This document shows positions 1 to 64,000 of a stretch of DNA of 64,000 bases, one piece after another. Origin of the DNA: an uncultured Bacteroidota bacterium (GTDB taxonomy: Bacteria > Bacteroidota > Bacteroidia > Chitinophagales > Chitinophagaceae); the NCBI GenBank assembly GCA_903851465.1, contig CAINOI010000033.1:1-64000 (forward strand), in the 5' to 3' direction. A program made the position numbers and the translations under genes. The notes under the pieces were generated by a model, which did no database searches, was not told the DNA's origin, and was given only the letters and a program-made list of their open reading frames with translations. Position 1 is the first letter of the stretch. Every line of letters starts with the position of its first letter.

Positions 1-11
1 ATCATTGAAAT

Positions 12-296
12 ATGAAGACTGTAAAATTTGAGGATGCTGTTGAGCTTTCTAAAATATATCCAGGTTCATTCCAAAATCCAACACATGCAGAGTTGATGCA
101 GCTGGAAGTGGGACATGTTGTTAAAGTATGTGCAAATAATGAAAGATTTTGGACTAAAATTGTTGAAATAAATTTTGATACTGAAGAAATTATAGCCACT
201 GTTGACAATAAATTGTTAAGAAATGATTTGGAGTTATTTGAAAAAGTAAAGTTTAGGTTTAATAATATTTACGCCATTTATCATTTACATACTTAA
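12..296 (+). CDS. Small hypothetical protein, possibly DUF2314-like
   Basis: A 94-residue soluble protein with no signal peptide or membrane segment. The middle (roughly residues 22-65) runs 'YPGSFQNP...LEVGHVVKVCANNERFWTKI', then acidic beta-strand-like text. This resembles small DUF2314/YegJ-type proteins, in which a hydrophobic strand is followed by F/MWVKV; the resemblance is from memory and weak. It is the first visible gene of a tightly packed five-gene run, and the next start codon lies two bases after its stop. Genes upstream of position 1 are not visible, so it may not be the true operon head. No molecular function can be assigned. Confidence 0.6.
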   Translation: MKTVKFEDAVELSKIYPGSFQNPTHAELMQLEVGHVVKVCANNERFWTKIVEINFDTEEIIATVDNKLLRNDLELFEKVKFRFNNIYAIYHLHT

Positions 297-298
297 TT

Positions 299-736
299 AT
301 GCAGAGTGCTATATCACCATTGGTCATTCAAGACTCTTCCATTACGGGCAGTATGGATTTTGAATATTTCAATCAACTAATCAAAATAAAATTGAGTTTA
401 AATGTAAATCAAACAAATTATTTATTTGAGACGATCATAGCACCTGATCAAATATTTATAAAAAGCTTGCTTCCAATTGAGGGTATTGAAAATGTAGCAT
501 TTTCAAAAAAATGGTATCAAAAAAAATATCTTTTTAATGGTAATATTATTAATCCAATAGGTTTTAAAACACTAGAGGAATTAACCACACAATCCATTTC
601 AATGATAGAACTATTTAATAATCATCAAGATAATTGGATGGAGCATTTAACTGACCTAAAGTATAATAATACAAACTGTTTACGCATTTCAATACATGTT
701 TTAAGAGAACATAAAAAACAACATCATGGAAAATAA
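299..736 (+). CDS. Hypothetical protein, second gene of HEPN operon
   Basis: A 145-residue protein that I do not recognise. It has no signal peptide, no clear membrane helix and no cysteine-rich motif. It looks like a beta-rich N-terminal half followed by a helical C-terminus ending in the basic stretch REHKKQHHGK. The start is set by an ATG two bases after the preceding stop. Its 3' end overlaps the next gene by 11 bases in another frame, so translation of the two is probably coupled. The fixed order with a large HEPN-like protein suggests a partner or modulator of that protein, but this is inference from position only. Confidence 0.6.
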   Translation: MQSAISPLVIQDSSITGSMDFEYFNQLIKIKLSLNVNQTNYLFETIIAPDQIFIKSLLPIEGIENVAFSKKWYQKKYLFNGNIINPIGFKTLEELTTQSISMIELFNNHQDNWMEHLTDLKYNNTNCLRISIHVLREHKKQHHGK

Positions 737-3227
737 TGCATTACTGCCATCGCATATTGTTTTATCCTCAAAGCGATATAATGACGCAACTGAGGAAGCG
801 TTAATGCATAAAACATTATTAGAGCTTTCTGAATCCTTATTAATTTATATTGTTGGAATTATGCTGGGTGAGTATAAGTCATCTAAACAAGTCAACCTTA
901 AACTAGAAACTGAATTCTATAAATTTTCAAGACAGAAGCCAAGCTTTGGACACTTTCTATCCATTTTTAGAATGTTGAGTAACGAAATACCTTCTTCAAT
1001 CTTTAATCCAAAGTTTGACAAACAAAATATATATGATAAAACTGCATTATTGATCCATCAGTTTAGTTTGCTTAAGGATGTGGTTGATGACGGGGCCAAT
1101 GATAATTTCCAATCATTTGTTGATCAAATTAAAGGAAGAACAATGAGTACCAATAAGGGCCTCCTTGATCTATTTGATATGATTATTGTTATAAGAAATA
1201 TTTTTGCTCATCCAGAAGAAAAAGCGGGTAAAAAAGAAAATAAACGTAAATGGCCTTTGGGTGACGAATATTTTAATTTTATCAATAGTTATCTTTACAA
1301 CGCAGTCTTGGAAGTGATAGAAGATGTAGATGTGTTTATAAAATACAAACCGGTTTATGCAAAAAATATTGATGACAAAGGTAAGAAAGGCACTTTTATT
1401 TTAGAAACAGGTGAAAAAAGTAAAGAATTTGTATTAGATCTTACAGTCGATGACTTAACAAATTTGTCTACGGAATTTAGATACTTACTTGATAGCAATG
1501 ATCAAGTATATGTTCAAATTTACTATCATACGATTCCATCTGTAAATCCTGCGGTAGCAAAACAAATTATAGATATTGAAAGAGCTAAGGTTATAGAGCC
1601 TCATTTACGCGAAATCATAAAAGAAAAATTAAAGGATGATGGTAAAATAGATAGTATGGAATTCTTGGTGATGCAGGACACAGCAAAAACTGCTGCCATT
1701 TCGATAGAAAAATTATTTATAATCATTGATGAGGAAAAAAATAAGCTAGGAATTTTAGATCAAGTAGGCACCCCAGATATGCCAGGTGAGATTTTTATTG
1801 ATAATAAAAACGAAAATTATCCAATTGTTTTTAATCCTTGGTGGTTGCATTATTTTTCAATTGTACCTAATATTGATAAATCTGTTATCGCAAAACAAAA
1901 AACGGATGAAAAGGAGTATAAAGCAAAAATTGACATACTAACAGATAATGTAAAATCTATTGTCAATAATCCAAAAATTCAGACGGAAGAAAAAACATTA
2001 AAACAATTACTTTTAAAGAAAAAAGAACTTGAAGGGGGATTTAAAAAAGCATTTGATGAATTATTTAAATCTTTAGCTAAAGCTGCAAATAACGAGAAAG
2101 AAAAAATTGAAAATAAAATTTCCGCACTTAAAGATGAAGTTGAAAAAAAATTACCACCAATTGTAACCAAAATACAAGAGTCAGAAGATAAAATCAATGC
2201 ACTAGAAGAGAGCCAATCAGAAAAACTTTTAGAGGCAAAAAATAAATTAAGTCTAGTTCAAAATACATATGAGTCATTTGCTAAGTCGACCGTATGGGGT
2301 ATGCATAAAAATATATGGAAGGAGTTAGACCAATATGTGGATGTTTTATTATCTAAAAATTTAAATAAGCATTTTGAAGTAGAGGAGGAATTGTCTGAAC
2401 CCAATTGGATCAATACAACCAATGCTTGGCAAATTGGTGCCTTATCCTATACATATTGGGCAAGGATTCATCCTGGAAAAGCGCCCTTAGAAAACATTTT
2501 TCATATAGGTTATGCGCTTGCGAATCCATTTAAATGGGTCCCTAAAAATATTCACCCAAGTTTAAAGCCGATTTTGAATAAAACAGTCTCAGTGATGTGG
2601 ACATCTGTAGATGATAAAAGACTCGAAAAAATTGATATTGATAATGTTTTAATTTTAAAGAGAAGAGAATTTAACAAAGAGCTTATCATCAAGTATGAAA
2701 AAGAACTTGTTGAATTAGGCGCCAATGTGAAGCTAATACCAATTGAATTTGCAGATGATTCAAGCGACCAAGTAGAACATTTTATGCCTTTTGAATCTTA
2801 TTTAGAGGTGAGAGATCAATATATTATTGGCCAAATTTATTCTAGGCTATGGACTGTTGAAATGTTTTATGAAAATGGGCAGTTGAATATTCATGCTGTA
2901 GGAAAGTATGAAAAAGAGATGCTTACTTTATTACAGTTGTTTTCAAATGTAATTGAGAGACTCAACGATTATGCGCTTGTAATGGGGATCAATGAAGAAG
3001 TAATTAAACAGAGAGAGGATCAGGTAACAAGATGGGAGAAGATTCTTATTGAAAAAATTCGACTAAAATATCCACTTGGTGCTGAATTTAAACCAACAAA
3101 AGAAGAATTAGCCGAATGGATGCAATTTTCGGAAACCGAACTTGGCATGAGCAAGTATCTTTTCGACTACATTATTAGCAAATTTAGATTTCACAACAGA
3201 ACAAAAAAAGAGAATGAATCAAACTAA
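726..3227 (+). CDS. Large HEPN-motif, coiled-coil protein (possible defence effector)
   Basis: An 833-residue cytoplasmic protein of unrecognised family. Residues 1-200 are helical and contain IVIRNIFAHPEE, in which Arg157-Asn158-x3-His162 fits the R(N)x(4-6)H signature of HEPN ribonuclease domains. The mid part (about 230-380) is mixed alpha/beta. About 385-525 is a Lys/Glu-rich region with heptad character, probably a long coiled coil. The C-terminal 300 residues contain a Trp-rich patch (NAWQIGALSYTYWARIHPG) and end in a helical domain. HEPN proteins are often RNases in toxin-antitoxin and abortive-infection systems; a HEPN plus coiled-coil architecture would suit a phage or stress sensor. 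Neither the fold nor RNase activity is proven here. It overlaps the gene before it, and the gene after it starts three bases past its stop. Confidence 0.7.
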   Translation: MENNALLPSHIVLSSKRYNDATEEALMHKTLLELSESLLIYIVGIMLGEYKSSKQVNLKLETEFYKFSRQKPSFGHFLSIFRMLSNEIPSSIFNPKFDKQNIYDKTALLIHQFSLLKDVVDDGANDNFQSFVDQIKGRTMSTNKGLLDLFDMIIVIRNIFAHPEEKAGKKENKRKWPLGDEYFNFINSYLYNAVLEVIEDVDVFIKYKPVYAKNIDDKGKKGTFILETGEKSKEFVLDLTVDDLTNLSTEFRYLLDSNDQVYVQIYYHTIPSVNPAVAKQIIDIERAKVIEPHLREIIKEKLKDDGKIDSMEFLVMQDTAKTAAISIEKLFIIIDEEKNKLGILDQVGTPDMPGEIFIDNKNENYPIVFNPWWLHYFSIVPNIDKSVIAKQKTDEKEYKAKIDILTDNVKSIVNNPKIQTEEKTLKQLLLKKKELEGGFKKAFDELFKSLAKAANNEKEKIENKISALKDEVEKKLPPIVTKIQESEDKINALEESQSEKLLEAKNKLSLVQNTYESFAKSTVWGMHKNIWKELDQYVDVLLSKNLNKHFEVEEELSEPNWINTTNAWQIGALSYTYWARIHPGKAPLENIFHIGYALANPFKWVPKNIHPSLKPILNKTVSVMWTSVDDKRLEKIDIDNVLILKRREFNKELIIKYEKELVELGANVKLIPIEFADDSSDQVEHFMPFESYLEVRDQYIIGQIYSRLWTVEMFYENGQLNIHAVGKYEKEMLTLLQLFSNVIERLNDYALVMGINEEVIKQREDQVTRWEKILIEKIRLKYPLGAEFKPTKEELAEWMQFSETELGMSKYLFDYIISKFRFHNRTKKENESN

Positions 3228-3230
3228 TTT

Positions 3231-3854
3231 ATGGTAAAAAAATCCTTTTTATTGTTTCTACTTGTCTTTGCTACTTTAACAATTTCTTTCAGTCAAGAAA
3301 TAGATAAAGTAGTCAATAAACAAATTTACACTTCATATTATTCTTCCCAATTAAAAGTGCCTTTATATGTAGTTTATGAACTAAATAATGGAGGAGGAGA
3401 GGTGAGTAGAAAAGGTATGAGATTTATAGAAGAATCTTTTACTGCAAAAAATAAAGATTATAGTAAGAGTGGATACGATCGAGGACATTTAGTGAGTGCA
3501 GAAGATTTCGCATTTGATAAATACCTTGAAGAACTTACATTTAGTTATTTAAATGTATTTCCCCAACATCCTAAATTAAATAGAGGAAGCTGGAAAGCAT
3601 GGGAGCATAAAATTAGATTAGAAAGCAAAAGAAGTCCATTAAAAATATACGTAGGAGGAATTTATGGAACTAATAAAATAAAAAATAAAATTGCAATTCC
3701 TGATTATTGCTGGAAAGTAGTTTATAATAAAAATACTCAAAGAATAATGCATATTTTATTATTTAAAAATGATGCAACACAAGCGGTTATAAGAACGACA
3801 CTAGATGGGCTTAGAAGTAAATTAAATTATAATATAAATTTCTCTCCTAAATGA
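3231..3854 (+). CDS. Secreted DNA/RNA non-specific endonuclease (NUC family)
   Basis: A 207-residue protein with a clear signal peptide (KKSFLLFLLVFATLTISFSQ). The mature part carries the NUC/Endonuclease_NS signature: YDRGHL at residues 82-87 (catalytic His86), then LNVFPQHPKLNRGSWKAWE with Asn108, Gln112, Asn117 (Mg ligand in the family) and Glu125. This family cleaves DNA and RNA without sequence preference. The protein is somewhat shorter than typical Serratia-type members but has the whole core. The signal peptide puts it in the periplasm or outside. It follows the HEPN-type gene by three bases and its TGA overlaps the next ATG (ATGA). That linkage of an exported nuclease to a cytoplasmic HEPN protein is unusual. 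Confidence 0.9.
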   Translation: MVKKSFLLFLLVFATLTISFSQEIDKVVNKQIYTSYYSSQLKVPLYVVYELNNGGGEVSRKGMRFIEESFTAKNKDYSKSGYDRGHLVSAEDFAFDKYLEELTFSYLNVFPQHPKLNRGSWKAWEHKIRLESKRSPLKIYVGGIYGTNKIKNKIAIPDYCWKVVYNKNTQRIMHILLFKNDATQAVIRTTLDGLRSKLNYNINFSPK

Positions 3855-4417
3855 AAAAGATTCTATTTTTATTATTCGTCAGCTTTATTGTCCTAAAAGG
3901 TTTTTCGCAAGATTCAAGTTTAAAAATAAAAGACAATATATACATAAGAATTAACCCTTTGTCTCTAGCCTCAGAACCTGGAAAAATCCAAAATAGAATA
4001 TCTCAAAATATCGAAGTTGGTAAAACGTTTGGCCCACTTGATATTGGTGTTGCATTCGGAAGATTGAATACAACAAAAAATGACACATCAAAATTTGCTT
4101 TATTGAAACTAACATTTGATGCAGCACAAATAGGGATTTTCAGTAATGAATTTTCAATTGGCGCGGGAACCGTTTTTAAATCTTCAACACCATACATGTT
4201 CGACATTAGTTCTACCCTGCTTGCCCAAATTGGTCGTAAGACTGCCGTTGGTGTAGTAGTGGGTACCTCCGATTTTTCTGGACAGTACAATCAATTTACT
4301 AAAAATTACTATGGCATATTGATTCGATATGGATACTTAAGGAGTGAAAATGGAGATTTAATAAGCAGAATCACTTCTAGAAAATCTTTTAAATCAAAAC
4401 CAAGGCTCAAACGTTAA
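3851..4417 (+). CDS. Hypothetical exported beta-rich protein
   Basis: A 188-residue protein with an N-terminal signal peptide (KKILFLLFVSFIVLKGFSQ). The mature chain has alternating hydrophobic strands (IGVAFGRLN, LLKLTFDAAQIGIFSNEFSIGAGTVF, TAVGVVVGTSDFSG, YGILIRYGYL), as in small outer-membrane barrels or periplasmic beta-sandwich proteins. It ends in a basic tail, not in the aromatic residue usual for barrels. It is translationally coupled to the secreted nuclease through an ATGA overlap, so the two products probably work in the same compartment, perhaps as partner or inhibitor; that role is inference. No family is recognised. Confidence 0.65.
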   Translation: MKKILFLLFVSFIVLKGFSQDSSLKIKDNIYIRINPLSLASEPGKIQNRISQNIEVGKTFGPLDIGVAFGRLNTTKNDTSKFALLKLTFDAAQIGIFSNEFSIGAGTVFKSSTPYMFDISSTLLAQIGRKTAVGVVVGTSDFSGQYNQFTKNYYGILIRYGYLRSENGDLISRITSRKSFKSKPRLKR

Positions 4418-4446
4418 TATATCCATTTTTAAATAATGCACTGTAA

Positions 4447-4680
4447 TTATTGCTTTGACCTTCTTCTTGCCTCTTCGGCTTCTTTATAAATCCTAATCCA
4501 AGTTAAAGAGATATCAATAATTGCTAATAAAGGTCCTAGTACAATGACCATGACAATCTCTAAACCAGGTGCATAACCAATGACACCATCTAGGGATATA
4601 TTTTTAGAGCGTTTAAAGAGCTTGTACACACAGTAAATGGCCGATACCAACCAGATAGCAAAAAGAATATTCTTGTCCAT
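4447..4680 (-). CDS. Small two-helix membrane protein, hypothetical
   Basis: A 77-residue protein with two hydrophobic segments (about 5-20 LFAIWLVSAIYCVYKL and 40-62 GLEIVMVIVLGPLLAIIDISLTW) and a charged C-terminal tail (KEAEEARRRSK). It runs convergent to the five-gene run and is separated from it by about 30 bases. I do not recognise it. Likely an inner-membrane protein; no function is proposed. Confidence 0.55.
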   Translation of the reverse strand: MDKNILFAIWLVSAIYCVYKLFKRSKNISLDGVIGYAPGLEIVMVIVLGPLLAIIDISLTWIRIYKEAEEARRRSKQ

Positions 4681-4742
4681 AATTTTATTTTAGTGAATAT
4701 AATATATTTTGTTTTATTTGCAATACATCAATGATGCCTATC

Positions 4743-6035
4743 ATGAAAAAAAGTCTATTTTTTATTACCCTATTGCTTTTGGTCGTATCAAATAAATTAA
4801 TGGCACAGTGGCCTGCACCTTTCAATACTATTTTAACTAGTATCCAAGATAGCATTACTAAAAAAGTGCTAGCTAGTCCCAAAACATACAGGTATCAGCT
4901 TGTATATACACAAATTGATAGAGATCAAAAAGACATTCCTCATTTTACCAATCATACATTATACGCAGATGCAGACAGCTACTTTAATCCAGCTTCGATG
5001 GTTAAAATGCCCCTTGCATTTTTGGCGATGGAAAAATTACATGAATTGAATAATCCCGGTGTAAACAAATTCACCAGTATGCAATTTGATAGCAACTATC
5101 AAAGACAAGTAGCCATGTATGAAGATGCGAGTGCTCAAAATAAAAAACCATCTATCGCACATTTTATCAAGCGCGCATTTTTGATATCCGAAAATGATCC
5201 CTACAACAGACTGTATCAATTTATGGGTCAAGGTCCAACGAATCAACAACTTCTAGCAAAAGGATATAGCAGTACAAAGATCACCAGACAATTTATGGGC
5301 TATACTGAAGACCAAAATAGACATACCAATGGGATTAATTTTGTGGATGAAAAAGGATTGCCAATTTTAAAGCTAGCCCCACAATACAATAAAGACAGCT
5401 TTCAGTTTGGAGCCCCTATATTCATTGGTGATGCACATTGGAATAGTAGGGACGAAGTAGTGAATGCCCCTTTTGATTTTACTCGACACAATAATATTTC
5501 ATTAACTGATATGCAAAAAATGTTGCAGTCCGTTATTTTTCCAGCCTCGGTGCCAAAACAAAATAGATTCAATATCGCCGAATCGGATAGGTTATTCTTA
5601 TTACAGTATCTATCTCAGTATCCATCGGAAACCAATTATCCCAAGTACGACAGTGCGCATTTTTATGATAGCTATGTGAAATTCTTTTTTCAAGACAGTA
5701 CGCATGCCATGCCAAAGCATATCAGGGTTTTCAATAAAGTAGGATGGGCTTATGGTTTCTTAACGGATGTGTCTTATGTGTTGGACACCAAAAACAATAT
5801 TGACTATATGCTTTCCGCAACCGTCTATGTCAATAGTGATGGTGTTGTGAACGATTCAAAATATGATGAAGCAACAGTGGGATTTCCCTTTTTAAATCAA
5901 ATTGGAAAAGCTTTTTATCAATATGAATTACAAAGAGCTAGAAAGTTTAAGCCAATCTTAAAAAATCAGGTGAAGCAATACGAAAAACGCAATCCAAAAG
6001 ATACTAGGCCTAGCATTTTAAATGCCGACAACTAA
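4743..6035 (+). CDS. Serine hydrolase, class A beta-lactamase-like, exported
   Basis: Start chosen at the ATG giving MKKSLFFITLLLLVVSNKLMAQ, a good signal peptide; two in-frame ATGs lie up to 12 bases upstream. All three class A beta-lactamase landmarks are recognisable: SMVK (Ser-x-x-Lys) in NPASMVKMPLAF, SEND near ISENDPYNRLY (SxN), and KVG in FNKVGWAYGF (the KTG position). At about 430 residues it is much longer than a 290-residue beta-lactamase, so it may be a peptidoglycan- or ester-cleaving hydrolase and not a resistance enzyme. Similar long proteins are common in Bacteroidota. It runs convergent with the BNR-repeat gene downstream. Confidence 0.8.
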   Translation: MKKSLFFITLLLLVVSNKLMAQWPAPFNTILTSIQDSITKKVLASPKTYRYQLVYTQIDRDQKDIPHFTNHTLYADADSYFNPASMVKMPLAFLAMEKLHELNNPGVNKFTSMQFDSNYQRQVAMYEDASAQNKKPSIAHFIKRAFLISENDPYNRLYQFMGQGPTNQQLLAKGYSSTKITRQFMGYTEDQNRHTNGINFVDEKGLPILKLAPQYNKDSFQFGAPIFIGDAHWNSRDEVVNAPFDFTRHNNISLTDMQKMLQSVIFPASVPKQNRFNIAESDRLFLLQYLSQYPSETNYPKYDSAHFYDSYVKFFFQDSTHAMPKHIRVFNKVGWAYGFLTDVSYVLDTKNNIDYMLSATVYVNSDGVVNDSKYDEATVGFPFLNQIGKAFYQYELQRARKFKPILKNQVKQYEKRNPKDTRPSILNADN

Positions 6036-6089
6036 AATCTACTGGATTGCGTCTTATCCTACCACTTTATGATACCATCTCCTTAGGTG

Positions 6090-9000
6090 CTACCAAATAG
6101 CACCCATTCCTAAATCCCATAATTGCTTATTCAATGCAGGAATAGCCATATTTTTTAAGTTAAGCCCTCTTGCTTTTAATTTTTCCCATTCAGTTGTGTA
6201 TTCTTTCAGTAAATCTAAATTAGGTTGATTCACTTGAGGGATATCGCTTTCTGTTTGATTCATCATGAACATATAGTTCGCAGTAAATTTGTTAGGGAAG
6301 TTTTCTACATCATCATATGAAGTTGATTTTCTTTGAATCATGTCTTCGTCCCATGCTTTTAAATTTGCAATCAAGCTTGCTGCATTATCTTTTAAGCTTG
6401 CATATTGTGCACCACTATAGTTTGCATCTGACTTTAATTTTTTAACCAATGCCTCAATGTGCGTAGCATTGTCTTTTAATTGATTCACCATCTGATGCAT
6501 TTCTGTTACAGTACTTTCCATCAAACGCATCAAAGAATCATATTGCTGATATTCAATAGCTGTAGTCGTAAAATTTGGATTGGCTTCAATCACTGCTGTT
6601 GTGCTGCCAATCATTTTGCCTCCGGCCATCAAACGAATGGTATACTTACCCGGGATGGCTTTATGACCACTAAAACTACTTTCAATATAGACATTTGGAA
6701 TTGCAGTTGTCGTTGCATGGCGAAGGTTCCACACAAAACGATTCAATCCTTTATCCTTACTTAATGTTGGGTCTTTTCTTGGCGCACCATCATATCGTTT
6801 ATAGTTTTCGTCTGCTTTAGAACTAAAACGTCTTATTAATTTACCAGATGCATCATTGATTTCCATGCTAAGTTCAACACCTTCTTCCATCTTTGGTAAT
6901 TGATAATATAAGACCATGCCTGTTGCAGGGTTGACTCCAGATTTTGCTTTAGCACCTGTAAAATCCGCATCATTGTCATCCATTTCGCTGGACCCCATTA
7001 CTGTTAATGTTGCATCAGGGTTGTATATTTTTACATTACTTGAGTCAGCCTTATATTGACGAATTAAATTTAAATCATCTAATATCCAAAAGGCTCTACC
7101 AGAAGTAGATGCAATTAAATTATTTTGGTGCACACGTAAATCGGTGATAGGTGCGATAGGTAAATTTAATTGGAATGGACTCCAGTTTTTACCACCATTA
7201 TTAGACATATATACGCCTAATTCTGTACCTGCAAATAATAAGTCTTTAATGACATTGTCCTCACGAACGACTCTTGTAAATGCATTGTTTGCAATGCCTG
7301 TATTGATTTTAGTCCAAGTGGTGCCGTAATCTGTTGATTTATACAATCCAGGTGTATGATCATTGAATTTGTATCTAGTAGTTGCAATGTATACTGTTGC
7401 TTTATCGTGTGGTGATACTTCAATTGCATTGATTAAACATTCTGCCAAACCAGTTGGTGTAATATTTTTCCAATTGGCGCCACCATCTTTTGTTAAGTAT
7501 ACATAACCGTCATCACTACCTGTATAGATCACACCTTTTTCATGAACCGATTCCATCACATACGCTAGCGTACCATAATTTTCTGCACCCACTGCCTCGT
7601 TTGTATATGGAACACCAGGTTTTCCTTGTTTAGATTTTTCGTTGCGCGTTAAATCAGGAGAAACTTCCTTCCATGTTTTTCCCATGTCCGAAGTTTTCAA
7701 TAAATACTGTGATCCGTGATAATAGGTATTTGGTTCATGCTTACTCCAAATGATGGGCGCATTCCAGTTGTATCGATACTTAATATCTTTTGCATCTCTT
7801 CCTAAATATTGAATTGGCGCAGCCATAATATTGATACTACCTTTTGTTTTTGTATCTAAGACTTCGATGGTGCCTTGATATGATCCACCTAAAACATACC
7901 TTGGATTGTTTGGATCAAATGCTAAGAATGCACTTTCACCTCCCGCAGATGAAGACCAATTTCTTTCATCAATTCCTCCTGCACCAATTGCACGACTTGC
8001 AATTTTAACTGAAGTATTGTCTTGTTGACCAGCATAAATATTATAAGGCACTTCATTGTCAACATTGATTCTATAAAATTGTCCTGTAGGCATATTGTTT
8101 AAACTACTCCAAGATTTTCCGCCATCGTGTGTTATAGCAGCACCGCCATCATCTGCCATCACCATATTTTTACCATTGCTTGGATGAATCCATAAATCAT
8201 GGTAATCACCATGCGTGCGTGCAAAATCTGTAAAAGTTTTACCACCATCAATAGATTTTAATGAAGGGGCACTCATCACATACACTGTATTTTCATTTGT
8301 AGGATCTGGGAACAGTTCTATATAATACCATGCGCGCTGAATCAAGCGATGGCTCTTATTAACTTGTGACCAACTTGCACCTGCGTCATTAGACACATAT
8401 AACCCACCAGCATCTTTACTAAAATCACTTTCAATTAATGCATATACTTTTTCAGCATTCGCTCTTGACACAGCAATAGACATTTTACCCATTTCTTTTG
8501 GTAAACCATTTTCCATTTTTACCCAGTTGTTACCGCCGTCTGTTGATTTATACAATCCACTTCCTGGTCCGCCACTGATCACTTGCCATGGCAAACGACC
8601 ATGCTCCCACATTGCAGCATAAAGAATAGAAGGATTTTGCATGTCCATGGATAATTCTGCACAACCCGTTTTATCATCTACATACAATACTTTTTTCCAT
8701 GTTGTACCACCATCAACCGATTTGTAAATACCACGATCAGTTGACTTGCTATACAATGCACCTTGTGCTGCAACAAAAACAATATTTGGATTTTTTGGAT
8801 CAATCGCAATTCTTGAAATATGTTGTGTGGCATCTAATCCCATTTTTTTCCAAGTCTTTCCAGCGTCTGTACTTTTATATACACCATCTCCATGATGGGT
8901 CATTACACCTCTTACTGCGTGCTCACCCATACCTACATAAACAATATTAGCATCGCTTTCTGCAACAGCAACGGCACCAACAGAACCTGTTTTAAAATAG

Positions 9001-9242
9001 CCATCGGAAATATTGTTCCAACTGATTCCACTGTTTTCTGTTTTCCATAAACCACCCCCAGTGGTACCCATATAATACACATCTCTATTATTCATTACGC
9101 CAGTTGCCATATTGGACCTGCCTCCTCTAAATGGACCAATACTTCTCCATTTTAACGGAGCAAGTTCTTTGTTGATGTCCTGCGCAAAGCCCATTTGTGT
9201 AAATACTACTAAGCTTAGTAAAGCGATTATCTTTTTGATCAT
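6090..9242 (-). CDS. Exported Asp-box (BNR/sortilin-type) repeat protein
   Basis: A 1050-residue protein with a signal peptide ([19 protein letters not shown]). Its first 700 residues hold about ten Asp-box repeats of the form S-x-D-x-G-x-T-W: [64 protein letters not shown] and others. This predicts one or two large beta-propellers as in VPS10/sortilin-like and sialidase-type proteins. The C-terminal 300 residues are different, with a beta-sandwich-like part and then a helical tail. Such proteins are often annotated 'glycosyl hydrolase', but I see no catalytic signature, so binding or scaffolding is as likely. A terminator separates it from the upstream gene on the same strand. Confidence 0.85.
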
Positions 9243-9271
9243 AAAATTGTTTTAGATGCAATAAATTTAAG

Positions 9272-9301
9272 CAAAAAAAAGACCCATTGTGCAATGGGTC
9301 T
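9272..9301 (-). terminator. Rho-independent terminator
   Basis: A perfect 10-bp stem AGACCCATTG/CAATGGGTCT (9280-9301) with a two-base centre. On the minus strand it is followed by eight Ts. It sits between the DUF6526 gene and the Asp-box gene, so the latter should have its own promoter. Confidence 0.85.
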
Positions 9302-9326
9302 AAATAACTTTTATAGATGCTGAAAA

Positions 9327-9755
9327 TTATACGCGGTAAAAATCTGCTTTCCAATTTTGAATGGATTGTTTGATCTCTTTTCCTGATAAATTATTTGCTG
9401 CTGCTTTTTCTGCTAGTGCTGGGAATTCAGCATCTGGCGCAAAACGCAATGCAACTACTTGACCTACGGTTAAACTAGCTGGAAGTAATTTTCCTGTTAA
9501 TACAAAATGGCGTAAATTTTCTTCTGCACGGATGGCTCTATCTTGTGCCTTTAAAGCAAATGTTCTTGCAAAAGCAAAAAGCATCACCAATATAAAGCTG
9601 GTTAAAACCAATAAAAAGGCAAGGTATTTATTTTCAGGACTTGCTTTTAATGCATAGTTGATTGACCCTCCAATAAGCGCAAGGATGGCAGGTGCAGTTA
9701 CATAGTGATACCCTGGAACCATTTGTGCGTGATTGCTAAAATTTTGTTCTTTCAT
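9327..9755 (-). CDS. DUF6526 family membrane protein
   Basis: A 142-residue protein opening with KEQNFSNHAQMVPGYHYVTAP, the typical start of DUF6526 proteins, followed by two membrane helices (about 24-40 and 44-64) and a soluble helical C-terminal half with AQDRAIRAEENLRHF. The function of the family is unknown. It is monocistronic here: the upstream region is a long intergenic gap and a terminator follows. Confidence 0.8.
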   Translation of the reverse strand: MKEQNFSNHAQMVPGYHYVTAPAILALIGGSINYALKASPENKYLAFLLVLTSFILVMLFAFARTFALKAQDRAIRAEENLRHFVLTGKLLPASLTVGQVVALRFAPDAEFPALAEKAAANNLSGKEIKQSIQNWKADFYRV

Positions 9756-9890
9756 ATTGTATATTTTGTGGCAGCAAGATAATTACTTTGTTTAGTTATA
9801 GAATTATGAATTTTCAGTATGCATCCGACTTACACCTAGAATGTACCCAAAATAAAAATTTCCCACCCTGTACCTAATTTTTTGAATTAT

Positions 9891-9971
9891 CCCAAAAAAC
9901 ACCAAAATGACCCAATAAATGCCTGTTTTACCTCAAATTTGGACGATTTTACCCAAAAAACACCCAAAATG
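9891..9971. repeat. Imperfect direct repeat, two 19/20-base copies
   Basis: CCCAAAAAACACCAAAATG at 9891-9909 recurs as CCCAAAAAACACCCAAAATG at 9952-9971, with starts 61 bases apart. The copies differ by one inserted C. A weaker related string (TACCCAAAATAAAAA) starts near 9844. It could be a regulator-binding array for the SusC operon or a simple slippage product. Confidence 0.6.
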
Positions 9972-10200
9972 CTTCAATTTTTGAACCCCATCATGCTCCT
10001 ATTTCCTCCTTTTTCAAAGGAAAAACAACCCTTTATACGCACCAATAAGGCTATGTAAAATCTAAGGAAGGAACAGGATTTGATTGAAACGCATTCATTA
10101 AGGTATACATGGTTTTCTTTTAACGCTATCCTTTGGTTTCCAAGGAATTAAAATTCTATAAATTTTTCATGTAATATTTTCTATTTGGATACTAATAAGC

Positions 10201-10217
10201 GTTAACTTAACGTTAAC
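10201..10217. promoter_or_regulatory. GTTAAC-type palindromic element upstream of SusC
   Basis: GTTAACTTAACGTTAAC is two GTTAAC palindromes flanking a third half-copy, 45 bases before the SusC start codon. Its symmetry and position suit an operator. No protein can be named as the binder. Confidence 0.35.
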
Positions 10218-10261
10218 AAAAGGGTCATACCTGAGTTTATTATTCACCAAAGTTTTAATTT

Positions 10262-13200
10262 ATGCAAACCAAAGGTTTATGGAGTTTGTTGTTGGTACTT
10301 TTTGCAAGTATTTCAATAGCAAACGCACAACAAAAATTGGTAACTGGTAAGGTTGTCGGATACGACAAGTCACCATTGTCCAATGTTTCTGTCCTTGTAA
10401 AAGGAACAAGAGTAGCAACAAGTACCGATAATGCGGGTGCTTTTTCTATCTCTGTAGCAAACAATCAAGTATTAACTTTCTCATCTGTAGGATTTGAGTC
10501 CAAAGATGTTAGAGTGGGCAACGCTAGTTCGATTGAAGTACGTCTTGCTTTAAAAGACAATACTTTAGAGGAAGTAGTTGTTACTGCAATGGACATCAAG
10601 CGTAATCCTAAAGAATTAGGTTACTCTGTACAAAAAGTAAAAGGTAGTGAACTTGCCGAAACACAACGTAACAACTTTGTAAACGGATTACAAGGACGTA
10701 TCGCTGGTTTAACAATCAATCCTACAAGTGGATTGGCTGGAGCAAGTTCTCAAATTGTATTAAGAGGTTTTAACTCTTTGTCTTTAGACAACTCTCCTTT
10801 ATTCATTATTGATGGTGTGATCATAGACAACTCAACAGTAAATGAAAATAATAGAAACACTGGATTGGCTGTAAAACCAACAAGTGCCAACGTATCATCT
10901 GAAAATAGATCTAACGACTATACCAATCGTATTGCCGATTTGAATCCAAATGATATTGAAAATGTAACGGTGTTAAAAGGTCCAGAAGCAACTGCACTCT
11001 ATGGTAGCCAAGCAAGTTCTGGAGCAATCGTAATCACCACTAAAAAAGGTGGCGATAGTGAAGGTAAAATAAAAGTAAGCTATGACAATAGCCTTAGATT
11101 ATCTACTTATACTAGGTATCCAGAAATCATGACAGATTATGATTCTGGTAACAATGGTGTTGCACAAAATATCTTCTCTTATTTTGGCCCTCAATTGCCT
11201 TATCCAACAAAAGGAGATAAGAACGCTGCGCGTTATCAGAACTTAGAAAACTTTTTTCAAACTAGTTTTTCTAACACACACAATGTGTCTGCAGAATATG
11301 GTAAAGGAAATCATTCAGTACGTATGTCAGGTTCTTACTTAGATGAAAATTCTCCTGTACGTACCAATAATTTTAGAAAATACAATTTCAGAATTGTAAC
11401 AAATCATAAAATTGGTAAAAATTTAGAAATTTCTCCAAGCATAAGTTATATCAAGAGCTCTAACGATAAGCCATTAAGAGGTGTGAAAGGATATGTATTA
11501 AGCTTATTATCTTGGCCTGTTGATAACGATGCAAAAGATTGGATCAATGCAAATGGTACTAAGAAAGGTTTATTTGCTGGCGATCCTAATGCTGAATTAG
11601 ACAATCCTTACTTTAACTTATACAAAAACAGAAGCCGCGACGAAGTATCAAGAACTGTAGCAACAATTTCTGTTAACTATTCTCCAACAAAATGGTTGAC
11701 TATTAATGGAAGAGCTGGTTATGATACTTACCAACAAGATGGTTATACAAAGTGGGATTCTGCATCTAACTTCTTAAGCCGTGCACAAAAAGGTGCTTTA
11801 GAAAATTACTATCGTAATTATTATGGGTACAACCATACAGTAACTGCGACAGCTAAGAAAAGCTTTGGAAAAGTAAACACAAGATTGATGATAGGTAATA
11901 TGTGGCAGGATTATGAAACACAAACCACTTCAATTTTTGGTAACAACTTAACAGACGCCAACAGAACAGATAGTGGTAATACTGCAGTTGCTTCAAGAAT
12001 TCGTAATAGCAATATGAACCGTTTTGGTTTACCAAACTACAATATCAATCGTCAAGCAGCTTATTTTGGTGAAGCAGCTGTGAACTATGATAATAAAGTG
12101 TTCTTAACTTATTCTCACCGTTTCGAAGAGTCTTCTATCTTCCCTACTGCCAGCAGAGCATATGATTATCCAGCAGGAAGCGTGAGTGTGATTATGTCAG
12201 ACATCTTCCCAGTTGTGAAGCAAGTGGCTAGCTATTGGAAGTTGAGAGGATCATTGGCGAGCACTGCTCGTTCTAGTGCGCCTTATGCGAACCAATCTAT
12301 CTTAAACTTTAACACTGGAAGTGGTGGTGGATACTATTATGATTTCACGAATGCAAATCCTTACTTAACGCCAGAGCGTCAAAAGACAATGGAAGTTGGT
12401 TCGGAGATGAAGTTTTTAAATGGCAGATTAAGTACAGAAGCAACTTATTATAAAACCGTAAACACAGACTTGATCGCTGAGAACTTTAGAGCGAGTTATG
12501 GTACTGGTTTTGTATTGAATACTTTGAACGTAGGTTCAAATGAGAATACAGGTCTTGAAGTTGTGTTAGACTACTTAGTAGTGAATAAAAAGAATTTTTC
12601 TTGGAACACACGTTTCAACTTTAATAGAATGCGTAACAAGGTAACTTCTTTACCTCCTAACGTTCCTGAATTCTACATTTCTGATACTTGGGTTTATGGT
12701 AATGCTAGAGGTGGTTTGGCAAATGGCGGACCAACAACTACAATTACTTCTCATGGTTATTTAAGAAACGATGCTGGTCAAATTTTAATTAGCCCAACCA
12801 CTGGATTACCATTGATTGATGCCAACTTTAAAGTTAGAGGAGATCGTAACCCAGACTTTACTTTAGGCTGGTTAAATAATATCACTTACAAAAATTTAAG
12901 AATCTCTTTCTTATGGGATGTTAAAGTTGGCGGTGATATCTTTAATGCGACCGAAAAATACTTAACTGCTATTGGTAGAAGCGCAATTACTAAAGACAGA
13001 GATATTGCAAGAGTGGTGCCAGGTGTTTTAAAAGACGGAAAAGAGAATACAACTTCTCCAACTCAAAACAATATTTTGCTAACTCCGGCAGCAAATTCTT
13101 TGTACTATTCTACAATGCCAGAAGAAGCATTTATCGAAAAAGATGTGAACTGGTTTAGATTAAGAGATCTTACTTTTAACTATAACGTAAAGAAATTGTT

Positions 13201-13405
13201 AAAGGGTGATGTTGATAAATTAGCTAAAACATTGAATGTATTTTTAACGATTAGTGATTTAGTTCTTATTTCCAACTATAGAGGAGCTGATCCTGCAGTA
13301 GGTGCAACAACTTCTGCTAGCCGTGGTGTTAGTGGATTTGGTTTTGACTATGGAAACATGGGTGCGCCAGTAAGCTTCAATTTTGGATTTAGAGCTTCTT
13401 TTTAA
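10262..13405 (+). CDS. SusC/RagA-type TonB-linked outer-membrane transporter
   Basis: A 1047-residue protein with a signal peptide (LWSLLLVLFASISIANAQ). Next comes a carboxypeptidase-D regulatory-like beta-sandwich (about 25-95, GKVVGYDKSPLSNVSVLVKGT), a TonB-dependent plug (about 110-250 with GLQGRIAGL, QIVLRGFNS and LFIIDGV), and a long 22-strand-type barrel ending in the aromatic FNFGFRASF. It forms the barrel of a SusCD 'pedal-bin' importer driven by TonB. The SusD partner follows 19 bases downstream. No polysaccharide-degrading enzyme or ECF-sigma/anti-sigma pair sits next to it, so the substrate may be peptide or another oligomer and not a glycan; this is inference. Confidence 0.95.
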   Translation: MQTKGLWSLLLVLFASISIANAQQKLVTGKVVGYDKSPLSNVSVLVKGTRVATSTDNAGAFSISVANNQVLTFSSVGFESKDVRVGNASSIEVRLALKDNTLEEVVVTAMDIKRNPKELGYSVQKVKGSELAETQRNNFVNGLQGRIAGLTINPTSGLAGASSQIVLRGFNSLSLDNSPLFIIDGVIIDNSTVNENNRNTGLAVKPTSANVSSENRSNDYTNRIADLNPNDIENVTVLKGPEATALYGSQASSGAIVITTKKGGDSEGKIKVSYDNSLRLSTYTRYPEIMTDYDSGNNGVAQNIFSYFGPQLPYPTKGDKNAARYQNLENFFQTSFSNTHNVSAEYGKGNHSVRMSGSYLDENSPVRTNNFRKYNFRIVTNHKIGKNLEISPSISYIKSSNDKPLRGVKGYVLSLLSWPVDNDAKDWINANGTKKGLFAGDPNAELDNPYFNLYKNRSRDEVSRTVATISVNYSPTKWLTINGRAGYDTYQQDGYTKWDSASNFLSRAQKGALENYYRNYYGYNHTVTATAKKSFGKVNTRLMIGNMWQDYETQTTSIFGNNLTDANRTDSGNTAVASRIRNSNMNRFGLPNYNINRQAAYFGEAAVNYDNKVFLTYSHRFEESSIFPTASRAYDYPAGSVSVIMSDIFPVVKQVASYWKLRGSLASTARSSAPYANQSILNFNTGSGGGYYYDFTNANPYLTPERQKTMEVGSEMKFLNGRLSTEATYYKTVNTDLIAENFRASYGTGFVLNTLNVGSNENTGLEVVLDYLVVNKKNFSWNTRFNFNRMRNKVTSLPPNVPEFYISDTWVYGNARGGLANGGPTTTITSHGYLRNDAGQILISPTTGLPLIDANFKVRGDRNPDFTLGWLNNITYKNLRISFLWDVKVGGDIFNATEKYLTAIGRSAITKDRDIARVVPGVLKDGKENTTSPTQNNILLTPAANSLYYSTMPEEAFIEKDVNWFRLRDLTFNYNVKKLLKGDVDKLAKTLNVFLTISDLVLISNYRGADPAVGATTSASRGVSGFGFDYGNMGAPVSFNFGFRASF

Positions 13406-13424
13406 TCAATAAAAACTTTTATTT

Positions 13425-15068
13425 ATGAAATATAATTTTAAAAATCTTTTAGCACTAAGCGCACTACTTATTTTAGTAGCGTCTTGTTCTAAAAAAATAG
13501 ACGAGGCATATAAAAACCCGAACTACGATGTGAAGGTGGCTCCAGAAACTTTAATGCCTCAGATAGTTGCCTCAATGGCAGGAAACTACGGTGGACATGG
13601 ACCAATGAATGATATTAGATACATTGGCGCATACGTTCAAAACTTTGCTTTTGCTGGAACGCAAAGTAATTTTGATAAAATGGGTTATACCAATACAGAC
13701 GTTGCACAATCTTTCTGGCGTTCTCATTATTATGATATTGGACAAAACAATGTTAAAATGATTGAGTGGGCTTTGGAAAACAAGCAATGGGAATTAGCAG
13801 GTGTTGGTAAAGCAATTTTCGCATGGAGCTGGTTAACACTAACCGATTATCATGGTGAAGTTATTTTGAAAGACGCTTTCAATACAGACTTAATCACATT
13901 TAGATATGACACGCAGGAAGAAGTGTATATGAATGCAAGAAAACTTTCTTTTGAAGCCCTGGATTTATTGAATAAAACAGGAGAGAATGGAAGTCAAGCG
14001 GCATTAACAACAGGCGACGCTTTCTTATATGCAGGCAATGTTGCAAAATGGAAGAAGTTTGTTTATGGCGTATTGGCTAGAACACATCATCACTTATCTA
14101 ATAAAGCCATCTACAAAGCGGATTCAGTATTGTATTATACGAATCTTGCAATGAAAGAAACAACAGACGATGCTTTAGTGAAGTTTGCTGCAACAAGTGT
14201 GAGTGCCACTAACAATTTCTTTGGTCCTTTTAGAAATAACTTAGGTGGAGCTACAGTAGCATCTCCAACTGCCATCAGACAATCTGCATTTATTGCTGAT
14301 TTAATGAGTGGTTTAAACGCAACATTTAGCGGTGTGGCAGATCCTAGGGCAATTTATTTGTTAAGAAAAAATACAAGCGGAACTTTCAAAGGTGTTGAGC
14401 CTGTTAAAGGACAAACAGTTATGTTAGGTGCCGATCGTCCAGAAAGTTTCCATGGTTTATCTCAAGCTACAGGCACAGTGAATACTGCACCTGCAACAGA
14501 TGTAAACTGTCGATTTATCTTTAGAAACAATGCGCCTTTCCCTGTAATGACTGCGAGTGAAATGGCGTTTATGCGTGCTGAAGCTGCTTTCATCAAAGGG
14601 GATAAAGCAACTGCTTTAGCAGCATATAAAGACGGTATCTCTAAGCACTTTGATTTATTGATGGCGAACTACAATACCAATGTGCCAACGGCAGATTTGT
14701 TAACAACAGCTACAAGAGATGCATTCTTAGCAAATACAAAAGTAGTACCTACAAGTGCTACTAGCTTAACATTACCAATGATCATGTTACAAAAATACAT
14801 TGCGCTTTGGGGTCATGGTACGATGGAAACATGGGTAGATATGCGTAGATACCACTACACAGATAAGGATGCAAATGGTGTACAAGTTTACACTGGTTTT
14901 ACAGTGCCTTCTGCTACAGATTTGTTCCCAGACAATGGTAGTAAATTGGTATACAGAATGCGTCCAAGATTTAACTCTGAGTATGTATGGAACATCAATG
15001 AGTTAAACAGAATTGGTGCAACTACAATAGATTACCATACTAAAGAAATGTGGTTCTCAACAAAGTAG
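13425..15068 (+). CDS. SusD/RagB-type nutrient-binding lipoprotein
   Basis: A 547-residue protein with a lipoprotein signal (LLALSALLILVASC, Cys in LVASCSKK), as in surface-exposed SusD partners. The helical, TPR-like make-up with YNFWRSHYYDIGQNN-type segments and the C-terminal MLQKYIALWGHGTMETWVDMRR matches the SusD-like_2 branch. It caps the SusC barrel and captures substrate. It is cotranscribed with SusC and followed at once by a strong terminator, so the operon has two genes only. Confidence 0.93.
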   Translation: MKYNFKNLLALSALLILVASCSKKIDEAYKNPNYDVKVAPETLMPQIVASMAGNYGGHGPMNDIRYIGAYVQNFAFAGTQSNFDKMGYTNTDVAQSFWRSHYYDIGQNNVKMIEWALENKQWELAGVGKAIFAWSWLTLTDYHGEVILKDAFNTDLITFRYDTQEEVYMNARKLSFEALDLLNKTGENGSQAALTTGDAFLYAGNVAKWKKFVYGVLARTHHHLSNKAIYKADSVLYYTNLAMKETTDDALVKFAATSVSATNNFFGPFRNNLGGATVASPTAIRQSAFIADLMSGLNATFSGVADPRAIYLLRKNTSGTFKGVEPVKGQTVMLGADRPESFHGLSQATGTVNTAPATDVNCRFIFRNNAPFPVMTASEMAFMRAEAAFIKGDKATALAAYKDGISKHFDLLMANYNTNVPTADLLTTATRDAFLANTKVVPTSATSLTLPMIMLQKYIALWGHGTMETWVDMRRYHYTDKDANGVQVYTGFTVPSATDLFPDNGSKLVYRMRPRFNSEYVWNINELNRIGATTIDYHTKEMWFSTK

Positions 15069-15100
15069 TCAACGAATACATTTAGTAAGATTCGAATAGA

Positions 15101-15130
15101 GAAGGCCTCCCAGCAATGGGGGGCCTTTTT
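15101..15130 (+). terminator. Rho-independent terminator of the SusCD operon
   Basis: The stem AAGGCCTCCC/GGGGGGCCTT with loop AGCAAT-like centre (15102-15128) is followed by a T run. It lies 33 bases after the SusD stop codon. Confidence 0.9.
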
Positions 15131-15186
15131 GTATGTGATCTTTTTTAATTAGAAACCTTAACTTTAGGTCATTGATTTGTAACCCT

Positions 15187-16167
15187 ATGAACCATACTAT
15201 GAAATACCAAAAGCTAAGTTTACATCTTGCATCTATCTTTTTTTGCTTCTACCTTCTAGCAATGCCTGCTATGGCACAAAAAATTGAATGGAAAAATGTT
15301 TCAAACGAGTTTGGTCTAAGTTCAAATACAATTCAAGTTTTTGCATCTACTTCTGCTACATTAAATGACAGCGTATTTAAGGCCTATTATGTGCTTATTA
15401 ATACCAATGCACCTAAACTAGAAATGGGTGTAGATACTACTTTATATAGACGCTTAACGCCATCGGCATTTTATGAAAGACTAGCACAGCCAACTGTTGT
15501 AATGAATGCTTCCTTTTTTGAATTCAAGAATAATACGAATTTAAATGTGTTGGTCCATCGCGGGAATATATTGGCATTGAATAAACAAGACATAGATGGA
15601 AAGGGAAAAGACACCTTAACCTTTACGCATGTTTTGTCCTCGGCCTTTGGAATGCAAAAAAATGGCAAGATGGATATTGCTTATACCTATACCGATTCTA
15701 ATAGTAAGAAGGTATTATACCAACAAAATCCAATGACACCTGTCAAAGATAAAAATGCAAAACTATCATTGAAAGAGGATGTCCTTTCAAATTTGAATCC
15801 ATGGAAATTAGATTGGGCAGTAGGTGGAGGACCAGTTTTGGTGAAAGACGGCACTATATTTATTTCAAATAACGAGGAAAAGAAATTTTCAGGCAAAGCC
15901 ATTGCAGACCATCATCCTCGCACTGCAATGGGTTATACAAAAGATGGACACTTAATTTTATTAGCAGTGCAAGGTCGTATGAAAAATATTGCAGTGGGCA
16001 CTACACTCACAGAGACGGCACAAATATTTATTGATCTTGGTGCAGTAGAAGCTATTAATTTAGATGGCGGTGGTAGTAGTTGTTTATTGGTGAATGGAAA
16101 AGAAACCATCAAACCTTCCGATCCAACTGGACAAAGACCAGTACCCGCAGTATTTTTTGTGAAATAA
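15187..16167 (+). CDS. Phosphodiester glycosidase (NAGPA domain) family protein, exported
   Basis: About 326 residues. The start is set at an ATG 15 bases inside the longest frame, which opens with TTG; a second ATG at 15199 gives a cleaner signal peptide (KYQKLSLHLASIFFCFYLLAMPAMAQ). The body matches the NAGPA/phosphodiester glycosidase domain: VMNASFFEF, WAVGGGPVLVKDG, HPRTAMGYTKDG, and the C-terminal EAINLDGGGSSCLLVNGK. In the family this domain removes covering sugar phosphodiesters. The physiological substrate here is unknown. It stands alone between a terminator and a lipoprotein gene. Confidence 0.85.
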   Translation: MNHTMKYQKLSLHLASIFFCFYLLAMPAMAQKIEWKNVSNEFGLSSNTIQVFASTSATLNDSVFKAYYVLINTNAPKLEMGVDTTLYRRLTPSAFYERLAQPTVVMNASFFEFKNNTNLNVLVHRGNILALNKQDIDGKGKDTLTFTHVLSSAFGMQKNGKMDIAYTYTDSNSKKVLYQQNPMTPVKDKNAKLSLKEDVLSNLNPWKLDWAVGGGPVLVKDGTIFISNNEEKKFSGKAIADHHPRTAMGYTKDGHLILLAVQGRMKNIAVGTTLTETAQIFIDLGAVEAINLDGGGSSCLLVNGKETIKPSDPTGQRPVPAVFFVK

Positions 16168-16361
16168 AAGAGACAAACTTAGACTACATTCTAAATCTTA
16201 CAATGCTTTACAGCGTTGATTATTAGCCTATTTTCTATTTTCAAATATATTTTTTATTCTGAAATTATTGAGCGTATTTTTACGCAGTAAAGCAGTTCAT
16301 TGATTTTTTATTTTAATGCTATCTACTTACACAATTCAGTGTCAGTATAAAATAAAATAGC

Positions 16362-17288
16362 ATGATAAAATCAACACGCTTTATAGGGATATTTTTCCTG
16401 TCATTGATATTTCTAAACGCATGTTCAAAAAAAGATCAACTAGGTCCATTGGTTGAACCTCCAATACAAAATCCAGTTGCGCCGCTTTCGGCTCCACTGT
16501 TTGATGAATTGAATGAAACGATTGCGAGATTTGACCCTTTGTATTTACAAATTGTATATAAAGACAAAAGGACTAAAGCAGATATCAATGAGGAAGCAGC
16601 TAGATTATTGAACGCAATCAATCAAAACCCAACAAGCCTGGTCCTACAAAAAGAGTTGACCGACTTGTATCACTTTAAGAACTTTGCTGATTTACAAAAA
16701 GCGTCTAATACAATCAGCAATAATTCAAGTGAATTGAAAAAGACTTTCCTTGGTAAAGACACAGTGCTTTCAAAAGCAAAAATGAACCAACTGAACGAAG
16801 CAAGAAATACGTTTATAAATAATAAGATTAGTAGCCTTCAAAAAGCAAGTCAAAAAAGTAGCAGTGGACTATGGCAAGATAATGCAGCATGGATCTTAGA
16901 TGAGTTTCATTATTATTCGCAAATTGGAAATTTAGAAATGGGCTTGGATGAGATAGAAGATTTAGGCGGTGCAGGTTCTGGCCCTGGATGTAATGAATCT
17001 TGTTGTTGGGAGTATCAAAATTGTCTAATTGAATCAAAATCACAATATATAAAAAATTATGTATTATATTTTGGTGGCGGGGTGATTACTGGTGCAACTG
17101 CTGGATTTGCTATAGGAACTTATGTTCCAGGTATTGGCAATTTAATTGGAGCAACTGGTGGAGCATTTTATGGTAGTTATTTAGCTGGCACAACAGGTTA
17201 TATAGTAGCAGTAAGTTTATACATAAACGATCAAAAAGTTTGTGCATTGAACTATAAAGCATGTATTCAAAGAAAAAATGGAAATTAA
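16362..17288 (+). CDS. Lipoprotein with Cys-rich segment and C-terminal glycine zipper
   Basis: A 308-residue protein with lipobox LNAC (Cys21) and an acidic/helical middle. A short linker, EIEDLGGAGSGPG (about 196-209), leads to a Cys cluster (Cys210, 214, 215, 221) and then to a strongly hydrophobic Gly-rich stretch (about 238-286). That stretch has the pattern GGGxxxGATAGFAIGxxxPGIGxxIGATGGAFYGS, followed by two more Cys (294, 301). It looks like a membrane-inserting glycine zipper framed by disulfides. Glycine-zipper proteins include outer-membrane lipoproteins and contact-dependent toxins (the Caulobacter Cdz system). It overlaps the next, small membrane-protein gene by 11 bases. Function is not established. 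Confidence 0.7.
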   Translation: MIKSTRFIGIFFLSLIFLNACSKKDQLGPLVEPPIQNPVAPLSAPLFDELNETIARFDPLYLQIVYKDKRTKADINEEAARLLNAINQNPTSLVLQKELTDLYHFKNFADLQKASNTISNNSSELKKTFLGKDTVLSKAKMNQLNEARNTFINNKISSLQKASQKSSSGLWQDNAAWILDEFHYYSQIGNLEMGLDEIEDLGGAGSGPGCNESCCWEYQNCLIESKSQYIKNYVLYFGGGVITGATAGFAIGTYVPGIGNLIGATGGAFYGSYLAGTTGYIVAVSLYINDQKVCALNYKACIQRKNGN

Positions 17289-17631
17289 ATATCTTAATAT
17301 GAATTTTTTAAAAAACTACATACAAAATTTACGTTTTAAGACATTTTATTTTTTTTATGTAATATGTATGATTAATGTGATGTTTGCTAATTCTTCTAAA
17401 CATATATTTAAAAACGGGTATCATTTTTTCTACTTCTTCTTATCAATTTTACCCGTCTATATGTTAGGCGTAGTTTTTATGTTACGATTAGTATACGAAC
17501 TAGAAGGACCTCCTAGAAGCCCATTTTACTTATTGAAATATTCATTTTATTTTATGATTTTAATTCTTTCCAGTGCACCCTTCCTTTACTTATGGGCCAT
17601 GCGCGATGTCATTAGCCATTTAAAATGGTAG
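17278..17631 (+). CDS. Small polytopic membrane protein
   Basis: A 117-residue protein (a second in-frame Met lies 7 codons in, at MNFLKN) with three hydrophobic segments: about 22-40 (TFYFFYVICMINVMFA), 49-72 (FFYFFLSILPVYMLGVVFMLRLV) and 83-107. No family is recognised. It starts inside the 3' end of the glycine-zipper lipoprotein gene and ends just before a bidirectional terminator. The two form a closed two-gene unit, the layout expected of toxin and immunity protein or of a lipoprotein with its membrane helper. Confidence 0.6.
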   Translation: MEIKYLNMNFLKNYIQNLRFKTFYFFYVICMINVMFANSSKHIFKNGYHFFYFFLSILPVYMLGVVFMLRLVYELEGPPRSPFYLLKYSFYFMILILSSAPFLYLWAMRDVISHLKW

Positions 17632-17656
17632 ATTCATTTATTTAAGCTTTACAGAA

Positions 17657-17690
17657 AAAACGAACCGAATTTATTCGGTTCGTTTTTATT
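17657..17690. terminator. Bidirectional rho-independent terminator
   Basis: A 14-bp perfect stem AAAACGAACCGAAT/ATTCGGTTCGTTTT (17657-17686) with a TT centre. A-rich flank on one side and T-rich flank on the other. Confidence 0.88.
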
Positions 17691-17697
17691 TATTTTG

Positions 17698-17705
17698 TAT
17701 CTTTG
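17698..17705 (+). promoter_or_regulatory. Possible Bacteroidota -7 promoter box
   Basis: TATCTTTG matches the Bacteroidota sigma-A -7 consensus TAnnTTTG. It lies just after a terminator and would drive the 200-residue gene at 17860 with a leader of about 150 bases. No good TTG -33 element is seen at the usual distance. Confidence 0.35.
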
Positions 17706-17859
17706 TTCCATCATCAAGAAGCCTTCAATGGCTGCCAACCGAGAGAGTCGAACTCCGCGGTGGTAAAATAGATGAGGACTTACTGTCAAATTCAAAACGT
17801 AATCTCCTTTATCCTTTTTCTTGGTCTGATTCATTGAATGAATTTAAAAGCATCATGCC

Positions 17860-18462
17860 ATGTCTGTATCGAAACAAAATATAGAAAAAGAACTGAACAA
17901 GCCTAGTAAAGCAAATAGTAGCAAACTCAATCCGGGTGCGTCTAATGACATGCAATTGTTTATTGAAACTAGTACCCCTTTGAAAGTAAAAGGCAAACTT
18001 CAATTGAGTTACTTAAACGAACAATTTGAAGGCAGCTTTATTGCAACACCTAACTTAATAAAATTAAAAACCATACAACCCTTTAAGGGTATGGTTGCTG
18101 CAGTTGGATTGGAGCCAGGTAGTTCAGCCCCATTTTTACAAAACAATAGTGGCTTGAGTAAGGTAGGTCAACAGCAAATCTATTTTCTGGTATTTGATAT
18201 ATTCCATTTGTATAATTTATTTCGCCTAAAGCCACAAGCATTACTGGCATTGTATCAGGAAGCATTGGCGATTTTAAAAACAAAAGGCGAAACGGTTGAA
18301 TTTGGCAAAATAGATCCAAGTTCAGATTTAGGAAACACCATTGCAACTTGGTTACATAGTCAAGTGAAGCAAAAATTTAAACATAGTTATTGTTCGCCAA
18401 AAGGATTACTCTATAGCTTTCAAAATCTATTGGGCTTGTTTCCGAAGGACTTTGTCCTATAA
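17860..18462 (+). CDS. Hypothetical protein, unrecognised family
   Basis: A 200-residue soluble protein without signal peptide. A Lys/Ser-rich N-terminus (KQNIEKELNKPSKANSSKLN) leads to beta-strand text (MQLFIETSTPLKVKGKLQLSYL), then GMVAAVGLEPGSSAPFL, and a helical C-terminus (QALLALYQEALAILKTKG; NTIATWLHSQVKQKFKHSY). No catalytic motif is visible. It lies about 95 bases before the VWA/AAA pair on the same strand and may be cotranscribed, but no link is proven. Confidence 0.55.
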   Translation: MSVSKQNIEKELNKPSKANSSKLNPGASNDMQLFIETSTPLKVKGKLQLSYLNEQFEGSFIATPNLIKLKTIQPFKGMVAAVGLEPGSSAPFLQNNSGLSKVGQQQIYFLVFDIFHLYNLFRLKPQALLALYQEALAILKTKGETVEFGKIDPSSDLGNTIATWLHSQVKQKFKHSYCSPKGLLYSFQNLLGLFPKDFVL

Positions 18463-18556
18463 TAGGTTAATCTTAAAAAGAGTTAAAGGAATAACATAAA
18501 AAAATTAACTCAAATCGTAATTATATTTATTGCTTATTCGCTATTTTGTACACGCT

Positions 18557-19654
18557 ATGATAGGATTTCAATTCACCCCATTTAAAGCTGGCGAAAACAA
18601 AAAAAGCATGTTCGAGCAAATGCTCGACCTGTTTACTGAACTATTGAATTATACCAATGGGGATGCCACAGAAGCTTTAGACTGGCTCAACCAATTAGAC
18701 CGAAAGCATAAATTCACCAATGACGACTATGGTATGGGTGATTTTATTGAAGATTTGAAGGAAAATGGCTACTTAAAGGAAAATGGTCCAGACGGCAGTT
18801 TTAAGATTACTTCCAAAACAGAACAGACAATTCGTAAAAAGAGCCTAGAAGACATCTTCGGTAAGCTTAAAAAAGGCAGCAAAGGCAATCACCAAACCAA
18901 TAAAACGGGACCTAGTGCAGAACTTAGTCCAGACACAAGGGCCTATCAATTTGGTGACAATATTGACCAAGTAGATTTTACAGAAAGTATCCGAAATGCA
19001 CAAATCAATCATGGCGTTGAAAATTTCACGATGCATGAAAACGATTTACTCATTCGTGAAAGTGATTTTAAAACACAGACTTCTACCGTGTTGATGATTG
19101 ATATTTCTCATTCTATGATATTATATGGAGAGGATCGTATCACTCCAGCAAAAAAAGTGGCGATGGCTTTGTGTGAATTAATTACCACTAAATACCCTAA
19201 AGACACAATAGATATCGTTGTTTTTGGAAACGATGCATGGAGTATTGAAATTAAAGACCTTCCCTATTTACAAGTAGGTCCTTATCATACCAATACAGTT
19301 GCAGGACTAGAATTGGCGATGGATTTATTGCGTCGTCGTAAAAATCCAAACAAACAGATTTTTATGATCACCGATGGCAAGCCAACTTGTTTAAAAATTG
19401 GTTCTAAATACTATAAGAATAGTTTTGGGTTAGACAGAAAAGTAGTGAATCGTTGTCTAAATTTGGCGGCGCAGTGTAAAAAGTTAAAAATTCCAGTAAC
19501 GACTTTTATGATTGCATCTGATCCTTATTTGCAAAAATTTGTGGAAGAGTTTACCGAGATGAATCATGGTAAAGCATTCTTCGCATCTTTAGATAAGCTA
19601 GGCAGTTTTATATTTAATGATTTTGAAAGCGGAAAGCGAAAAACAGTATACTAA
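18557..19654 (+). CDS. VWA (von Willebrand type A) domain protein
   Basis: About 365 residues from the ATG at 18557; the longer frame opens nine codons earlier with TTG. The N-terminal 150 residues are helical and charged. The C-terminal 210 residues form a VWA domain with the MIDAS motif D-x-S-x-S in VLMIDISHSM, a conserved Thr region (HTNTVAGLELAM) and MITDGKPT (the TDG Asp). It lies directly upstream of a MoxR/ChlI-like AAA+ ATPase with one base between stop and ATG. Such VWA/AAA pairs act as chelatase- or chaperone-like complexes that remodel or metallate client proteins. The client here is unknown. Confidence 0.88.
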   Translation: MIGFQFTPFKAGENKKSMFEQMLDLFTELLNYTNGDATEALDWLNQLDRKHKFTNDDYGMGDFIEDLKENGYLKENGPDGSFKITSKTEQTIRKKSLEDIFGKLKKGSKGNHQTNKTGPSAELSPDTRAYQFGDNIDQVDFTESIRNAQINHGVENFTMHENDLLIRESDFKTQTSTVLMIDISHSMILYGEDRITPAKKVAMALCELITTKYPKDTIDIVVFGNDAWSIEIKDLPYLQVGPYHTNTVAGLELAMDLLRRRKNPNKQIFMITDGKPTCLKIGSKYYKNSFGLDRKVVNRCLNLAAQCKKLKIPVTTFMIASDPYLQKFVEEFTEMNHGKAFFASLDKLGSFIFNDFESGKRKTVY

Positions 19655-19655
19655 A

Positions 19656-21239
19656 ATGAAAAAAGAAATGGCGAATAAAAAAGCAACTGATAGCAAAAAA
19701 ATAGTTGGTATTGAAAAAATCAATACACTTGGTCAATTGGTTAAATCTGGTTATCAGTCCAAATCTATAAAGGAAGAAGTGCGTGATAATTTAGTGAGCT
19801 GTTTACAAAATAAAGAAAATCCTTTCACGGGCATTTTGGGTTATGAAGACACGGTTATACCTGATACAGAGCGTGCGCTATTGAGCAGACATAATATTTT
19901 ATTTTTAGGATTACGTGGACAAGCTAAAACAAGAATGGCGCGTCAGATGACTGACTTACTAGATGAATATATACCAGTTATTATGGGCAGCGAAGTCAAT
20001 GACGATCCGTTGAAACCATTAAGCAAATTTGCAAAAGATTTAATTGCAGAACACGGAGATGATACGCCAATTCATTGGCTACACCGTTCGGAGCGTTATG
20101 GAGAAAAATTAGCCACGCCCGATGTAAGTGTTGCAGATCTAATTGGCGACATTGATCCTATCAAAGCAGCGAATTTGAAATTGAGTTTTTCTGATGAAAA
20201 AGTGATTCACTACGGTATTATTCCAAGAAGCAATCGTTGCATTTTTGTGATCAATGAATTACCAGATTTACAAGCAAGAATACAGGTGTCTTTATTCAAT
20301 ATCTTACAAGAAGGCGATATTCAAATACGCGGTTTTAAATTGCGTATGCCATTGGATATTTTATTTGTCTTTACTGCAAACCCAGAAGATTATACCAACA
20401 GAGGTAGTATTGTTACACCGTTAAAAGATAGAATTGAAAGCCAAATATTAACGCACTATCCCAAAACCCTAGAAACCTCTTTGGCGATTACAGAACAAGA
20501 GGCAGATATTTTAGAAGTACAAAAGCAAAGAGTGGATATAAGTGATTTAATTAAGCGATTGATTGAACAAGTTTCTTTTGAGGCAAGATCTAATGAATTT
20601 GTAGATAAGAAAAGTGGCGTGAGTGCGCGTTTAACCATCGCGGCATTTGAAAATGCCATTAGCTCAGCAGAGCGTCGTGCGATTATCCACAACGAAAAAC
20701 ATACTTATGTTTGGATCAGTGATTTAATGGGTATCATCCCTTCTATTACTGGAAAAATTGAATTGGTTTATGAAGGTGAGCAAGAAGGTCCATATGAAGT
20801 GGCTTTGAATTTATTGAACAAGGCCATTCGTACTCAGTTTATTGAATACTTCCCTAATCCTGAATTGTTGAAGAAGAAAAAAATGGTCAATAAAAAGGGA
20901 GAGGAAAAGGCGCTAGACAATCCTTACAAGGCCATTACTAGCTGGTTTGATGGAGGGAATCATTTGAACCTAATGTTGGATATGAAGGATGCTGATAAAG
21001 TAGTTGCTTTATATAAGGTGGATGGCTTATTTGGTTTAGTAAAAAAATACTATCCTCATGCCAATGAAAAAGAAAGCGCTTTATTAATGGAATTTGTTTT
21101 ACATGGCCTTGCTGCATTTTCATTGATCAATAAAAAAATGATTGATGGCAAAATTGAATTCAATGATTTAATGAGCAGTATGATGAATTTAAATAGTTTT
21201 GGCGAAGAGGACGATTTCAATGAATCTGACTATCAATAA
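19656..21239 (+). CDS. AAA+ ATPase, MoxR/ChlI (Mg-chelatase-like) type
   Basis: About 527 residues from the ATG at 19656, which directly follows the VWA stop; an in-frame ATG at 19617 would overlap that gene. The P-loop reads GLRGQAKTR, so Ala replaces the usual Gly before Lys-Thr. The Walker B segment reads CIFVINELPDL, with Asn-Glu instead of Asp-Glu. Both variants look fixed in this MoxR-like branch rather than decayed, from my memory of similar proteins. FTANPEDYTNRG supplies a sensor-1 Asn. The C-terminal 150 residues are helical. It works with the VWA protein as an ATP-driven remodelling pair. Confidence 0.88.
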   Translation: MKKEMANKKATDSKKIVGIEKINTLGQLVKSGYQSKSIKEEVRDNLVSCLQNKENPFTGILGYEDTVIPDTERALLSRHNILFLGLRGQAKTRMARQMTDLLDEYIPVIMGSEVNDDPLKPLSKFAKDLIAEHGDDTPIHWLHRSERYGEKLATPDVSVADLIGDIDPIKAANLKLSFSDEKVIHYGIIPRSNRCIFVINELPDLQARIQVSLFNILQEGDIQIRGFKLRMPLDILFVFTANPEDYTNRGSIVTPLKDRIESQILTHYPKTLETSLAITEQEADILEVQKQRVDISDLIKRLIEQVSFEARSNEFVDKKSGVSARLTIAAFENAISSAERRAIIHNEKHTYVWISDLMGIIPSITGKIELVYEGEQEGPYEVALNLLNKAIRTQFIEYFPNPELLKKKKMVNKKGEEKALDNPYKAITSWFDGGNHLNLMLDMKDADKVVALYKVDGLFGLVKKYYPHANEKESALLMEFVLHGLAAFSLINKKMIDGKIEFNDLMSSMMNLNSFGEEDDFNESDYQ

Positions 21240-21248
21240 ACTAAGGCT

Positions 21249-21941
21249 ATGAACTATCGTCACAAAGCCTTTATTAAGTTTGCATGTATTGTATGTATAA
21301 CATTTTGTATAAGTCAATCTTATTCAAAACTACATGCGCAGCCCTTTAAACAAGAGATCCTTCAATTTCAAAAATCAGATAGTATTGTCATGCCTCCCAA
21401 GGGGCAAATTGTATTTGCCGGAAGCTCTTCGTTTACAAAGTGGAAAGATGTGGCAATGTATTTTCCGGGTTATCCCATTATCAATAGAGGATTTGGTGGC
21501 GCTACCTTAGTGGATTTAATTTATTTCATAGACGAGGCTATTCTCAAGTATCAGCCTAGTCAAGTTTTTATTTATTGTGGAGAAAATGACATAGCCGATG
21601 TAGATACGGTTAGCCCTGCTACTGTATTACAAAGATTTAAAACCCTGCATACAATTTTATTAAAAAAATTACCAAAGACTACAAAAGTAGTTTTCGTTTC
21701 TTTAAAACCAAGTGTTGCTAGATGGCATTTAGAATCAAAATTTATAGAAACAAATAAATTGATTGAAGGATATATTGCCACACAAAAAAATATACAATAT
21801 TTGGATGTACATACTGCAATGCTGGATGAAAATAAAGAAGTGCTTAAAGATATCTTTATATCGGATAAATTGCACATGAATCCCAAAGGCTATTTGATAT
21901 GGCAAAAGCAATTTGTACCATATTTAACAATACCAAAATAG
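21249..21941 (+). CDS. SGNH/GDSL hydrolase, exported
   Basis: A 230-residue protein with an N-terminal hydrophobic export signal (FACIVCITFCISQSYSKLHAQ). All SGNH blocks are visible: block I FAGSSSF (Ser nucleophile), block II INRGFGGATL, block III IYCGENDIAD, and block V DKLHMNPKGY with the Asp/His pair. It should hydrolyse ester or acetyl groups on sugars or lipids in the periplasm. It starts nine bases after the AAA+ gene and may be its operon partner. It runs convergent with the blh gene, with only 22 bases between the stops. Confidence 0.88.
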   Translation: MNYRHKAFIKFACIVCITFCISQSYSKLHAQPFKQEILQFQKSDSIVMPPKGQIVFAGSSSFTKWKDVAMYFPGYPIINRGFGGATLVDLIYFIDEAILKYQPSQVFIYCGENDIADVDTVSPATVLQRFKTLHTILLKKLPKTTKVVFVSLKPSVARWHLESKFIETNKLIEGYIATQKNIQYLDVHTAMLDENKEVLKDIFISDKLHMNPKGYLIWQKQFVPYLTIPK

Positions 21942-21963
21942 TTGAATTGAATCTCAGATTAAA

Positions 21964-22884
21964 CTATTTAGTTTTATCCAATTTGATTTTAGTAAACACC
22001 TGTAAGTGAGGTAATGCAAGTACCGCAATGCCAATAAATAAAAGCGGTAAGACTTCTTTGATACTCCATGCCTCCATTGAAAAATAAATAAACACAATAA
22101 TGCCAGTCCATGCTACGACTGCATAGGGCACGGCTTTGGTGAGTAATTTTTTCCATCCAAGGAAACTGTTTTCCATTTCAAATTCTTGTCTTATTTTATC
22201 AAAAGACAAAATAGAATGCCATAGCCCAAAATAAAAACTAAAACACAACCATAGTGGCAATAGCATATTTAAAATCGTTAAACAGCCAATTTGCATCACT
22301 GCAAAAAAGAATTGCTTTGTGTCGGAGAAAAAATATTTATGTGAAAAGAATAAACTAATATGGATGCCTACAAGTGTTGCCTGAGAAATAGGCAATATGA
22401 TATTTGCATAATATATGTACTCATTTGCCTGCATCTTAGATTGTCCTAGTAAAACAAATACATCTATAGCTGTGTGAATATTTTTACTGAGTAGAAATAA
22501 AATCCAGCTAAGGCCTAAAACACTATAACAAAACTTATGTATCCCGGTATAGCTTTTACCTAACCAATCTATTTCGCCAAAATGGAAAGCGGTTAATCCA
22601 ATGAAAATGAGGATGGCGATTGTTGGTAAAAAATACCAAACCAATCCGTAGGCCAACATGTTTAGGATGTATTTTAATAAAAACAGATAACCATGTTTTT
22701 TATCAGCTCCTACATTGATTTTTTGATCTATATAAAAGTCTAATGCGCCGTGGGGGATACCTAATACAAATAAGGTAACAAATAAAACCCCTAATTGCTG
22801 GCTCGTTGACAATGGGAAATAGGCATGTAATAATGCTAAACCGAATCCAATGACCAAAAGTAGTTGTCTGAGCTTTATTTGCAT
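21964..22884 (-). CDS. blh: Beta-carotene 15,15'-dioxygenase, Brp/Blh family
   Basis: A 306-residue polytopic membrane protein with the Blh signatures GIPHGALDF (about 42-50), AFHFGEIDW (about 109-117) and LWHSILSFD, whose His residues hold the catalytic iron. It cleaves beta-carotene into two retinals, the chromophore of the rhodopsin encoded directly upstream on the same strand. A strong terminator lies between the two genes, and its T run ends about 10 bases before this start codon. Expression therefore depends on read-through or on a promoter inside the terminator region. No carotenoid-synthesis genes are in the window. Confidence 0.92.
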   Translation of the reverse strand: MQIKLRQLLLVIGFGLALLHAYFPLSTSQQLGVLFVTLFVLGIPHGALDFYIDQKINVGADKKHGYLFLLKYILNMLAYGLVWYFLPTIAILIFIGLTAFHFGEIDWLGKSYTGIHKFCYSVLGLSWILFLLSKNIHTAIDVFVLLGQSKMQANEYIYYANIILPISQATLVGIHISLFFSHKYFFSDTKQFFFAVMQIGCLTILNMLLPLWLCFSFYFGLWHSILSFDKIRQEFEMENSFLGWKKLLTKAVPYAVVAWTGIIVFIYFSMEAWSIKEVLPLLFIGIAVLALPHLQVFTKIKLDKTK

Positions 22885-22894
22885 ATAGTAGGCA

Positions 22895-22927
22895 TAAAAA
22901 AAGGGGCGAGTTATGCACTCGCCCCTT
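22895..22927 (-). terminator. Rho-independent terminator between rhodopsin and blh
   Basis: The 10-bp perfect stem AAGGGGCGAG/CTCGCCCCTT (22901-22927) has a 7-base loop and, on the minus strand, at least six Ts. It begins 15 bases after the rhodopsin stop codon and ends just before the blh ATG, so it should limit blh transcription relative to the rhodopsin. Confidence 0.9.
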
Positions 22928-22941
22928 AAAGATAGGATGAA

Positions 22942-23664
22942 TTAAGCAGCTTTTCTGCTCAATGCATATATAACAAGACCGAATCCGATTTTATTTACAG
23001 CATCACCGATGTTGTAAACAATATCCATATTCAAGCCAATATTTGCAAATCCTGCATACCATTGTCCATCAGCAGTTCCGATTAAATATCCTAGAGGATA
23101 GATAGCCCAACCTACTAAAATGAACCAACCTAATGCTTTGTTTGCAGATGCAACTGCAGTACCAGCACTTGTAGCTAATTTCTTAACATCGCCCATCCAT
23201 ACTTCATACACAATGTAGAAGTAAGCAAGCGCACTTACTGTACCCCAAACTGTAGCACTACCTAATCCAGCTTCACCCATGTAACCTGTTACCAACATTA
23301 CAACAGAAGCTAAGATCATTTTCCATAATAAACTTGTTGTACCACCAGCTTTTTTTGTGATCAAGTAGAACTCAACACACATCAAAGGCACAGTTAACAA
23401 CCAATCTACATAACGGAAGAAGGTTGGAGAATCATGCGTTTCAGCATAATAACTACGCATGTAGTAATAGTGAACAGCAGCGATAAAAGTGATCAAACCC
23501 GATACTAATACCGAAGTGCGCCACTCTTGACTTGTGTTGCTCAATTCAAAAAAGAAAAAAACCGAAGCGGCCATCATAGCCATTGTGCCTACAAAGAAAG
23601 TAAACGAAACATAGTCCGTTTTAGCAATCGTTGTCATAGCGTCTAATAAAAATAGAGAATCCAT
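22942..23664 (-). CDS. Light-driven proton pump, green-type proteorhodopsin
   Basis: A 240-residue seven-helix retinal protein. Helix C reads RYVDWLLTVPLMCVEF: Asp87 (proton acceptor), Thr91 and Glu98 (donor) make the DTE set of outward proton pumps. The colour-tuning position (GPR 105) is Met95, as in green-absorbing forms. His65 matches the GPR His75 partner of the acceptor. Helix G has Asp221 and the retinal Lys225 (DAVNK). Aligned by eye without gaps to green proteorhodopsin through GYMGEAG, Gly141 falls at GPR Phe152, the position whose Gly opens a carotenoid-antenna window in xanthorhodopsin-type pumps. About 255 AT-rich bases lie upstream, without a clear promoter box. Confidence 0.95.
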   Translation of the reverse strand: MDSLFLLDAMTTIAKTDYVSFTFFVGTMAMMAASVFFFFELSNTSQEWRTSVLVSGLITFIAAVHYYYMRSYYAETHDSPTFFRYVDWLLTVPLMCVEFYLITKKAGGTTSLLWKMILASVVMLVTGYMGEAGLGSATVWGTVSALAYFYIVYEVWMGDVKKLATSAGTAVASANKALGWFILVGWAIYPLGYLIGTADGQWYAGFANIGLNMDIVYNIGDAVNKIGFGLVIYALSRKAA

Positions 23665-23919
23665 ATTGTGGAGATTTGGTGAACGTGGTTATAACATATG
23701 TTAGTTAGAACATGAATTTAAATAAATTGTTTGAAAATTTAAAAAAAAATTTAAACAAAATCAGATTTTTTTTATCAATGTTGCATCATTGATCATTTAA
23801 AAAAACATACATAATCAATCAGTTAGGTTCATTTCTTATTTTTTTAATAACAATATTTTTTATTATCTATATAATTGATAGTCATTTATTTAAATACTAT
23901 TTTAACATTTTTAGCATTT

Positions 23920-25488
23920 TTACAGTGATTTTCGGATTGAAATACCCTTTTTTATAGGCAATTGTACTGCATTGTCCATGCTCAACACACCATTTACCCA
24001 GATGTATTTGAATCCTTTTGCATATTGATGGGAGTCTTCGAAAGTGGCCATGTCTGAAACCTCATCTGCATCAAATACAACGATGTCTGCATAATACCCT
24101 TCTTGTAAGATGCCTCTTTTTTCGATATTGAATTTACTTGCAGGTAAGGAGGTCATTCTCCTAATGGCTTCTTCTAAACTTAATACGGCCATTGTTCTCA
24201 CATATCTTCCTAGTACGCGTGAATTGGTGCCATATGCTCTAGGATGAGGTTTGCCATATCCCTTCATCGCGATGCCAGCATCACTTGCGAACATATTAAA
24301 AGGATATTGCATAATGGCTTTGACATCAGATTCAGTCATGCCATGGTAAATCATCTGCGCCCCACCTTGTTCCATCATTTGTATGATTGTTTCTGCTTCA
24401 TCTAATGCCTTGTTTTTATTGCCTCTTAATAGATTAATGGCTTCGATATCTTTTCCATTGTAATTGCTGTCTGCTTTGTAATTGGCGACTACGGCATAGG
24501 TAAAATGCTTGATTCCTCTTTCTTTTAATATACCAATGATTTCATTGGCTACTTTTTTTCGAATGGTTGGATTTTTTAATCTGGCAAAAATGGAGTCCTG
24601 TCCATCAGATAACACCCAGTCTGGCAACAAGACACTTAATTGGGTGCTACTAGCAGTATAAGGGTATTGGTCAATGGTCACATCTATGCCCTCTTTTCTT
24701 GCATTCACAACCAATGGAATTGTTTCATTACTTCGGCCCCAATTGTTTTGACCGCTAATTTTAAAATGCGAAATCTCAACTGGTATGGTAGCCGCCCTTC
24801 CAATTTGGATGGCTTCGTTTACCGCATCCACTACTTGATTTTCTTCGTTTCTAATATGAGATGCATAGACGCCTCCATTAGCAGCAACAACTTTAGCAAG
24901 TCTTACAATTTCTTCTGTAGGCGCATATGTGCCTGGGATATAAATTAAACCAGTGGACATTCCTACTGCACCATCTTGCATCGCTTGTGCTGCTATTTTT
25001 TCCATTGCCTGCATTTCGGCTTCTGTAGCATGTCTGTTTGCTGTGCCCATCACCTGCTTACGAATGGTATTGTGCCCAATTAGAGATGCAATATTAATGG
25101 ACATGCCAATGGAGTCTAGTTGATTAAAATAGGCATTTAAATTATCAGCTGATCCGCCACAATTCCCTGTTACCACAGTGGTTACACCGTCGTATAAAAA
25201 ATTACTTGCCAATGGATTTCTGAATTCGCCACCTTCTAAATGCCCGTGTACATCAATAAACCCCGGCGCAACAATCATACCTTTGGCATCCACTTCTTTG
25301 GTTGCTTTCCAATTTTTTAAATTGCCTATAGCAATAATTCGGTTGCCTTTAATAGCTAGATCTTTATATTGCCATTGATTCCCTGTACCATCAATTAGTT
25401 TCCCGTTACGAATAATATAATCTGCAGTTTGTGCTTTTGTTTGCAGCAAAGTAAAAACGAAGGCAAAGAGTAGGAGGCTATTTTTCAT
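23920..25488 (-). CDS. N-acyl-D-amino-acid deacylase (D-aminoacylase family), exported
   Basis: A 522-residue amidohydrolase with a signal peptide (NSLLLFAFVFTLLQTKAQ). The N-terminal beta domain (YIIRNGKLIDGTG) is followed by metal-site motif GFIDVHGHLE, then VVTGNCGGS, SLIGHNTIRK, YASHIRNEE, EISHFKISG and the late Asp in MFASDAGIA, all typical of D-aminoacylases. It frees D-amino acids from N-acyl forms, for example from cell-wall turnover. It stands alone in a block of peptide-salvage genes and is divergent from the gamma-glutamyltransferase. Confidence 0.9.
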   Translation of the reverse strand: MKNSLLLFAFVFTLLQTKAQTADYIIRNGKLIDGTGNQWQYKDLAIKGNRIIAIGNLKNWKATKEVDAKGMIVAPGFIDVHGHLEGGEFRNPLASNFLYDGVTTVVTGNCGGSADNLNAYFNQLDSIGMSINIASLIGHNTIRKQVMGTANRHATEAEMQAMEKIAAQAMQDGAVGMSTGLIYIPGTYAPTEEIVRLAKVVAANGGVYASHIRNEENQVVDAVNEAIQIGRAATIPVEISHFKISGQNNWGRSNETIPLVVNARKEGIDVTIDQYPYTASSTQLSVLLPDWVLSDGQDSIFARLKNPTIRKKVANEIIGILKERGIKHFTYAVVANYKADSNYNGKDIEAINLLRGNKNKALDEAETIIQMMEQGGAQMIYHGMTESDVKAIMQYPFNMFASDAGIAMKGYGKPHPRAYGTNSRVLGRYVRTMAVLSLEEAIRRMTSLPASKFNIEKRGILQEGYYADIVVFDADEVSDMATFEDSHQYAKGFKYIWVNGVLSMDNAVQLPIKKGISIRKSL

Positions 25489-25593
25489 AAAACTATTTTT
25501 GTCTACTCAATTTACTAAATCCTGATCCATTTGTCATTCATTTTTATTTATTCAACCTAAAAAATGTATTTTCATTGGATCAATTATGAATCT

Positions 25594-27516
25594 ATGAAAA
25601 AGTATTTTGTACTCTTTGTTGTCACATTAGCTTGTTCAACAAATCTAAAAGCGCAACAAACTCAAAAACCGCCTTTACATGGTAAAGACTGGGTAGCTAT
25701 CACAGGTAAACCTTTAGCTGCAACTGCAGGATCAATGGTGTTTCAAAAGGGGGGCAATGCAGTGGATGCTGCATGTGCTATGCTTGCTGCAACTTGTACG
25801 ATGTGGGATGTGTTAAGTTGGGGTGGTGAGACGCAAGCGTTGATCTATAATCCCAACACAAAAAAAGTGATTGCCATTAGTGCCATGGGCTTTGCACCAA
25901 CAGGTGCTACGCCAGCATTTTTTAAAGGGAAAGGTTTTAGTTACCCCCCAGAATACGGTCCTTTAGCAGCAACGACACCTGGTACACCAGGAGGTATTTG
26001 TTTGATGTTGGCCAATTATGGCTCTATGAGTTTAAAAGAAGTTTTGGCGCCTGCAATGGATCTAGCTGCAGGCTATCCAATTGATGCACAAACTGCAAAC
26101 AGCATTGAACGAGGTAAAGCAATGATTAAAACATGGCCTTATAGTAAGAAAGTATTGTTACCGCATTTAGGTGAAAAACGCGAAGCACCAGAAGCCGGTG
26201 AAATATTTGTTCAAAAAGATTTATTGAACACTTTACAAAAAATGGTCGATGCGGAGCAAGCTGCATTGAAACAAGGCAAGTCTCGTAAAGAGGCTATCTG
26301 GGCTGCTTATGATCGTTTTTATAAAGGAGATATTGCAGATGAATTTGTAAGAGGTGTGCAAGAGCAAGGTGGATTGATTACCAAAGAAGATTTAAAAAAC
26401 TGGAGACCTACGGAAGAAGCACCATCGATGGTGAACTATAAAGGGATAGATGTATATAAGTTACAGGCATGGACACAAGGACCTTCTTTATTACAAGCTT
26501 TAAATATTGTTGAAAATTTTGACTTGAAAAAAATGGGCTATAATTCTGCGGATTATATGCATGTCATTTATCAAGCAATGAATTTAAGTTTTGCAGATCG
26601 TGATTTTTATTACGGTGATCCAAAGTTTGCGACCAACCAACCAATGACCGGCTTGTTAAGTAAAGCGTATGCGAAACAAAGAGCAGGAGAAATTAATATG
26701 GCCATGAACAATGCCAATGCGGGTCCTGGAGATCCTTATCCTTTTGAAGGAAAAATAAATCCTTTTTTAGATTTAATTAAAGCAAAAGGATTTCAGCCTT
26801 CAACAGATACTGCAAAAAATAAAACTGGATTTGCGCCAGCACATGATTTAAGAACAGTTGCTGCAATAAGTCCTTCTGAAAAATTATCAACTGATGCTGC
26901 TTATATGGACCGCTTATGGAGAGGTACTACAACAGTTGAAGCAGCGGATAAAGAAGGATGGGTTGTTTCTATCACACCAAGTGGTGGATGGTTGCCTGCA
27001 ACCATTGCTGGTAATACAGGAGTGGGTATGAGTCAACGCATGCAAAGTTTTGTATTGGATTCTGCACAAAATCCATTCAACGTAGTTGCGCCAGGTAAAA
27101 GACCTAGAGTCACTTTAACGCCAAGTATAGCAATGAAAGACGGCAAGCCTTATATGGCATTCGGTGTGCAAGGTGGCGACACGCAGGATCAAAATTTATT
27201 ACAGTTTTTTTTAAATATGGTTGAGTTTGGTATGACAGTTCAAGAAGCGACAGAAGCAGCGAATATCAATTCCAATCAACTTTGGCTTTCTTTAGGAGGC
27301 ACAAAAATTGCTGATAGAAAACCAAGACCAGGAAGTATATTGTTGCATGATAATGTTTCTGAGTGGGTTCGAAAAGACTTAAGAGCAAGAGGGTATAATT
27401 TAACTTTTGATGATCGCACAAGTGGTCCTATCAATGCCATTTTATTTGATTGGAAACATGGATCAATGTGGGGTGGAAGCTCTAATCATGGAGAAGATTA
27501 TGGAATCGCATGGTAA
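25594..27516 (+). CDS. Gamma-glutamyltransferase family protein, exported
   Basis: About 640 residues from the ATG giving MKKYFVLFVVTLACSTNLKAQ; an ATG 30 bases upstream would add a poor extension. The N-terminal half has the GGT start (GNAVDAACAMLAA), and the autocleavage Thr lies in LWRGTTTVEAADKEG, the counterpart of the usual TTH/TTF nucleophile site. VSITPSGG and GVGMSQRMQSF follow, where family members carry the substrate loop. GGTs hydrolyse gamma-glutamyl bonds (glutathione, poly-gamma-glutamate). The substrate loop is unlike the classic enzymes, so it may act on another acyl substrate. Confidence 0.88.
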   Translation: MKKYFVLFVVTLACSTNLKAQQTQKPPLHGKDWVAITGKPLAATAGSMVFQKGGNAVDAACAMLAATCTMWDVLSWGGETQALIYNPNTKKVIAISAMGFAPTGATPAFFKGKGFSYPPEYGPLAATTPGTPGGICLMLANYGSMSLKEVLAPAMDLAAGYPIDAQTANSIERGKAMIKTWPYSKKVLLPHLGEKREAPEAGEIFVQKDLLNTLQKMVDAEQAALKQGKSRKEAIWAAYDRFYKGDIADEFVRGVQEQGGLITKEDLKNWRPTEEAPSMVNYKGIDVYKLQAWTQGPSLLQALNIVENFDLKKMGYNSADYMHVIYQAMNLSFADRDFYYGDPKFATNQPMTGLLSKAYAKQRAGEINMAMNNANAGPGDPYPFEGKINPFLDLIKAKGFQPSTDTAKNKTGFAPAHDLRTVAAISPSEKLSTDAAYMDRLWRGTTTVEAADKEGWVVSITPSGGWLPATIAGNTGVGMSQRMQSFVLDSAQNPFNVVAPGKRPRVTLTPSIAMKDGKPYMAFGVQGGDTQDQNLLQFFLNMVEFGMTVQEATEAANINSNQLWLSLGGTKIADRKPRPGSILLHDNVSEWVRKDLRARGYNLTFDDRTSGPINAILFDWKHGSMWGGSSNHGEDYGIAW

Positions 27517-27574
27517 CATACATAAAAGAGCTTGGGAATAGGAATTAATTTGATATCGAATAAACAAAAATAAA

Positions 27575-28864
27575 ATGAGTCAGAATAGAAGAAAATTTTT
27601 AAGCACTGCATTTTTGACTGCAGGCACATTAGGATTAGGAGGCAAGGTTTTAGCAAATGATGCTGCAAATAAGTATGATATCAATTTACCTAAATCAATT
27701 AAGGACTTAACGCCAATGAAAGATGGTGTTGTACCCATTACAGTAGAAGAACGCAAGCAAAGAATTGCCAAGGCTCAATCTATTATGGAGCAAGAAAAAA
27801 TAGATGCTATTTTTTTAGAGGGTACTGTATCATGTTTTTATTTTACAGGAATGCGATGGGGACAAAGCGAAAGAACTTTTGGAGTAGTCATTCCAGCTAA
27901 AGGACCTATTGCTTATGTCTGTCCAAAGTTCGAAGAAGATAGGGCGATGGAATTATTAAACCCGGTATTTGGTGATGAAGTTAGATGTTGGGAAGAACAT
28001 GAAAGTCCGTATGCCTTAATTTTTAATATCATTAAAGACCGCGGCGTTAAGTATAAAAAAATTGGAATGGAAGAACGAGTTCGTTTTTTCATTGCTGATG
28101 GGGTTAAAAAATTAGCAACTGGCTTTGAGATTGTTGACGCAACACCAGTGACTGCTGGTTGTAGAATGTATAAAACAAAAGCAGAATTGGCTTTGATGCA
28201 GTACTCAAGTGATGTGACGATTAAAGCATACCAAGCAGCTTTTGCGACCATTCGACCAGAGATGTCTCAGTCTGAATTTAGCGGCAATATCAGCGCGGCA
28301 TTTAGGAAGCTAGGTTATAGCGGCAGCGCTTCGGTACAAGTAGGTAAGTATTCAGCTTTGCCTCATGGAAGCATCACACCTCAAGTGATTCACGAGGGTG
28401 ATATTGTGATGGTAGATGGTGGAACAAGTGTAGAAGGGTATGCTTCTGATATCACTAGAACCATTGTAGTAGGCAAACCAACCCAAAGACAAATTGATGT
28501 TTGGAATATAGAATTGCAAGCACAGAACGCAGCTTTTGCTGCAATCAAAATTGGCGCACCATGTGAAGTAGTGGATGCAGCAGCTAGAGCAGTCATTGAA
28601 AAAGCTGGATTCAAAAGCAATTATAAATTACCAGGCCTTCCGCACAGAACGGGACACGGCATTGGCTTAGAAGGGCATGAGTGGACTAATTTTGTAAAAG
28701 GCAATAAAACACCTATGGCAGTGGGCATGTGTTTTAGCAATGAACCTACTATTTCTATTCCTGGTGAATTTGGTATTCGATTAGAAGACTGTTTATACAT
28801 CGCGGAAGATGGACCACATTATTTCTCGAAACAAAGTATTTCTATCGAGCAACCATTTGGATAA
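27575..28864 (+). CDS. M24 family Xaa-Pro-type aminopeptidase, exported
   Basis: A 429-residue protein. The N-terminus SQNRRKFLSTAFLTAGTLGLGG looks like a twin-arginine (RRKF) signal. It has an N-terminal creatinase-like domain and a C-terminal pita-bread metallopeptidase domain with all five metal ligands: Asp in VMVDGGTSV, Asp in YASDITRT, His in RTGHGIGL, Glu in SNEPTISI and Glu in RLEDCL. It removes N-terminal residues, usually before proline. It follows the gamma-glutamyltransferase by 58 bases on the same strand, so the two are probably one operon, closed by a terminator. Confidence 0.9.
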   Translation: MSQNRRKFLSTAFLTAGTLGLGGKVLANDAANKYDINLPKSIKDLTPMKDGVVPITVEERKQRIAKAQSIMEQEKIDAIFLEGTVSCFYFTGMRWGQSERTFGVVIPAKGPIAYVCPKFEEDRAMELLNPVFGDEVRCWEEHESPYALIFNIIKDRGVKYKKIGMEERVRFFIADGVKKLATGFEIVDATPVTAGCRMYKTKAELALMQYSSDVTIKAYQAAFATIRPEMSQSEFSGNISAAFRKLGYSGSASVQVGKYSALPHGSITPQVIHEGDIVMVDGGTSVEGYASDITRTIVVGKPTQRQIDVWNIELQAQNAAFAAIKIGAPCEVVDAAARAVIEKAGFKSNYKLPGLPHRTGHGIGLEGHEWTNFVKGNKTPMAVGMCFSNEPTISIPGEFGIRLEDCLYIAEDGPHYFSKQSISIEQPFG

Positions 28865-28928
28865 ATATAAGAGATGATTTTTTATTTACAATCAATGCGA
28901 TTATATTTTAAATAAAGACAATTCAAAT

Positions 28929-28960
28929 AAAAAAGGAGCTACAATCGTAGCTCCTTTTTT
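28929..28960. terminator. Bidirectional rho-independent terminator
   Basis: The stem GGAGCTAC/GTAGCTCC (28935-28954) is flanked by A and T runs. It lies between the convergent M24 and M14 peptidase genes. Confidence 0.88.
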
Positions 28961-28996
28961 ATGTCCTATCTAAAGCGACTTTGTTCGTATGTCAAA

Positions 28997-31681
28997 TTAT
29001 TTATACAACTGATTGAATAACATCTTATAAGTAGAATGTGTTTGACCTCTAAATGTAATTTCAGGCCCATAAACAAACAACTTTCCTTTTCCGACTTTTG
29101 CTTCAAAAGCCGCAACCCCATCTTGCAAGTAGGCTTGTCCAAACGCCCATCCACTTCTTAAAGTTTTATCTGATGCAAACCAAGCAAGTGGTGTTATGGT
29201 ACCATTGGCTATGGCATCTGGTTGTACTTTGAATACAGGGCTATTATTAAAGTAGACATCTGCTTTATTTTTCATACCCCAGTTGGCTTTTACCAAAGGT
29301 GCTACCGCTACTTGTAAGATACTACCTGGGATATAAAATTTCTCACCTGGAAGTGTGCGCTCTTTGCCATTATTCATTTCTGTAATGGCATTTTTAACTG
29401 GCAGTTTAAAATGGTAGGCTAAGTTGGCACTCGATCCTATTGTAATCACTGTTCCTCCTGCTTCTACAAAACTCTTTAATGCAGGAATAGATTTTTCAGC
29501 AGTCATTTTTCCAAGCATCTCATGAAACTCAGCTGGGATCTCGTCTAAGTTGGGTTCTTTTTCGTCATAAGGAGAAGCTGGTCCCTCAACCACTGAAGGG
29601 ATAGCACCGTCTACAAAAACAATGGCATCGAATTTGTCTTTTAAATTACCTGCATTGATTTCTTTTGCATACAATAATTTAAAATCAAAATGATGTTGCT
29701 CTAAAATCCATCTTACCCATCCAGAAGGCATAGAACCACCATAACGATCCCATAACCCAATTTTCAAAGTTGAAATTTTAACGGCGTCTGTAGGAAGACT
29801 TTCTACTGCAATGAAATTTAAACCTGCTTTTGCAATGGTCTCTTTATCTTTAGATTCATCTGCCATTTCGAAATAAAATCCAAGTTGATTTTTATAAACT
29901 GTTTTACCTGCTTTTAATAAATCATTGATTTTAACAAAACTATTGTTATCATTAGATTGGATAGCATAAAATTTATTGACATTACCAGGTGAAAGTAATA
30001 CGGTACTTTTTACATTTTGTAATTGACCATAAGGAATGGTTTCAAATGGACCATTAAAATCATCTAAGATTCTGTCAAACTCAACACCCATCGTATATGC
30101 CGGTGTCCATCCTGCTGCATCATAAGGACGCACTGGTGGCCCTCCAGGATATAAAAAATCATTTGGGTGATCCTGTGGGTCAAACATATCCAATACATGC
30201 GCTCTAAATGCTTGGTTGGTTCTTACCACATAAGATCCTGCTGGATAATTTTTTCCATTCACAACAAAGTCATTGGTTGCTTTATGCACTTTGATACCAC
30301 TTTGAATTAAGATATTGACAAATGCCACTGCGCTACTCGTTTGAAGGGCAGGAATAATATAGCCTCTAGGATCTCTTAGTGCTGGTGCCTTATATACTTT
30401 GGCATAATTTTGTAATGCAATACTATCTAAACGCGTGTCTCTTTTTTCTGTCTTTAATTGTTCGGTTAACATTTCAACTTTATTAGGAGAAAGGGTCCAG
30501 TTGTCTCTGTTGCCAGATTCAATCGCCTCTTTACCCATTCGATACATATTCAATAAGACCTCGTCTTTATATCTTGCTGCATAGTTGAGTACGGCATAAT
30601 TTAATGAAATAGAATAATCGATGGAGTTTTTGAAATACCACTTTTGTGGAGCAATTGGAAAAGGCAATCCACTATTTGGAATCAATCTTTGAGGTACCAA
30701 TGGAATATTCATTGGGGTTGGACTACCAATGATCTCGGTTAAAATACCAACAATGTTATGGTAATATGCTGTGGTTCTTAATCCACCATTCCACCAAGTA
30801 GAATAAACCGATCCGCCTTTCATAGTATAACCAGGTTTTTGCTCGGCATTTAAACGGCTACTCATTGCAGCACCCATTGCGTCCAAACTTGTAATCAATA
30901 ATGGACTATACACATAATTAAATGGATCTCTGTAAGGAGGGCCTGCAACAACGGTTCCAGCTGGACCTGTTTGATGGTGGTTGTATAAAATTTGAGGCAT
31001 CCACTCGATATATTGTTGGCGACTCATATTTTTTGACTCACTCATGTTCATCATAAAAAAGTCACGATTATTATCATGCCCAATATATTTTTGATACAAA
31101 CGTGGCAATGCATTAGTAGACCTCTTTAAAGTATCTGTGTTGCGCATATACCAATTTGAAACTAATTCTTGTCCATCAGGATTCGCGTGTACAAATAAGA
31201 TGATGGTGTTTTTTAAAATATTTTTTGTTTCATCATCCTGTCTTGTGATGATCTGGTACATGGATTCTATCCATTGATGTATACCCACCACCTCGGTTGC
31301 GTGTAATCCACCATCAATCCATACCACTGCCTTTCCGTCATTCGCTAGTTGCTTCGCATCTTCTTCTGATAATCCTTCCGCTCTTGCTAATTTTTGAGAG
31401 ATTGATTTGTATTTTTGTAATTGCTTGATATTGTCTGGACTGGATACAATCATCATATAATGATTACGGCCTTCCTCTGTTTTACCAATCGTAACTAATT
31501 TAACTTTGTTAGAGCTAGCTTCTACTTTTTTTAAATAAGCTTCTGTTGCAGTGAAAGTGGCTAACTTATAGTTGTCACCAATGTTGAATCCAAAATGGCT
31601 TTTTGGACTAGGAACAGATTGTGCAATAAGTTGAACACTTAATAATAGCACAATACCGAGCAGAGATAAAATTCGACGCAT
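28997..31681 (-). CDS. M14 family zinc carboxypeptidase, exported
   Basis: An 894-residue protein with a signal peptide (LLGIVLLLSVQLIAQ). The N-terminal 360 residues are the M14 domain: GGLHATEVVG (Zn ligands His and Glu), HDNNRDFF (Arg/Asn for substrate carboxylate), YNHHQTGP (third Zn ligand His), and ILTEIIGS with the catalytic Glu. The remaining 500 residues include a region like glutamine-amidotransferase-type folds (GGTVITIGSSANLAYHF) that is often fused to such peptidases. It probably trims C-terminal residues from peptides outside the cytoplasm. It is monocistronic. Confidence 0.88.
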   Translation of the reverse strand: MRRILSLLGIVLLLSVQLIAQSVPSPKSHFGFNIGDNYKLATFTATEAYLKKVEASSNKVKLVTIGKTEEGRNHYMMIVSSPDNIKQLQKYKSISQKLARAEGLSEEDAKQLANDGKAVVWIDGGLHATEVVGIHQWIESMYQIITRQDDETKNILKNTIILFVHANPDGQELVSNWYMRNTDTLKRSTNALPRLYQKYIGHDNNRDFFMMNMSESKNMSRQQYIEWMPQILYNHHQTGPAGTVVAGPPYRDPFNYVYSPLLITSLDAMGAAMSSRLNAEQKPGYTMKGGSVYSTWWNGGLRTTAYYHNIVGILTEIIGSPTPMNIPLVPQRLIPNSGLPFPIAPQKWYFKNSIDYSISLNYAVLNYAARYKDEVLLNMYRMGKEAIESGNRDNWTLSPNKVEMLTEQLKTEKRDTRLDSIALQNYAKVYKAPALRDPRGYIIPALQTSSAVAFVNILIQSGIKVHKATNDFVVNGKNYPAGSYVVRTNQAFRAHVLDMFDPQDHPNDFLYPGGPPVRPYDAAGWTPAYTMGVEFDRILDDFNGPFETIPYGQLQNVKSTVLLSPGNVNKFYAIQSNDNNSFVKINDLLKAGKTVYKNQLGFYFEMADESKDKETIAKAGLNFIAVESLPTDAVKISTLKIGLWDRYGGSMPSGWVRWILEQHHFDFKLLYAKEINAGNLKDKFDAIVFVDGAIPSVVEGPASPYDEKEPNLDEIPAEFHEMLGKMTAEKSIPALKSFVEAGGTVITIGSSANLAYHFKLPVKNAITEMNNGKERTLPGEKFYIPGSILQVAVAPLVKANWGMKNKADVYFNNSPVFKVQPDAIANGTITPLAWFASDKTLRSGWAFGQAYLQDGVAAFEAKVGKGKLFVYGPEITFRGQTHSTYKMLFNQLYK

Positions 31682-31762
31682 AGTGTTGTTTTTTGTTCAA
31701 ACTAAAGTTAACAAGGCAGGCTTGAATTTTAAAACAAATTTTATGAATGGAGCAGGGATACA

Positions 31763-32914
31763 CTATTGTATTCTGTACAACATGATTTGAGCACTTGGGG
31801 TTGCCGGTCTAGAAGGATTGGTTAAGCTACTTGTTTTTAATAATTGAGTTTGATTGTGTTTAACACTAAAAAACAATTCTAGATAATCATCTTCTCCAAT
31901 GACCATGATTGATTGACCTGTAAAAAGATTTTTGATGCCTACTGGGCCAGTTAGAAATTGCCTAAGACTATTAGCGTATGCAGCGCCATTTCGCCTAATC
32001 CAGATACTTATTTCGTCATTGGCTATTTGTGCATTGTACACTTGAAGGCTATACTGAACCACATAAGTCCCCGCTTTCACCACAAGTAGTTTTGTTGGTT
32101 CTAGACTGGAATTAAGACCAATCGCAACTTGATTTTGACTGATTGTGTCTCGCCACTTTACCGCAGTGGCTGTATTGACTAAGGCCATTTGCTTAGAGGT
32201 ATCTGTAAATGCACCAAAATGAACTTCAAAAGGCAGAAAGCCTAAACTTAAAGCCAACTCCGAAGCACTAATCTCTCCCTTGTTCATTTTTTGGTTAATT
32301 CTATTGCTTAAACTCGCCGTATCTTTTTTATCTAATTTTAAAGTCAATGCTTGGATAGATGCTTTGCTTAAAATTTTAAGACTATCAGGAATGTTATTGA
32401 CTTTGTCCAGTTGCAATGCCAATTTAAAGGCGGATAGATTATTGACGCCAGTGCCACCCTGCGGTATACTTAAAACACCTTCTACATTTTCCGCTAGGAC
32501 ATGATCTGCAGAAAAAGCATAGGCTGCATATTGAATTTGTTGTTGTCCAATCCTAATAAATTGTAAATGATTTTCTGGATCAATTTCTACACGCATAAAA
32601 TATGCACTAACCGTCCAATTGATTTTTTCAAATGCACCAATAGTGATTATTTTAGCAGGCTCTTCAGCACCAATTAAAATGGTAAACAATCCCAAGGGAC
32701 TAGTTGTAATAGATTTTAATTCTTGATACAAAATTTCTTCGGCTAATGTATCTTTTAAAATACTAATTCTAATTTGCATTAATTTATTAGGCATAATTAC
32801 ACCATTGCTTGTTCTAGCTACGGCCTGAAACGCAATACCCTTATGGCTTTGACCCCAACCTATTTGACAATAAAGTAGGGATGCAATGCATACTACTAGC
32901 ACAATCAGCTTCAT
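31763..32914 (-). CDS. Exported fibre-like protein with C1q-type C-terminus
   Basis: A 383-residue protein with a signal peptide (LIVLVVCIASLLYCQIGWGQ). The N-terminal domain (HKGIAFQAVARTSNGVIMPN...LGLFTILIG) is the repeat-type head found in many Bacteroidota surface proteins. In the middle, SIPQGGTGVNNLSAFKLAL is the GGTG-x-N motif of phage tail-fibre-like stalks, followed by helices with SASELALSLGFLPFEV. The C-terminal 140 residues have C1q/TNF-like jelly-roll features (YVVQYSLQVYN, DEISIWIRRNG, DYLELFFSVKH). It is probably a trimeric surface fibre or adhesin. Its ATG overlaps the stop of the upstream gene (ATGA). Confidence 0.75.
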   Translation of the reverse strand: MKLIVLVVCIASLLYCQIGWGQSHKGIAFQAVARTSNGVIMPNKLMQIRISILKDTLAEEILYQELKSITTSPLGLFTILIGAEEPAKIITIGAFEKINWTVSAYFMRVEIDPENHLQFIRIGQQQIQYAAYAFSADHVLAENVEGVLSIPQGGTGVNNLSAFKLALQLDKVNNIPDSLKILSKASIQALTLKLDKKDTASLSNRINQKMNKGEISASELALSLGFLPFEVHFGAFTDTSKQMALVNTATAVKWRDTISQNQVAIGLNSSLEPTKLLVVKAGTYVVQYSLQVYNAQIANDEISIWIRRNGAAYANSLRQFLTGPVGIKNLFTGQSIMVIGEDDYLELFFSVKHNQTQLLKTSSLTNPSRPATPSAQIMLYRIQ

Positions 32915-33468
32915 GGCTTTATAAATTTTATATACTTGACTAAATAATTTGTGTTACTATCAAAAGTCATATACTCTGGTAAATACAATACTTGCATCAT
33001 GTATACGCCGCTCGCAAGTGCATTGAGATGAATGAATCTTCCTAGATAACCACTTCGATATTTTGTTTGATCATTGATCAAGAGTTGACCTTGCAAATTC
33101 AAAATCTTGTATCCAAATAAAATCAAATCGGGCTCTTTTGAAAAAAGTATAATAGCCTCTCCACGAAATGTGTTTTTTAATTCGATACTTGGATTGTATT
33201 TTTCTCCAATGGCATTATTCGCAAAACGATGAATGGTTGGTTGTAAAAATCCAGCACTAAAACAATAGGCATTCGTTTGGTCTAGCGACATATTGGTAAG
33301 ACCAAGATCTAGTCGCCAATCCATTTGTATGCCATCCACTTGATTTGACACAAAACTATCAGCAGCTAGGCTCAATGTTTGTAAAGGCAATTGTTGTCCA
33401 TACAATTGAACAACAAAGAATGGTAATAGGATAAGGAAGCAGCTATAAATTAACTTAAGAAAACGCAT
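32911..33468 (-). CDS. Small exported protein with sorting-domain-like C-terminus
   Basis: A 185-residue protein with a signal peptide (LIYSCFLILLPFFVVQLYGQ). The C-terminal half (FGYKILNLQGQLLINDQTKYRSGYLGRF...LASGVYMMQVLYL...YLVKYIKFIKP) resembles the T9SS type A sorting domain, although it is longer and lacks a clean YPNP start. The N-terminal half is beta-rich. It is translationally coupled to the C1q-type fibre gene downstream and may dock or export it; that role is inference. Confidence 0.65.
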   Translation of the reverse strand: MRFLKLIYSCFLILLPFFVVQLYGQQLPLQTLSLAADSFVSNQVDGIQMDWRLDLGLTNMSLDQTNAYCFSAGFLQPTIHRFANNAIGEKYNPSIELKNTFRGEAIILFSKEPDLILFGYKILNLQGQLLINDQTKYRSGYLGRFIHLNALASGVYMMQVLYLPEYMTFDSNTNYLVKYIKFIKP

Positions 33469-33629
33469 GGGTTAAACCTAGACATTCTAAGTGCTGCTTT
33501 TTCAAGTATTTATACCTAAAACAGCTACTGGCCTAAAATAGCATCATTTGCATTGATTTTAAAAATAGATCTAATCGACAAATTGGGAAAAATTATTATC
33601 TTTAAACTGTGAATTATAATATAACCACT

Positions 33630-34058
33630 ATGAGATATAAAATCTTGATTTTAGTATTAAGCATTGGCTTTTTTGGCTGTAGTAAAGGTGGAGACAGTCC
33701 TGCACCAACTCCAAAACCAATTGTAGTTGTTGAACCAAGTTTAACAGCAGCAAATGGCGTAACAGTTGATATAGATCCAGGTACTAATAATATCTATGCA
33801 GTGGTGGGTACTTCCCAAAAAATGGAAGTTAGAATAGCAGCCTTACCAGCCAGTGGAGTAACAATAGAAACAAAACTGATCAAAGTATTAGATAATACAA
33901 CTGCTTTTACCAATAGTATTTCATCCACCAGCTTGAATAACCCTGTGACTGTAACAGGGTTAGTACCAGGGGTATTGTACAATTTATCTGTGGTAGTGAC
34001 TTCAAAAACTACCGCTTCCAATACAAAAACGGTCGAATTCAAAATGGCTGCAAAATAA
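33630..34058 (+). CDS. Small lipoprotein with Fn3-like domain
   Basis: About 142 residues from the ATG at 33630; a GTG seven codons upstream extends the frame. Lipobox FFGC in LSIGFFGCSKGG is followed by a Pro-rich linker (SPAPTPKPIVV) and one beta-sandwich of about 95 residues ending GLVPGVLYNLSVVVTSKT, typical of fibronectin type III-like strands F and G. Probably a small surface lipoprotein. It is monocistronic, with a terminator just downstream. Confidence 0.7.
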   Translation: MRYKILILVLSIGFFGCSKGGDSPAPTPKPIVVVEPSLTAANGVTVDIDPGTNNIYAVVGTSQKMEVRIAALPASGVTIETKLIKVLDNTTAFTNSISSTSLNNPVTVTGLVPGVLYNLSVVVTSKTTASNTKTVEFKMAAK

Positions 34059-34080
34059 GCAGGACCATTTATAAAATATT

Positions 34081-34114
34081 GATCCCTTATCTTTTTAGAT
34101 AGGGGATTTTTTTT
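34081..34114 (+). terminator. Rho-independent terminator
   Basis: The 11-bp stem ATCCCTTATCT/AGATAGGGGAT (34082-34107) has one G-T pair and is followed by eight Ts, 23 bases after the lipoprotein stop. Confidence 0.85.
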
Positions 34115-34161
34115 GTACCTTATGTCTTGAAATTATTTCATCACTATCATAAAAAATTGCC

Positions 34162-35775
34162 ATGCTTATTCAATTCTTTAAACGCATTGTAGTATGTGAT
34201 TGTTTACTAAGTTTTTCTTTACCCATTTTTGCGCAAAAAAAATATACCGAAAAAGATTTAGCTGCCTTAAAGCAAACCCTTATGCAGTCTGTTGCTGGTA
34301 AGTCTAAGGAAGTACAAGTAATGGTAGATCAAATTTTTAGTTTTGCCGAATTGGGATTTCAAGAGGTTGAAACCTCAAAATATATTACATCAGTTTTATC
34401 AAAAAATGGGTTCACTGTAGAAAATGGCATTGCCAATGTACCTACTGCTTGGATGGCAAAATGGGGTACTGGTTCGCCTGTGATTGCATTGGGAAGTGAT
34501 GTAGATTGTATTCCTAAAGCCTCTCAAAAACCAGGCGTAGCCTATAAAGCACCGATTGTGGAAGGCGCACCTGGTCATGGTGAAGGACATAATTCTGGAC
34601 AAGCTGTCATCATATATGCTGCCATTGCAATGAAAGAATTAATGGAGCGTGAAAAATTACCAGGTACTATTTTAATTTGGCCAGGTATTGCAGAAGAATT
34701 AGTTGGAACAAAAGCATGGTATGTACGAGACGGTTATTTTAAAAATGTAGATGCTTGTATTTTCACACATGTGAGTGGTGACTTTACTTCTAGCTATGGT
34801 GATAACGGGGGCAATGGTTTAGTGAGTGTACGATTTGATTTTGAAGGAGAAGCGGCGCATGCAGCAGGTGCTCCTTGGAGAGCAAAAAGTGCATTGGACG
34901 CGGTAGAATTAATGAATGTGGGATGGAATTTTAAGAGAGAGCATTTAAAACCAACCAATAGATCACACTATGTAATTGTAGATGGAGGCGACCAACCAAA
35001 TGTGGTACCAAGCAAGGCAAGTGTATGGTATTATTTTAGAGAGCGTACTTATGAAGATATCAAGATGAACTATGAATCAGGTATCAAAATAGCAGAAGGT
35101 GCAGCAATGATGACCAATACTAAAATGACACATCAAATGTTAGGCACTGCATGGCCTGGTCATTTTAACAAACCACTTGCAGAAGCCATGTATGCTAATA
35201 TTAAAAAAGTAGGTATGCCTGTTTGGGATGAGAAAGACATTGCCTTGGCGAAGGGTGTTCAAACTTTAGTGGAAGCGCCAAAGAAAGACCAACAAGGCAA
35301 TCCAATAGATGGATTAAAAACGACCGTTGACACCTTAAAAGGTTCGGTTGCATTTTCTTGGGGTGGAGGATCTGATGATATTGCAGATATCTCTTGGAAC
35401 CTACCAACCATTGTGCTAAGGTATCCAGCCAATATACCAGGGACAAAAGGACATCATTGGGCAGATGCCATTGCCATGGCGACACCTATTGCACACAAAG
35501 GATCTTTGGTGGGTGCAGAAGCCACTGCGATGACTTTGTTGGATTTATTTACTAAGCCTAGTTTAGTAGCGGATGCAAAAAAATATTTTAAGGAAGTGCA
35601 AACAAAAGAAACACAGTACATTCCATTTATCACTAAAAACGATCCGCCTGCAATTCATTTGAATAAAGAAATTCAAGGCACATATAGAAGTCAACTTGAA
35701 AAATTTTATTATGATCCAAGTAAGTATGGCACTTATTTAGAACAATTAGGGATTGTTTATCCAACTATAAAGTAA
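34162..35775 (+). CDS. M20 amidohydrolase, aminobenzoyl-glutamate hydrolase B-like, exported
   Basis: A 537-residue protein with a signal peptide (VVCDCLLSFSLPIFAQ). It follows the AbgB/M20D pattern: FSFAELGFQEVETSKYI at the start, ALGSDVDCIP, APGHGEGHNSGQAV with the metal-binding His pair, WPGIAEELVGTKAWYVRDG with Glu-Glu, a dimerisation domain around GEAAHAAGAPWRAKSALDAVELM, and a late His in GTKGHHWADAIA. Enzymes of this type cleave amide bonds of small acylated amino acids. Most AbgB proteins are cytoplasmic, so the export signal is notable and suits the salvage genes around it. Confidence 0.87.
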   Translation: MLIQFFKRIVVCDCLLSFSLPIFAQKKYTEKDLAALKQTLMQSVAGKSKEVQVMVDQIFSFAELGFQEVETSKYITSVLSKNGFTVENGIANVPTAWMAKWGTGSPVIALGSDVDCIPKASQKPGVAYKAPIVEGAPGHGEGHNSGQAVIIYAAIAMKELMEREKLPGTILIWPGIAEELVGTKAWYVRDGYFKNVDACIFTHVSGDFTSSYGDNGGNGLVSVRFDFEGEAAHAAGAPWRAKSALDAVELMNVGWNFKREHLKPTNRSHYVIVDGGDQPNVVPSKASVWYYFRERTYEDIKMNYESGIKIAEGAAMMTNTKMTHQMLGTAWPGHFNKPLAEAMYANIKKVGMPVWDEKDIALAKGVQTLVEAPKKDQQGNPIDGLKTTVDTLKGSVAFSWGGGSDDIADISWNLPTIVLRYPANIPGTKGHHWADAIAMATPIAHKGSLVGAEATAMTLLDLFTKPSLVADAKKYFKEVQTKETQYIPFITKNDPPAIHLNKEIQGTYRSQLEKFYYDPSKYGTYLEQLGIVYPTIK

Positions 35776-35824
35776 ATCTTATTTAAAAATCGCGTTAGGT
35801 GAAATATCTAGCGTTTAAAGTTGA

Positions 35825-35858
35825 AAAAAAGGAGAGCGCATTGCGCTCTCCTTTTTTT
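35825..35858. terminator. Bidirectional rho-independent terminator
   Basis: The 9-bp stem GGAGAGCGC/GCGCTCTCC (35831-35851) is flanked by A and T runs. It lies between the convergent M20 and aminotransferase-fold genes. Confidence 0.9.
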
Positions 35859-35875
35859 ATTGATTTTTGCAAAAT

Positions 35876-37168
35876 TTATTTTTTACTAGCAATCGCTCCT
35901 ATTGCGTAAACTAGTTTATCTAAATCTTGAAGCCTAGTATACACGTGGGGCGTGATTCTGACACAGCTTACATTTTCCCATACAATACCTACTGTATGAA
36001 TTTTATATTTTGAAAACAAGGCGCTGTCTAGTTCTCCGGGTGTCATGCCGTCCACACTCACGCCGCAAATACCACAAGCAAATTCAGGTTTAAAAGAAGT
36101 ATGAATTTTTACTTTAGGTATGGATACGACTTTGCTGGCCCAATAATTTTTTAGATAACGAATGCGTTCCTCTTTTCTTTTACTTCCGATTGCATTATGA
36201 AAATTAATGGCCTCTCCAATACCTTGTTCAATTGGAAAGCTTCTTGTACCAAGGGTTTCAAACTTTCTTATATCAGCACTGTTGGGCTGGTCATTGCAAA
36301 CCAGTGGCCAAATTTTAGCAATATTTTCTTTCTTAATCCATAACATCCCAGAGCCTATTGGAGCGGATAAAAATTTATGCAATGAAGTGCCAAAGTAATC
36401 GCATCCCAATTCAGGTACTTTAAAATCCAAAAGCCCAAAACTATGCGCACCATCTACAATGGTTTCGATACCATGTCGTTTTGCCATTGCACATAATTTT
36501 TGAACGGGCATGATTTGTCCAATCCAATTAATCACATGTGTGATATGAATTATTTTTGTTTTAGGTGTGATCGCTTTTTCAAATGCAGCAACAATTGCAT
36601 CTTCGTCTTCGATCGGAAATTTAAAATTCAATTGGTTGTATACAACGCCATCCCTAGTGCTTCTTTGTTTCCAAGCATTGATCATATTGGGGTAGTCTTG
36701 CTTGGTCCCAATGATTTCATCACCCGCTTTTAAGTTCAATCCAAAAATGACGGTGTTCAATGCTTCGGTTGCATTTCTGTTAATGGCCACTTCTTCTGGG
36801 TCGGCACCTGCAAGTTGCGCTAATTTATACCTAAGCGGTTCTCTGCCTTGGTCTAAAATGCGCCACATAAAATAGGAAGGACCTTCATTGGAAAGTTGAT
36901 TAAATCGTTCAACCGCTTCTTGAACAATTCTAGGGCTAGGACTTACACCTCCGTTATTTAAATTAATGATATTTGGACTAGCCGTATAGCCTTGCTGCAC
37001 CACCGACCAATAATCCTCGTCCGCTGCAATCTCAATAGGCGATAAAGCTTGTTTTTGCAAATTGACATGATGGAATTCAGCAGCATGGGCCTGATTGAAT
37101 AAACTATTTGCCGAAAAAGCGCCAGCAGCTATTCCTAATTTTTGAATGAAATTTCTACGATTTGACAT
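35876..37168 (-). CDS. PLP-dependent aminotransferase class V-fold protein, exported
   Basis: A 430-residue protein whose N-terminus SNRRNFIQKLGIAAGAFSANSLF looks like a Tat signal. Class V (isopenicillin-N epimerase/cysteine desulfurase-like) features: INLNNGGVSPSP, RNATEALNTVIFGL, IVDGAHSFGLLDF with the PLP-stacking Asp, and the Schiff-base Lys in GTSLHKFLSAPIG. Exported class V enzymes in Bacteroidota are usually called epimerase-like; the substrate is unknown. An amino-acid epimerase or lyase would suit the neighbouring D-aminoacylase and peptidases. It is divergent from the S9 peptidase gene. Confidence 0.85.
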   Translation of the reverse strand: MSNRRNFIQKLGIAAGAFSANSLFNQAHAAEFHHVNLQKQALSPIEIAADEDYWSVVQQGYTASPNIINLNNGGVSPSPRIVQEAVERFNQLSNEGPSYFMWRILDQGREPLRYKLAQLAGADPEEVAINRNATEALNTVIFGLNLKAGDEIIGTKQDYPNMINAWKQRSTRDGVVYNQLNFKFPIEDEDAIVAAFEKAITPKTKIIHITHVINWIGQIMPVQKLCAMAKRHGIETIVDGAHSFGLLDFKVPELGCDYFGTSLHKFLSAPIGSGMLWIKKENIAKIWPLVCNDQPNSADIRKFETLGTRSFPIEQGIGEAINFHNAIGSKRKEERIRYLKNYWASKVVSIPKVKIHTSFKPEFACGICGVSVDGMTPGELDSALFSKYKIHTVGIVWENVSCVRITPHVYTRLQDLDKLVYAIGAIASKK

Positions 37169-37267
37169 AAGCTAGATTTGCACCATCAATTTAAATAAAT
37201 ATTTGACACGATGTTGTACAAAACTTAGTAAATTAGATTCCTATTAAAATTTAAATTTTTTTCAGCT

Positions 37268-39226
37268 ATGAAAAAGCAAGTCTTATTCCCACTAATTTTC
37301 GGTTTTATTTCCACTTTGGCAGTCGCTCAAGTGCCTAATGATGTGTATCGAATGGAAGCAGTCTCAAGACCTAAAATTTCTCCAGAAGGCAGTTGGATTT
37401 TGTATAGTCAATCAAAAATTGATGCTGCAAAAGACAGATCAGTCTCTAAATTATATATGATGTCTATGGATGGAAAAGAGACCATCACCTTAACAGAGCA
37501 AACAAAGGGTGTTGGCAATTACCAATGGAGTCCTGACGGGAAATACATTTCTTATTTAACAAAAGGAAAAGACGAGGACAATGGTTCACAAGTTTTTTTA
37601 ATGGATCGCCGAGGTGGAGAAGGTGTACAGCTAACGAATATCAAAGGAGAGATTAATGATTATGTTTGGTTCAATAGCGGTAAAAAAATGATCGTAGTCA
37701 TAAAAGATTTCAACTACGCAGATACTGCAAAGTCTAAAGTTAGAACGCCGTATGAAATGACTAGGTACAAATTCAAACAAGACAACGAAGGTTATTTAGA
37801 CAATCGTAAAACACATATCTATCTATTTGATTTAACTACAAAAAAATTAGATACTTTAACAAGTGGAAACTATAATGAGGGGGATGTGGCTATAAGTGCA
37901 GACGATTCAATGATTGCCTATGTGAGCAATGTTTCAGAAAATCCTGACAAGAATTCTAACACGGATTTATTTTTACTAAACCTTTCCAAAGGTTCGACAC
38001 CATTGCAGTTTACGAAATTTAAAGGTGCTAACACGAGTCCAGTATTTAGTCCAGACAATACTAAAATTGTTTTTTTACAATCTAGCTCGGAAAGAAATTT
38101 CGATATGTATGACATAACACAATTAGGCATATATGATCTTAAATCGAAAGCATTATCAATCGTTTCAAAAAATTATGACCGTGCATTCTCTTCTATTTTT
38201 TGGTCTAAAGATGGCCAGTCTATTTTATCTTTAGTTGAAGACGATAGAAAACAAAACCTTGTTCAATTTAATATACAAACTCAAAAACCAGAACAATTAA
38301 CAAATGAGATGGGTGTGTATAGTGCTATGGATATGAATGACAAGGGCGATATTGTTTTAATGTATAGCAATTTAGAAACACCAGCTGAAATTTATAGTTA
38401 TCAAAATAAATCGACCAAAAGATTGACTTATTTACAAGATGCATTTGTGAAAAGTATTAAAAAGGGATACCATAAAGGTTTTCAGTCTACTTCTTCGGAC
38501 GGTACTTTAGTTTCTGGTATCTTACATTTACCAGATAGTGGTGCAAAAAATCTACCATTGATTTTATTCATTCATGGTGGTCCAGTGGCACAAGATGATT
38601 ATTCTTTTGATATGACCAATCGTATTTATGCCGAAGCAGGCTATGCGGTGGCCAATGTGAATTATCGTGGTAGTAGCGGTAGAGGCGTTGCTTTTACAAG
38701 TGCAATTTATGCTGACTGGGGAAACAAGGAAGTAAAAGACATTGTGGGTGCAGCAGATTATTTAATTAAAGAAGGGATTGCGGATCCAAATAGACTAGGT
38801 ATTGCAGGCTGGAGCTATGGCGGTATTTTGACCAATTATACCATTGCCACAGACAAACGATTTAAAGCTGGAGTAAGTGGTGCAGGTAGCTCACTCATGA
38901 TGTCGGTATATGGATCTGATCAATACATTGCGCAATATGAAGATGAATTAGGTAAGCCCTGGGATAATCCTAAAAAATGGGAGGCATTGTCTTATCCATT
39001 CTATAAAGTAAAAGAGATTAAAGCGCCTGTGTTGTTCATGGCAAGTCAAGCAGATTTTAATGTGCCTGTCATTGGCGCTGAGCAAATGTACCAAGCATTT
39101 AAATCTGAAGGTATTCCAACTGAATTGATCATCTATCCAAATCAGAATCATGGCATACGCGTACCAAGTTATATTGTGCATCGTCATAATGCACATATTA
39201 ATTGGTTCAATAAATATTTAAAATGA
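37268..39226 (+). CDS. S9 family peptidase (prolyl oligopeptidase type), exported
   Basis: A 652-residue protein with a signal peptide (VLFPLIFGFISTLAVAQ). The N-terminal 380 residues form a beta-propeller with WSPDGKYISYLTKGK-type TolB/DPP repeats. The C-terminal alpha/beta-hydrolase domain has the oxyanion motif FIHGGPVAQ, nucleophile GWSYGG, catalytic Asp in ASQADFNVP and His in NQNHGIR. It is an acylaminoacyl- or dipeptidyl-peptidase of the periplasm. Its stop overlaps the start of the TspO-like gene (ATGA), tying it to an otherwise unrelated membrane protein and a regulator. Confidence 0.92.
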   Translation: MKKQVLFPLIFGFISTLAVAQVPNDVYRMEAVSRPKISPEGSWILYSQSKIDAAKDRSVSKLYMMSMDGKETITLTEQTKGVGNYQWSPDGKYISYLTKGKDEDNGSQVFLMDRRGGEGVQLTNIKGEINDYVWFNSGKKMIVVIKDFNYADTAKSKVRTPYEMTRYKFKQDNEGYLDNRKTHIYLFDLTTKKLDTLTSGNYNEGDVAISADDSMIAYVSNVSENPDKNSNTDLFLLNLSKGSTPLQFTKFKGANTSPVFSPDNTKIVFLQSSSERNFDMYDITQLGIYDLKSKALSIVSKNYDRAFSSIFWSKDGQSILSLVEDDRKQNLVQFNIQTQKPEQLTNEMGVYSAMDMNDKGDIVLMYSNLETPAEIYSYQNKSTKRLTYLQDAFVKSIKKGYHKGFQSTSSDGTLVSGILHLPDSGAKNLPLILFIHGGPVAQDDYSFDMTNRIYAEAGYAVANVNYRGSSGRGVAFTSAIYADWGNKEVKDIVGAADYLIKEGIADPNRLGIAGWSYGGILTNYTIATDKRFKAGVSGAGSSLMMSVYGSDQYIAQYEDELGKPWDNPKKWEALSYPFYKVKEIKAPVLFMASQADFNVPVIGAEQMYQAFKSEGIPTELIIYPNQNHGIRVPSYIVHRHNAHINWFNKYLK

Positions 39227-39996
39227 AAATAAGCATCACCTGGTTGCTATTTGTTGGTGTGATTGCAGTGAATGCGCTGGCCAATATTTTACCTATCAAT
39301 GGGTATAATACTGGCCAGATATCTGCATTCTATCCTAATGCATTTGTACCAGCAGGCTTTACATTTTCTATTTGGGGAGTGATTTATTTATTGTTGTTAT
39401 CTTATACCATTGGATTGACTTACTATTCAATACAACGCCAACATCACCCTAAAGCTTTTATATTTATTGAGCGCATCAATACTTATTTTTTATTGACCTG
39501 CGTTTTCAATATGGCTTGGATTGTGGCATGGCATTATTTGCAGATTGAATTATCTGTACTGATCATGTTATTATTTTTAAGCACATTGATTCAATTGTTT
39601 TTGAAAAGCAAATCAATGGCCAATGAATTAAGCTTAACGCAGAGATTTATTTTACAAACACCATTTATAGTATACTTAGGCTGGATCTCAGTTGCCACTA
39701 TCGCTAATATTACCGCCTTATTGGTCGCCTATAAATGGACCGCATTTGCAGTAGATCCAGTTTATTGGAGTGCAGCCATGATTTTGATTGCAATTGTACT
39801 TGCTCTGCTGATGTTAAGAAAATTCAAAGTTGTCGAATTTGCTTTAGTAGTAGCTTGGGCTTTATGGGGTATTTACAATGCACAAGGTCCTGCAGCGCCA
39901 TTACTAGCTAAATTAACTGCAGCTGGAATTGGGATATTAATTGCAGCAGTGTTGTTTACTTTAATACAAAAGCCAAGAAAAAATATAATGGCGTAA
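39223..39996 (+). CDS. Tryptophan-rich TspO/MBR-like membrane protein
   Basis: A 257-residue protein with about seven hydrophobic segments. PAGFTFSIWGVIYLLLL and NMAWIVAWHYL match TspO/MBR landmarks, and WALWGIYNAQGP is a late Trp motif. It is longer than classic five-helix TspO (about 160 residues), as in the extended Bacteroidota and actinobacterial forms. TspO proteins bind porphyrins and respond to oxygen and light; that role is inferred here. It is coupled to the S9 gene (4-base overlap) and followed eight bases later by the Crp/Fnr gene, so the three may share a transcript. Confidence 0.82.
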   Translation: MKISITWLLFVGVIAVNALANILPINGYNTGQISAFYPNAFVPAGFTFSIWGVIYLLLLSYTIGLTYYSIQRQHHPKAFIFIERINTYFLLTCVFNMAWIVAWHYLQIELSVLIMLLFLSTLIQLFLKSKSMANELSLTQRFILQTPFIVYLGWISVATIANITALLVAYKWTAFAVDPVYWSAAMILIAIVLALLMLRKFKVVEFALVVAWALWGIYNAQGPAAPLLAKLTAAGIGILIAAVLFTLIQKPRKNIMA

Positions 39997-40004
39997 ATTG
40001 CACC

Positions 40005-40637
40005 ATGATAACGAAGTCAGAATTAAAATTACTGTTTCCCGACTTAGAAGAGGGATTGTATGATGCAATCCTAGAAAATGCAGAAATCAAAGAAGTACCA
40101 GCGGGCACCGCCTTGTTAAAAGTGGGACAAAATATTCGTTCAACCATGATGGTGATAGAAGGTACCGTTAAACTGTATCAAGAAGATGAGGAAGGAGACG
40201 AATACTTTATGTATTATATCTCCCCAGGACAAGCTTGTGCGGTATCAATGGTTTGTAGCTTTCAGGCAGAGCAAAGTCAAGTATTAGCAAAAGCAATGAC
40301 AGATGTGACTTTGATTTCTATTCCAATTAAGTTTATGGACAAGTGGCTAAGTGAATTTAAGAGCTGGCATTATTTTGTGATTAAGACTTACAGAACTCGA
40401 TACGAGGAATTGTTAAAAACAGTGAATGAAGTTGCTTTTAAAAATATGGATGAACGTTTGGAATTTTATTTAAAAAAACAGGTTGATAAGTTTGGCACTA
40501 CTATTAAATTGACGCACCAAGAAATTGCATCCGATTTAAATAGTTCAAGAGAAGTGATAAGTAGATTAATGAAGAAGATGGAAAAAAATGGCTGGATCGT
40601 CTTACAAAGAAACAGTTTTGAGTGGATTAAGAAATAA
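40005..40637 (+). CDS. Crp/Fnr family transcription regulator
   Basis: A 210-residue protein with an N-terminal cyclic-nucleotide-binding-type beta-roll (about 20-120: VPAGTALLKVGQNIRSTMMVIEGTVKLY), a dimer helix, and a C-terminal winged helix whose recognition part is HQEIASDLNSSREVISRLMKKME (Ser-Ser-Arg-Glu, as in Crp/Fnr proteins). Only scattered Cys are present (in QACAVSMVCSF), and no Fnr-type N-terminal Fe-S cluster is seen. It sits at the edge of the sulfur cluster, convergent with it. It is the obvious candidate to bind the two GTGA-N6-TCAC palindromes at 45.0 and 46.9 kb. Confidence 0.9.
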   Translation: MITKSELKLLFPDLEEGLYDAILENAEIKEVPAGTALLKVGQNIRSTMMVIEGTVKLYQEDEEGDEYFMYYISPGQACAVSMVCSFQAEQSQVLAKAMTDVTLISIPIKFMDKWLSEFKSWHYFVIKTYRTRYEELLKTVNEVAFKNMDERLEFYLKKQVDKFGTTIKLTHQEIASDLNSSREVISRLMKKMEKNGWIVLQRNSFEWIKK

Positions 40638-40668
40638 CTTGATACATAATAGGAACTAAAGACGTAAT

Positions 40669-40700
40669 AAAAAAGGCCTCGAAATTCGAGGCCTTTTTTT
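40669..40700. terminator. Bidirectional rho-independent terminator
   Basis: GGCCTCG/CGAGGCC (40675-40693) with a short AAATT-type loop between A and T runs. It separates the convergent Crp/Fnr gene and the sulfur operon. Confidence 0.9.
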
Positions 40701-40717
40701 AAACATTGTAAAACGCG

Positions 40718-41203
40718 TTAGTGCGGTAATTTATCTTTAAAAAAACCATAGGTCCAAGTTCCTGCAATGGCACTTAGGATTACAACCAATACAGCGTAGA
40801 ATCCAGCACCAATATGAGCAAACAAAGGACCTGGACAAGCTCCAGTAATCGCCCAGCCAAACCCAAATAATAAACCTCCATATATTTGACCTTTGTTGAA
40901 TTCTTTATCAGCAATTTTGATCACTTCTCCATGAATCGTTTTGACATTGAATTTCTTAATCAAAAATACAGAGATTGCACCAACAAAAACAGCAGTTCCA
41001 ATTACGCCAAACATATGGAAACTTTGCAAGCGAAACATCTCTTGAATTCTGAACCAAGAAATGATTTCTGCTTTAACAAATACAATACCAAATAGTATAC
41101 CTACAATGGTATATTTTAAATTATACCAAGCTGGATGTTGTTGTTCTGATGCATTCACACAAGCTGTGTTGCTATCTATATTTTGTACCCTTTCGTTGTT
41201 CAT
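40718..41203 (-). CDS. YeeE/YedE-type sulfur transport protein (DUF6691 half)
   Basis: A 161-residue protein with four hydrophobic segments. FGWAITGACPGPLFAHIGAG (about 117-136) is the Cys-containing core of YeeE/YedE proteins, where the conserved Cys passes thiosulfate through the membrane. This short half normally pairs with a second YeeE-like protein, here encoded 10 bases upstream on the same strand. The pair should form one thiosulfate/sulfane-sulfur channel. Last gene of the five-gene minus-strand sulfur operon. Confidence 0.9.
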   Translation of the reverse strand: MNNERVQNIDSNTACVNASEQQHPAWYNLKYTIVGILFGIVFVKAEIISWFRIQEMFRLQSFHMFGVIGTAVFVGAISVFLIKKFNVKTIHGEVIKIADKEFNKGQIYGGLLFGFGWAITGACPGPLFAHIGAGFYAVLVVILSAIAGTWTYGFFKDKLPH

Positions 41204-41213
41204 TGTTTAATTT

Positions 41214-41777
41214 TTATAAGGATAAAATCCAAGGTAAAATAATATTGGCCATTAAGAATCCTCCTGCCATAAAGCAAATAGTGGCAACAAGAGAAGGCCA
41301 TTGTAAATTACTCAGGCCCATAATAGAATGGCCTGAAGTACAACCACCTGCATACCTTGTTCCAAAGCCAACTAAAAATCCCCCTACGACCATCATGATA
41401 AAACCACGAATGGTGAATAGAGCTTCAAAGCTAAATAATTCAGAAGGTAGCATATAATTGTAATTACGAATACCGTATTGTGCTAATTCTGACTGTAATG
41501 CCGGACTCACTTGAATAGGGGCATTGGTCATTAAATAATGAGTTGCTAAAAATGCGCCTAATAAAATTCCGCCTACAAAAAAGAAATTCCAAATTTCTTT
41601 TTTCCAATCATATTTAAAGAATTGAATGTCTGCTGGAAAACAAGCAGCGCAAATATGTCTAAGATTAGAAGAGATACCAAAAGACTTATTGCCTAAAATA
41701 AGTAATGCGGGTACAATGAGTCCAATAATAACACCAGCCACATACCAAGGCCAGGGTTGTTGAATCTGTTCGATCAT
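41214..41777 (-). CDS. YeeE/YedE-type sulfur transport protein
   Basis: A 187-residue membrane protein with about four or five helices. [20 protein letters not shown] is the classic YeeE/YedE Cys motif, and [17 protein letters not shown] supplies further Cys. Together with the DUF6691-type protein next to it, it makes a split YeeE transporter for thiosulfate or related sulfane-sulfur. It lies 11 bases downstream of the TsdA-like cytochrome gene in the same operon. Confidence 0.9.
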
Positions 41778-41788
41778 GTTGATTGTTT

Positions 41789-42772
41789 TTATTTAGAATA
41801 GAATTTTTTAATGGGCTTGTATGGCCCATATTTATGTTGTTGCTCTGAAAAGCTATCTGCATATGGGCCAAATGCGAAATCAATCGGTTTTTTATCGTAT
41901 TTAGGCCAGTCTTTTGATTGGTCTTTATGTGGCCTAGGTTGACTATTCACATACGCTGCTACATCCCAGCACTCCTCTTCTGTTAATGTAGGAGCCGCAT
42001 GTGAGGTTAATAGATAAGGCATATTATTTTTTACATAACCTGCAAAATTGCTAATCCTAAATAAACCAGCACCATCATTGTAACTATGTGGACCCCAAAG
42101 TGGCGGATACGAATATTCTAATTCATCGAGTGTTAATTGTCCTTCTCCATTTGCACCATGACAACTTTGACATTGTGCAGTGTAAACAATTTGTCCTTTT
42201 TGTGGATCTGCTGCTCGATCTAAAAAAGCTAATTTTTCAATGCCAGATCCATGTGGCTTCTGACCTTTTTCAACATCTTGCCCTAACCATTTGATATAAG
42301 CATAGATGGCTTTGAATTCTCTACTGTTGCTGTCCACGGCAGTTCCGTTTAAACTTCTTTCCATACAATCTGCTACACGCTTGTAGATGCTTTCAACCTG
42401 TCCGCTTCGGTCTCTAAATTTAGGATAGGTAGAAAATACAGCAGCATAATTATTACCCCATGCCTTTGCGCCAGCTTGTAAGTGACAGTTTTGGCAATTC
42501 ATACCATTGGTAATTTGAGCAACAGAACCTTTAGGTCCAAGGTATTTAGAAGTGTGTGCAATTAAATCTTGTCCATATATAATTAAGGCACGCTCTTCTC
42601 CAACTGTTGTGTTATCAAGGTAGATACTTGGCCCTACCCATGTGCTATCCTTATTGGGTATGGTGCCGTCAATTTTTAAATAATCTCCGCTAATAAAGCC
42701 CACTAAAAAATAGATACCAATCACTGCGACGATACCAATAAGAACTAGATATTGTTTTTTCATGACATACAA
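41789..42772 (-). CDS. tsdA: Dihaem c-type cytochrome, thiosulfate dehydrogenase (TsdA)-like
   Basis: A 327-residue protein anchored or exported by an N-terminal helix (YLVLIGIVAVIGIYFLVGFI). Two haem-c motifs are visible: CQNCH (93-97) and CQSCH (201-205). Between them lies DCMERSLNG, whose Cys136 matches the unusual distal haem ligand of TsdA enzymes (family pattern C-x-R-S-x-N-G). TsdA joins two thiosulfates to tetrathionate, or runs in reverse, in the periplasm. The partners agree: YeeE thiosulfate channels downstream, and a porin gene two bases upstream. Confidence 0.87.
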   Translation of the reverse strand: MYVMKKQYLVLIGIVAVIGIYFLVGFISGDYLKIDGTIPNKDSTWVGPSIYLDNTTVGEERALIIYGQDLIAHTSKYLGPKGSVAQITNGMNCQNCHLQAGAKAWGNNYAAVFSTYPKFRDRSGQVESIYKRVADCMERSLNGTAVDSNSREFKAIYAYIKWLGQDVEKGQKPHGSGIEKLAFLDRAADPQKGQIVYTAQCQSCHGANGEGQLTLDELEYSYPPLWGPHSYNDGAGLFRISNFAGYVKNNMPYLLTSHAAPTLTEEECWDVAAYVNSQPRPHKDQSKDWPKYDKKPIDFAFGPYADSFSEQQHKYGPYKPIKKFYSK

Positions 42773-42774
42773 AT

Positions 42775-44160
42775 TTAAAAGTGAAAATTCAATATAAAAT
42801 TAATATGCCCCATGTTTACTTTATTGATATAATATTTCGCATCATTATAAGTATCGCCAATTGCATCCTTATGAAAATAAGTTAGCTGCGTGTCCCATCC
42901 TTTCCAGAAACCTTTGAAAGTATAACGAAGATCTATATTATATTGAAAATAGCTAGGTAGTCCATATTTATTCATCGCATAGTTTTTAACATCAGCTAGT
43001 TGATAATAACCGGCTGCCAAGCTTAAAGTCAAGGGTAAACTAGATGGAATAAATTTTGATTTAAACATATAGGCAGTTAGGTCTCCCATGCCTTCGCTAC
43101 GCTCACCTTGTAGAAAAGTGTAAAATGGATCTCGTCCCCATTCTCTCGGCATTAAATATCTTCCATGCTTTGTTATTCTAGTAAAATTCAACGAATGGTC
43201 CCAATGCCCAATCTGTCTTCCAAGTCTTCCGCCAAATACTAAAGCAGACTGACTAGGATTAAAATAAGTTTTTTCCTTCGAATCATTGCCCCCATTATTG
43301 ATTACAGTTTGACCAATTAATTGGACCCCATAATAGTATGGACTTGTTTTGGAAGCAGACTTATCATATTGAATTAAGCTGCTATTAAATATATTATCTA
43401 CATACTGATTCCAGAATTGTATTTTTTTTGATTTTTTAAATTCAAATTCAGCACCAATTAATGCAACGCCTGCTGTAGTTAACTGATTTTTATATCCAGA
43501 CTTGCTTCCATCTATATTGACACCAGTTGAAAAAACACCGATAGATTGATTGGCCTTAAACCAAGCCACAGTGCCCCCAGGCGAGAATTGATTTAGCCAA
43601 CCTGCATAGAACTTATTTTTACGGTATTTATATTGACCCCAAAGGCCTTGAACTTCTGTCGGTCGCATTCTCCCATCTTGTAAATTAATAAATGGCGTAT
43701 TTAATAGCTGCTTCCCTAATGTAATACTGAGTTGCTTTTTTTGATATTGAACGTACAATTCCTCCAACCGTTTCATGTCTGTTTTATTTGAAGGATTGGT
43801 CACATCAAAAAGGCCTAATTCATATCTGTTCGCAGTCGCTGCTAAAGGATGTAATGTGGTTAGGTCTGTTGAAAACACATTATAGACCATAAAGCCACTT
43901 ATTCCAAATTGAATATTAGAGCGTGGTTTTGTAAGAAATTTTAATCCCCCGCCTAGTGCATATGCATATTCTTCTTTATTATTTTGATTATATGTACTGC
44001 TATAAAATGATCTAACATGCCCTTGTACTGTACCCATTTGAAAATGTTTCATCAAGCTGCTATCCTTTTGAATAAGCTCCTCTTGGGCAGAAGCATTTCC
44101 TAAAATAAGTGAGCAAAAAAGTAGAAAAAAGAGATGCTTATTCATGAAGCGCATTTGCAT
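42775..44160 (-). CDS. Outer-membrane porin-like protein in sulfur operon
   Basis: A 461-residue protein. The likely functional start is the internal MNKHLFFLLFCSLILGNASAQ (five codons in), a good signal peptide. The mature protein is a run of amphipathic strands rich in Tyr, Gly and Asn (FYSSTYNQNN, LYVQYQKKQLSITLGKQ, FYAGWLNQFSPGG) and ends in an aromatic residue (NFILNFHF), as an outer-membrane barrel should. It resembles OprD-type substrate porins. In this operon it probably admits thiosulfate or an organic sulfur compound. It begins two bases after the TauE/SafE gene. Confidence 0.8.
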   Translation of the reverse strand: MQMRFMNKHLFFLLFCSLILGNASAQEELIQKDSSLMKHFQMGTVQGHVRSFYSSTYNQNNKEEYAYALGGGLKFLTKPRSNIQFGISGFMVYNVFSTDLTTLHPLAATANRYELGLFDVTNPSNKTDMKRLEELYVQYQKKQLSITLGKQLLNTPFINLQDGRMRPTEVQGLWGQYKYRKNKFYAGWLNQFSPGGTVAWFKANQSIGVFSTGVNIDGSKSGYKNQLTTAGVALIGAEFEFKKSKKIQFWNQYVDNIFNSSLIQYDKSASKTSPYYYGVQLIGQTVINNGGNDSKEKTYFNPSQSALVFGGRLGRQIGHWDHSLNFTRITKHGRYLMPREWGRDPFYTFLQGERSEGMGDLTAYMFKSKFIPSSLPLTLSLAAGYYQLADVKNYAMNKYGLPSYFQYNIDLRYTFKGFWKGWDTQLTYFHKDAIGDTYNDAKYYINKVNMGHINFILNFHF

Positions 44161-44162
44161 AA

Positions 44163-44975
44163 TTAGTGAACACTAGATATTGGGAAAAATAATTGTTGGG
44201 CGATGATATACAAACCCATTACTAAAACAAACCAGCCAAAACCGGCTTTTAGTTTATGACCATCTATTCGCTTACTTAATACATCTCCAATGAAAATACC
44301 TACAATAGCAAGTGCAGTAACGCTCAATAATAAAGTCCAATCTATTGCACTTTTTCCTAAATCGCCAGTAAATCCAATTAAAGACTTGGCGGCAATGATT
44401 AATAAAGAGGTACCCACCGCTTGCTTCATTGGAAGTTGACTCAACATCACCAGCGCTGGGATAATTAAAAATCCACCGCCTGCGCCAACTAAGCCAGTAA
44501 GCACACCTACGAATGCACCCTCTAATAAAATCATAGGGTAATTAAATTTTTGGGCTGCTTCTTTTAAATCCATATTGCCAGTTTTTGAGCGTATCATAGA
44601 AAAAGAAGCTGCGACCATTAAAATGGCAAATAACAACATCATCATTAAAGATTTTGTTATTTCAAAACCAGCAATCGAGCCAAGCGCTGAGGGAATAGCC
44701 GGCACCAAAAACTTTCTAGTTGCAAATACAGCAATGATGGATGGAATGCCAAAAATGATAGCAGTTTTTATATTTACAAATCCTTGCTTGTATTTAGGCC
44801 AAGCACCAACAAGACTACTTGAGCCAACTATAAAAAGTGAGTAGGCAGTTGCTAAAACAGGTTCTACATGAAATAAATAGACTAAAACTGGAACCGTAAG
44901 AATACTTCCTCCTCCGCCAATTAATCCAAGAGAGATGCCAATTAAAATTGAAGCCAAATAGCCTATGATTTCCAT
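44163..44975 (-). CDS. Sulfite exporter TauE/SafE family protein
   Basis: A 270-residue protein with about eight membrane helices and the family's two related halves: GISLGLIGGGGSILTVPVLVYL near the N-terminus and VGVLTGLVGAGGGFLIIPALVML in the middle. TauE/SafE proteins export sulfite or sulfoacetate. It is the first gene of the minus-strand sulfur operon. The operator-plus-promoter arrangement just upstream matches that of the persulfide dioxygenase gene. Confidence 0.92.
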   Translation of the reverse strand: MEIIGYLASILIGISLGLIGGGGSILTVPVLVYLFHVEPVLATAYSLFIVGSSSLVGAWPKYKQGFVNIKTAIIFGIPSIIAVFATRKFLVPAIPSALGSIAGFEITKSLMMMLLFAILMVAASFSMIRSKTGNMDLKEAAQKFNYPMILLEGAFVGVLTGLVGAGGGFLIIPALVMLSQLPMKQAVGTSLLIIAAKSLIGFTGDLGKSAIDWTLLLSVTALAIVGIFIGDVLSKRIDGHKLKAGFGWFVLVMGLYIIAQQLFFPISSVH

Positions 44976-44990
44976 GTTGTATTATTTGAC

Positions 44991-45040
44991 ACAAAGGTGC
45001 TTTTATAAAAATAAAAGGTAGGTGATAAATGTCACCTACC
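44991..45040 (-). promoter_or_regulatory. Operator and promoter of the sulfur operon
   Basis: A 24-base inverted repeat (45017-45040; 9-bp arms GGTAGGTGA/TCACCTACC) contains a Crp/Fnr-type core GTGA-TAAATG-TCAC centred at 45028.5. On the minus strand it is followed after 22 bases by CACCTTTG (44999-44992), a variant of the Bacteroidota -7 box TAnnTTTG. The centre lies about 40 bases before the expected transcript start, a class II activator position. The same arrangement, base for base in spacing, precedes the gene at 46980. Confidence 0.7.
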
Positions 45041-45167
45041 CAATTATTTTAGCAAAAAATATGAATACTGAATCAATAAATTTAAACTATCAACCAAGGT
45101 TTTAAAACTATGTTATAAATGTTGTATTTTGAGCCGAAACTAGCTTTATAATAATTATTTAAATACC

Positions 45168-45595
45168 ATGAAAAATTTACATTTAATAGCATTGTGCCTT
45201 TTATTATTTACAAGTTCAGTGGTCATGGCTCAAGATAAAAAACAAAGCCACATCAAGTGGTGCTACAATTAAATTCTGCGGATACTGCAGTTTGGAGCGG
45301 TATGCTTGGTAATATTCGTAATTTTCAAAAAGTATGGCCTGGTAATGTTACAATAGAAGTGGTCGTGCATGGGAAGGCTTTGAATTTTTTAGTGGCAGAA
45401 AAGTCACACTTAGTATCAGAAATTGAGGCAATGACAAAACTTGGTGTTGTTTTTAATGCTTGTGAAAACACCATGAATAAATATGGCATTCGAAAAGACA
45501 TGCTCATTCCTACTGTTAGTTCTGTACCATCTGGTGTAGCAGAATTAGTGATAAAACAAGAGGAAGGTTGGAGCTATTTAAAGACAGGATATTAA
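45168..45595 (+). pseudogene. DsrE-family sulfur-carrier-like protein, split by a one-base frameshift
   Basis: An ATG at 45168 begins a clean signal peptide (KNLHLIALCLLLFTSSVVMAQ), but that frame stops after 34 codons. The DsrE-like body (VVLQLNSADTAVWSG... to GWSYLKTGY, ending at 45595) lies in another frame. Adding one A to the A6 run at 45237-45242 joins them as ...AQDKKTKPHQVVLQLNSAD..., a natural exported DsrE protein of about 140 residues. So the gene carries a one-base deletion, a slippage site or a read error. DsrE-type proteins carry sulfane sulfur or form part of sulfur relays. It is divergent from the sulfur operon and lies just upstream of the malic enzyme. Confidence 0.8.
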
Positions 45596-45599
45596 TTAT

Positions 45600-46829
45600 A
45601 TGGAAAAAGAGGCATTAGATTATCACGCAAAAGGCAGACCTGGTAAAATTGAAGTGAATCCAACCAAAGAAACGGATACCCAAAAAGACCTTGCATTGGC
45701 TTATTCTCCTGGAGTTGCTGCACCTTGCTTAGCGATTGAAGCAGATCCAAGCAAAGTCTATGATTACACCACAAAAGGAAATCTAGTAGCGGTAATCTCC
45801 AATGGCACAGCTGTATTGGGATTAGGTGATATTGGTCCATTGGCAAGTAAGCCGGTCATGGAAGGGAAGGCAGTGTTATTTAAAATATTTGCAGACATTG
45901 ATGTTTTTGATTTAGAACTGGACACAAAGGATGTAGAAGAATTCATCAAAACTGTGAAGATATTATCTCCTACTTTTGGTGGGATTAATTTAGAAGATAT
46001 ATCTGCCCCTAACTGTTTTGAAATAGAGGAAAGATTAAAAGCAGAGTTGAATATTCCAATCATGCACGACGATCAGCATGGTACTGCAATTGTGAGCGCT
46101 GCTGCACTCTTAAATGCACTTGAGTTGGTAGGAAAAAAAATTGAAAATATCAAAGTTGTCATTAATGGAGCAGGCGCTTCTGCCACTTCTTGTGCAAGCA
46201 TTTACTTAGCATTAGGTGTACAATGTGAAAACTTATTCATGTTTGATTCTAAGGGATTAATCCATGAAGACCGCGATAATTTAGACGGCCGAAAAAAATT
46301 ATTTACCAATCAACATTACGCAGTAGATGCTTCTTTAGAAGAAGTCCTAGTAGATGCAGATATGTTCTTAGGCTTGTCTAAAGCAGATATTTTAAATGAA
46401 AAGATGTTACTTTCTATGGCAAAGAATTGCATTGTTTTTGCATTAGCAAATCCGAATCCAGAAATTAGTTACGATATCGCAATGCAAACCAGACCAGATA
46501 TCATTTTTGCCACAGGTAGAAGCGATTACCCTAATCAGGTAAACAATGTATTAGGCTTCCCTTATATTTTTAGAGGTGCTTTAGACGTGCGCGCAACTAA
46601 AATTAATGAGGCAATGAAATTGGCTGCAGTACATGCTTTGGCTGATTTAACTAAATTGCCAGTCCCTCAAGAAGTGGTTGATATTTACGGAGGAGCACCA
46701 ATTGAATTTGGGCCGACCTATATTCTGCCTAAGCCTTTTGATAATAGACTATTAAAAGCTGTATCAACCGCAGTTTCAAAAGCAGCAATTGCTTCTGGAG
46801 TTGCACAATTGACAGAAATTCCAAGTTAG
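45600..46829 (+). CDS. Malic enzyme (NAD(P)-dependent, oxaloacetate-decarboxylating)
   Basis: A 409-residue cytoplasmic enzyme converting malate to pyruvate and CO2. Landmarks: LAYSPGVAAPCLAIE, TAVLGLGDIGPLASKPVMEGK, FGGINLEDISAPNCFEIE with metal-binding acids, MHDDQHGTAIV, and the nucleotide-binding VVINGAGASATSCASIYL. It ends after the malic domains, so it is the short form without the C-terminal phosphotransacetylase-like domain of the roughly 760-residue MaeB type. It starts four bases after the DsrE stop. Why it sits in a sulfur cluster is unclear; it could supply NAD(P)H. Confidence 0.92.
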   Translation: MEKEALDYHAKGRPGKIEVNPTKETDTQKDLALAYSPGVAAPCLAIEADPSKVYDYTTKGNLVAVISNGTAVLGLGDIGPLASKPVMEGKAVLFKIFADIDVFDLELDTKDVEEFIKTVKILSPTFGGINLEDISAPNCFEIEERLKAELNIPIMHDDQHGTAIVSAAALLNALELVGKKIENIKVVINGAGASATSCASIYLALGVQCENLFMFDSKGLIHEDRDNLDGRKKLFTNQHYAVDASLEEVLVDADMFLGLSKADILNEKMLLSMAKNCIVFALANPNPEISYDIAMQTRPDIIFATGRSDYPNQVNNVLGFPYIFRGALDVRATKINEAMKLAAVHALADLTKLPVPQEVVDIYGGAPIEFGPTYILPKPFDNRLLKAVSTAVSKAAIASGVAQLTEIPS

Positions 46830-46858
46830 GACAACAATTCAAAATACAATCTTGTAGA

Positions 46859-46906
46859 TTTGTGATATATGTCACAAAAAGAAGTATTAATAATATGCAC
46901 CTTTGT
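46859..46906 (+). promoter_or_regulatory. Operator and promoter of the persulfide dioxygenase gene
   Basis: TTGTGATATATGTCACAA (46860-46877) is a near-perfect Crp/Fnr-type palindrome with core GTGA-TATATG-TCAC centred at 46868.5. After 22 bases comes CACCTTTG (46898-46905), flanked as GCACCTTTGT. Core, spacing and box equal those of the sulfur operon promoter at 44991-45040. The resulting leader to the ATG at 46980 is about 70 bases. Confidence 0.7.
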
Positions 46907-46979
46907 TTTCTGAGAGACCTTAATAGTTTTTCAATAAAAAATTAGGGCAAATTATTAATATCAATAAAAAAATAGCAGT

Positions 46980-48371
46980 ATGTTTTTTCAACACGTATAC
47001 GACAAAACTTTAGCACAAGCTAGTTATTTCATTGGATGCCAAAAGGCAGGAGTAGCAGCAGTGATTGATCCCAAGCGCGATATCGACACTTATATAGAAA
47101 TAGCGAAACAAAATAATATGCAAATCACGCATATTTTTGAAACCCATATCCACGCAGATTTTTTAACAGGATCTAGAGAGTTAGCGGCTGTTACAGGTGC
47201 TAAAATGTATTTATCAGATGAGGGTGGCCCAGGTTGGCAATATGAATTTGCACATGAGGGTTTGAAACATAATGCTGAAATTATGGTTGGTAACTTAAAA
47301 ATTCAAGTATTACATACTCCAGGACATACACCAGAAAGTATCAGCTTTTTATTAACCGATACCCCAGCTAGCAATGAGCCGGTGATGTTGTTTACTGGAG
47401 ACTTTGTGTTTGTTGGAGATATTGGTCGTCCAGATTTATTAGAGAAAGCAGCAGGATTAGTTGGCACACAAGAAAAAGGAGCAGAACAAATGTACGATTC
47501 CATTCATTTGTTTTCGGACTTGCCAGACTTTATCCAAGTATGGCCTGGACATGGCGCTGGATCTGCTTGTGGCAAGGCTTTGGGGGCTGTACCAAGCACC
47601 ACAATTGGTTATGAGAAAAAAAGAAACTGGGCATTTCAATACGGTGCAGACAAAGCAGGGTTCGTACAATTTTTATTGACAGACCAGCCCGAACCTCCTA
47701 GGTACTTTGCTAAAATGAAGGAGTTGAATAAAGTCAATCGCCCTTTATTGACTGAAGTGCCAAAGATTAAAGCATTATTAAGTGCGGAATTAAAAACTGC
47801 CATGGATAAGGGCATCAAAGTGATTGACACAAGAAATAAATTAGAGTTTCAAAATGGGTTCATACCAGGAAGTATCAATATTCAAGGAAACAATTCGTTT
47901 GCTACTTGGATGGGTTGGTTTGTTTCTTATGATGAACAATTTATTTTAATTGCAGAGCCAAGTCAAATGGACGACTTGACAAGAAAATTAATGCGTATTG
48001 GTTTAGATAATATTTTTGGCTTTGTGGATGTGGGTAAAATCAACCAATTATATGCTGGTAGTTTGTCAAAGTCTAATATGGTATCGATTGAAACAGTAAA
48101 AGCGAATAAGGATGCTGAAATAATTGATATTAGAGGTGTTGCCGAATTTAATAGCGGACATATTGCAGGTGCAAAAAATGTATTTGTTGGAACCTTATTG
48201 CAAAATTTAGACAATGTGCCTAAGGACAAACCAGTGATCTTGCATTGTCAAGGTGGTGACAGGGCAGCGATTGGCTATTCATTGCTTGTTAAAGAGGGCT
48301 ATACCAATATAGTCAATTATAGTGGTGGCATCAATGAGTGGGTAAAAGAAGGACAGCCAATTGTAAACTAA
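46980..48371 (+). CDS. Persulfide dioxygenase-rhodanese fusion (MBL + two rhodanese domains)
   Basis: A 463-residue cytoplasmic protein. Residues 1-250 are a metallo-beta-lactamase fold of the ETHE1/CstB type: ETHIHADFLTGS (His56, His58, Asp60), HTPGHTPES and FTGDFVFVGD supply the mononuclear iron site. The usual second His of HxHxDH is Phe, as mono-iron persulfide dioxygenases do not need it. Two rhodanese domains follow. The first (about 275-365) has no Cys in its loop (ILIAEPSQMDD) and must be inactive. The second has LHCQGGDRAAIG with a catalytic Cys. It oxidises persulfide to sulfite and can make thiosulfate, linking it to the TsdA, YeeE and TauE genes. Confidence 0.92.
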   Translation: MFFQHVYDKTLAQASYFIGCQKAGVAAVIDPKRDIDTYIEIAKQNNMQITHIFETHIHADFLTGSRELAAVTGAKMYLSDEGGPGWQYEFAHEGLKHNAEIMVGNLKIQVLHTPGHTPESISFLLTDTPASNEPVMLFTGDFVFVGDIGRPDLLEKAAGLVGTQEKGAEQMYDSIHLFSDLPDFIQVWPGHGAGSACGKALGAVPSTTIGYEKKRNWAFQYGADKAGFVQFLLTDQPEPPRYFAKMKELNKVNRPLLTEVPKIKALLSAELKTAMDKGIKVIDTRNKLEFQNGFIPGSINIQGNNSFATWMGWFVSYDEQFILIAEPSQMDDLTRKLMRIGLDNIFGFVDVGKINQLYAGSLSKSNMVSIETVKANKDAEIIDIRGVAEFNSGHIAGAKNVFVGTLLQNLDNVPKDKPVILHCQGGDRAAIGYSLLVKEGYTNIVNYSGGINEWVKEGQPIVN

Positions 48372-48418
48372 AAGGGTATTAATGCTAAACAATTGACAAA
48401 AGAATTTGTTATCCAATA

Positions 48419-48565
48419 ATGAAGGGTGTCAAAAAACAAAATCTGCCAGAAAAAATATGTAAAGCCTGTGGTCGTCCATTTAGTTGGCGAAAAAAATGGG
48501 AGCGATGCTGGGATGTAGTACAGTATTGTAGCGAAGGCTGTAAAAAACTAAAGCCTAAAATGTGA
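48419..48565 (+). CDS. DUF2256 family small zinc-ribbon-like protein
   Basis: A 48-residue reading frame starting at the ATG at 48419. The text [20 protein letters not shown], followed by [15 protein letters not shown], is the DUF2256 signature: two CxxC/CxxxC pairs (Cys-x2-Cys, Cys-x3-Cys) around an FxWRKKW core, predicting one bound metal. The family often sits beside photolyase/cryptochrome genes, as it does here. The biochemical role is unknown. A bidirectional terminator follows. Confidence 0.88.
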
Positions 48566-48619
48566 TGCTAATTTAAGCATCCCGTATAAAAATTAAATAA
48601 CTTCTTGAATAAAAAATTA

Positions 48620-48651
48620 GATAGCGCGATGATTCATTGCGCTATCTTTTT
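48620..48651. terminator. Bidirectional rho-independent terminator
   Basis: GATAGCGC/GCGCTATC (48620-48646) with an 11-base loop, followed by five Ts on the plus strand and an AT-rich run on the minus strand. Its right arm overlaps the stop codon of the TIGR03643 gene. Confidence 0.82.
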
Positions 48652-48962
48652 GAAATCTTATTCCCACTTGTTTTTTGACGACTACATTTAAATCTTATTA
48701 CATCTGTATTTCTTAAAACAGCATGCTTCGTTTTTCTAGAAGCCATGCGTTTGCGCCACATTCTAAAACTAGAAGGCTTTGAGTTGGCACGCATAAATTC
48801 AATCACTTCCTTTTCACTCAATCCAAACTGAAACTGAATCGCTTCAAAAGGCGTACGATCCTCCCAGGCCATTTCAATAATGCGGTCTCTATCTTTTTCG
48901 ACCCATTCAGGTCTTAAAATAGGTTCTGCTGGTCTTGTATGGATTATATCTGTTTTTTCCAT
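48642..48962 (-). CDS. TIGR03643 family (DUF2805) protein
   Basis: A 106-residue basic protein. LRPEWVEKDRDRIIEMAWEDRTPFEAIQFQFGLSEKEVIEFMR followed by SSFRMWRKRM is the family signature. The first part looks like a helix-turn-helix (AIQFQFGLSEKEVIEFM), the tail is Lys/Arg-rich, and DNA binding is plausible. The family is repeatedly linked to photolyase genes in gammaproteobacteria and Bacteroidota. It lies 13 bases downstream of the FeS-BCP-type photolyase gene on the same strand, so the two are probably cotranscribed. Confidence 0.9.
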   Translation of the reverse strand: MEKTDIIHTRPAEPILRPEWVEKDRDRIIEMAWEDRTPFEAIQFQFGLSEKEVIEFMRANSKPSSFRMWRKRMASRKTKHAVLRNTDVIRFKCSRQKTSGNKISKR

Positions 48963-48975
48963 TGTACTATTTCCT

Positions 48976-50472
48976 TTATTTTAATGCTTTTAAAAATTGT
49001 TCTGCGTTATTCAAATGTATAGCTCTTTTTTCTTCAGGCATTTTATCCCAGGTACTTAATAGCATTGCCCATCTTGGATTTTTTGAAAACACCACACGCT
49101 GTTTGGATAAAAAGCGCCAAAATAAGCCATCCCATATGGGTTGCCATTCGCCTTTAGGAAAGTCCCCCATCTTCATTAAATAGTTGGACCCACAGATATA
49201 GGGCTTGGTGGTGATCATGCCTCCATCTGCAAACTGAGACATACCATATACATTGGGCACCATCACCCAGTCATAAGCATCGATATACATTTCCATAAAC
49301 CATTGGTATACCTCATCTGGTGCAATCTCGCAGAGCAACATAAAATTCCCTAATACCATTAGCCTTTCAATATGATGATTGTATCCAGACTCAAGTAGTT
49401 TTTTTATACTGATATCTATTGGATCAATTCCGGTTGTGCCATTGTAAAAAGATTGTGGCATTTTTTTAGTAAAGCCCCAGAAATTTTTTGTCCTTTGTTG
49501 ACTACCAATTTTCCGATAGGTTAATTGTACAAATTCTCTCCATCCAATAATTTGTCTCACAATGCCTTCGATGCTGTTGATAGGCGCTTTTGCTTTTTGA
49601 TAAGCATACAATAAAGCTTGTAAAAATTCAGCAGGTTGGATGAGTCCTACATTGATCAATGGGCTTAATACACTATGAAATAAAGTTTTTTCTGCCACAA
49701 CCATGGCATCTTCATAAATACCAAATTGTTCTAGCTTATCTGCAATGAATAAATCCATAGCTTTTTTCGCATCAGCATGTGTCACTGGATAGTACAAGTC
49801 TTTTTTTGCTGAATTAAAGGGCGCTTCAGATAATCCCGGGTTGTTTTTAAAATTTGTTTTTACATATTGAGTTGCTTCTTCTATATAAATATTGGATTCA
49901 AAAAAATGAATGCTTGGTATCGTTGTATTTTTTGGAATTTTTTTTCTGTTCTCTACATCAAAACTCCATTGTCCTCCTACAGGGCTTCCATCTTCTTCTA
50001 TTAAAATCTTTCTTTGTTTTCTTTGTTCTGTATAAAAACTTGTTTGGAAATAGGTTTTCTTATTGCCAAGTAGTTCAACACTTTCCGTTTGATTATTTAA
50101 AAAATTGGGACTAGGCAAGTAGGTCAATTCGATTCCATTTTGCTTGCTTGCCTTTTTTAATTGTTGATCTAACAAGTAATCACATGGGTCGTAGAGTTTA
50201 ATTTTTTCAACACCTTTAGACTTAAGCGCTTGGACTAAGTTTGAAACTTTAGAACAGGCGTCTTTAGCTTCTATATAATGACAGTGGTATCCTTTTTGAA
50301 TAAGCTGTTCGTTATAATATTTCATCGATGCCCTATGAAACAAAATCTTTTGTTGATGAAATTGATATTGAAGAAAAAATAGATCAGATTCAATGATGTA
50401 AAAATCACCTCCTCCAATGCCTATTTCGGACTGTTCATAAAGTTGATGTGGAAATACGAGCTGTACCTGCAT
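48976..50472 (-). CDS. Cryptochrome/photolyase, FeS-BCP (PhrB/CryB) type, cluster Cys missing
   Basis: A 498-residue protein of the bacterial (6-4) photolyase/cryptochrome family (PF04244 type): N-terminal antenna fold (VQLVFPHQLYE...) and FAD domain with GIVRQIIGWREFVQLTYR, HIERLMVLGNFMLL and DWVMVPNVYGMSQFADGGMITTKPYI. Known members hold a [4Fe-4S] cluster through a late CxxC-type motif and a further Cys. Here that region reads MGDFPKGEWQPIWDGLFW with no Cys pair, so the cluster is probably absent. It would repair (6-4) lesions or act as a light sensor. It is divergent from a second photolyase gene 59 bases away. Confidence 0.88.
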   Translation of the reverse strand: MQVQLVFPHQLYEQSEIGIGGGDFYIIESDLFFLQYQFHQQKILFHRASMKYYNEQLIQKGYHCHYIEAKDACSKVSNLVQALKSKGVEKIKLYDPCDYLLDQQLKKASKQNGIELTYLPSPNFLNNQTESVELLGNKKTYFQTSFYTEQRKQRKILIEEDGSPVGGQWSFDVENRKKIPKNTTIPSIHFFESNIYIEEATQYVKTNFKNNPGLSEAPFNSAKKDLYYPVTHADAKKAMDLFIADKLEQFGIYEDAMVVAEKTLFHSVLSPLINVGLIQPAEFLQALLYAYQKAKAPINSIEGIVRQIIGWREFVQLTYRKIGSQQRTKNFWGFTKKMPQSFYNGTTGIDPIDISIKKLLESGYNHHIERLMVLGNFMLLCEIAPDEVYQWFMEMYIDAYDWVMVPNVYGMSQFADGGMITTKPYICGSNYLMKMGDFPKGEWQPIWDGLFWRFLSKQRVVFSKNPRWAMLLSTWDKMPEEKRAIHLNNAEQFLKALK

Positions 50473-50531
50473 TTATTTTAAACATTTTACAGCTAAAATT
50501 GTTCATTGAGTAGTACAATTAATGCCGATCA

Positions 50532-51749
50532 ATGAATATCACTTACGCTGCGCTTTTAGAGCAGGTCAAATCTTATCAACCCGGGAAATACCATGCCACA
50601 AGGAATTATATTAATGGCGCAGTGACAAGCTGGTCGCCCTATATCTCTAGAGGGTTGCTGAGTCCGGTATTGGTCATGGAGCAGCTTAAAGAGCAGCACA
50701 GTTATCAAGAGTGGATTGGTTTTATGCAACAAATGGCCTGGCGTGAGTATTTTCAAAGAGTTTGGCAGCATCAAGGGGATCTAATTTTACAAGATCTAAA
50801 GGCCCCTCAAACAAATGTCCTTTTAGAACAATTGCCGCTACCTATTCAGCATGCAAATATTGGCATCAATGCAATTGACAATGCAATTGCTCAATTGTAT
50901 GATACAGGCTATTTGCACAATCATCTAAGAATGTATCTTTCCATGTTGCATTCAAATATTTTTAAAGCAGCTTGGTTGCCAGGCGCAAAATGGATGTATG
51001 CCCATTTATTGGACCACGATCCTGCTGCAAATTTTTTAAGTTGGCAATGGGTAGCAGGCACTTTTAGTAGTAAAAAATACATCGCAAATCAAGAGAATAT
51101 CAATAAGTACACCAATACAAAACAGGAAGATACTTTTTTAGATACTGAATATGAAAATTTAACTGAAGCTATTTATAATTTAGATGGTCAGATTAAATCA
51201 AATCATACTGTTAATTGGCCAGCACCTTTAGACCAACATTTCGACATTGATACCACTACTATTTTAAATAATATTAACGAGAAGAACCTGCTTCAGGAAT
51301 TAGATATCAATCAGGTAACGCCCAATCAACCTTTTTGTATTTATAATAGTTTTAATCTAGATTCTCTCTGGCATGCCGATGAATCAGTGAATCGAATTTT
51401 ATTACTTGAACCCAATCATTTTGAACAATTTCCTATTTCGGAAAAAGTGCTACAATTTGTAATTGATTTAGCGATGACCAATATTCCCGATATACAAATT
51501 TTCATTGGCAACTTTGAAGATCTAATCCAAGTGATAAAGACAACTTCAATCACTTCAAATGTATCGGCTGAAAATTTAGTAGATGTTGTTTCTGAAAACA
51601 GCAAACCTATCATATACTTTAAAGAACATCCTACAACCAAGCACTATCAAGGCATACGAGAAGAACGAGATTGGTTGTTTTCTCAAGTGGATGGGTATTA
51701 TCCTAGTTTTTTTGGCTATTGGAAAAAATGCGAACGCTTGTTGAAATAA
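50532..51749 (+). CDS. Photolyase-like protein with N-terminal FAD domain and added C-terminal domain
   Basis: A 405-residue protein. Residues 1-205 match the FAD-binding domain of class I photolyases: TSWSPYISRGLLSP, MQQMAWREYFQRVW, YDTGYLHNHLRMYLSMLH, GAKWMYAHLLDHDPAANFLSWQWVAGT. There is no alpha/beta antenna domain in front. Instead a C-terminal part of about 175 residues with alternating strands and helices (RILLLEPNHFEQFP, IQIFIGNFEDLIQV, KPIIYFKEHP) follows, as if the usual domain order were reversed. CPD repair is possible because the DNA- and FAD-binding residues look intact. It is closed by a strong terminator. Confidence 0.82.
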   Translation: MNITYAALLEQVKSYQPGKYHATRNYINGAVTSWSPYISRGLLSPVLVMEQLKEQHSYQEWIGFMQQMAWREYFQRVWQHQGDLILQDLKAPQTNVLLEQLPLPIQHANIGINAIDNAIAQLYDTGYLHNHLRMYLSMLHSNIFKAAWLPGAKWMYAHLLDHDPAANFLSWQWVAGTFSSKKYIANQENINKYTNTKQEDTFLDTEYENLTEAIYNLDGQIKSNHTVNWPAPLDQHFDIDTTTILNNINEKNLLQELDINQVTPNQPFCIYNSFNLDSLWHADESVNRILLLEPNHFEQFPISEKVLQFVIDLAMTNIPDIQIFIGNFEDLIQVIKTTSITSNVSAENLVDVVSENSKPIIYFKEHPTTKHYQGIREERDWLFSQVDGYYPSFFGYWKKCERLLK

Positions 51750-51779
51750 AAAAACGCCCCGAACTCGGGGCGTTTTTTT
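51748..51779. terminator. Rho-independent terminator
   Basis: CGCCCC/GGGGCG, extended by GA/TC (51755-51772), sits between A and T runs directly after the photolyase-like stop. It is symmetric enough to serve the convergent S9 gene as well. Confidence 0.9.
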
Positions 51780-51828
51780 CGCAAATTTATTTTTGTAACT
51801 TTCAAATGAACAGTTGCAATTTGGTATT

Positions 51829-54294
51829 TTATTTCTTGCGCTCTACATCTTTATTCATTTCGTCAATATCTACAGAACGTTCTGTTTGATCGCCTAATAA
51901 ATACTTAGAAAAATAGTCAGCAGTTCTCCAGAACCAATATTCATTCATGTCTCCAAAACTGTGTCTTTGCGTTGGTAAAATCAACATATCAAAGCGCTTA
52001 TTGGCTTTAATCAAAGCATTCACCACTCTTAACGTATTGGCAGGGTGCACATTGTTATCAATCTCACCATGAATTAGTAATAATTTTCCTTTTAAGTTTT
52101 TAGCTAAGTCTGGATTTTTATCAATCATATAGCTGAAAGAGGTGTCGCCTTTCTCAGAAATATTTTCTTTCACACCATGATGTTTTTCACTCCACCATCT
52201 GTTGTATACACTATTATCATGGTTGCCTGCGTTACTTACTGCTACTTTAAAGATATCTGGGTAAACCAATATAGCTGCAGTGCTCATGAATCCGCCACCG
52301 CTATGACCATGAATACCTGCTTTGTTTCTATCAATGAAACTAAATCTATCCGCTAATTGTTCGATGGTTGCTTTTTTATCGGCCAGACCATAATCTCTTA
52401 AATTGTTGTAGCCATAGTTATGATACCATTTGCTTCTTGCATAGTGGCCACCTCTATTACCCATTGTTACCACTACAAAACCTAATTGAGCTAATCGGTC
52501 AATACGATCCATGCCCTTACTGAAAGACTTGTTTACAGACTCTGTTTGTGGACCAGGGTATACATATTCAATAATTGGATATTTTTTAGTGCTATCAAAA
52601 TCATAAGGCTTATACATTACGCCGTATAAATCGGTGATACCATCGTCTGCTTTAATCTTAAATGTTTCAGGAAATTTATAACCTGATGCCATTAAATTTC
52701 TTAAATCAGCAGTTTCAAGATCCATTAATTTTCTTCCGTCAGCGCTATGTAAGCTTGATACAGGCGTGGTGTTGACTCTAGATGAAGTATTTACAAAATA
52801 GGTATTGTTATCATTTAGGCTAAAGCTATGATCAAAATTGCCTGCATTTAATAACTGCATGCCAGAACCATCCAAATTAATTTTATATAAATGCATGTAG
52901 TATGGATCTTCCTTACTTCCACCACTCATTGACTCTTTGCCATTGGCAGAAAAATAAACCACTCTTTTAGTTTCGTCTACACCAATTATTTCTTCTACAT
53001 GCCATGCGCCTTGTGTGATTTGATTTTTTAAATTCCCTTGCCCATCGTATAAATATAAATGCGCCCATCCATCACGCTCACTCCATTCAATGAGCTCAGC
53101 GCCATTTTTAATTAGTTCTGGCTTTTTAATTTCAATAGAGGTATTCAATGATTCTGCCACTACTACTTTAACTTCACCAGTCGTTGTATTCACCACACAT
53201 TGGTCAATCTTCTTTAAATCACGACTTGTTCTAGCAAGGTATAGTTGCTCATTGGTTCCTAACCAGATCATTGGTTTGAATTCATCATCTCTTGCATTGG
53301 CTGCAGCTGACTTATTCCACATCGCAATATCTTGATCTTTATAAAGTGACACATTGATTTCCTTATTGGTATAGTTCACCATGTCCACCAACATTAAATG
53401 ATCTACTGGCGCTTCTTTCTCGCCTGGCATCCAATACTTATAAGTTTCCAAAGTTGGTCTAGGGTCAGCAATACTATTGATCACCCATAAATCTTTCACC
53501 TTTCTGTTATCTACTTTTACAATAGCAAGCTGCTTACTATTTTCACTCCAATAACCACCAACAGGTTTTCTTTTATTTTTGTTTTTTTCTGCATCTACAT
53601 TTGTTTCGCCACCTTCACTATGCCATCCAAAATTTTGTATACCATCTTTTGTAATAGCAGTTTCAACAATGGTACTATCGTCTTCATTGATCAAAGCTTT
53701 TTCATAATTGGCTTTGTCCATATAGTATAGGTTGTAGTTACGTCCAAAAACAACTTTAGATTGGTCTGGCGCCATATTTGCCCAGCTTGGTTTTCTTTTA
53801 GGCTTTGTGAATCCAACTAGCTCATTCAATTGAGCTGTGTTCAAATTGTATTCAAAATAAAATACTTTTTTAATTTTTTCTGCCTTAGCATCTTTTTTAG
53901 CACCTGGCTTATCAATTTCAATACTACTTTTTACTTCAAATTGAATCCAGTTCTCATCCTTAATAAATTTTAAAGAATCAATTGGAAGATGTTGTGCATC
54001 AAATGGGTCTTTAACGATTTTTGTTAAAGCAGCAGCAAGTTGATCTTTGTCAAACATCGCCTTCTTTTCGTTTTTTACTGGGTCTACAATCATCCATTGT
54101 TTTCCTTCACTTGTTTCGTAGGTATACCAAAATTTATTGGATTGCTTTAACCAATGAGGATCAACAGATAAGGAGAAAATCATCTTATCCAATTTCTTTG
54201 GAGAAAATCTTGCGGCTAAATCATAATTTGCTTTTTGTTGACCAAAAATCAAAAGAGGTAAGGCAAGTAATACTAAAAAAAGTTGTTTACGCAT
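51829..54294 (-). CDS. S9 family peptidase (DPP IV type), exported
   Basis: An 821-residue protein with a signal peptide (RKQLFLVLLALPLLIFGQ). The N-terminal half is a DPP IV-type propeller (WANMAPDQSKVVFGRNYNLYYMD; GGYWSENSKQLAIVKVD). The C-terminal alpha/beta hydrolase carries nucleophile GHSGGGF, catalytic Asp in HGEIDNNVHP and His in TQRHSFGD. An EYVYPGPQTE segment precedes it. The enzyme should cut dipeptides or larger pieces off proline-containing peptides in the periplasm. It is monocistronic and divergent from the serine hydrolase gene. Confidence 0.92.
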   Translation of the reverse strand: MRKQLFLVLLALPLLIFGQQKANYDLAARFSPKKLDKMIFSLSVDPHWLKQSNKFWYTYETSEGKQWMIVDPVKNEKKAMFDKDQLAAALTKIVKDPFDAQHLPIDSLKFIKDENWIQFEVKSSIEIDKPGAKKDAKAEKIKKVFYFEYNLNTAQLNELVGFTKPKRKPSWANMAPDQSKVVFGRNYNLYYMDKANYEKALINEDDSTIVETAITKDGIQNFGWHSEGGETNVDAEKNKNKRKPVGGYWSENSKQLAIVKVDNRKVKDLWVINSIADPRPTLETYKYWMPGEKEAPVDHLMLVDMVNYTNKEINVSLYKDQDIAMWNKSAAANARDDEFKPMIWLGTNEQLYLARTSRDLKKIDQCVVNTTTGEVKVVVAESLNTSIEIKKPELIKNGAELIEWSERDGWAHLYLYDGQGNLKNQITQGAWHVEEIIGVDETKRVVYFSANGKESMSGGSKEDPYYMHLYKINLDGSGMQLLNAGNFDHSFSLNDNNTYFVNTSSRVNTTPVSSLHSADGRKLMDLETADLRNLMASGYKFPETFKIKADDGITDLYGVMYKPYDFDSTKKYPIIEYVYPGPQTESVNKSFSKGMDRIDRLAQLGFVVVTMGNRGGHYARSKWYHNYGYNNLRDYGLADKKATIEQLADRFSFIDRNKAGIHGHSGGGFMSTAAILVYPDIFKVAVSNAGNHDNSVYNRWWSEKHHGVKENISEKGDTSFSYMIDKNPDLAKNLKGKLLLIHGEIDNNVHPANTLRVVNALIKANKRFDMLILPTQRHSFGDMNEYWFWRTADYFSKYLLGDQTERSVDIDEMNKDVERKK

Positions 54295-54367
54295 AATGTA
54301 TATATTAAGTGTAGAAAATTAATACATTTTTTTGAATTATAACCTAATTTGTGATGAATACATGATC

Positions 54368-55906
54368 ATGAAAAAAGCCCTATTTACTACGCTGTTATTT
54401 GCACCATTGATGTTCATTAATGGATTTGCTCAAACCACGAATCAGTTTAAGCCTGCTGTATTTGCAGATGAAAATAGAAAGGCAAAACTACAAGCTGCGA
54501 TGCCTCTTGTGGAAGATTTATATAAAGAATATGCAACAAAATACCATTTTCCAGCCTATGCATTTGCCATTGTATTAGACGGAGAGTTGTTGTATAAAAA
54601 AGCAGCTGGCTGGGCGAATATTGAAGAAAAGATTCCAGCAAATGATGAGACCATGTTTCGTATCGCTTCTATGTCCAAAAGCTTTACCACCATGGCGATA
54701 CTCCAATTAAGAGATGCCGGAAAATTAAGACTAGATGACCCTGTTAATCAATATATTCCTGCTATGAAAGGCCAAGTGTTAACCAAGGATGGCGCACCCA
54801 TCACCATCCGACATTTAATGTCTCATCAGGCTGGTTTTCCCGAAGACAATCCATGGGGAGATAGACAATTGGATGATTCAGAAGCAGATTTAATTGCGTT
54901 AATTGAAAAAGGCCTCTCGTTTTCAAATACAACAGGGTCTTATTATGAATATAGCAATCTTGGTTTTGCCATGCTAGGTTATATTATACACCAGGTTTCT
55001 GGATTAACCTATGACGCCTACATTAAGCAATCTATATTGGATCCTTTAGGCATGCAGCATACTACCTATGAATACAGGACTATTCCAACAAAAAATTTAG
55101 CAAAAGGCTATCGAACTATTAAAGGCAACTGGGTGAATGTACCTTTACTAAAAGATGGCATCTATGGTGCAATGGGTGGGATGATTACTTCGATAGATGA
55201 TTTTGCAAAATATTTGGCATTGCATCAAGCTGCTTGGCCAGAGCGAAACGAGCCAGAAAACAAAGTGATTAAAAGAAGTACAGTGAGAGAAATGCACCAG
55301 CCTTATACTTTTATTGATTTAAATCCAAATTATCAATTTCCATCTGGGAAAAAACTTGCTACTACAAGTAGTTATAGCTATGGATTAAATTGGATGCATG
55401 ACGCCGAATCAAAAACAAGTATAGGTCATAGCGGCGGCCTTCCAGGATTTGGCAGTAATTGGCGTTTTTTACCAGAATATGGATTGGGCGTGATCTTTTT
55501 TGCAAATCATACCTATGCACCCACTTCAAAAATGAACTTGATTGTTTTGGATACCTTAGTTAAAATAGCAAAACTTCAACCAAGAATCGTTTCTGTTTCT
55601 CCAATTCTTGAACAAAGACAAAAAGCGTTGCTATCAATGATTCCTAGCTGGGAGAAGATACCAGCCATTTTTGCTGAGAACTTTTTTGACGACTATTTAT
55701 TAGACGAATTAAAAGCCGAAGCCAAACAATTATTTGAAAAAGCAGGTGCCATTAAATCTGTTGGTAAAATGATTGCAGAAAATCAATTAAGAGGCTATTG
55801 TGTTCTAGAAGGGGCTAAGCAAAATTTAAAATTAAGTTTCACTTTAAGTCCAGAAAATCCAGCTTTGATACAGGAGTATCACTTAGAGTTGATGGATCCT
55901 AAATAA
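54368..55906 (+). CDS. Serine hydrolase, class C beta-lactamase/esterase family, exported
   Basis: About 512 residues from the ATG giving MKKALFTTLLFAPLMFINGFAQ; the long frame opens with TTG 36 bases earlier. Motifs: Ser-x-x-Lys in RIASMSKSFTT, Tyr-x-Asn in YYEYSNLGFAML, and GHSGGLPGFGSNW at the KTG position. Members hydrolyse D-amino-acid peptides, esters or beta-lactams. The C-terminal 110 residues form an extra domain. The NIPSNAP gene starts seven bases after its stop, so the two are in one operon. Confidence 0.88.
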   Translation: MKKALFTTLLFAPLMFINGFAQTTNQFKPAVFADENRKAKLQAAMPLVEDLYKEYATKYHFPAYAFAIVLDGELLYKKAAGWANIEEKIPANDETMFRIASMSKSFTTMAILQLRDAGKLRLDDPVNQYIPAMKGQVLTKDGAPITIRHLMSHQAGFPEDNPWGDRQLDDSEADLIALIEKGLSFSNTTGSYYEYSNLGFAMLGYIIHQVSGLTYDAYIKQSILDPLGMQHTTYEYRTIPTKNLAKGYRTIKGNWVNVPLLKDGIYGAMGGMITSIDDFAKYLALHQAAWPERNEPENKVIKRSTVREMHQPYTFIDLNPNYQFPSGKKLATTSSYSYGLNWMHDAESKTSIGHSGGLPGFGSNWRFLPEYGLGVIFFANHTYAPTSKMNLIVLDTLVKIAKLQPRIVSVSPILEQRQKALLSMIPSWEKIPAIFAENFFDDYLLDELKAEAKQLFEKAGAIKSVGKMIAENQLRGYCVLEGAKQNLKLSFTLSPENPALIQEYHLELMDPK

Positions 55907-55913
55907 AAACCAA

Positions 55914-56690
55914 ATGAAAAAAATTATTTTATTTTTTACACTATTTATTTCTATATCCGCTTTTTCGGCTTTTAAATCAAAGCCTCGTGAATATTATATA
56001 ACACAAGTGTATCATTGTACTTCAACTGGTCAGCTAGATAAAATTGATGGGTATTTAAAAAATATTTACTTACCGCATCTTCATCAACAAGGCATCACCA
56101 ATGTAGGTGTTTTTGAACCCATTACCAATGATACAGCTAAGGATAAGTCCATCATGGTGTGGATACCATTAACTTGCCTTGATCAACTTGATGGACTAGA
56201 TCAACAAAAAGAGGCAATAGACCCCTTAAAAGAAAACAGTTTATTAAGTTTAGTCTCATCGAATGGGGTATTGCCTTACAATAGACTCGAAACAACAATC
56301 TCTAAATCGTTTAAGTATCTACCACAATTCCAAAAAACAACTTCATTCCAAAAATCTCCAGAAAATATTTATGAATTTAGGAGTTATGAAAGTGCAGATG
56401 AATCGTTGTTTCTTAAAAAAGTACACATGTTCGATGAGGGCAAAGAAATAGAGTTGTTTAATACCTTAAATTTTAATGCCTTGTTTTATAGTAAAGTCAT
56501 AGCAGGGGATAGAATGCCTAATTTACTTTATATCACAAGATTCAGTAATCTTGCAGACAGAGAAGTCCATTGGAAAATTTTTGAAGACAACCCATATTGG
56601 AAGCAAATGAGTCAACTTCCTGAATACCTGAATACCGTTTCAAAAGCAGATATTGTATTGATGCGCGCTAAGCCTTATTCTGACTTATAA
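55914..56690 (+). CDS. NIPSNAP family protein, exported
   Basis: A 258-residue protein with a signal peptide (KKIILFFTLFISISAFSAF). It has two ferredoxin-like NIPSNAP repeats: about 25-110 (REYYITQVYHCTSTGQLDKI, KSIMVWIPLTCLDQLDGL) and about 150-250 (NIYEFRSYESADESLFLKKVHMF, LLYITRFSNLADREVHWKIF, WKQMSQLPEY). Such proteins are common in Bacteroidota next to secreted hydrolases, but their biochemical role is unknown. Translation probably follows from the serine hydrolase. Confidence 0.88.
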   Translation: MKKIILFFTLFISISAFSAFKSKPREYYITQVYHCTSTGQLDKIDGYLKNIYLPHLHQQGITNVGVFEPITNDTAKDKSIMVWIPLTCLDQLDGLDQQKEAIDPLKENSLLSLVSSNGVLPYNRLETTISKSFKYLPQFQKTTSFQKSPENIYEFRSYESADESLFLKKVHMFDEGKEIELFNTLNFNALFYSKVIAGDRMPNLLYITRFSNLADREVHWKIFEDNPYWKQMSQLPEYLNTVSKADIVLMRAKPYSDL

Positions 56691-56711
56691 ATCCATTTAA
56701 AGTGCTATTGT

Positions 56712-56746
56712 AAAAAAAGAGCATCAGCCCCCCGGCTAATGCTCTT
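56712..56746 (-). terminator. Rho-independent terminator of the sigma-factor operon
   Basis: AAGAGCAT-C-AGCC/GGCT-A-ATGCTCTT (56718-56745) with a CCCC loop. The run of seven As on the plus strand becomes the T tract on the minus strand, after the Spy-like gene. Confidence 0.85.
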
Positions 56747-56768
56747 ATAAATTACCAAATGTATTTTA

Positions 56769-57230
56769 CTACATTGGTCTTTTTCTGCGCATCATTTCGT
56801 TGCGCATTTTATTTAAAAGTTCTCTGTCTACTTTCAAAGCCAGGTTCACTCTTTCTTCTGTTTTTAAAATTGGCATCAAGTCTTTCTTAAACTTTTTTCT
56901 TATCACTAACATTGCTTCTTGAAATTCAATCTCATCTTCTTTTTTTGCTTGCATCAAACCTTGACTCGCATCTTTTTGTTCGTTGTATAGCGGCCAAAAT
57001 TTTTCTGCTTCTGCAGGAGTTAGGTCCAATTTTTTGGTAATGAATTGAATTTTAAATAATTCTAATTTTTCTCTTTGTTGTTTTGTCATTGGCCTTGGCG
57101 GTGGCGGCTGGTTCTCCATATCTTGTCTATCACGCATAGGGGGTCTGTTTTGACCATTCATTGTTCGTCCTTGTGCTTGAGCAACAAATACAGATACAAT
57201 TAAAATAAAGAGACATAGTATTTTTTTCAT
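56769..57230 (-). CDS. Periplasmic Spy/CpxP-like LTxxQ-type protein
   Basis: A 153-residue protein with a signal peptide (KKILCLFILIVSVFVAQAQ), a Pro/Arg/Met-rich linker (NRPPMRDRQDMENQPPPPRP), then a helical hook: LTPAEAEKFWPLYNEQ is the LTxxQ-type repeat of Spy/CpxP/heavy-metal-sensor proteins. The mature C-terminus is basic. These proteins buffer envelope stress or feed back on an ECF sigma system. It is the third gene of the sigma / anti-sigma / periplasmic-protein unit. Confidence 0.85.
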   Translation of the reverse strand: MKKILCLFILIVSVFVAQAQGRTMNGQNRPPMRDRQDMENQPPPPRPMTKQQREKLELFKIQFITKKLDLTPAEAEKFWPLYNEQKDASQGLMQAKKEDEIEFQEAMLVIRKKFKKDLMPILKTEERVNLALKVDRELLNKMRNEMMRRKRPM

Positions 57231-57304
57231 AAAGTTTATGATTTAAAATTTAGACGAATTAATTTTGGAATAGTTTAAGATAAATTTGATAATTATTTTT
57301 CTTT

Positions 57305-57733
57305 TTAATTATTGGTTGATATTAAATTAGTTCCTACAACTTCAATGGCGCTATTCCATTCTACTTCGGCTACAAGTTCATTGTTGTTCACATAGGCTTC
57401 AATCAATTCGTCAGGTAGCGTTTCAATGTCAATCATTTCCACTTTGGCTATTGTATTTGTTGTGTCTTCTGCCTTATTAAAAAATAGGTATCCAGTTGCA
57501 ATGGCAAAAAATAAACTTGCAGCAACCAAGTATTTTTTTTGATTTGAAAATAGGGAAACAATACGCGCTTTTTGTGGCGCTTGCCCTTCTGCTTTAATTT
57601 TTTGCATTAAATCCAGTTCAAACTGATCAAAATACCCAGCAGGCACCTGCTTGGCTTTTGCCTCAAAGCTTTTAAGGGCTTCTTCTACATTTTTTGAAAT
57701 TGATTCGTTTTCTATATCGTTCATATCGTTCAT
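57305..57733 (-). CDS. Probable membrane-bound anti-sigma factor
   Basis: A 142-residue protein: an acidic, helical cytoplasmic part (about 1-65), one membrane helix (YLVAASLFFAIATGYLFF, about 69-86) and a short acidic periplasmic tail. Size, topology and its place 33 bases after an ECF sigma gene identify a single-pass anti-sigma factor; the sequence itself carries no zinc-binding HxxxCxxC motif. The start has a repeated MNDMND, so translation may begin at either Met. Confidence 0.75.
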   Translation of the reverse strand: MNDMNDIENESISKNVEEALKSFEAKAKQVPAGYFDQFELDLMQKIKAEGQAPQKARIVSLFSNQKKYLVAASLFFAIATGYLFFNKAEDTTNTIAKVEMIDIETLPDELIEAYVNNNELVAEVEWNSAIEVVGTNLISTNN

Positions 57734-57766
57734 GTCGTTAATTAGACCTATTGTTTGCCTAAAGGT

Positions 57767-58306
57767 TTAAGCTTGTTGGAGTAATTCGGTCATTTTTTTG
57801 ACCGCTTGGTGATAATTGGCCTTAGCACCTCCAACGGTCGTGCCAGTGATAGAGGCTATTTTTTCGTAATCAAAAGCCTCATAATACCTTAACATAAATA
57901 CAAATCGTTGTTTTTCAGGTAATTCGGCAATAGCCCGTTCTAATTTAATCTGAATTTCAGTCTCTCTTAATGCATTTTGGCTGGAAGGATGTTCTAGAGT
58001 ATGATCCAACTCATTTTGGTTATTGTGTGCGTTCAATCGTTTTTTCTGGGCTATAAAGTTGAGGGTTTCGTTATAAGCTACCCTAAAAAGCCAAGTACTA
58101 AAAGCGCTTTCTTGCTTAAATCCATCCAATTTATTCCAGACTTTAATCCAAACTGCCTGTGCGATATCATCCGCATCTGCATGCTCGAGTACCATTTTCT
58201 TAATTTGAAAAAATACAGGTTCGCGATGTCTTTTTAGCAGCTGCGTAAATGCGCCCTCTTTTGAATCGCCGTTTTGGAATTGTATAATAAGTGCTTGGTC
58301 CGTCAT
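57767..58306 (-). CDS. ECF RNA polymerase sigma factor (sigma-70 family)
   Basis: A 179-residue protein with region 2 (DADDIAQAVWIKVWNKLDGFKQ...STWLFRVAYNETLNFI) and region 4 (AELPEKQRFVFMLRYYEAFDYEKIASITGTTVGGAKANYHQAVKKM, whose helix-turn-helix contacts the -35 element). There is no region 1.1 or 3, so it is an ECF type. It directs transcription of stress genes when released by the anti-sigma factor encoded next. No obvious autoregulated promoter was seen upstream. Confidence 0.92.
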   Translation of the reverse strand: MTDQALIIQFQNGDSKEGAFTQLLKRHREPVFFQIKKMVLEHADADDIAQAVWIKVWNKLDGFKQESAFSTWLFRVAYNETLNFIAQKKRLNAHNNQNELDHTLEHPSSQNALRETEIQIKLERAIAELPEKQRFVFMLRYYEAFDYEKIASITGTTVGGAKANYHQAVKKMTELLQQA

Positions 58307-58364
58307 ACGCGTTGAAGTTAGACCAAAAAGAAATCAAAAAGTTTAATACAAGTTAATTTGTATG

Positions 58365-59936
58365 CTATAGTTTAATGATGGTCTTTACATATTGATGTAT
58401 TCCATTTTGAATTCTAATGTAATACACTCCTGGTTTTAATGCACTACCAAGCAATGTGACGCTATTCATGCCAGCGTAACTATAGGTTGCATCCACTAAT
58501 AATTTAATGACGGTTCCGGAAGTATCAAGTAATTGAACTAATGTATGTCCTCCCTCGGTTTTAAATTCTATTCTGGATTGATTTGAAAATGGATTTGGAT
58601 AAGCCACAATCATGGCATTTTTTTCAAAAACAGGATTTTTCATTTCAACAGCACAAGCACTTGCATTGATTAAGTTTAAAGTTGGAAATTGCTTGAGCAT
58701 GATTTCTTGGTTGTCTGCATCTTTCACACAGAACCAATTTATTAAAATCGAATTATAAATTGTCCTAAAATCATATTGATAAGGCACATTATCACCTACT
58801 GTTACGTTAGCAGGTATTGTCGGATTATCTCCAAAAACACCTCCTCGCACATTTTTTCCAAATAAAAATAATGGGGCAGCTGCACCATGATCTGTTCCTC
58901 CACTCGCATTTGATTTAATCCTTCTTCCAAACTCCGAATAGGTCATACCTATTACCCTATCTTCGATCTCCTGATTTTTGATATCATTCTGAAAAGCACC
59001 GATGGCTTCTGAGACTGCACCTAATAAATTCGCATGTGTTCCTGTGGATGTATCTGTTGTTACTGCTTGACCTGCGTGCGTATCAAATCCACCATAATTG
59101 ACTAAGTAAATTTTTGTTTTCAATCCACCTTTAATCAATCTTGATACAATTTTTAATTGATTGGCAAGACTTGTATTAGGATAAGTGACTTGTTCTTTCA
59201 CAGCATCAGATGCCGCTTTAATGCGCGTTGCATATTTATTGGTCTGCTTTGAAATTCTTCTTATAAAACTCAATTCATAACCTGCATTGGTATTTGGAAC
59301 CGTTTGTTCAGCCCCATCAAATAAATTATAAAAGGAACCTGGGTCAGAAATACTCATACCCATATTCACGATTGGGCCCTGACAAGTGAGTGAAGTCATT
59401 GAACCAATTTGAATGGCTAAGGGATCCGTATCTACTTCATTTGGATAATTGTCTGGGAAGCCTGGATAATTGTTATCCAAGAAACGACCAACCCATCCTG
59501 TATTTAAATATTCGTTGCTGTCGGAGCCACTCATCCAAATATCGGTTGCCCTAAAATGTGAAAAATTTGGCTGAGGATAGCCCACTGCCTGTACAACATT
59601 AAGCTGCCCCTCATTGAATAATCTTTGCATGGCTGTCATGGATGGATGCAATCCAGTGCCATCAAATCCATTTAAACCTAGTATCTTTTTTTCGGGAATA
59701 GCAATATTGGTTCTTGCATTATAATATGCACCATATTGATTGATTGGAAGCACCGTATTCAGTCCATCATTTCCCCCATTCAATTGAATAATCACTAGTA
59801 CCCTGTCATTGTTTACATTCGATAATACTTCTGGTTCAACCATACTGTGGTTATTTAACACATGTATTGGATTACCACTAATGACCGTAGGTGTTAGTAC
59901 TGCAAGACTATTGCGTATAAAAGTGCTTCTTTTCAT
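58365..59936 (-). CDS. DUF1501 protein with T9SS type A sorting domain
   Basis: A 523-residue protein. Its N-terminus (KRSTFIRNSLAVLTPTVISGN) looks like an export signal. The DUF1501 core is clear: VLVIIQLNGGNDGLNTVLPI, GLHPSMTAMQRLFNEGQLNVVQAVGYPQPNFSHFRATDIW, NYGGFDTHAGQ and MTYSEFGRRIKSNASGGTDHG, an alkaline-phosphatase/sulfatase-like fold. The last 80 residues (YPNPFSNQSRIEF... GVYYIRIQNGIHQYVKTIIKL) are a T9SS type A sorting domain, so it is exported to the surface. Its ATG follows the DUF1800 stop directly. Confidence 0.92.
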   Translation of the reverse strand: MKRSTFIRNSLAVLTPTVISGNPIHVLNNHSMVEPEVLSNVNNDRVLVIIQLNGGNDGLNTVLPINQYGAYYNARTNIAIPEKKILGLNGFDGTGLHPSMTAMQRLFNEGQLNVVQAVGYPQPNFSHFRATDIWMSGSDSNEYLNTGWVGRFLDNNYPGFPDNYPNEVDTDPLAIQIGSMTSLTCQGPIVNMGMSISDPGSFYNLFDGAEQTVPNTNAGYELSFIRRISKQTNKYATRIKAASDAVKEQVTYPNTSLANQLKIVSRLIKGGLKTKIYLVNYGGFDTHAGQAVTTDTSTGTHANLLGAVSEAIGAFQNDIKNQEIEDRVIGMTYSEFGRRIKSNASGGTDHGAAAPLFLFGKNVRGGVFGDNPTIPANVTVGDNVPYQYDFRTIYNSILINWFCVKDADNQEIMLKQFPTLNLINASACAVEMKNPVFEKNAMIVAYPNPFSNQSRIEFKTEGGHTLVQLLDTSGTVIKLLVDATYSYAGMNSVTLLGSALKPGVYYIRIQNGIHQYVKTIIKL

Positions 59937-61541
59937 TTAACTTAATTGATAGTCTGGCAGGTTCATAATATATTTTACAAGCGCTTTCAATCGATTATTC
60001 ACCAAATTAAAATTGATTGTATTTTGATTAGCTTGATAAATATTCCAAGCGTCTGTCCAATAGTAATCAGAAGTTTGTCCACTTAATAAAATCTGTTTTT
60101 TTAAATTGTCTTTGATCGTTTGATCTATTTCGGTGGAAATTAAAAGATCAAACAAATCTTGAATCAATTGGTTAGGATTGGATGGATTGCTTGAAACTGC
60201 TTTTGCAAAAGGGATTAAATCAATGATGACCTTTCTTCCGTTTCTTGTATAGCCTGTCTCAATCATCAAGTCGGTAAATTTATTTCGCTTTGGCAGTGTA
60301 TCGGCATTGATCCACAATTCACCATATTCAGGTGACTGATAATAGGCAGGCCAGCCAGCTACATTAGGCGGATCTGCAGGATTTTGCCCAAAGCTAGTTA
60401 CCTGAGCTACCATATTATTGAAATGCAAATAGGCGTCTGCATAATCTGTAATTGCATTTGGAAAAACGACATTGGTTTTACGCAAAGTGCCAATGACATG
60501 GTCAATCGGACTTTTGATTTGACAACCAATGTAGATGGGGTCATAAAAATGCGCACTATTAAAAAGCGCAGTCAATACGGGCTTAATTTCAAAATTATTA
60601 TTTTTGAAAATCGTAGCCAATGGGGCAATGATATTTTTTTCAACGGTCTCGTCAATATAATAAAAGACAAACCACCTGTAAATTCTTCTGCAGATATATT
60701 TTGCCATATCCTCTTTTGCAAATAACATGTCAATCAACTCGTCTGTTTCGCCAGCCCCTGCAGCACCTGATTTTCCAGTAATCACTTTATTATTATAGTA
60801 ACTAGAAAATTGCTTACTGCCTGTATCATGTCTTGTTGCATCAAAATAACTATTGAAACTAGCATTGATACGCCATCCGGTTAAAACTCTTGCAGCAGCT
60901 TTTACATCTGATTCAGTATATTGAATGGCATTGTCCTTGCCAACAGTAAACAGTTCTTGTAATTCTCTGCCATAGTTTTCGTCTGGGGCAGTTGCTGCAT
61001 TCAGGTAACCATTTAAGTACCTCAACATACCAGGATCAATGGTGACCGCTTTGATCATTGTTTTAAAATTCCCAAGCGCATTTTTTCTTAAAGTATCATG
61101 GTGTTGATACACATAATTAGCAAAAGAAATTGTATCGGCTTCCGTACTAAAATGATTGCCCCAAAACAAAGTCATTTTTTCTCTGATACTCACATCTTGA
61201 TGAATCATCACCCCAGTAAGCCATTTTTTAAAGCTATTCCTTCTTAAGCTATTGATGGTGCCGTCATTGGTTGGATTATTGATCCATGTAGTTCCAGGGG
61301 CAACAGCAGGATCAATGACAGTGGCGGTATTGTATTCATTGAGTGGAGGACTAGGAAGAGGGTCTGATGGATTGAGTATTGAGGTCACTGAAGCATTCAG
61401 CCCCAATGCTAAAAATTGTTGAATTTCGGAATACTTGGCGCCAAATAGCACTCTATTTAATAAATGAGTCGTTGTTTGCTTCGTCCAAGGACCTTGATAG
61501 GTTTCAAGTCCTTTATTGCTAGAAAGAGGGCTTAGCGGCAT
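59937..61541 (-). CDS. DUF1800 family protein
   Basis: A 534-residue protein with the DUF1800 signature: THLLNRVLFGAKYSEIQQF, KKWLTGVMIHQDVSIREKMTLFWGNHFSTE, GNFKTMIKAVTIDPGMLRYLNG, ENYGRELQELFTVG, and AARVLTGWRIN with VLTALFNSAHFYD. DUF1800 proteins nearly always travel with DUF1501 partners, as here. Their role is unknown but probably outer-surface or polymer-related. I see no signal peptide at the N-terminus. The partner gene starts on the base after its stop codon. Confidence 0.92.
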   Translation of the reverse strand: MPLSPLSSNKGLETYQGPWTKQTTTHLLNRVLFGAKYSEIQQFLALGLNASVTSILNPSDPLPSPPLNEYNTATVIDPAVAPGTTWINNPTNDGTINSLRRNSFKKWLTGVMIHQDVSIREKMTLFWGNHFSTEADTISFANYVYQHHDTLRKNALGNFKTMIKAVTIDPGMLRYLNGYLNAATAPDENYGRELQELFTVGKDNAIQYTESDVKAAARVLTGWRINASFNSYFDATRHDTGSKQFSSYYNNKVITGKSGAAGAGETDELIDMLFAKEDMAKYICRRIYRWFVFYYIDETVEKNIIAPLATIFKNNNFEIKPVLTALFNSAHFYDPIYIGCQIKSPIDHVIGTLRKTNVVFPNAITDYADAYLHFNNMVAQVTSFGQNPADPPNVAGWPAYYQSPEYGELWINADTLPKRNKFTDLMIETGYTRNGRKVIIDLIPFAKAVSSNPSNPNQLIQDLFDLLISTEIDQTIKDNLKKQILLSGQTSDYYWTDAWNIYQANQNTINFNLVNNRLKALVKYIMNLPDYQLS

Positions 61542-61680
61542 GCAAGTGATTTGTAAGCAATTTAGACAATTTTCAAATTCAAAAGTTTAAAGCGCTAATT
61601 TTTTCATCCCGGACGTCATCATTTTTTTCGTTTGCATTCAAAATGAAATTATCTTTAAAGCAATTCTAAAAATTCAGAAT

Positions 61681-62970
61681 ATGAGCATGATTAAATTAAT
61701 ATGTATCGCATTGTTAATCCCTTGTTTAGGAAGTAGTCAATTGATAAACAAAGTAGTCACTAAGTCAGAAACAGAAAGAATAGAGCGCGTTTTAGCTTCG
61801 GATGAAATGGAAGGTCGCAGGACATTTAGTCCAGGCATTGATAAAGCTGCAGCATTTATAGCGAAGGAGTTTGAGTCTACAGGACTAAAGTCTTTAAAAG
61901 GCGATAATAATTATCTACAAAGTTTTACCATTAACAGACCAAAATTTATCAGCTTGTCCGCAAGTACAGACGGCGCTGCTATCGACAACAAGCAAGTCAT
62001 TGTAGTGACAATTGAACCAGAAATCAATATCACTGAAGCTTCAGGATATATTGTTTCAAAAATAGCAGCAGGAGAAAATTTAAATCAGGCAGCAGCAAAA
62101 ATGATTGGCTCGAATCAAAAAACGATTGTGTTAGTAGATGAGTCGCATGCCCAAAACTTTGGAAGACTGGTTCGTTTTAAAAATAATTTAGCTTCGAATC
62201 AATCTACTGTGATTTTTATATTGACCAATACAGCACCCGTTAAGTATGCTATACAAGCGAGTCATCAAATTGAATCCATGAAATTAGCCAATGTGGTGGC
62301 TATGATTCCTGGGAAAACTTTACCAAATGAATATGTGATCTTTTCAGGTCATTACGATCACCTAGGTGTGAATGCAAAAAACATGATCAATGGAGATTCA
62401 ATTTACAATGGCGCTAATGATGATGCTGCAGGAACCACTGCAATGATTATGTTGTCAAAATATTATAAAGCACTTAACAATAATGCACGCACTATTTTAT
62501 TCGCTGCATTTACTGCAGAAGAAGTGGGCGGATATGGTGCACAATATTTTTCAAAGCAATTGGATCCATCAAAAGTAGTGGCCATGTTTAATATCGAAAT
62601 GATTGGCACAGAAAGTAAGTGGGGAAAGAATAGCGCCTATATCACTGGATTTGATAAGACCAGCATGGGCGCAATTTTGCAAAAAAACTTAGAGGGGTCT
62701 AGCTTTAAATTTTATCCAGACCCTTATACAGAACAAAATTTATTTTACCGATCAGACAATGCAACCCTTGCTAGGCTGGGTGTAGCAGCGCATACCATCT
62801 CCACTTCAAAAATGGATTCGGAACCAAATTACCATAAAGCATCTGATCAAATAGAAACTTTAGATCTAGACAATATGAATGAAATCATTAAAGCGATTGC
62901 TTTAAGTGCAGGCTCTATTGTTGCAGGAAAAGACACCCCAACAAGAGTGGACACCACCCAATTAAAATAA
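61681..62970 (+). CDS. M28 family metallopeptidase, exported
   Basis: A 429-residue protein with a hydrophobic N-terminal export signal (IKLICIALLIPCLGSSQL). The C-terminal half is an M28 di-zinc aminopeptidase: FSGHYDHLGV (His), NGANDDAAGT (bridging Asp), AFTAEEVGGYGAQYF (catalytic and metal Glu), NIEMIG (Glu at the usual Asp position), and the final His in EPNYHKASDQIETLD. A PA-like insert lies in the N-terminal half. Together with the serine hydrolase gene 19 bases downstream it forms a likely two-gene peptide-processing operon. Confidence 0.9.
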   Translation: MSMIKLICIALLIPCLGSSQLINKVVTKSETERIERVLASDEMEGRRTFSPGIDKAAAFIAKEFESTGLKSLKGDNNYLQSFTINRPKFISLSASTDGAAIDNKQVIVVTIEPEINITEASGYIVSKIAAGENLNQAAAKMIGSNQKTIVLVDESHAQNFGRLVRFKNNLASNQSTVIFILTNTAPVKYAIQASHQIESMKLANVVAMIPGKTLPNEYVIFSGHYDHLGVNAKNMINGDSIYNGANDDAAGTTAMIMLSKYYKALNNNARTILFAAFTAEEVGGYGAQYFSKQLDPSKVVAMFNIEMIGTESKWGKNSAYITGFDKTSMGAILQKNLEGSSFKFYPDPYTEQNLFYRSDNATLARLGVAAHTISTSKMDSEPNYHKASDQIETLDLDNMNEIIKAIALSAGSIVAGKDTPTRVDTTQLK

Positions 62971-62989
62971 TTAAAAGACTTCTGATGAT

Positions 62990-64000
62990 ATGAAAAAGCA
63001 ATTTGTACTTTTTTTACTTTGTATTTGTGTCTCTGCGAGCGCACAAGTAAAAACTTATTTTCCACCTGCAGACCAATGGGAAAGAAAAACCCCAGCTAGT
63101 TTACGTATAGATAGTAATTTAATTCATGAAGCAATTCAATATGCCTTAACGCATGAGACAAAATTTCCAAAAAATTTATTGTTAACGCAAGCCATGCAAT
63201 TTGGAAAAGAACCCTTTTCGGATCCTATTGGACCAATGGCAAGCCGAGGTCCGGCTGCGGGTATGATTGTTTACAAAGGATATATTATTGCAGAATGGGG
63301 TGATCTAAACGCAGTGGAGATGGTGAACAGTGTTACAAAAAGTATGTTATCTACTGTAGTTGGCTTAGCTGTAGAAAAAGGGTTGATTCGTTCGACAGAA
63401 GATAAAGTAGCAAGTTATATGCCACCAATTGAATTGGTAAATGAAACATCAACAATTGAACAGAATCCAATTGCAAAATCTGCTTTCATTTATCCTTTTG
63501 AAACTGAACACAATAGAAAAATAAATTGGGAGCATTTATTAAGACAAACAAGTGATTGGGAAGGTGTCTTATGGGGCAAGCCAGATTGGGCAGATAGGCC
63601 TTCAGATAAACCAGAGGAGTGGACTACAAGAAAAAGATTTGAGCCAGGTACGGTATACAAATACAATGACACTAGAGTCAACGCTTTGGCATTGGCGGCC
63701 ACCACAGTTTGGAGAAAGCCTTTACCAGAAGTATTGAGAGAACAAGTCATGCAACCAATTGGTGCTAGCAATACATGGGCATGGACAGGCTATAAAAATG
63801 CATGGATCGTGTTAGACGGGAAGATGATTCAGTCAGTGAGTGGTGGCGGGCATTTTGGCGGCGGATTATTTATCAATGCCTATGATATGGCTAGATTCGG
63901 ATTGCTCACTTTAAGAAATGGTAATTGGAATGGTCAACAAATCATATCAGAGCGTTGGATCAAAAAATCACAGATACCAACAAGTGCAAATACTGGCTAT
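62990..64000 (+). CDS. Serine hydrolase, class C beta-lactamase family, cut by window end
   Basis: Starts at the ATG at 62990 (signal peptide KKQFVLFLLCICVSASAQ) and stays open for 337 codons to the last base, so the 3' end is missing. Motifs: Ser-x-x-Lys in NSVTKSMLST, Tyr-x-Asn at VYKYNDTRV, and a Gly-rich SGGGHFGGG near the place of the HSG/KTG box. A WTTRKRFEPG segment precedes it. Members act on D-peptides, esters or lactones. It lies 19 bases after the M28 stop on the same strand. Confidence 0.85.
   Translation, partial: MKKQFVLFLLCICVSASAQVKTYFPPADQWERKTPASLRIDSNLIHEAIQYALTHETKFPKNLLLTQAMQFGKEPFSDPIGPMASRGPAAGMIVYKGYIIAEWGDLNAVEMVNSVTKSMLSTVVGLAVEKGLIRSTEDKVASYMPPIELVNETSTIEQNPIAKSAFIYPFETEHNRKINWEHLLRQTSDWEGVLWGKPDWADRPSDKPEEWTTRKRFEPGTVYKYNDTRVNALALAATTVWRKPLPEVLREQVMQPIGASNTWAWTGYKNAWIVLDGKMIQSVSGGGHFGGGLFINAYDMARFGLLTLRNGNWNGQQIISERWIKKSQIPTSANTGY

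Follow-up and report, generated by a model that had tools for sequence, protein, structure and literature searches.

A Chitinophagaceae-type proteorhodopsin with a likely hydroxylated-carotenoid antenna and an inverted repeat shared with the host carotenoid operon

A 64,000-nucleotide stretch of a Bacteroidota contig (hereafter the window) encodes a rhodopsin with a glycine at the position that, in xanthorhodopsin-type pumps, opens the retinal ring to a bound carotenoid. This raises the question of whether the protein harvests light through a carotenoid antenna, and of whether its host would make a suitable carotenoid and produce it together with the pump.

The rhodopsin and its window glycine

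We found that the rhodopsin (P0001, 240 amino acids) is encoded on the minus strand at positions 22942-23664, where the plus-strand frame is riddled with stops. In a Pfam profile search it matches PF01036 (E 4.4e-40), and it is the sole match to this family in its genome (1.91 Mb, 91.5% complete). When aligned with six PDB chains (NM-R1, GPR, XR, Kin4B8, TR and GR), the protein displays the DTE triad as D87/T91/E98, the Schiff-base lysine as K225 and a methionine, M95, at the tuning site, which confirms the first-pass annotation of a DTE proton pump with Met at that site. The family match, the lysine and the triad assign it to the bacterial type-1 rhodopsins as a DTE outward proton pump, and profile, alignment and fold place it in the proteorhodopsin family. 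That the pump is a green one is predicted from the tuning-site methionine. The relatives at 85-96% identity are metagenome-assembled genomes titled Chitinophagaceae bacterium, Bacteroidetes bacterium, Chitinophaga pinensis and Sediminibacterium sp., with one titled Comamonas, and the isolate names indicate that the host is probably a freshwater organism. Two loci with discordant titles, L045 (85% identity, Comamonas) and L097 (69%, Chlorobiota), may reflect either mislabelled bins or transfer, and a contig of a viral collection (L211), the lone relative from the viral scan, encodes a rhodopsin 59% identical to P0001.

We examined the position of the glycine in the six-chain alignment, in which G141 falls on G156 of XR, G153 of Kin4B8, G178 of GR, G152 of TR, G142 of NM-R1 and residue 136 of the GPR chain. 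We take the GPR chain numbering to be offset by 16, which turns its D81, E92 and K215 into D97, E108 and K231 and its residue 136 into F152. Alignment and numbering agree in placing Gly141 at the GPR Phe152 site, where it had been put by eye, and the gap-free pairing behind that placement was recovered by HMMER, whose alignment has no gap across this segment. The bulky neighbour Trp140, which had been named as a residue that might occupy the antenna site instead (the V139-W140-G141 codons lie at 23242-23250, minus strand), aligns on the Trp preceding the window Gly in XR, Kin4B8, GR, TR and NM-R1. It is thereby ruled out as the residue at that site, the Trp-Gly pair being shared with carotenoid-binding rhodopsins. 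In the six-chain mapping, the four pocket residues of Kin4B8 (G153, Y204, S208 and Y209) all receive their published numbers, which provides a useful check on the alignment. In a MAFFT alignment of 68 rhodopsins the GPR row had slid, leaving a Pro at the column of the glycine, a slip that is absent from the HMMER and six-chain alignments. By its Gly at the position of XR Gly156 and Kin4B8 Gly153, the protein would belong with the carotenoid-fenestrated, antenna-capable rhodopsins. Among its relatives, each of the 141 rows that are not gapped at this position carries Gly (143 rows, 2 of them gapped, in a set that is not dereplicated and includes the own locus of the window), so that the residue is no accident of one sequence, and both it and T197 are invariant in a 58-row alignment (A1).

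To what extent does this glycine mark an antenna? We searched 395 Bacteroidota genomes, 61 of which have a PF01036 match, and compared 68 rhodopsins, leaving out that of the window itself and one below the cut-off. We observe Gly at this position in 61 of the 68, comprising all 42 DTE pumps, all 17 NDQ-motif proteins, one DTK and one DTQ, and the 7 rhodopsins that lack it are of the TSA, DTA and DTY types. Its use as a rare antenna marker is thus ruled out, and as Gly is the rule in sampled Bacteroidota pumps, Gly alone is weak evidence for an antenna. Its presence throughout the DTE and NDQ proteins would also be expected if the protein were a plain proteorhodopsin, with Gly141 as an inherited clade trait, no carotenoid bound in the cell and zeaxanthin serving only in photoprotection. 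The anchor position on helix F is variable. At the position of Thr197 (codon at 23074-23076, minus strand; that of Kin4B8 Ser208 in the six-chain alignment), the 42 DTE pumps have Thr in 13 cases, Phe in 9, Pro in 7, Met in 6, Leu in 3, Glu in 2 and Ser in 2, and the 23 of them with Met at the tuning site have Thr (13), Pro (7), Glu (2) or Ser (1). Several of these Met-type pumps (e.g. L189, L193, L203 and L224) have Pro or Glu here despite the window Gly, and their carotenoid preference, if any, may differ. Within the relatives, Thr197 and Tyr193 are both kept in 142 of 142 rows with a residue there (not dereplicated), which argues against a plain proteorhodopsin. As judged from sequence, the antenna case rests on Thr197 and on closeness to NM-R1 rather than on the glycine.

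The probable carotenoid pocket and the predicted pigments of the host

NM-R1, which we take to come from Nonlabens marinus, is the top sequence match of P0001 (E 4e-88), and its structure 9jou, a zeaxanthin-bound light-driven proton pump, is the top fold match (Z 30.9, rmsd 1.6 A over 227 residues, 62% identity). The NM-R1 letters aligned are those of 9jov, in which the printed stretch is identical to 9jou. The AlphaFold2 model of P0001 has a mean pLDDT of 85.5, and at residues 191-210, the anchor side included, the block means fall to 53 and 55. The two proteins share the DTE triad, the tuning Met, the Trp-Gly pair, the Tyr/Thr anchor and the fold; they differ in that NM-R1 has Pro after the TM6 Thr, where P0001 has Ala, and Met in place of Leu194, and the bound carotenoid is observed in NM-R1 only. 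The zeaxanthin in the structure of so close a pump, which shares the Trp-Gly and Thr of P0001, speaks against the plain proteorhodopsin, which we regard as distinctly unlikely.

Next, we compared the pocket residues at Kin4B8 positions 204, 205, 208 and 209, which in P0001 are Y193, L194, T197 and A198, and in NM-R1 are Y/M/T/P by the six-chain alignment. According to one study, the corresponding residues in two lutein/zeaxanthin-binding proteorhodopsins are Y/M/T/D (KR1) and Y/I/T/E (EINA29G6). In the same study, Kin4B8 with Ala in place of Ser208 retained 2% of wild-type zeaxanthin binding, and with Phe in place of Tyr209 its energy transfer fell to about 18%, from about 40% (PMC12308411). 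The 3-hydroxyxanthophyll-binding subgroup (Kin4B8, KR1, EINA29G6 and NM-R1) is characterised by Tyr204 and a small hydroxylated 208, which P0001 has as Y193 and T197, and by a polar 209 (Tyr, Asp or Glu), which it lacks, having Ala198. The replacement of Kin4B8 Tyr209 by Ala198 counts against a bound antenna that feeds the retinal; NM-R1 was nevertheless solved with zeaxanthin while carrying Pro at 209, so a polar residue there is no requirement. Compared at the residues tabulated in PMC12308411, KR1 (Dokdonia eikasta) and EINA29G6 belong like P0001 to the proteorhodopsin family and have Tyr at 204 and Thr at 208, but carry Asp or Glu at 209 instead of Ala. Kin4B8, a xanthorhodopsin with zeaxanthin (8i2z), shares the Gly window, Tyr204 and a small hydroxylated 208 (Ser, where P0001 has Thr), but is a member of the xanthorhodopsin family at 31% identity with Tyr209 in place of Ala. 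The Salinibacter ruber xanthorhodopsin (3ddl) and the Gloeobacter rhodopsin (6nwd) have the Trp-Gly window and are DTE pumps like P0001, but these ketocarotenoid binders have Met at the Thr197 position and 30-32% identity to it. The protein is probably a further, Chitinophagaceae-type case of the already known hydroxylated-carotenoid-binding proteorhodopsins.

We then examined the genes for retinal and carotenoids. The next gene on the same strand, starting 57 nt downstream of the rhodopsin, is blh (21964-22884, minus strand), which encodes a beta-carotene 15,15'-dioxygenase of the Brp/Blh type, the source of retinal from beta-carotene (PF15461, E 4.4e-34; TIGR03753, 133 bits against a cut-off of 95), and of 80 loci from relatives, 63 have it no farther than 400 nt from the rhodopsin. 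Folding energy and pair count identify a terminator-like hairpin between the rhodopsin stop and blh (22901-22927, minus strand), with 11 pairs (7 of them G-C), a loop of 5 and a T-run (-21.2 kcal/mol for the 61-nt stretch); a hairpin of this strength suggests that blh may be transcribed less than the rhodopsin or have a promoter to itself. Elsewhere in the genome, contig C13 (L116) carries on one strand a carH-like gene, an ECF sigma factor, crtI, crtB, crtZ and crtY, a gene set that would make the host a zeaxanthin producer. The products of crtB and crtY score above the Pfam cut-offs and below the NCBIfam ones. CrtZ, for which no Pfam or NCBIfam model matched, was assigned by its 40-43% identity to plasmid genes of Pantoea and others and by its position in the cluster, and among the 20 records listed one is annotated as beta-carotene hydroxylase. 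Two FA_hydroxylase matches (C3 and C32) were dropped as CrtZ candidates, their sole NCBIfam match being OlsE, below the cut-off. No carotenoid ketolase was recognised among the FA_desaturase matches of the genome; of two such matches considered as CrtW, one is DesA-like (Delta(5) desaturase) below the cut-off and the other has no NCBIfam match, leaving that assignment unsupported.

The end product of this pathway is likely zeaxanthin, as predicted from the gene set. CrtI scores best as a bifunctional CrtID (phytoene/3,4-desaturase), above the cut-off of that family (721 over 640 bits), so another end product is possible, and the antenna could be a 3,4-didehydro or otherwise modified carotenoid, or lutein taken from phytoplankton. 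We consider a bound antenna other than zeaxanthin unlikely, given that CruF (PF04240) was not found in the 91.5% complete genome and that crtZ and crtY share one cluster. Additionally, crtZ is present in 96 of 101 genomes of a genus sample, 62 of 63 with a rhodopsin and 34 of 38 without. Its co-occurrence with rhodopsin is therefore uninformative as antenna evidence, and its near-equal frequency in the rhodopsin-less genomes indicates other uses of the carotenoid and is in keeping with a purely photoprotective zeaxanthin, as a plain proteorhodopsin would have it.

Overall, the first-pass suggestion of a hydroxylated-carotenoid antenna gains support from the Trp-Gly pair, the zeaxanthin-bound NM-R1 structure, Thr197 and the crtI-crtB-crtZ-crtY genes, and such an antenna is likely for P0001, with binding as a prediction. 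The protein would bind retinal, pump protons outward and belong to the Bacteroidota clade of proteorhodopsins that includes NM-R1, KR1 and EINA29G6, with Gly141 on helix E leaving a gap next to the retinal ring. The antenna, a 3-hydroxylated carotenoid and in all likelihood zeaxanthin from the cell's own crtI-crtB-crtZ-crtY genes, would run along both helix E and helix F and place its hydroxylated ring in this gap, gripped by Thr197 and Tyr193, and would hand blue-light energy to the retinal, itself supplied from beta-carotene by the neighbouring Blh. We infer both the binding and the energy transfer from these residues and genes.

An inverted repeat before the pump and carotenoid genes

We investigated whether the pump and carotenoid genes share an upstream element. 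An exact inverted repeat, TTGTTTAA-N16-TTAAACAA, lies in the gap before the ECF-crtIBZY operon, beside the gene of a CarH/LitR-like regulator, and a copy with one mismatch to it, TTGTTTAA-N16-TCAAACAA, forms a predicted operator at 23727-23758 of the window, 62 bp upstream of the rhodopsin ATG. Counted over the 64-kb window alone, operator matches are no more frequent than chance would give (3 found against 3.02 expected, at up to 3 mismatches), and a sigma-70 scan of 21900-23950 gave no excess of promoter-like sites (9 against a shuffle mean of 10.4). A scan of the own genome for the N16 form gives a single exact match, that of the crt operon, and four with one mismatch: before the rhodopsin, just before PTPS-folE (L284), and two by DUF6717 and HAD genes that look unlinked. 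At up to 2 mismatches the genome has 15 sites, including a second crt site, as compared to 5 for the reversed control. A weaker repeat upstream of the own carH-like gene was left out of these counts.

When 114 dereplicated rhodopsin genes were examined, comprising relatives and the own one, the repeat was found within one mismatch upstream of 48, mostly those of relatives, at spacings of 18, 19, 28 and 29; at this stringency the other 66 lack it. Sixty dinucleotide-shuffle sets averaged 1.05, none of them exceeding 7, and the other controls gave 2 (reversed arms), 1 of 112 (downstream stretches) and 3 (wrong spacings); exact copies precede 19 of the 114 genes against a mean of 0.02. The spacings, which were picked after a first look and on largely the same loci as this count, cluster at 18-19 and 28-30, two groups that differ by roughly one turn of the helix. 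The phylum sample, nearly independent of that choice, has the repeat before 10 of the 23 DTE pumps of Met type, before none of the 19 of Leu type and before none of the 17 NDQ proteins, with 0 for the reversed pattern (spacing 30 also allowed), although rhodopsin class is confounded there with host lineage. Two of the 23 Met-type pumps had been included in the earlier set of loci and lack the repeat; without them the count is 10 of 21.

Furthermore, in the 101 genus genomes the exact pattern, in which 18 or 19 positions separate the 7-mers, occurs at 128 sites, as compared to 23 for the reversed control. Among 75 exact sites listed, 40 have a carH-like gene within 700 bp and 4 have a rhodopsin within 400 bp, and the other 31 lie elsewhere. 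We opened 30 site loci, naming genes by eye, and found the site-adjacent gene to be of ECF type in 15, a rhodopsin in 2, of PTPS type in 5, a conserved gene in 5, and another gene or nothing in 3. The repeat is near a PTPS-type gene in L251, L262, L270, L272 and L276, as it precedes PTPS-folE in the own genome, and through these sites the regulon may extend to pterin genes. Elsewhere in the genus, the repeat stands by a fasciclin-like gene (by eye) and a divergent conserved gene in L259, L261, L264 and L267, and by the divergent gene only in L263.

Repeat-bearing units that are separate in the own genome are contiguous in one relative. On a 422-kb metagenomic contig (L064), positions 3535-10650 carry on one strand PTPS, folE, rhodopsin, a carH-like gene, crtI, crtB, a small ORF, an idi-like gene and crtZ, and a single exact operator copy at 3535-3566 precedes the whole run; the carH-like gene and crtZ were named by phmmer with the own proteins and the other genes by eye. 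The rhodopsin of this contig has the same Trp-Gly and Thr as P0001, with no close copy of the repeat directly in front of it and no blh within the stretch examined. This clustering is the exception, as a rhodopsin lies near crtZ or carH in 1 of 80 relatives' loci, within the stretches examined.

A candidate light-responsive regulator

Upon examining the regulator encoded beside the crt operon (P0003, 292 amino acids), we found a MerR domain and a B12-binding domain, matched by PF13411 and PF02607 above the cut-off and by PF02310 below it. It contains GxxW, EH, GxxH and GxxxP motifs, at 136, 139-150, 184 and 209, which in the available part of PMC11796333 form the signature of light-responsive B12 proteins, and its Trp-to-EH distance equals that from W131 to E141-H142 of the Thermus protein described there. 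With a MerR domain, a B12-binding domain and the light signature, the protein would be a candidate AdoCbl photoreceptor of the CarH/LitR kind, and it resembles these regulators also in having its gene beside a carotenoid operon. It differs from them in scoring below the NCBIfam CarH equivalog cut-off (98.1 of 400 bits), for which reason we call it CarH/LitR-like rather than CarH proper, and in the DNA repeat that would be its site. A carH-like gene is present in 90 of the 101 genus-sample genomes.

We infer that this regulator binds the shared repeat and that the genes bearing it are under light control. In this clade, and probably for many proteorhodopsins of Bacteroidota, the pump, the zeaxanthin pathway and PTPS-folE would then form one CarH/LitR-like regulon, light-induced through TTGTTTAA-N16/17-TTAAACAA, a reading to which we give slightly better than even credence. 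The repeat could instead be the site of another regulator, or a promoter element without a light response, which we consider possible, if less than probable. In the portions of the sources available, the Thermus CarH operator consists of 11-bp direct repeats, nAnnTnnACAn (PMC8156234), and the PplR1 sites read T(G/A)TACA (PMC9758184), neither of which resembles TTGTTTA, and the low equivalog score of P0003 points in the same direction. So does Chryseobacterium lacus, a member of the same phylum in which zeaxanthin is light-induced and, in the text available, the authors found no car or lit genes (PMC7064467); other light regulators would thus exist in the phylum, and the mechanism proposed here need not be general. 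Against another regulator or promoter element stands the proximity of 40 of the 75 listed exact sites to a carH-like gene, and the spacings of 18/19 and 28-30, one helical turn apart, fit a protein site. Further sites precede PTPS genes, and folE belongs to the LitR-type light regulon of Pseudomonas (PMC9758184), which parallels the repeat-bearing PTPS-folE here.

Since the rhodopsin and the crt operon carry matching operators, pump and antenna are probably produced together, which under a B12-type light-responsive regulator of the CarH/LitR-like kind suggests that light switches on the pump and carotenoid genes jointly. We consider it likely that P0001 is a pump of the NM-R1, KR1 and EINA29G6 kind with a zeaxanthin-type antenna, probably co-produced with the crt genes under a CarH/LitR-like regulator. 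The open-licence literature searched, including the accessible parts of PMC7064467, PMC8156234, PMC9758184, PMC11796333 and PMC12627116, yielded no description of CarH/LitR control of a rhodopsin gene, a weak indication that such control is new.

These results widen the set of rhodopsins expected to carry a hydroxylated antenna by a Chitinophagaceae-type member with matching host carotenoid genes. They also indicate that in Bacteroidota the window Gly by itself is no predictor of an antenna and that the variable helix-F anchor is the better one. The shared operator outweighs the protein in importance, as it makes pump-antenna co-production and light sensing testable through a defined DNA site and a named regulator; if the proposed regulon is true, rhodopsin phototrophy would gain a defined light switch common to the antenna genes.
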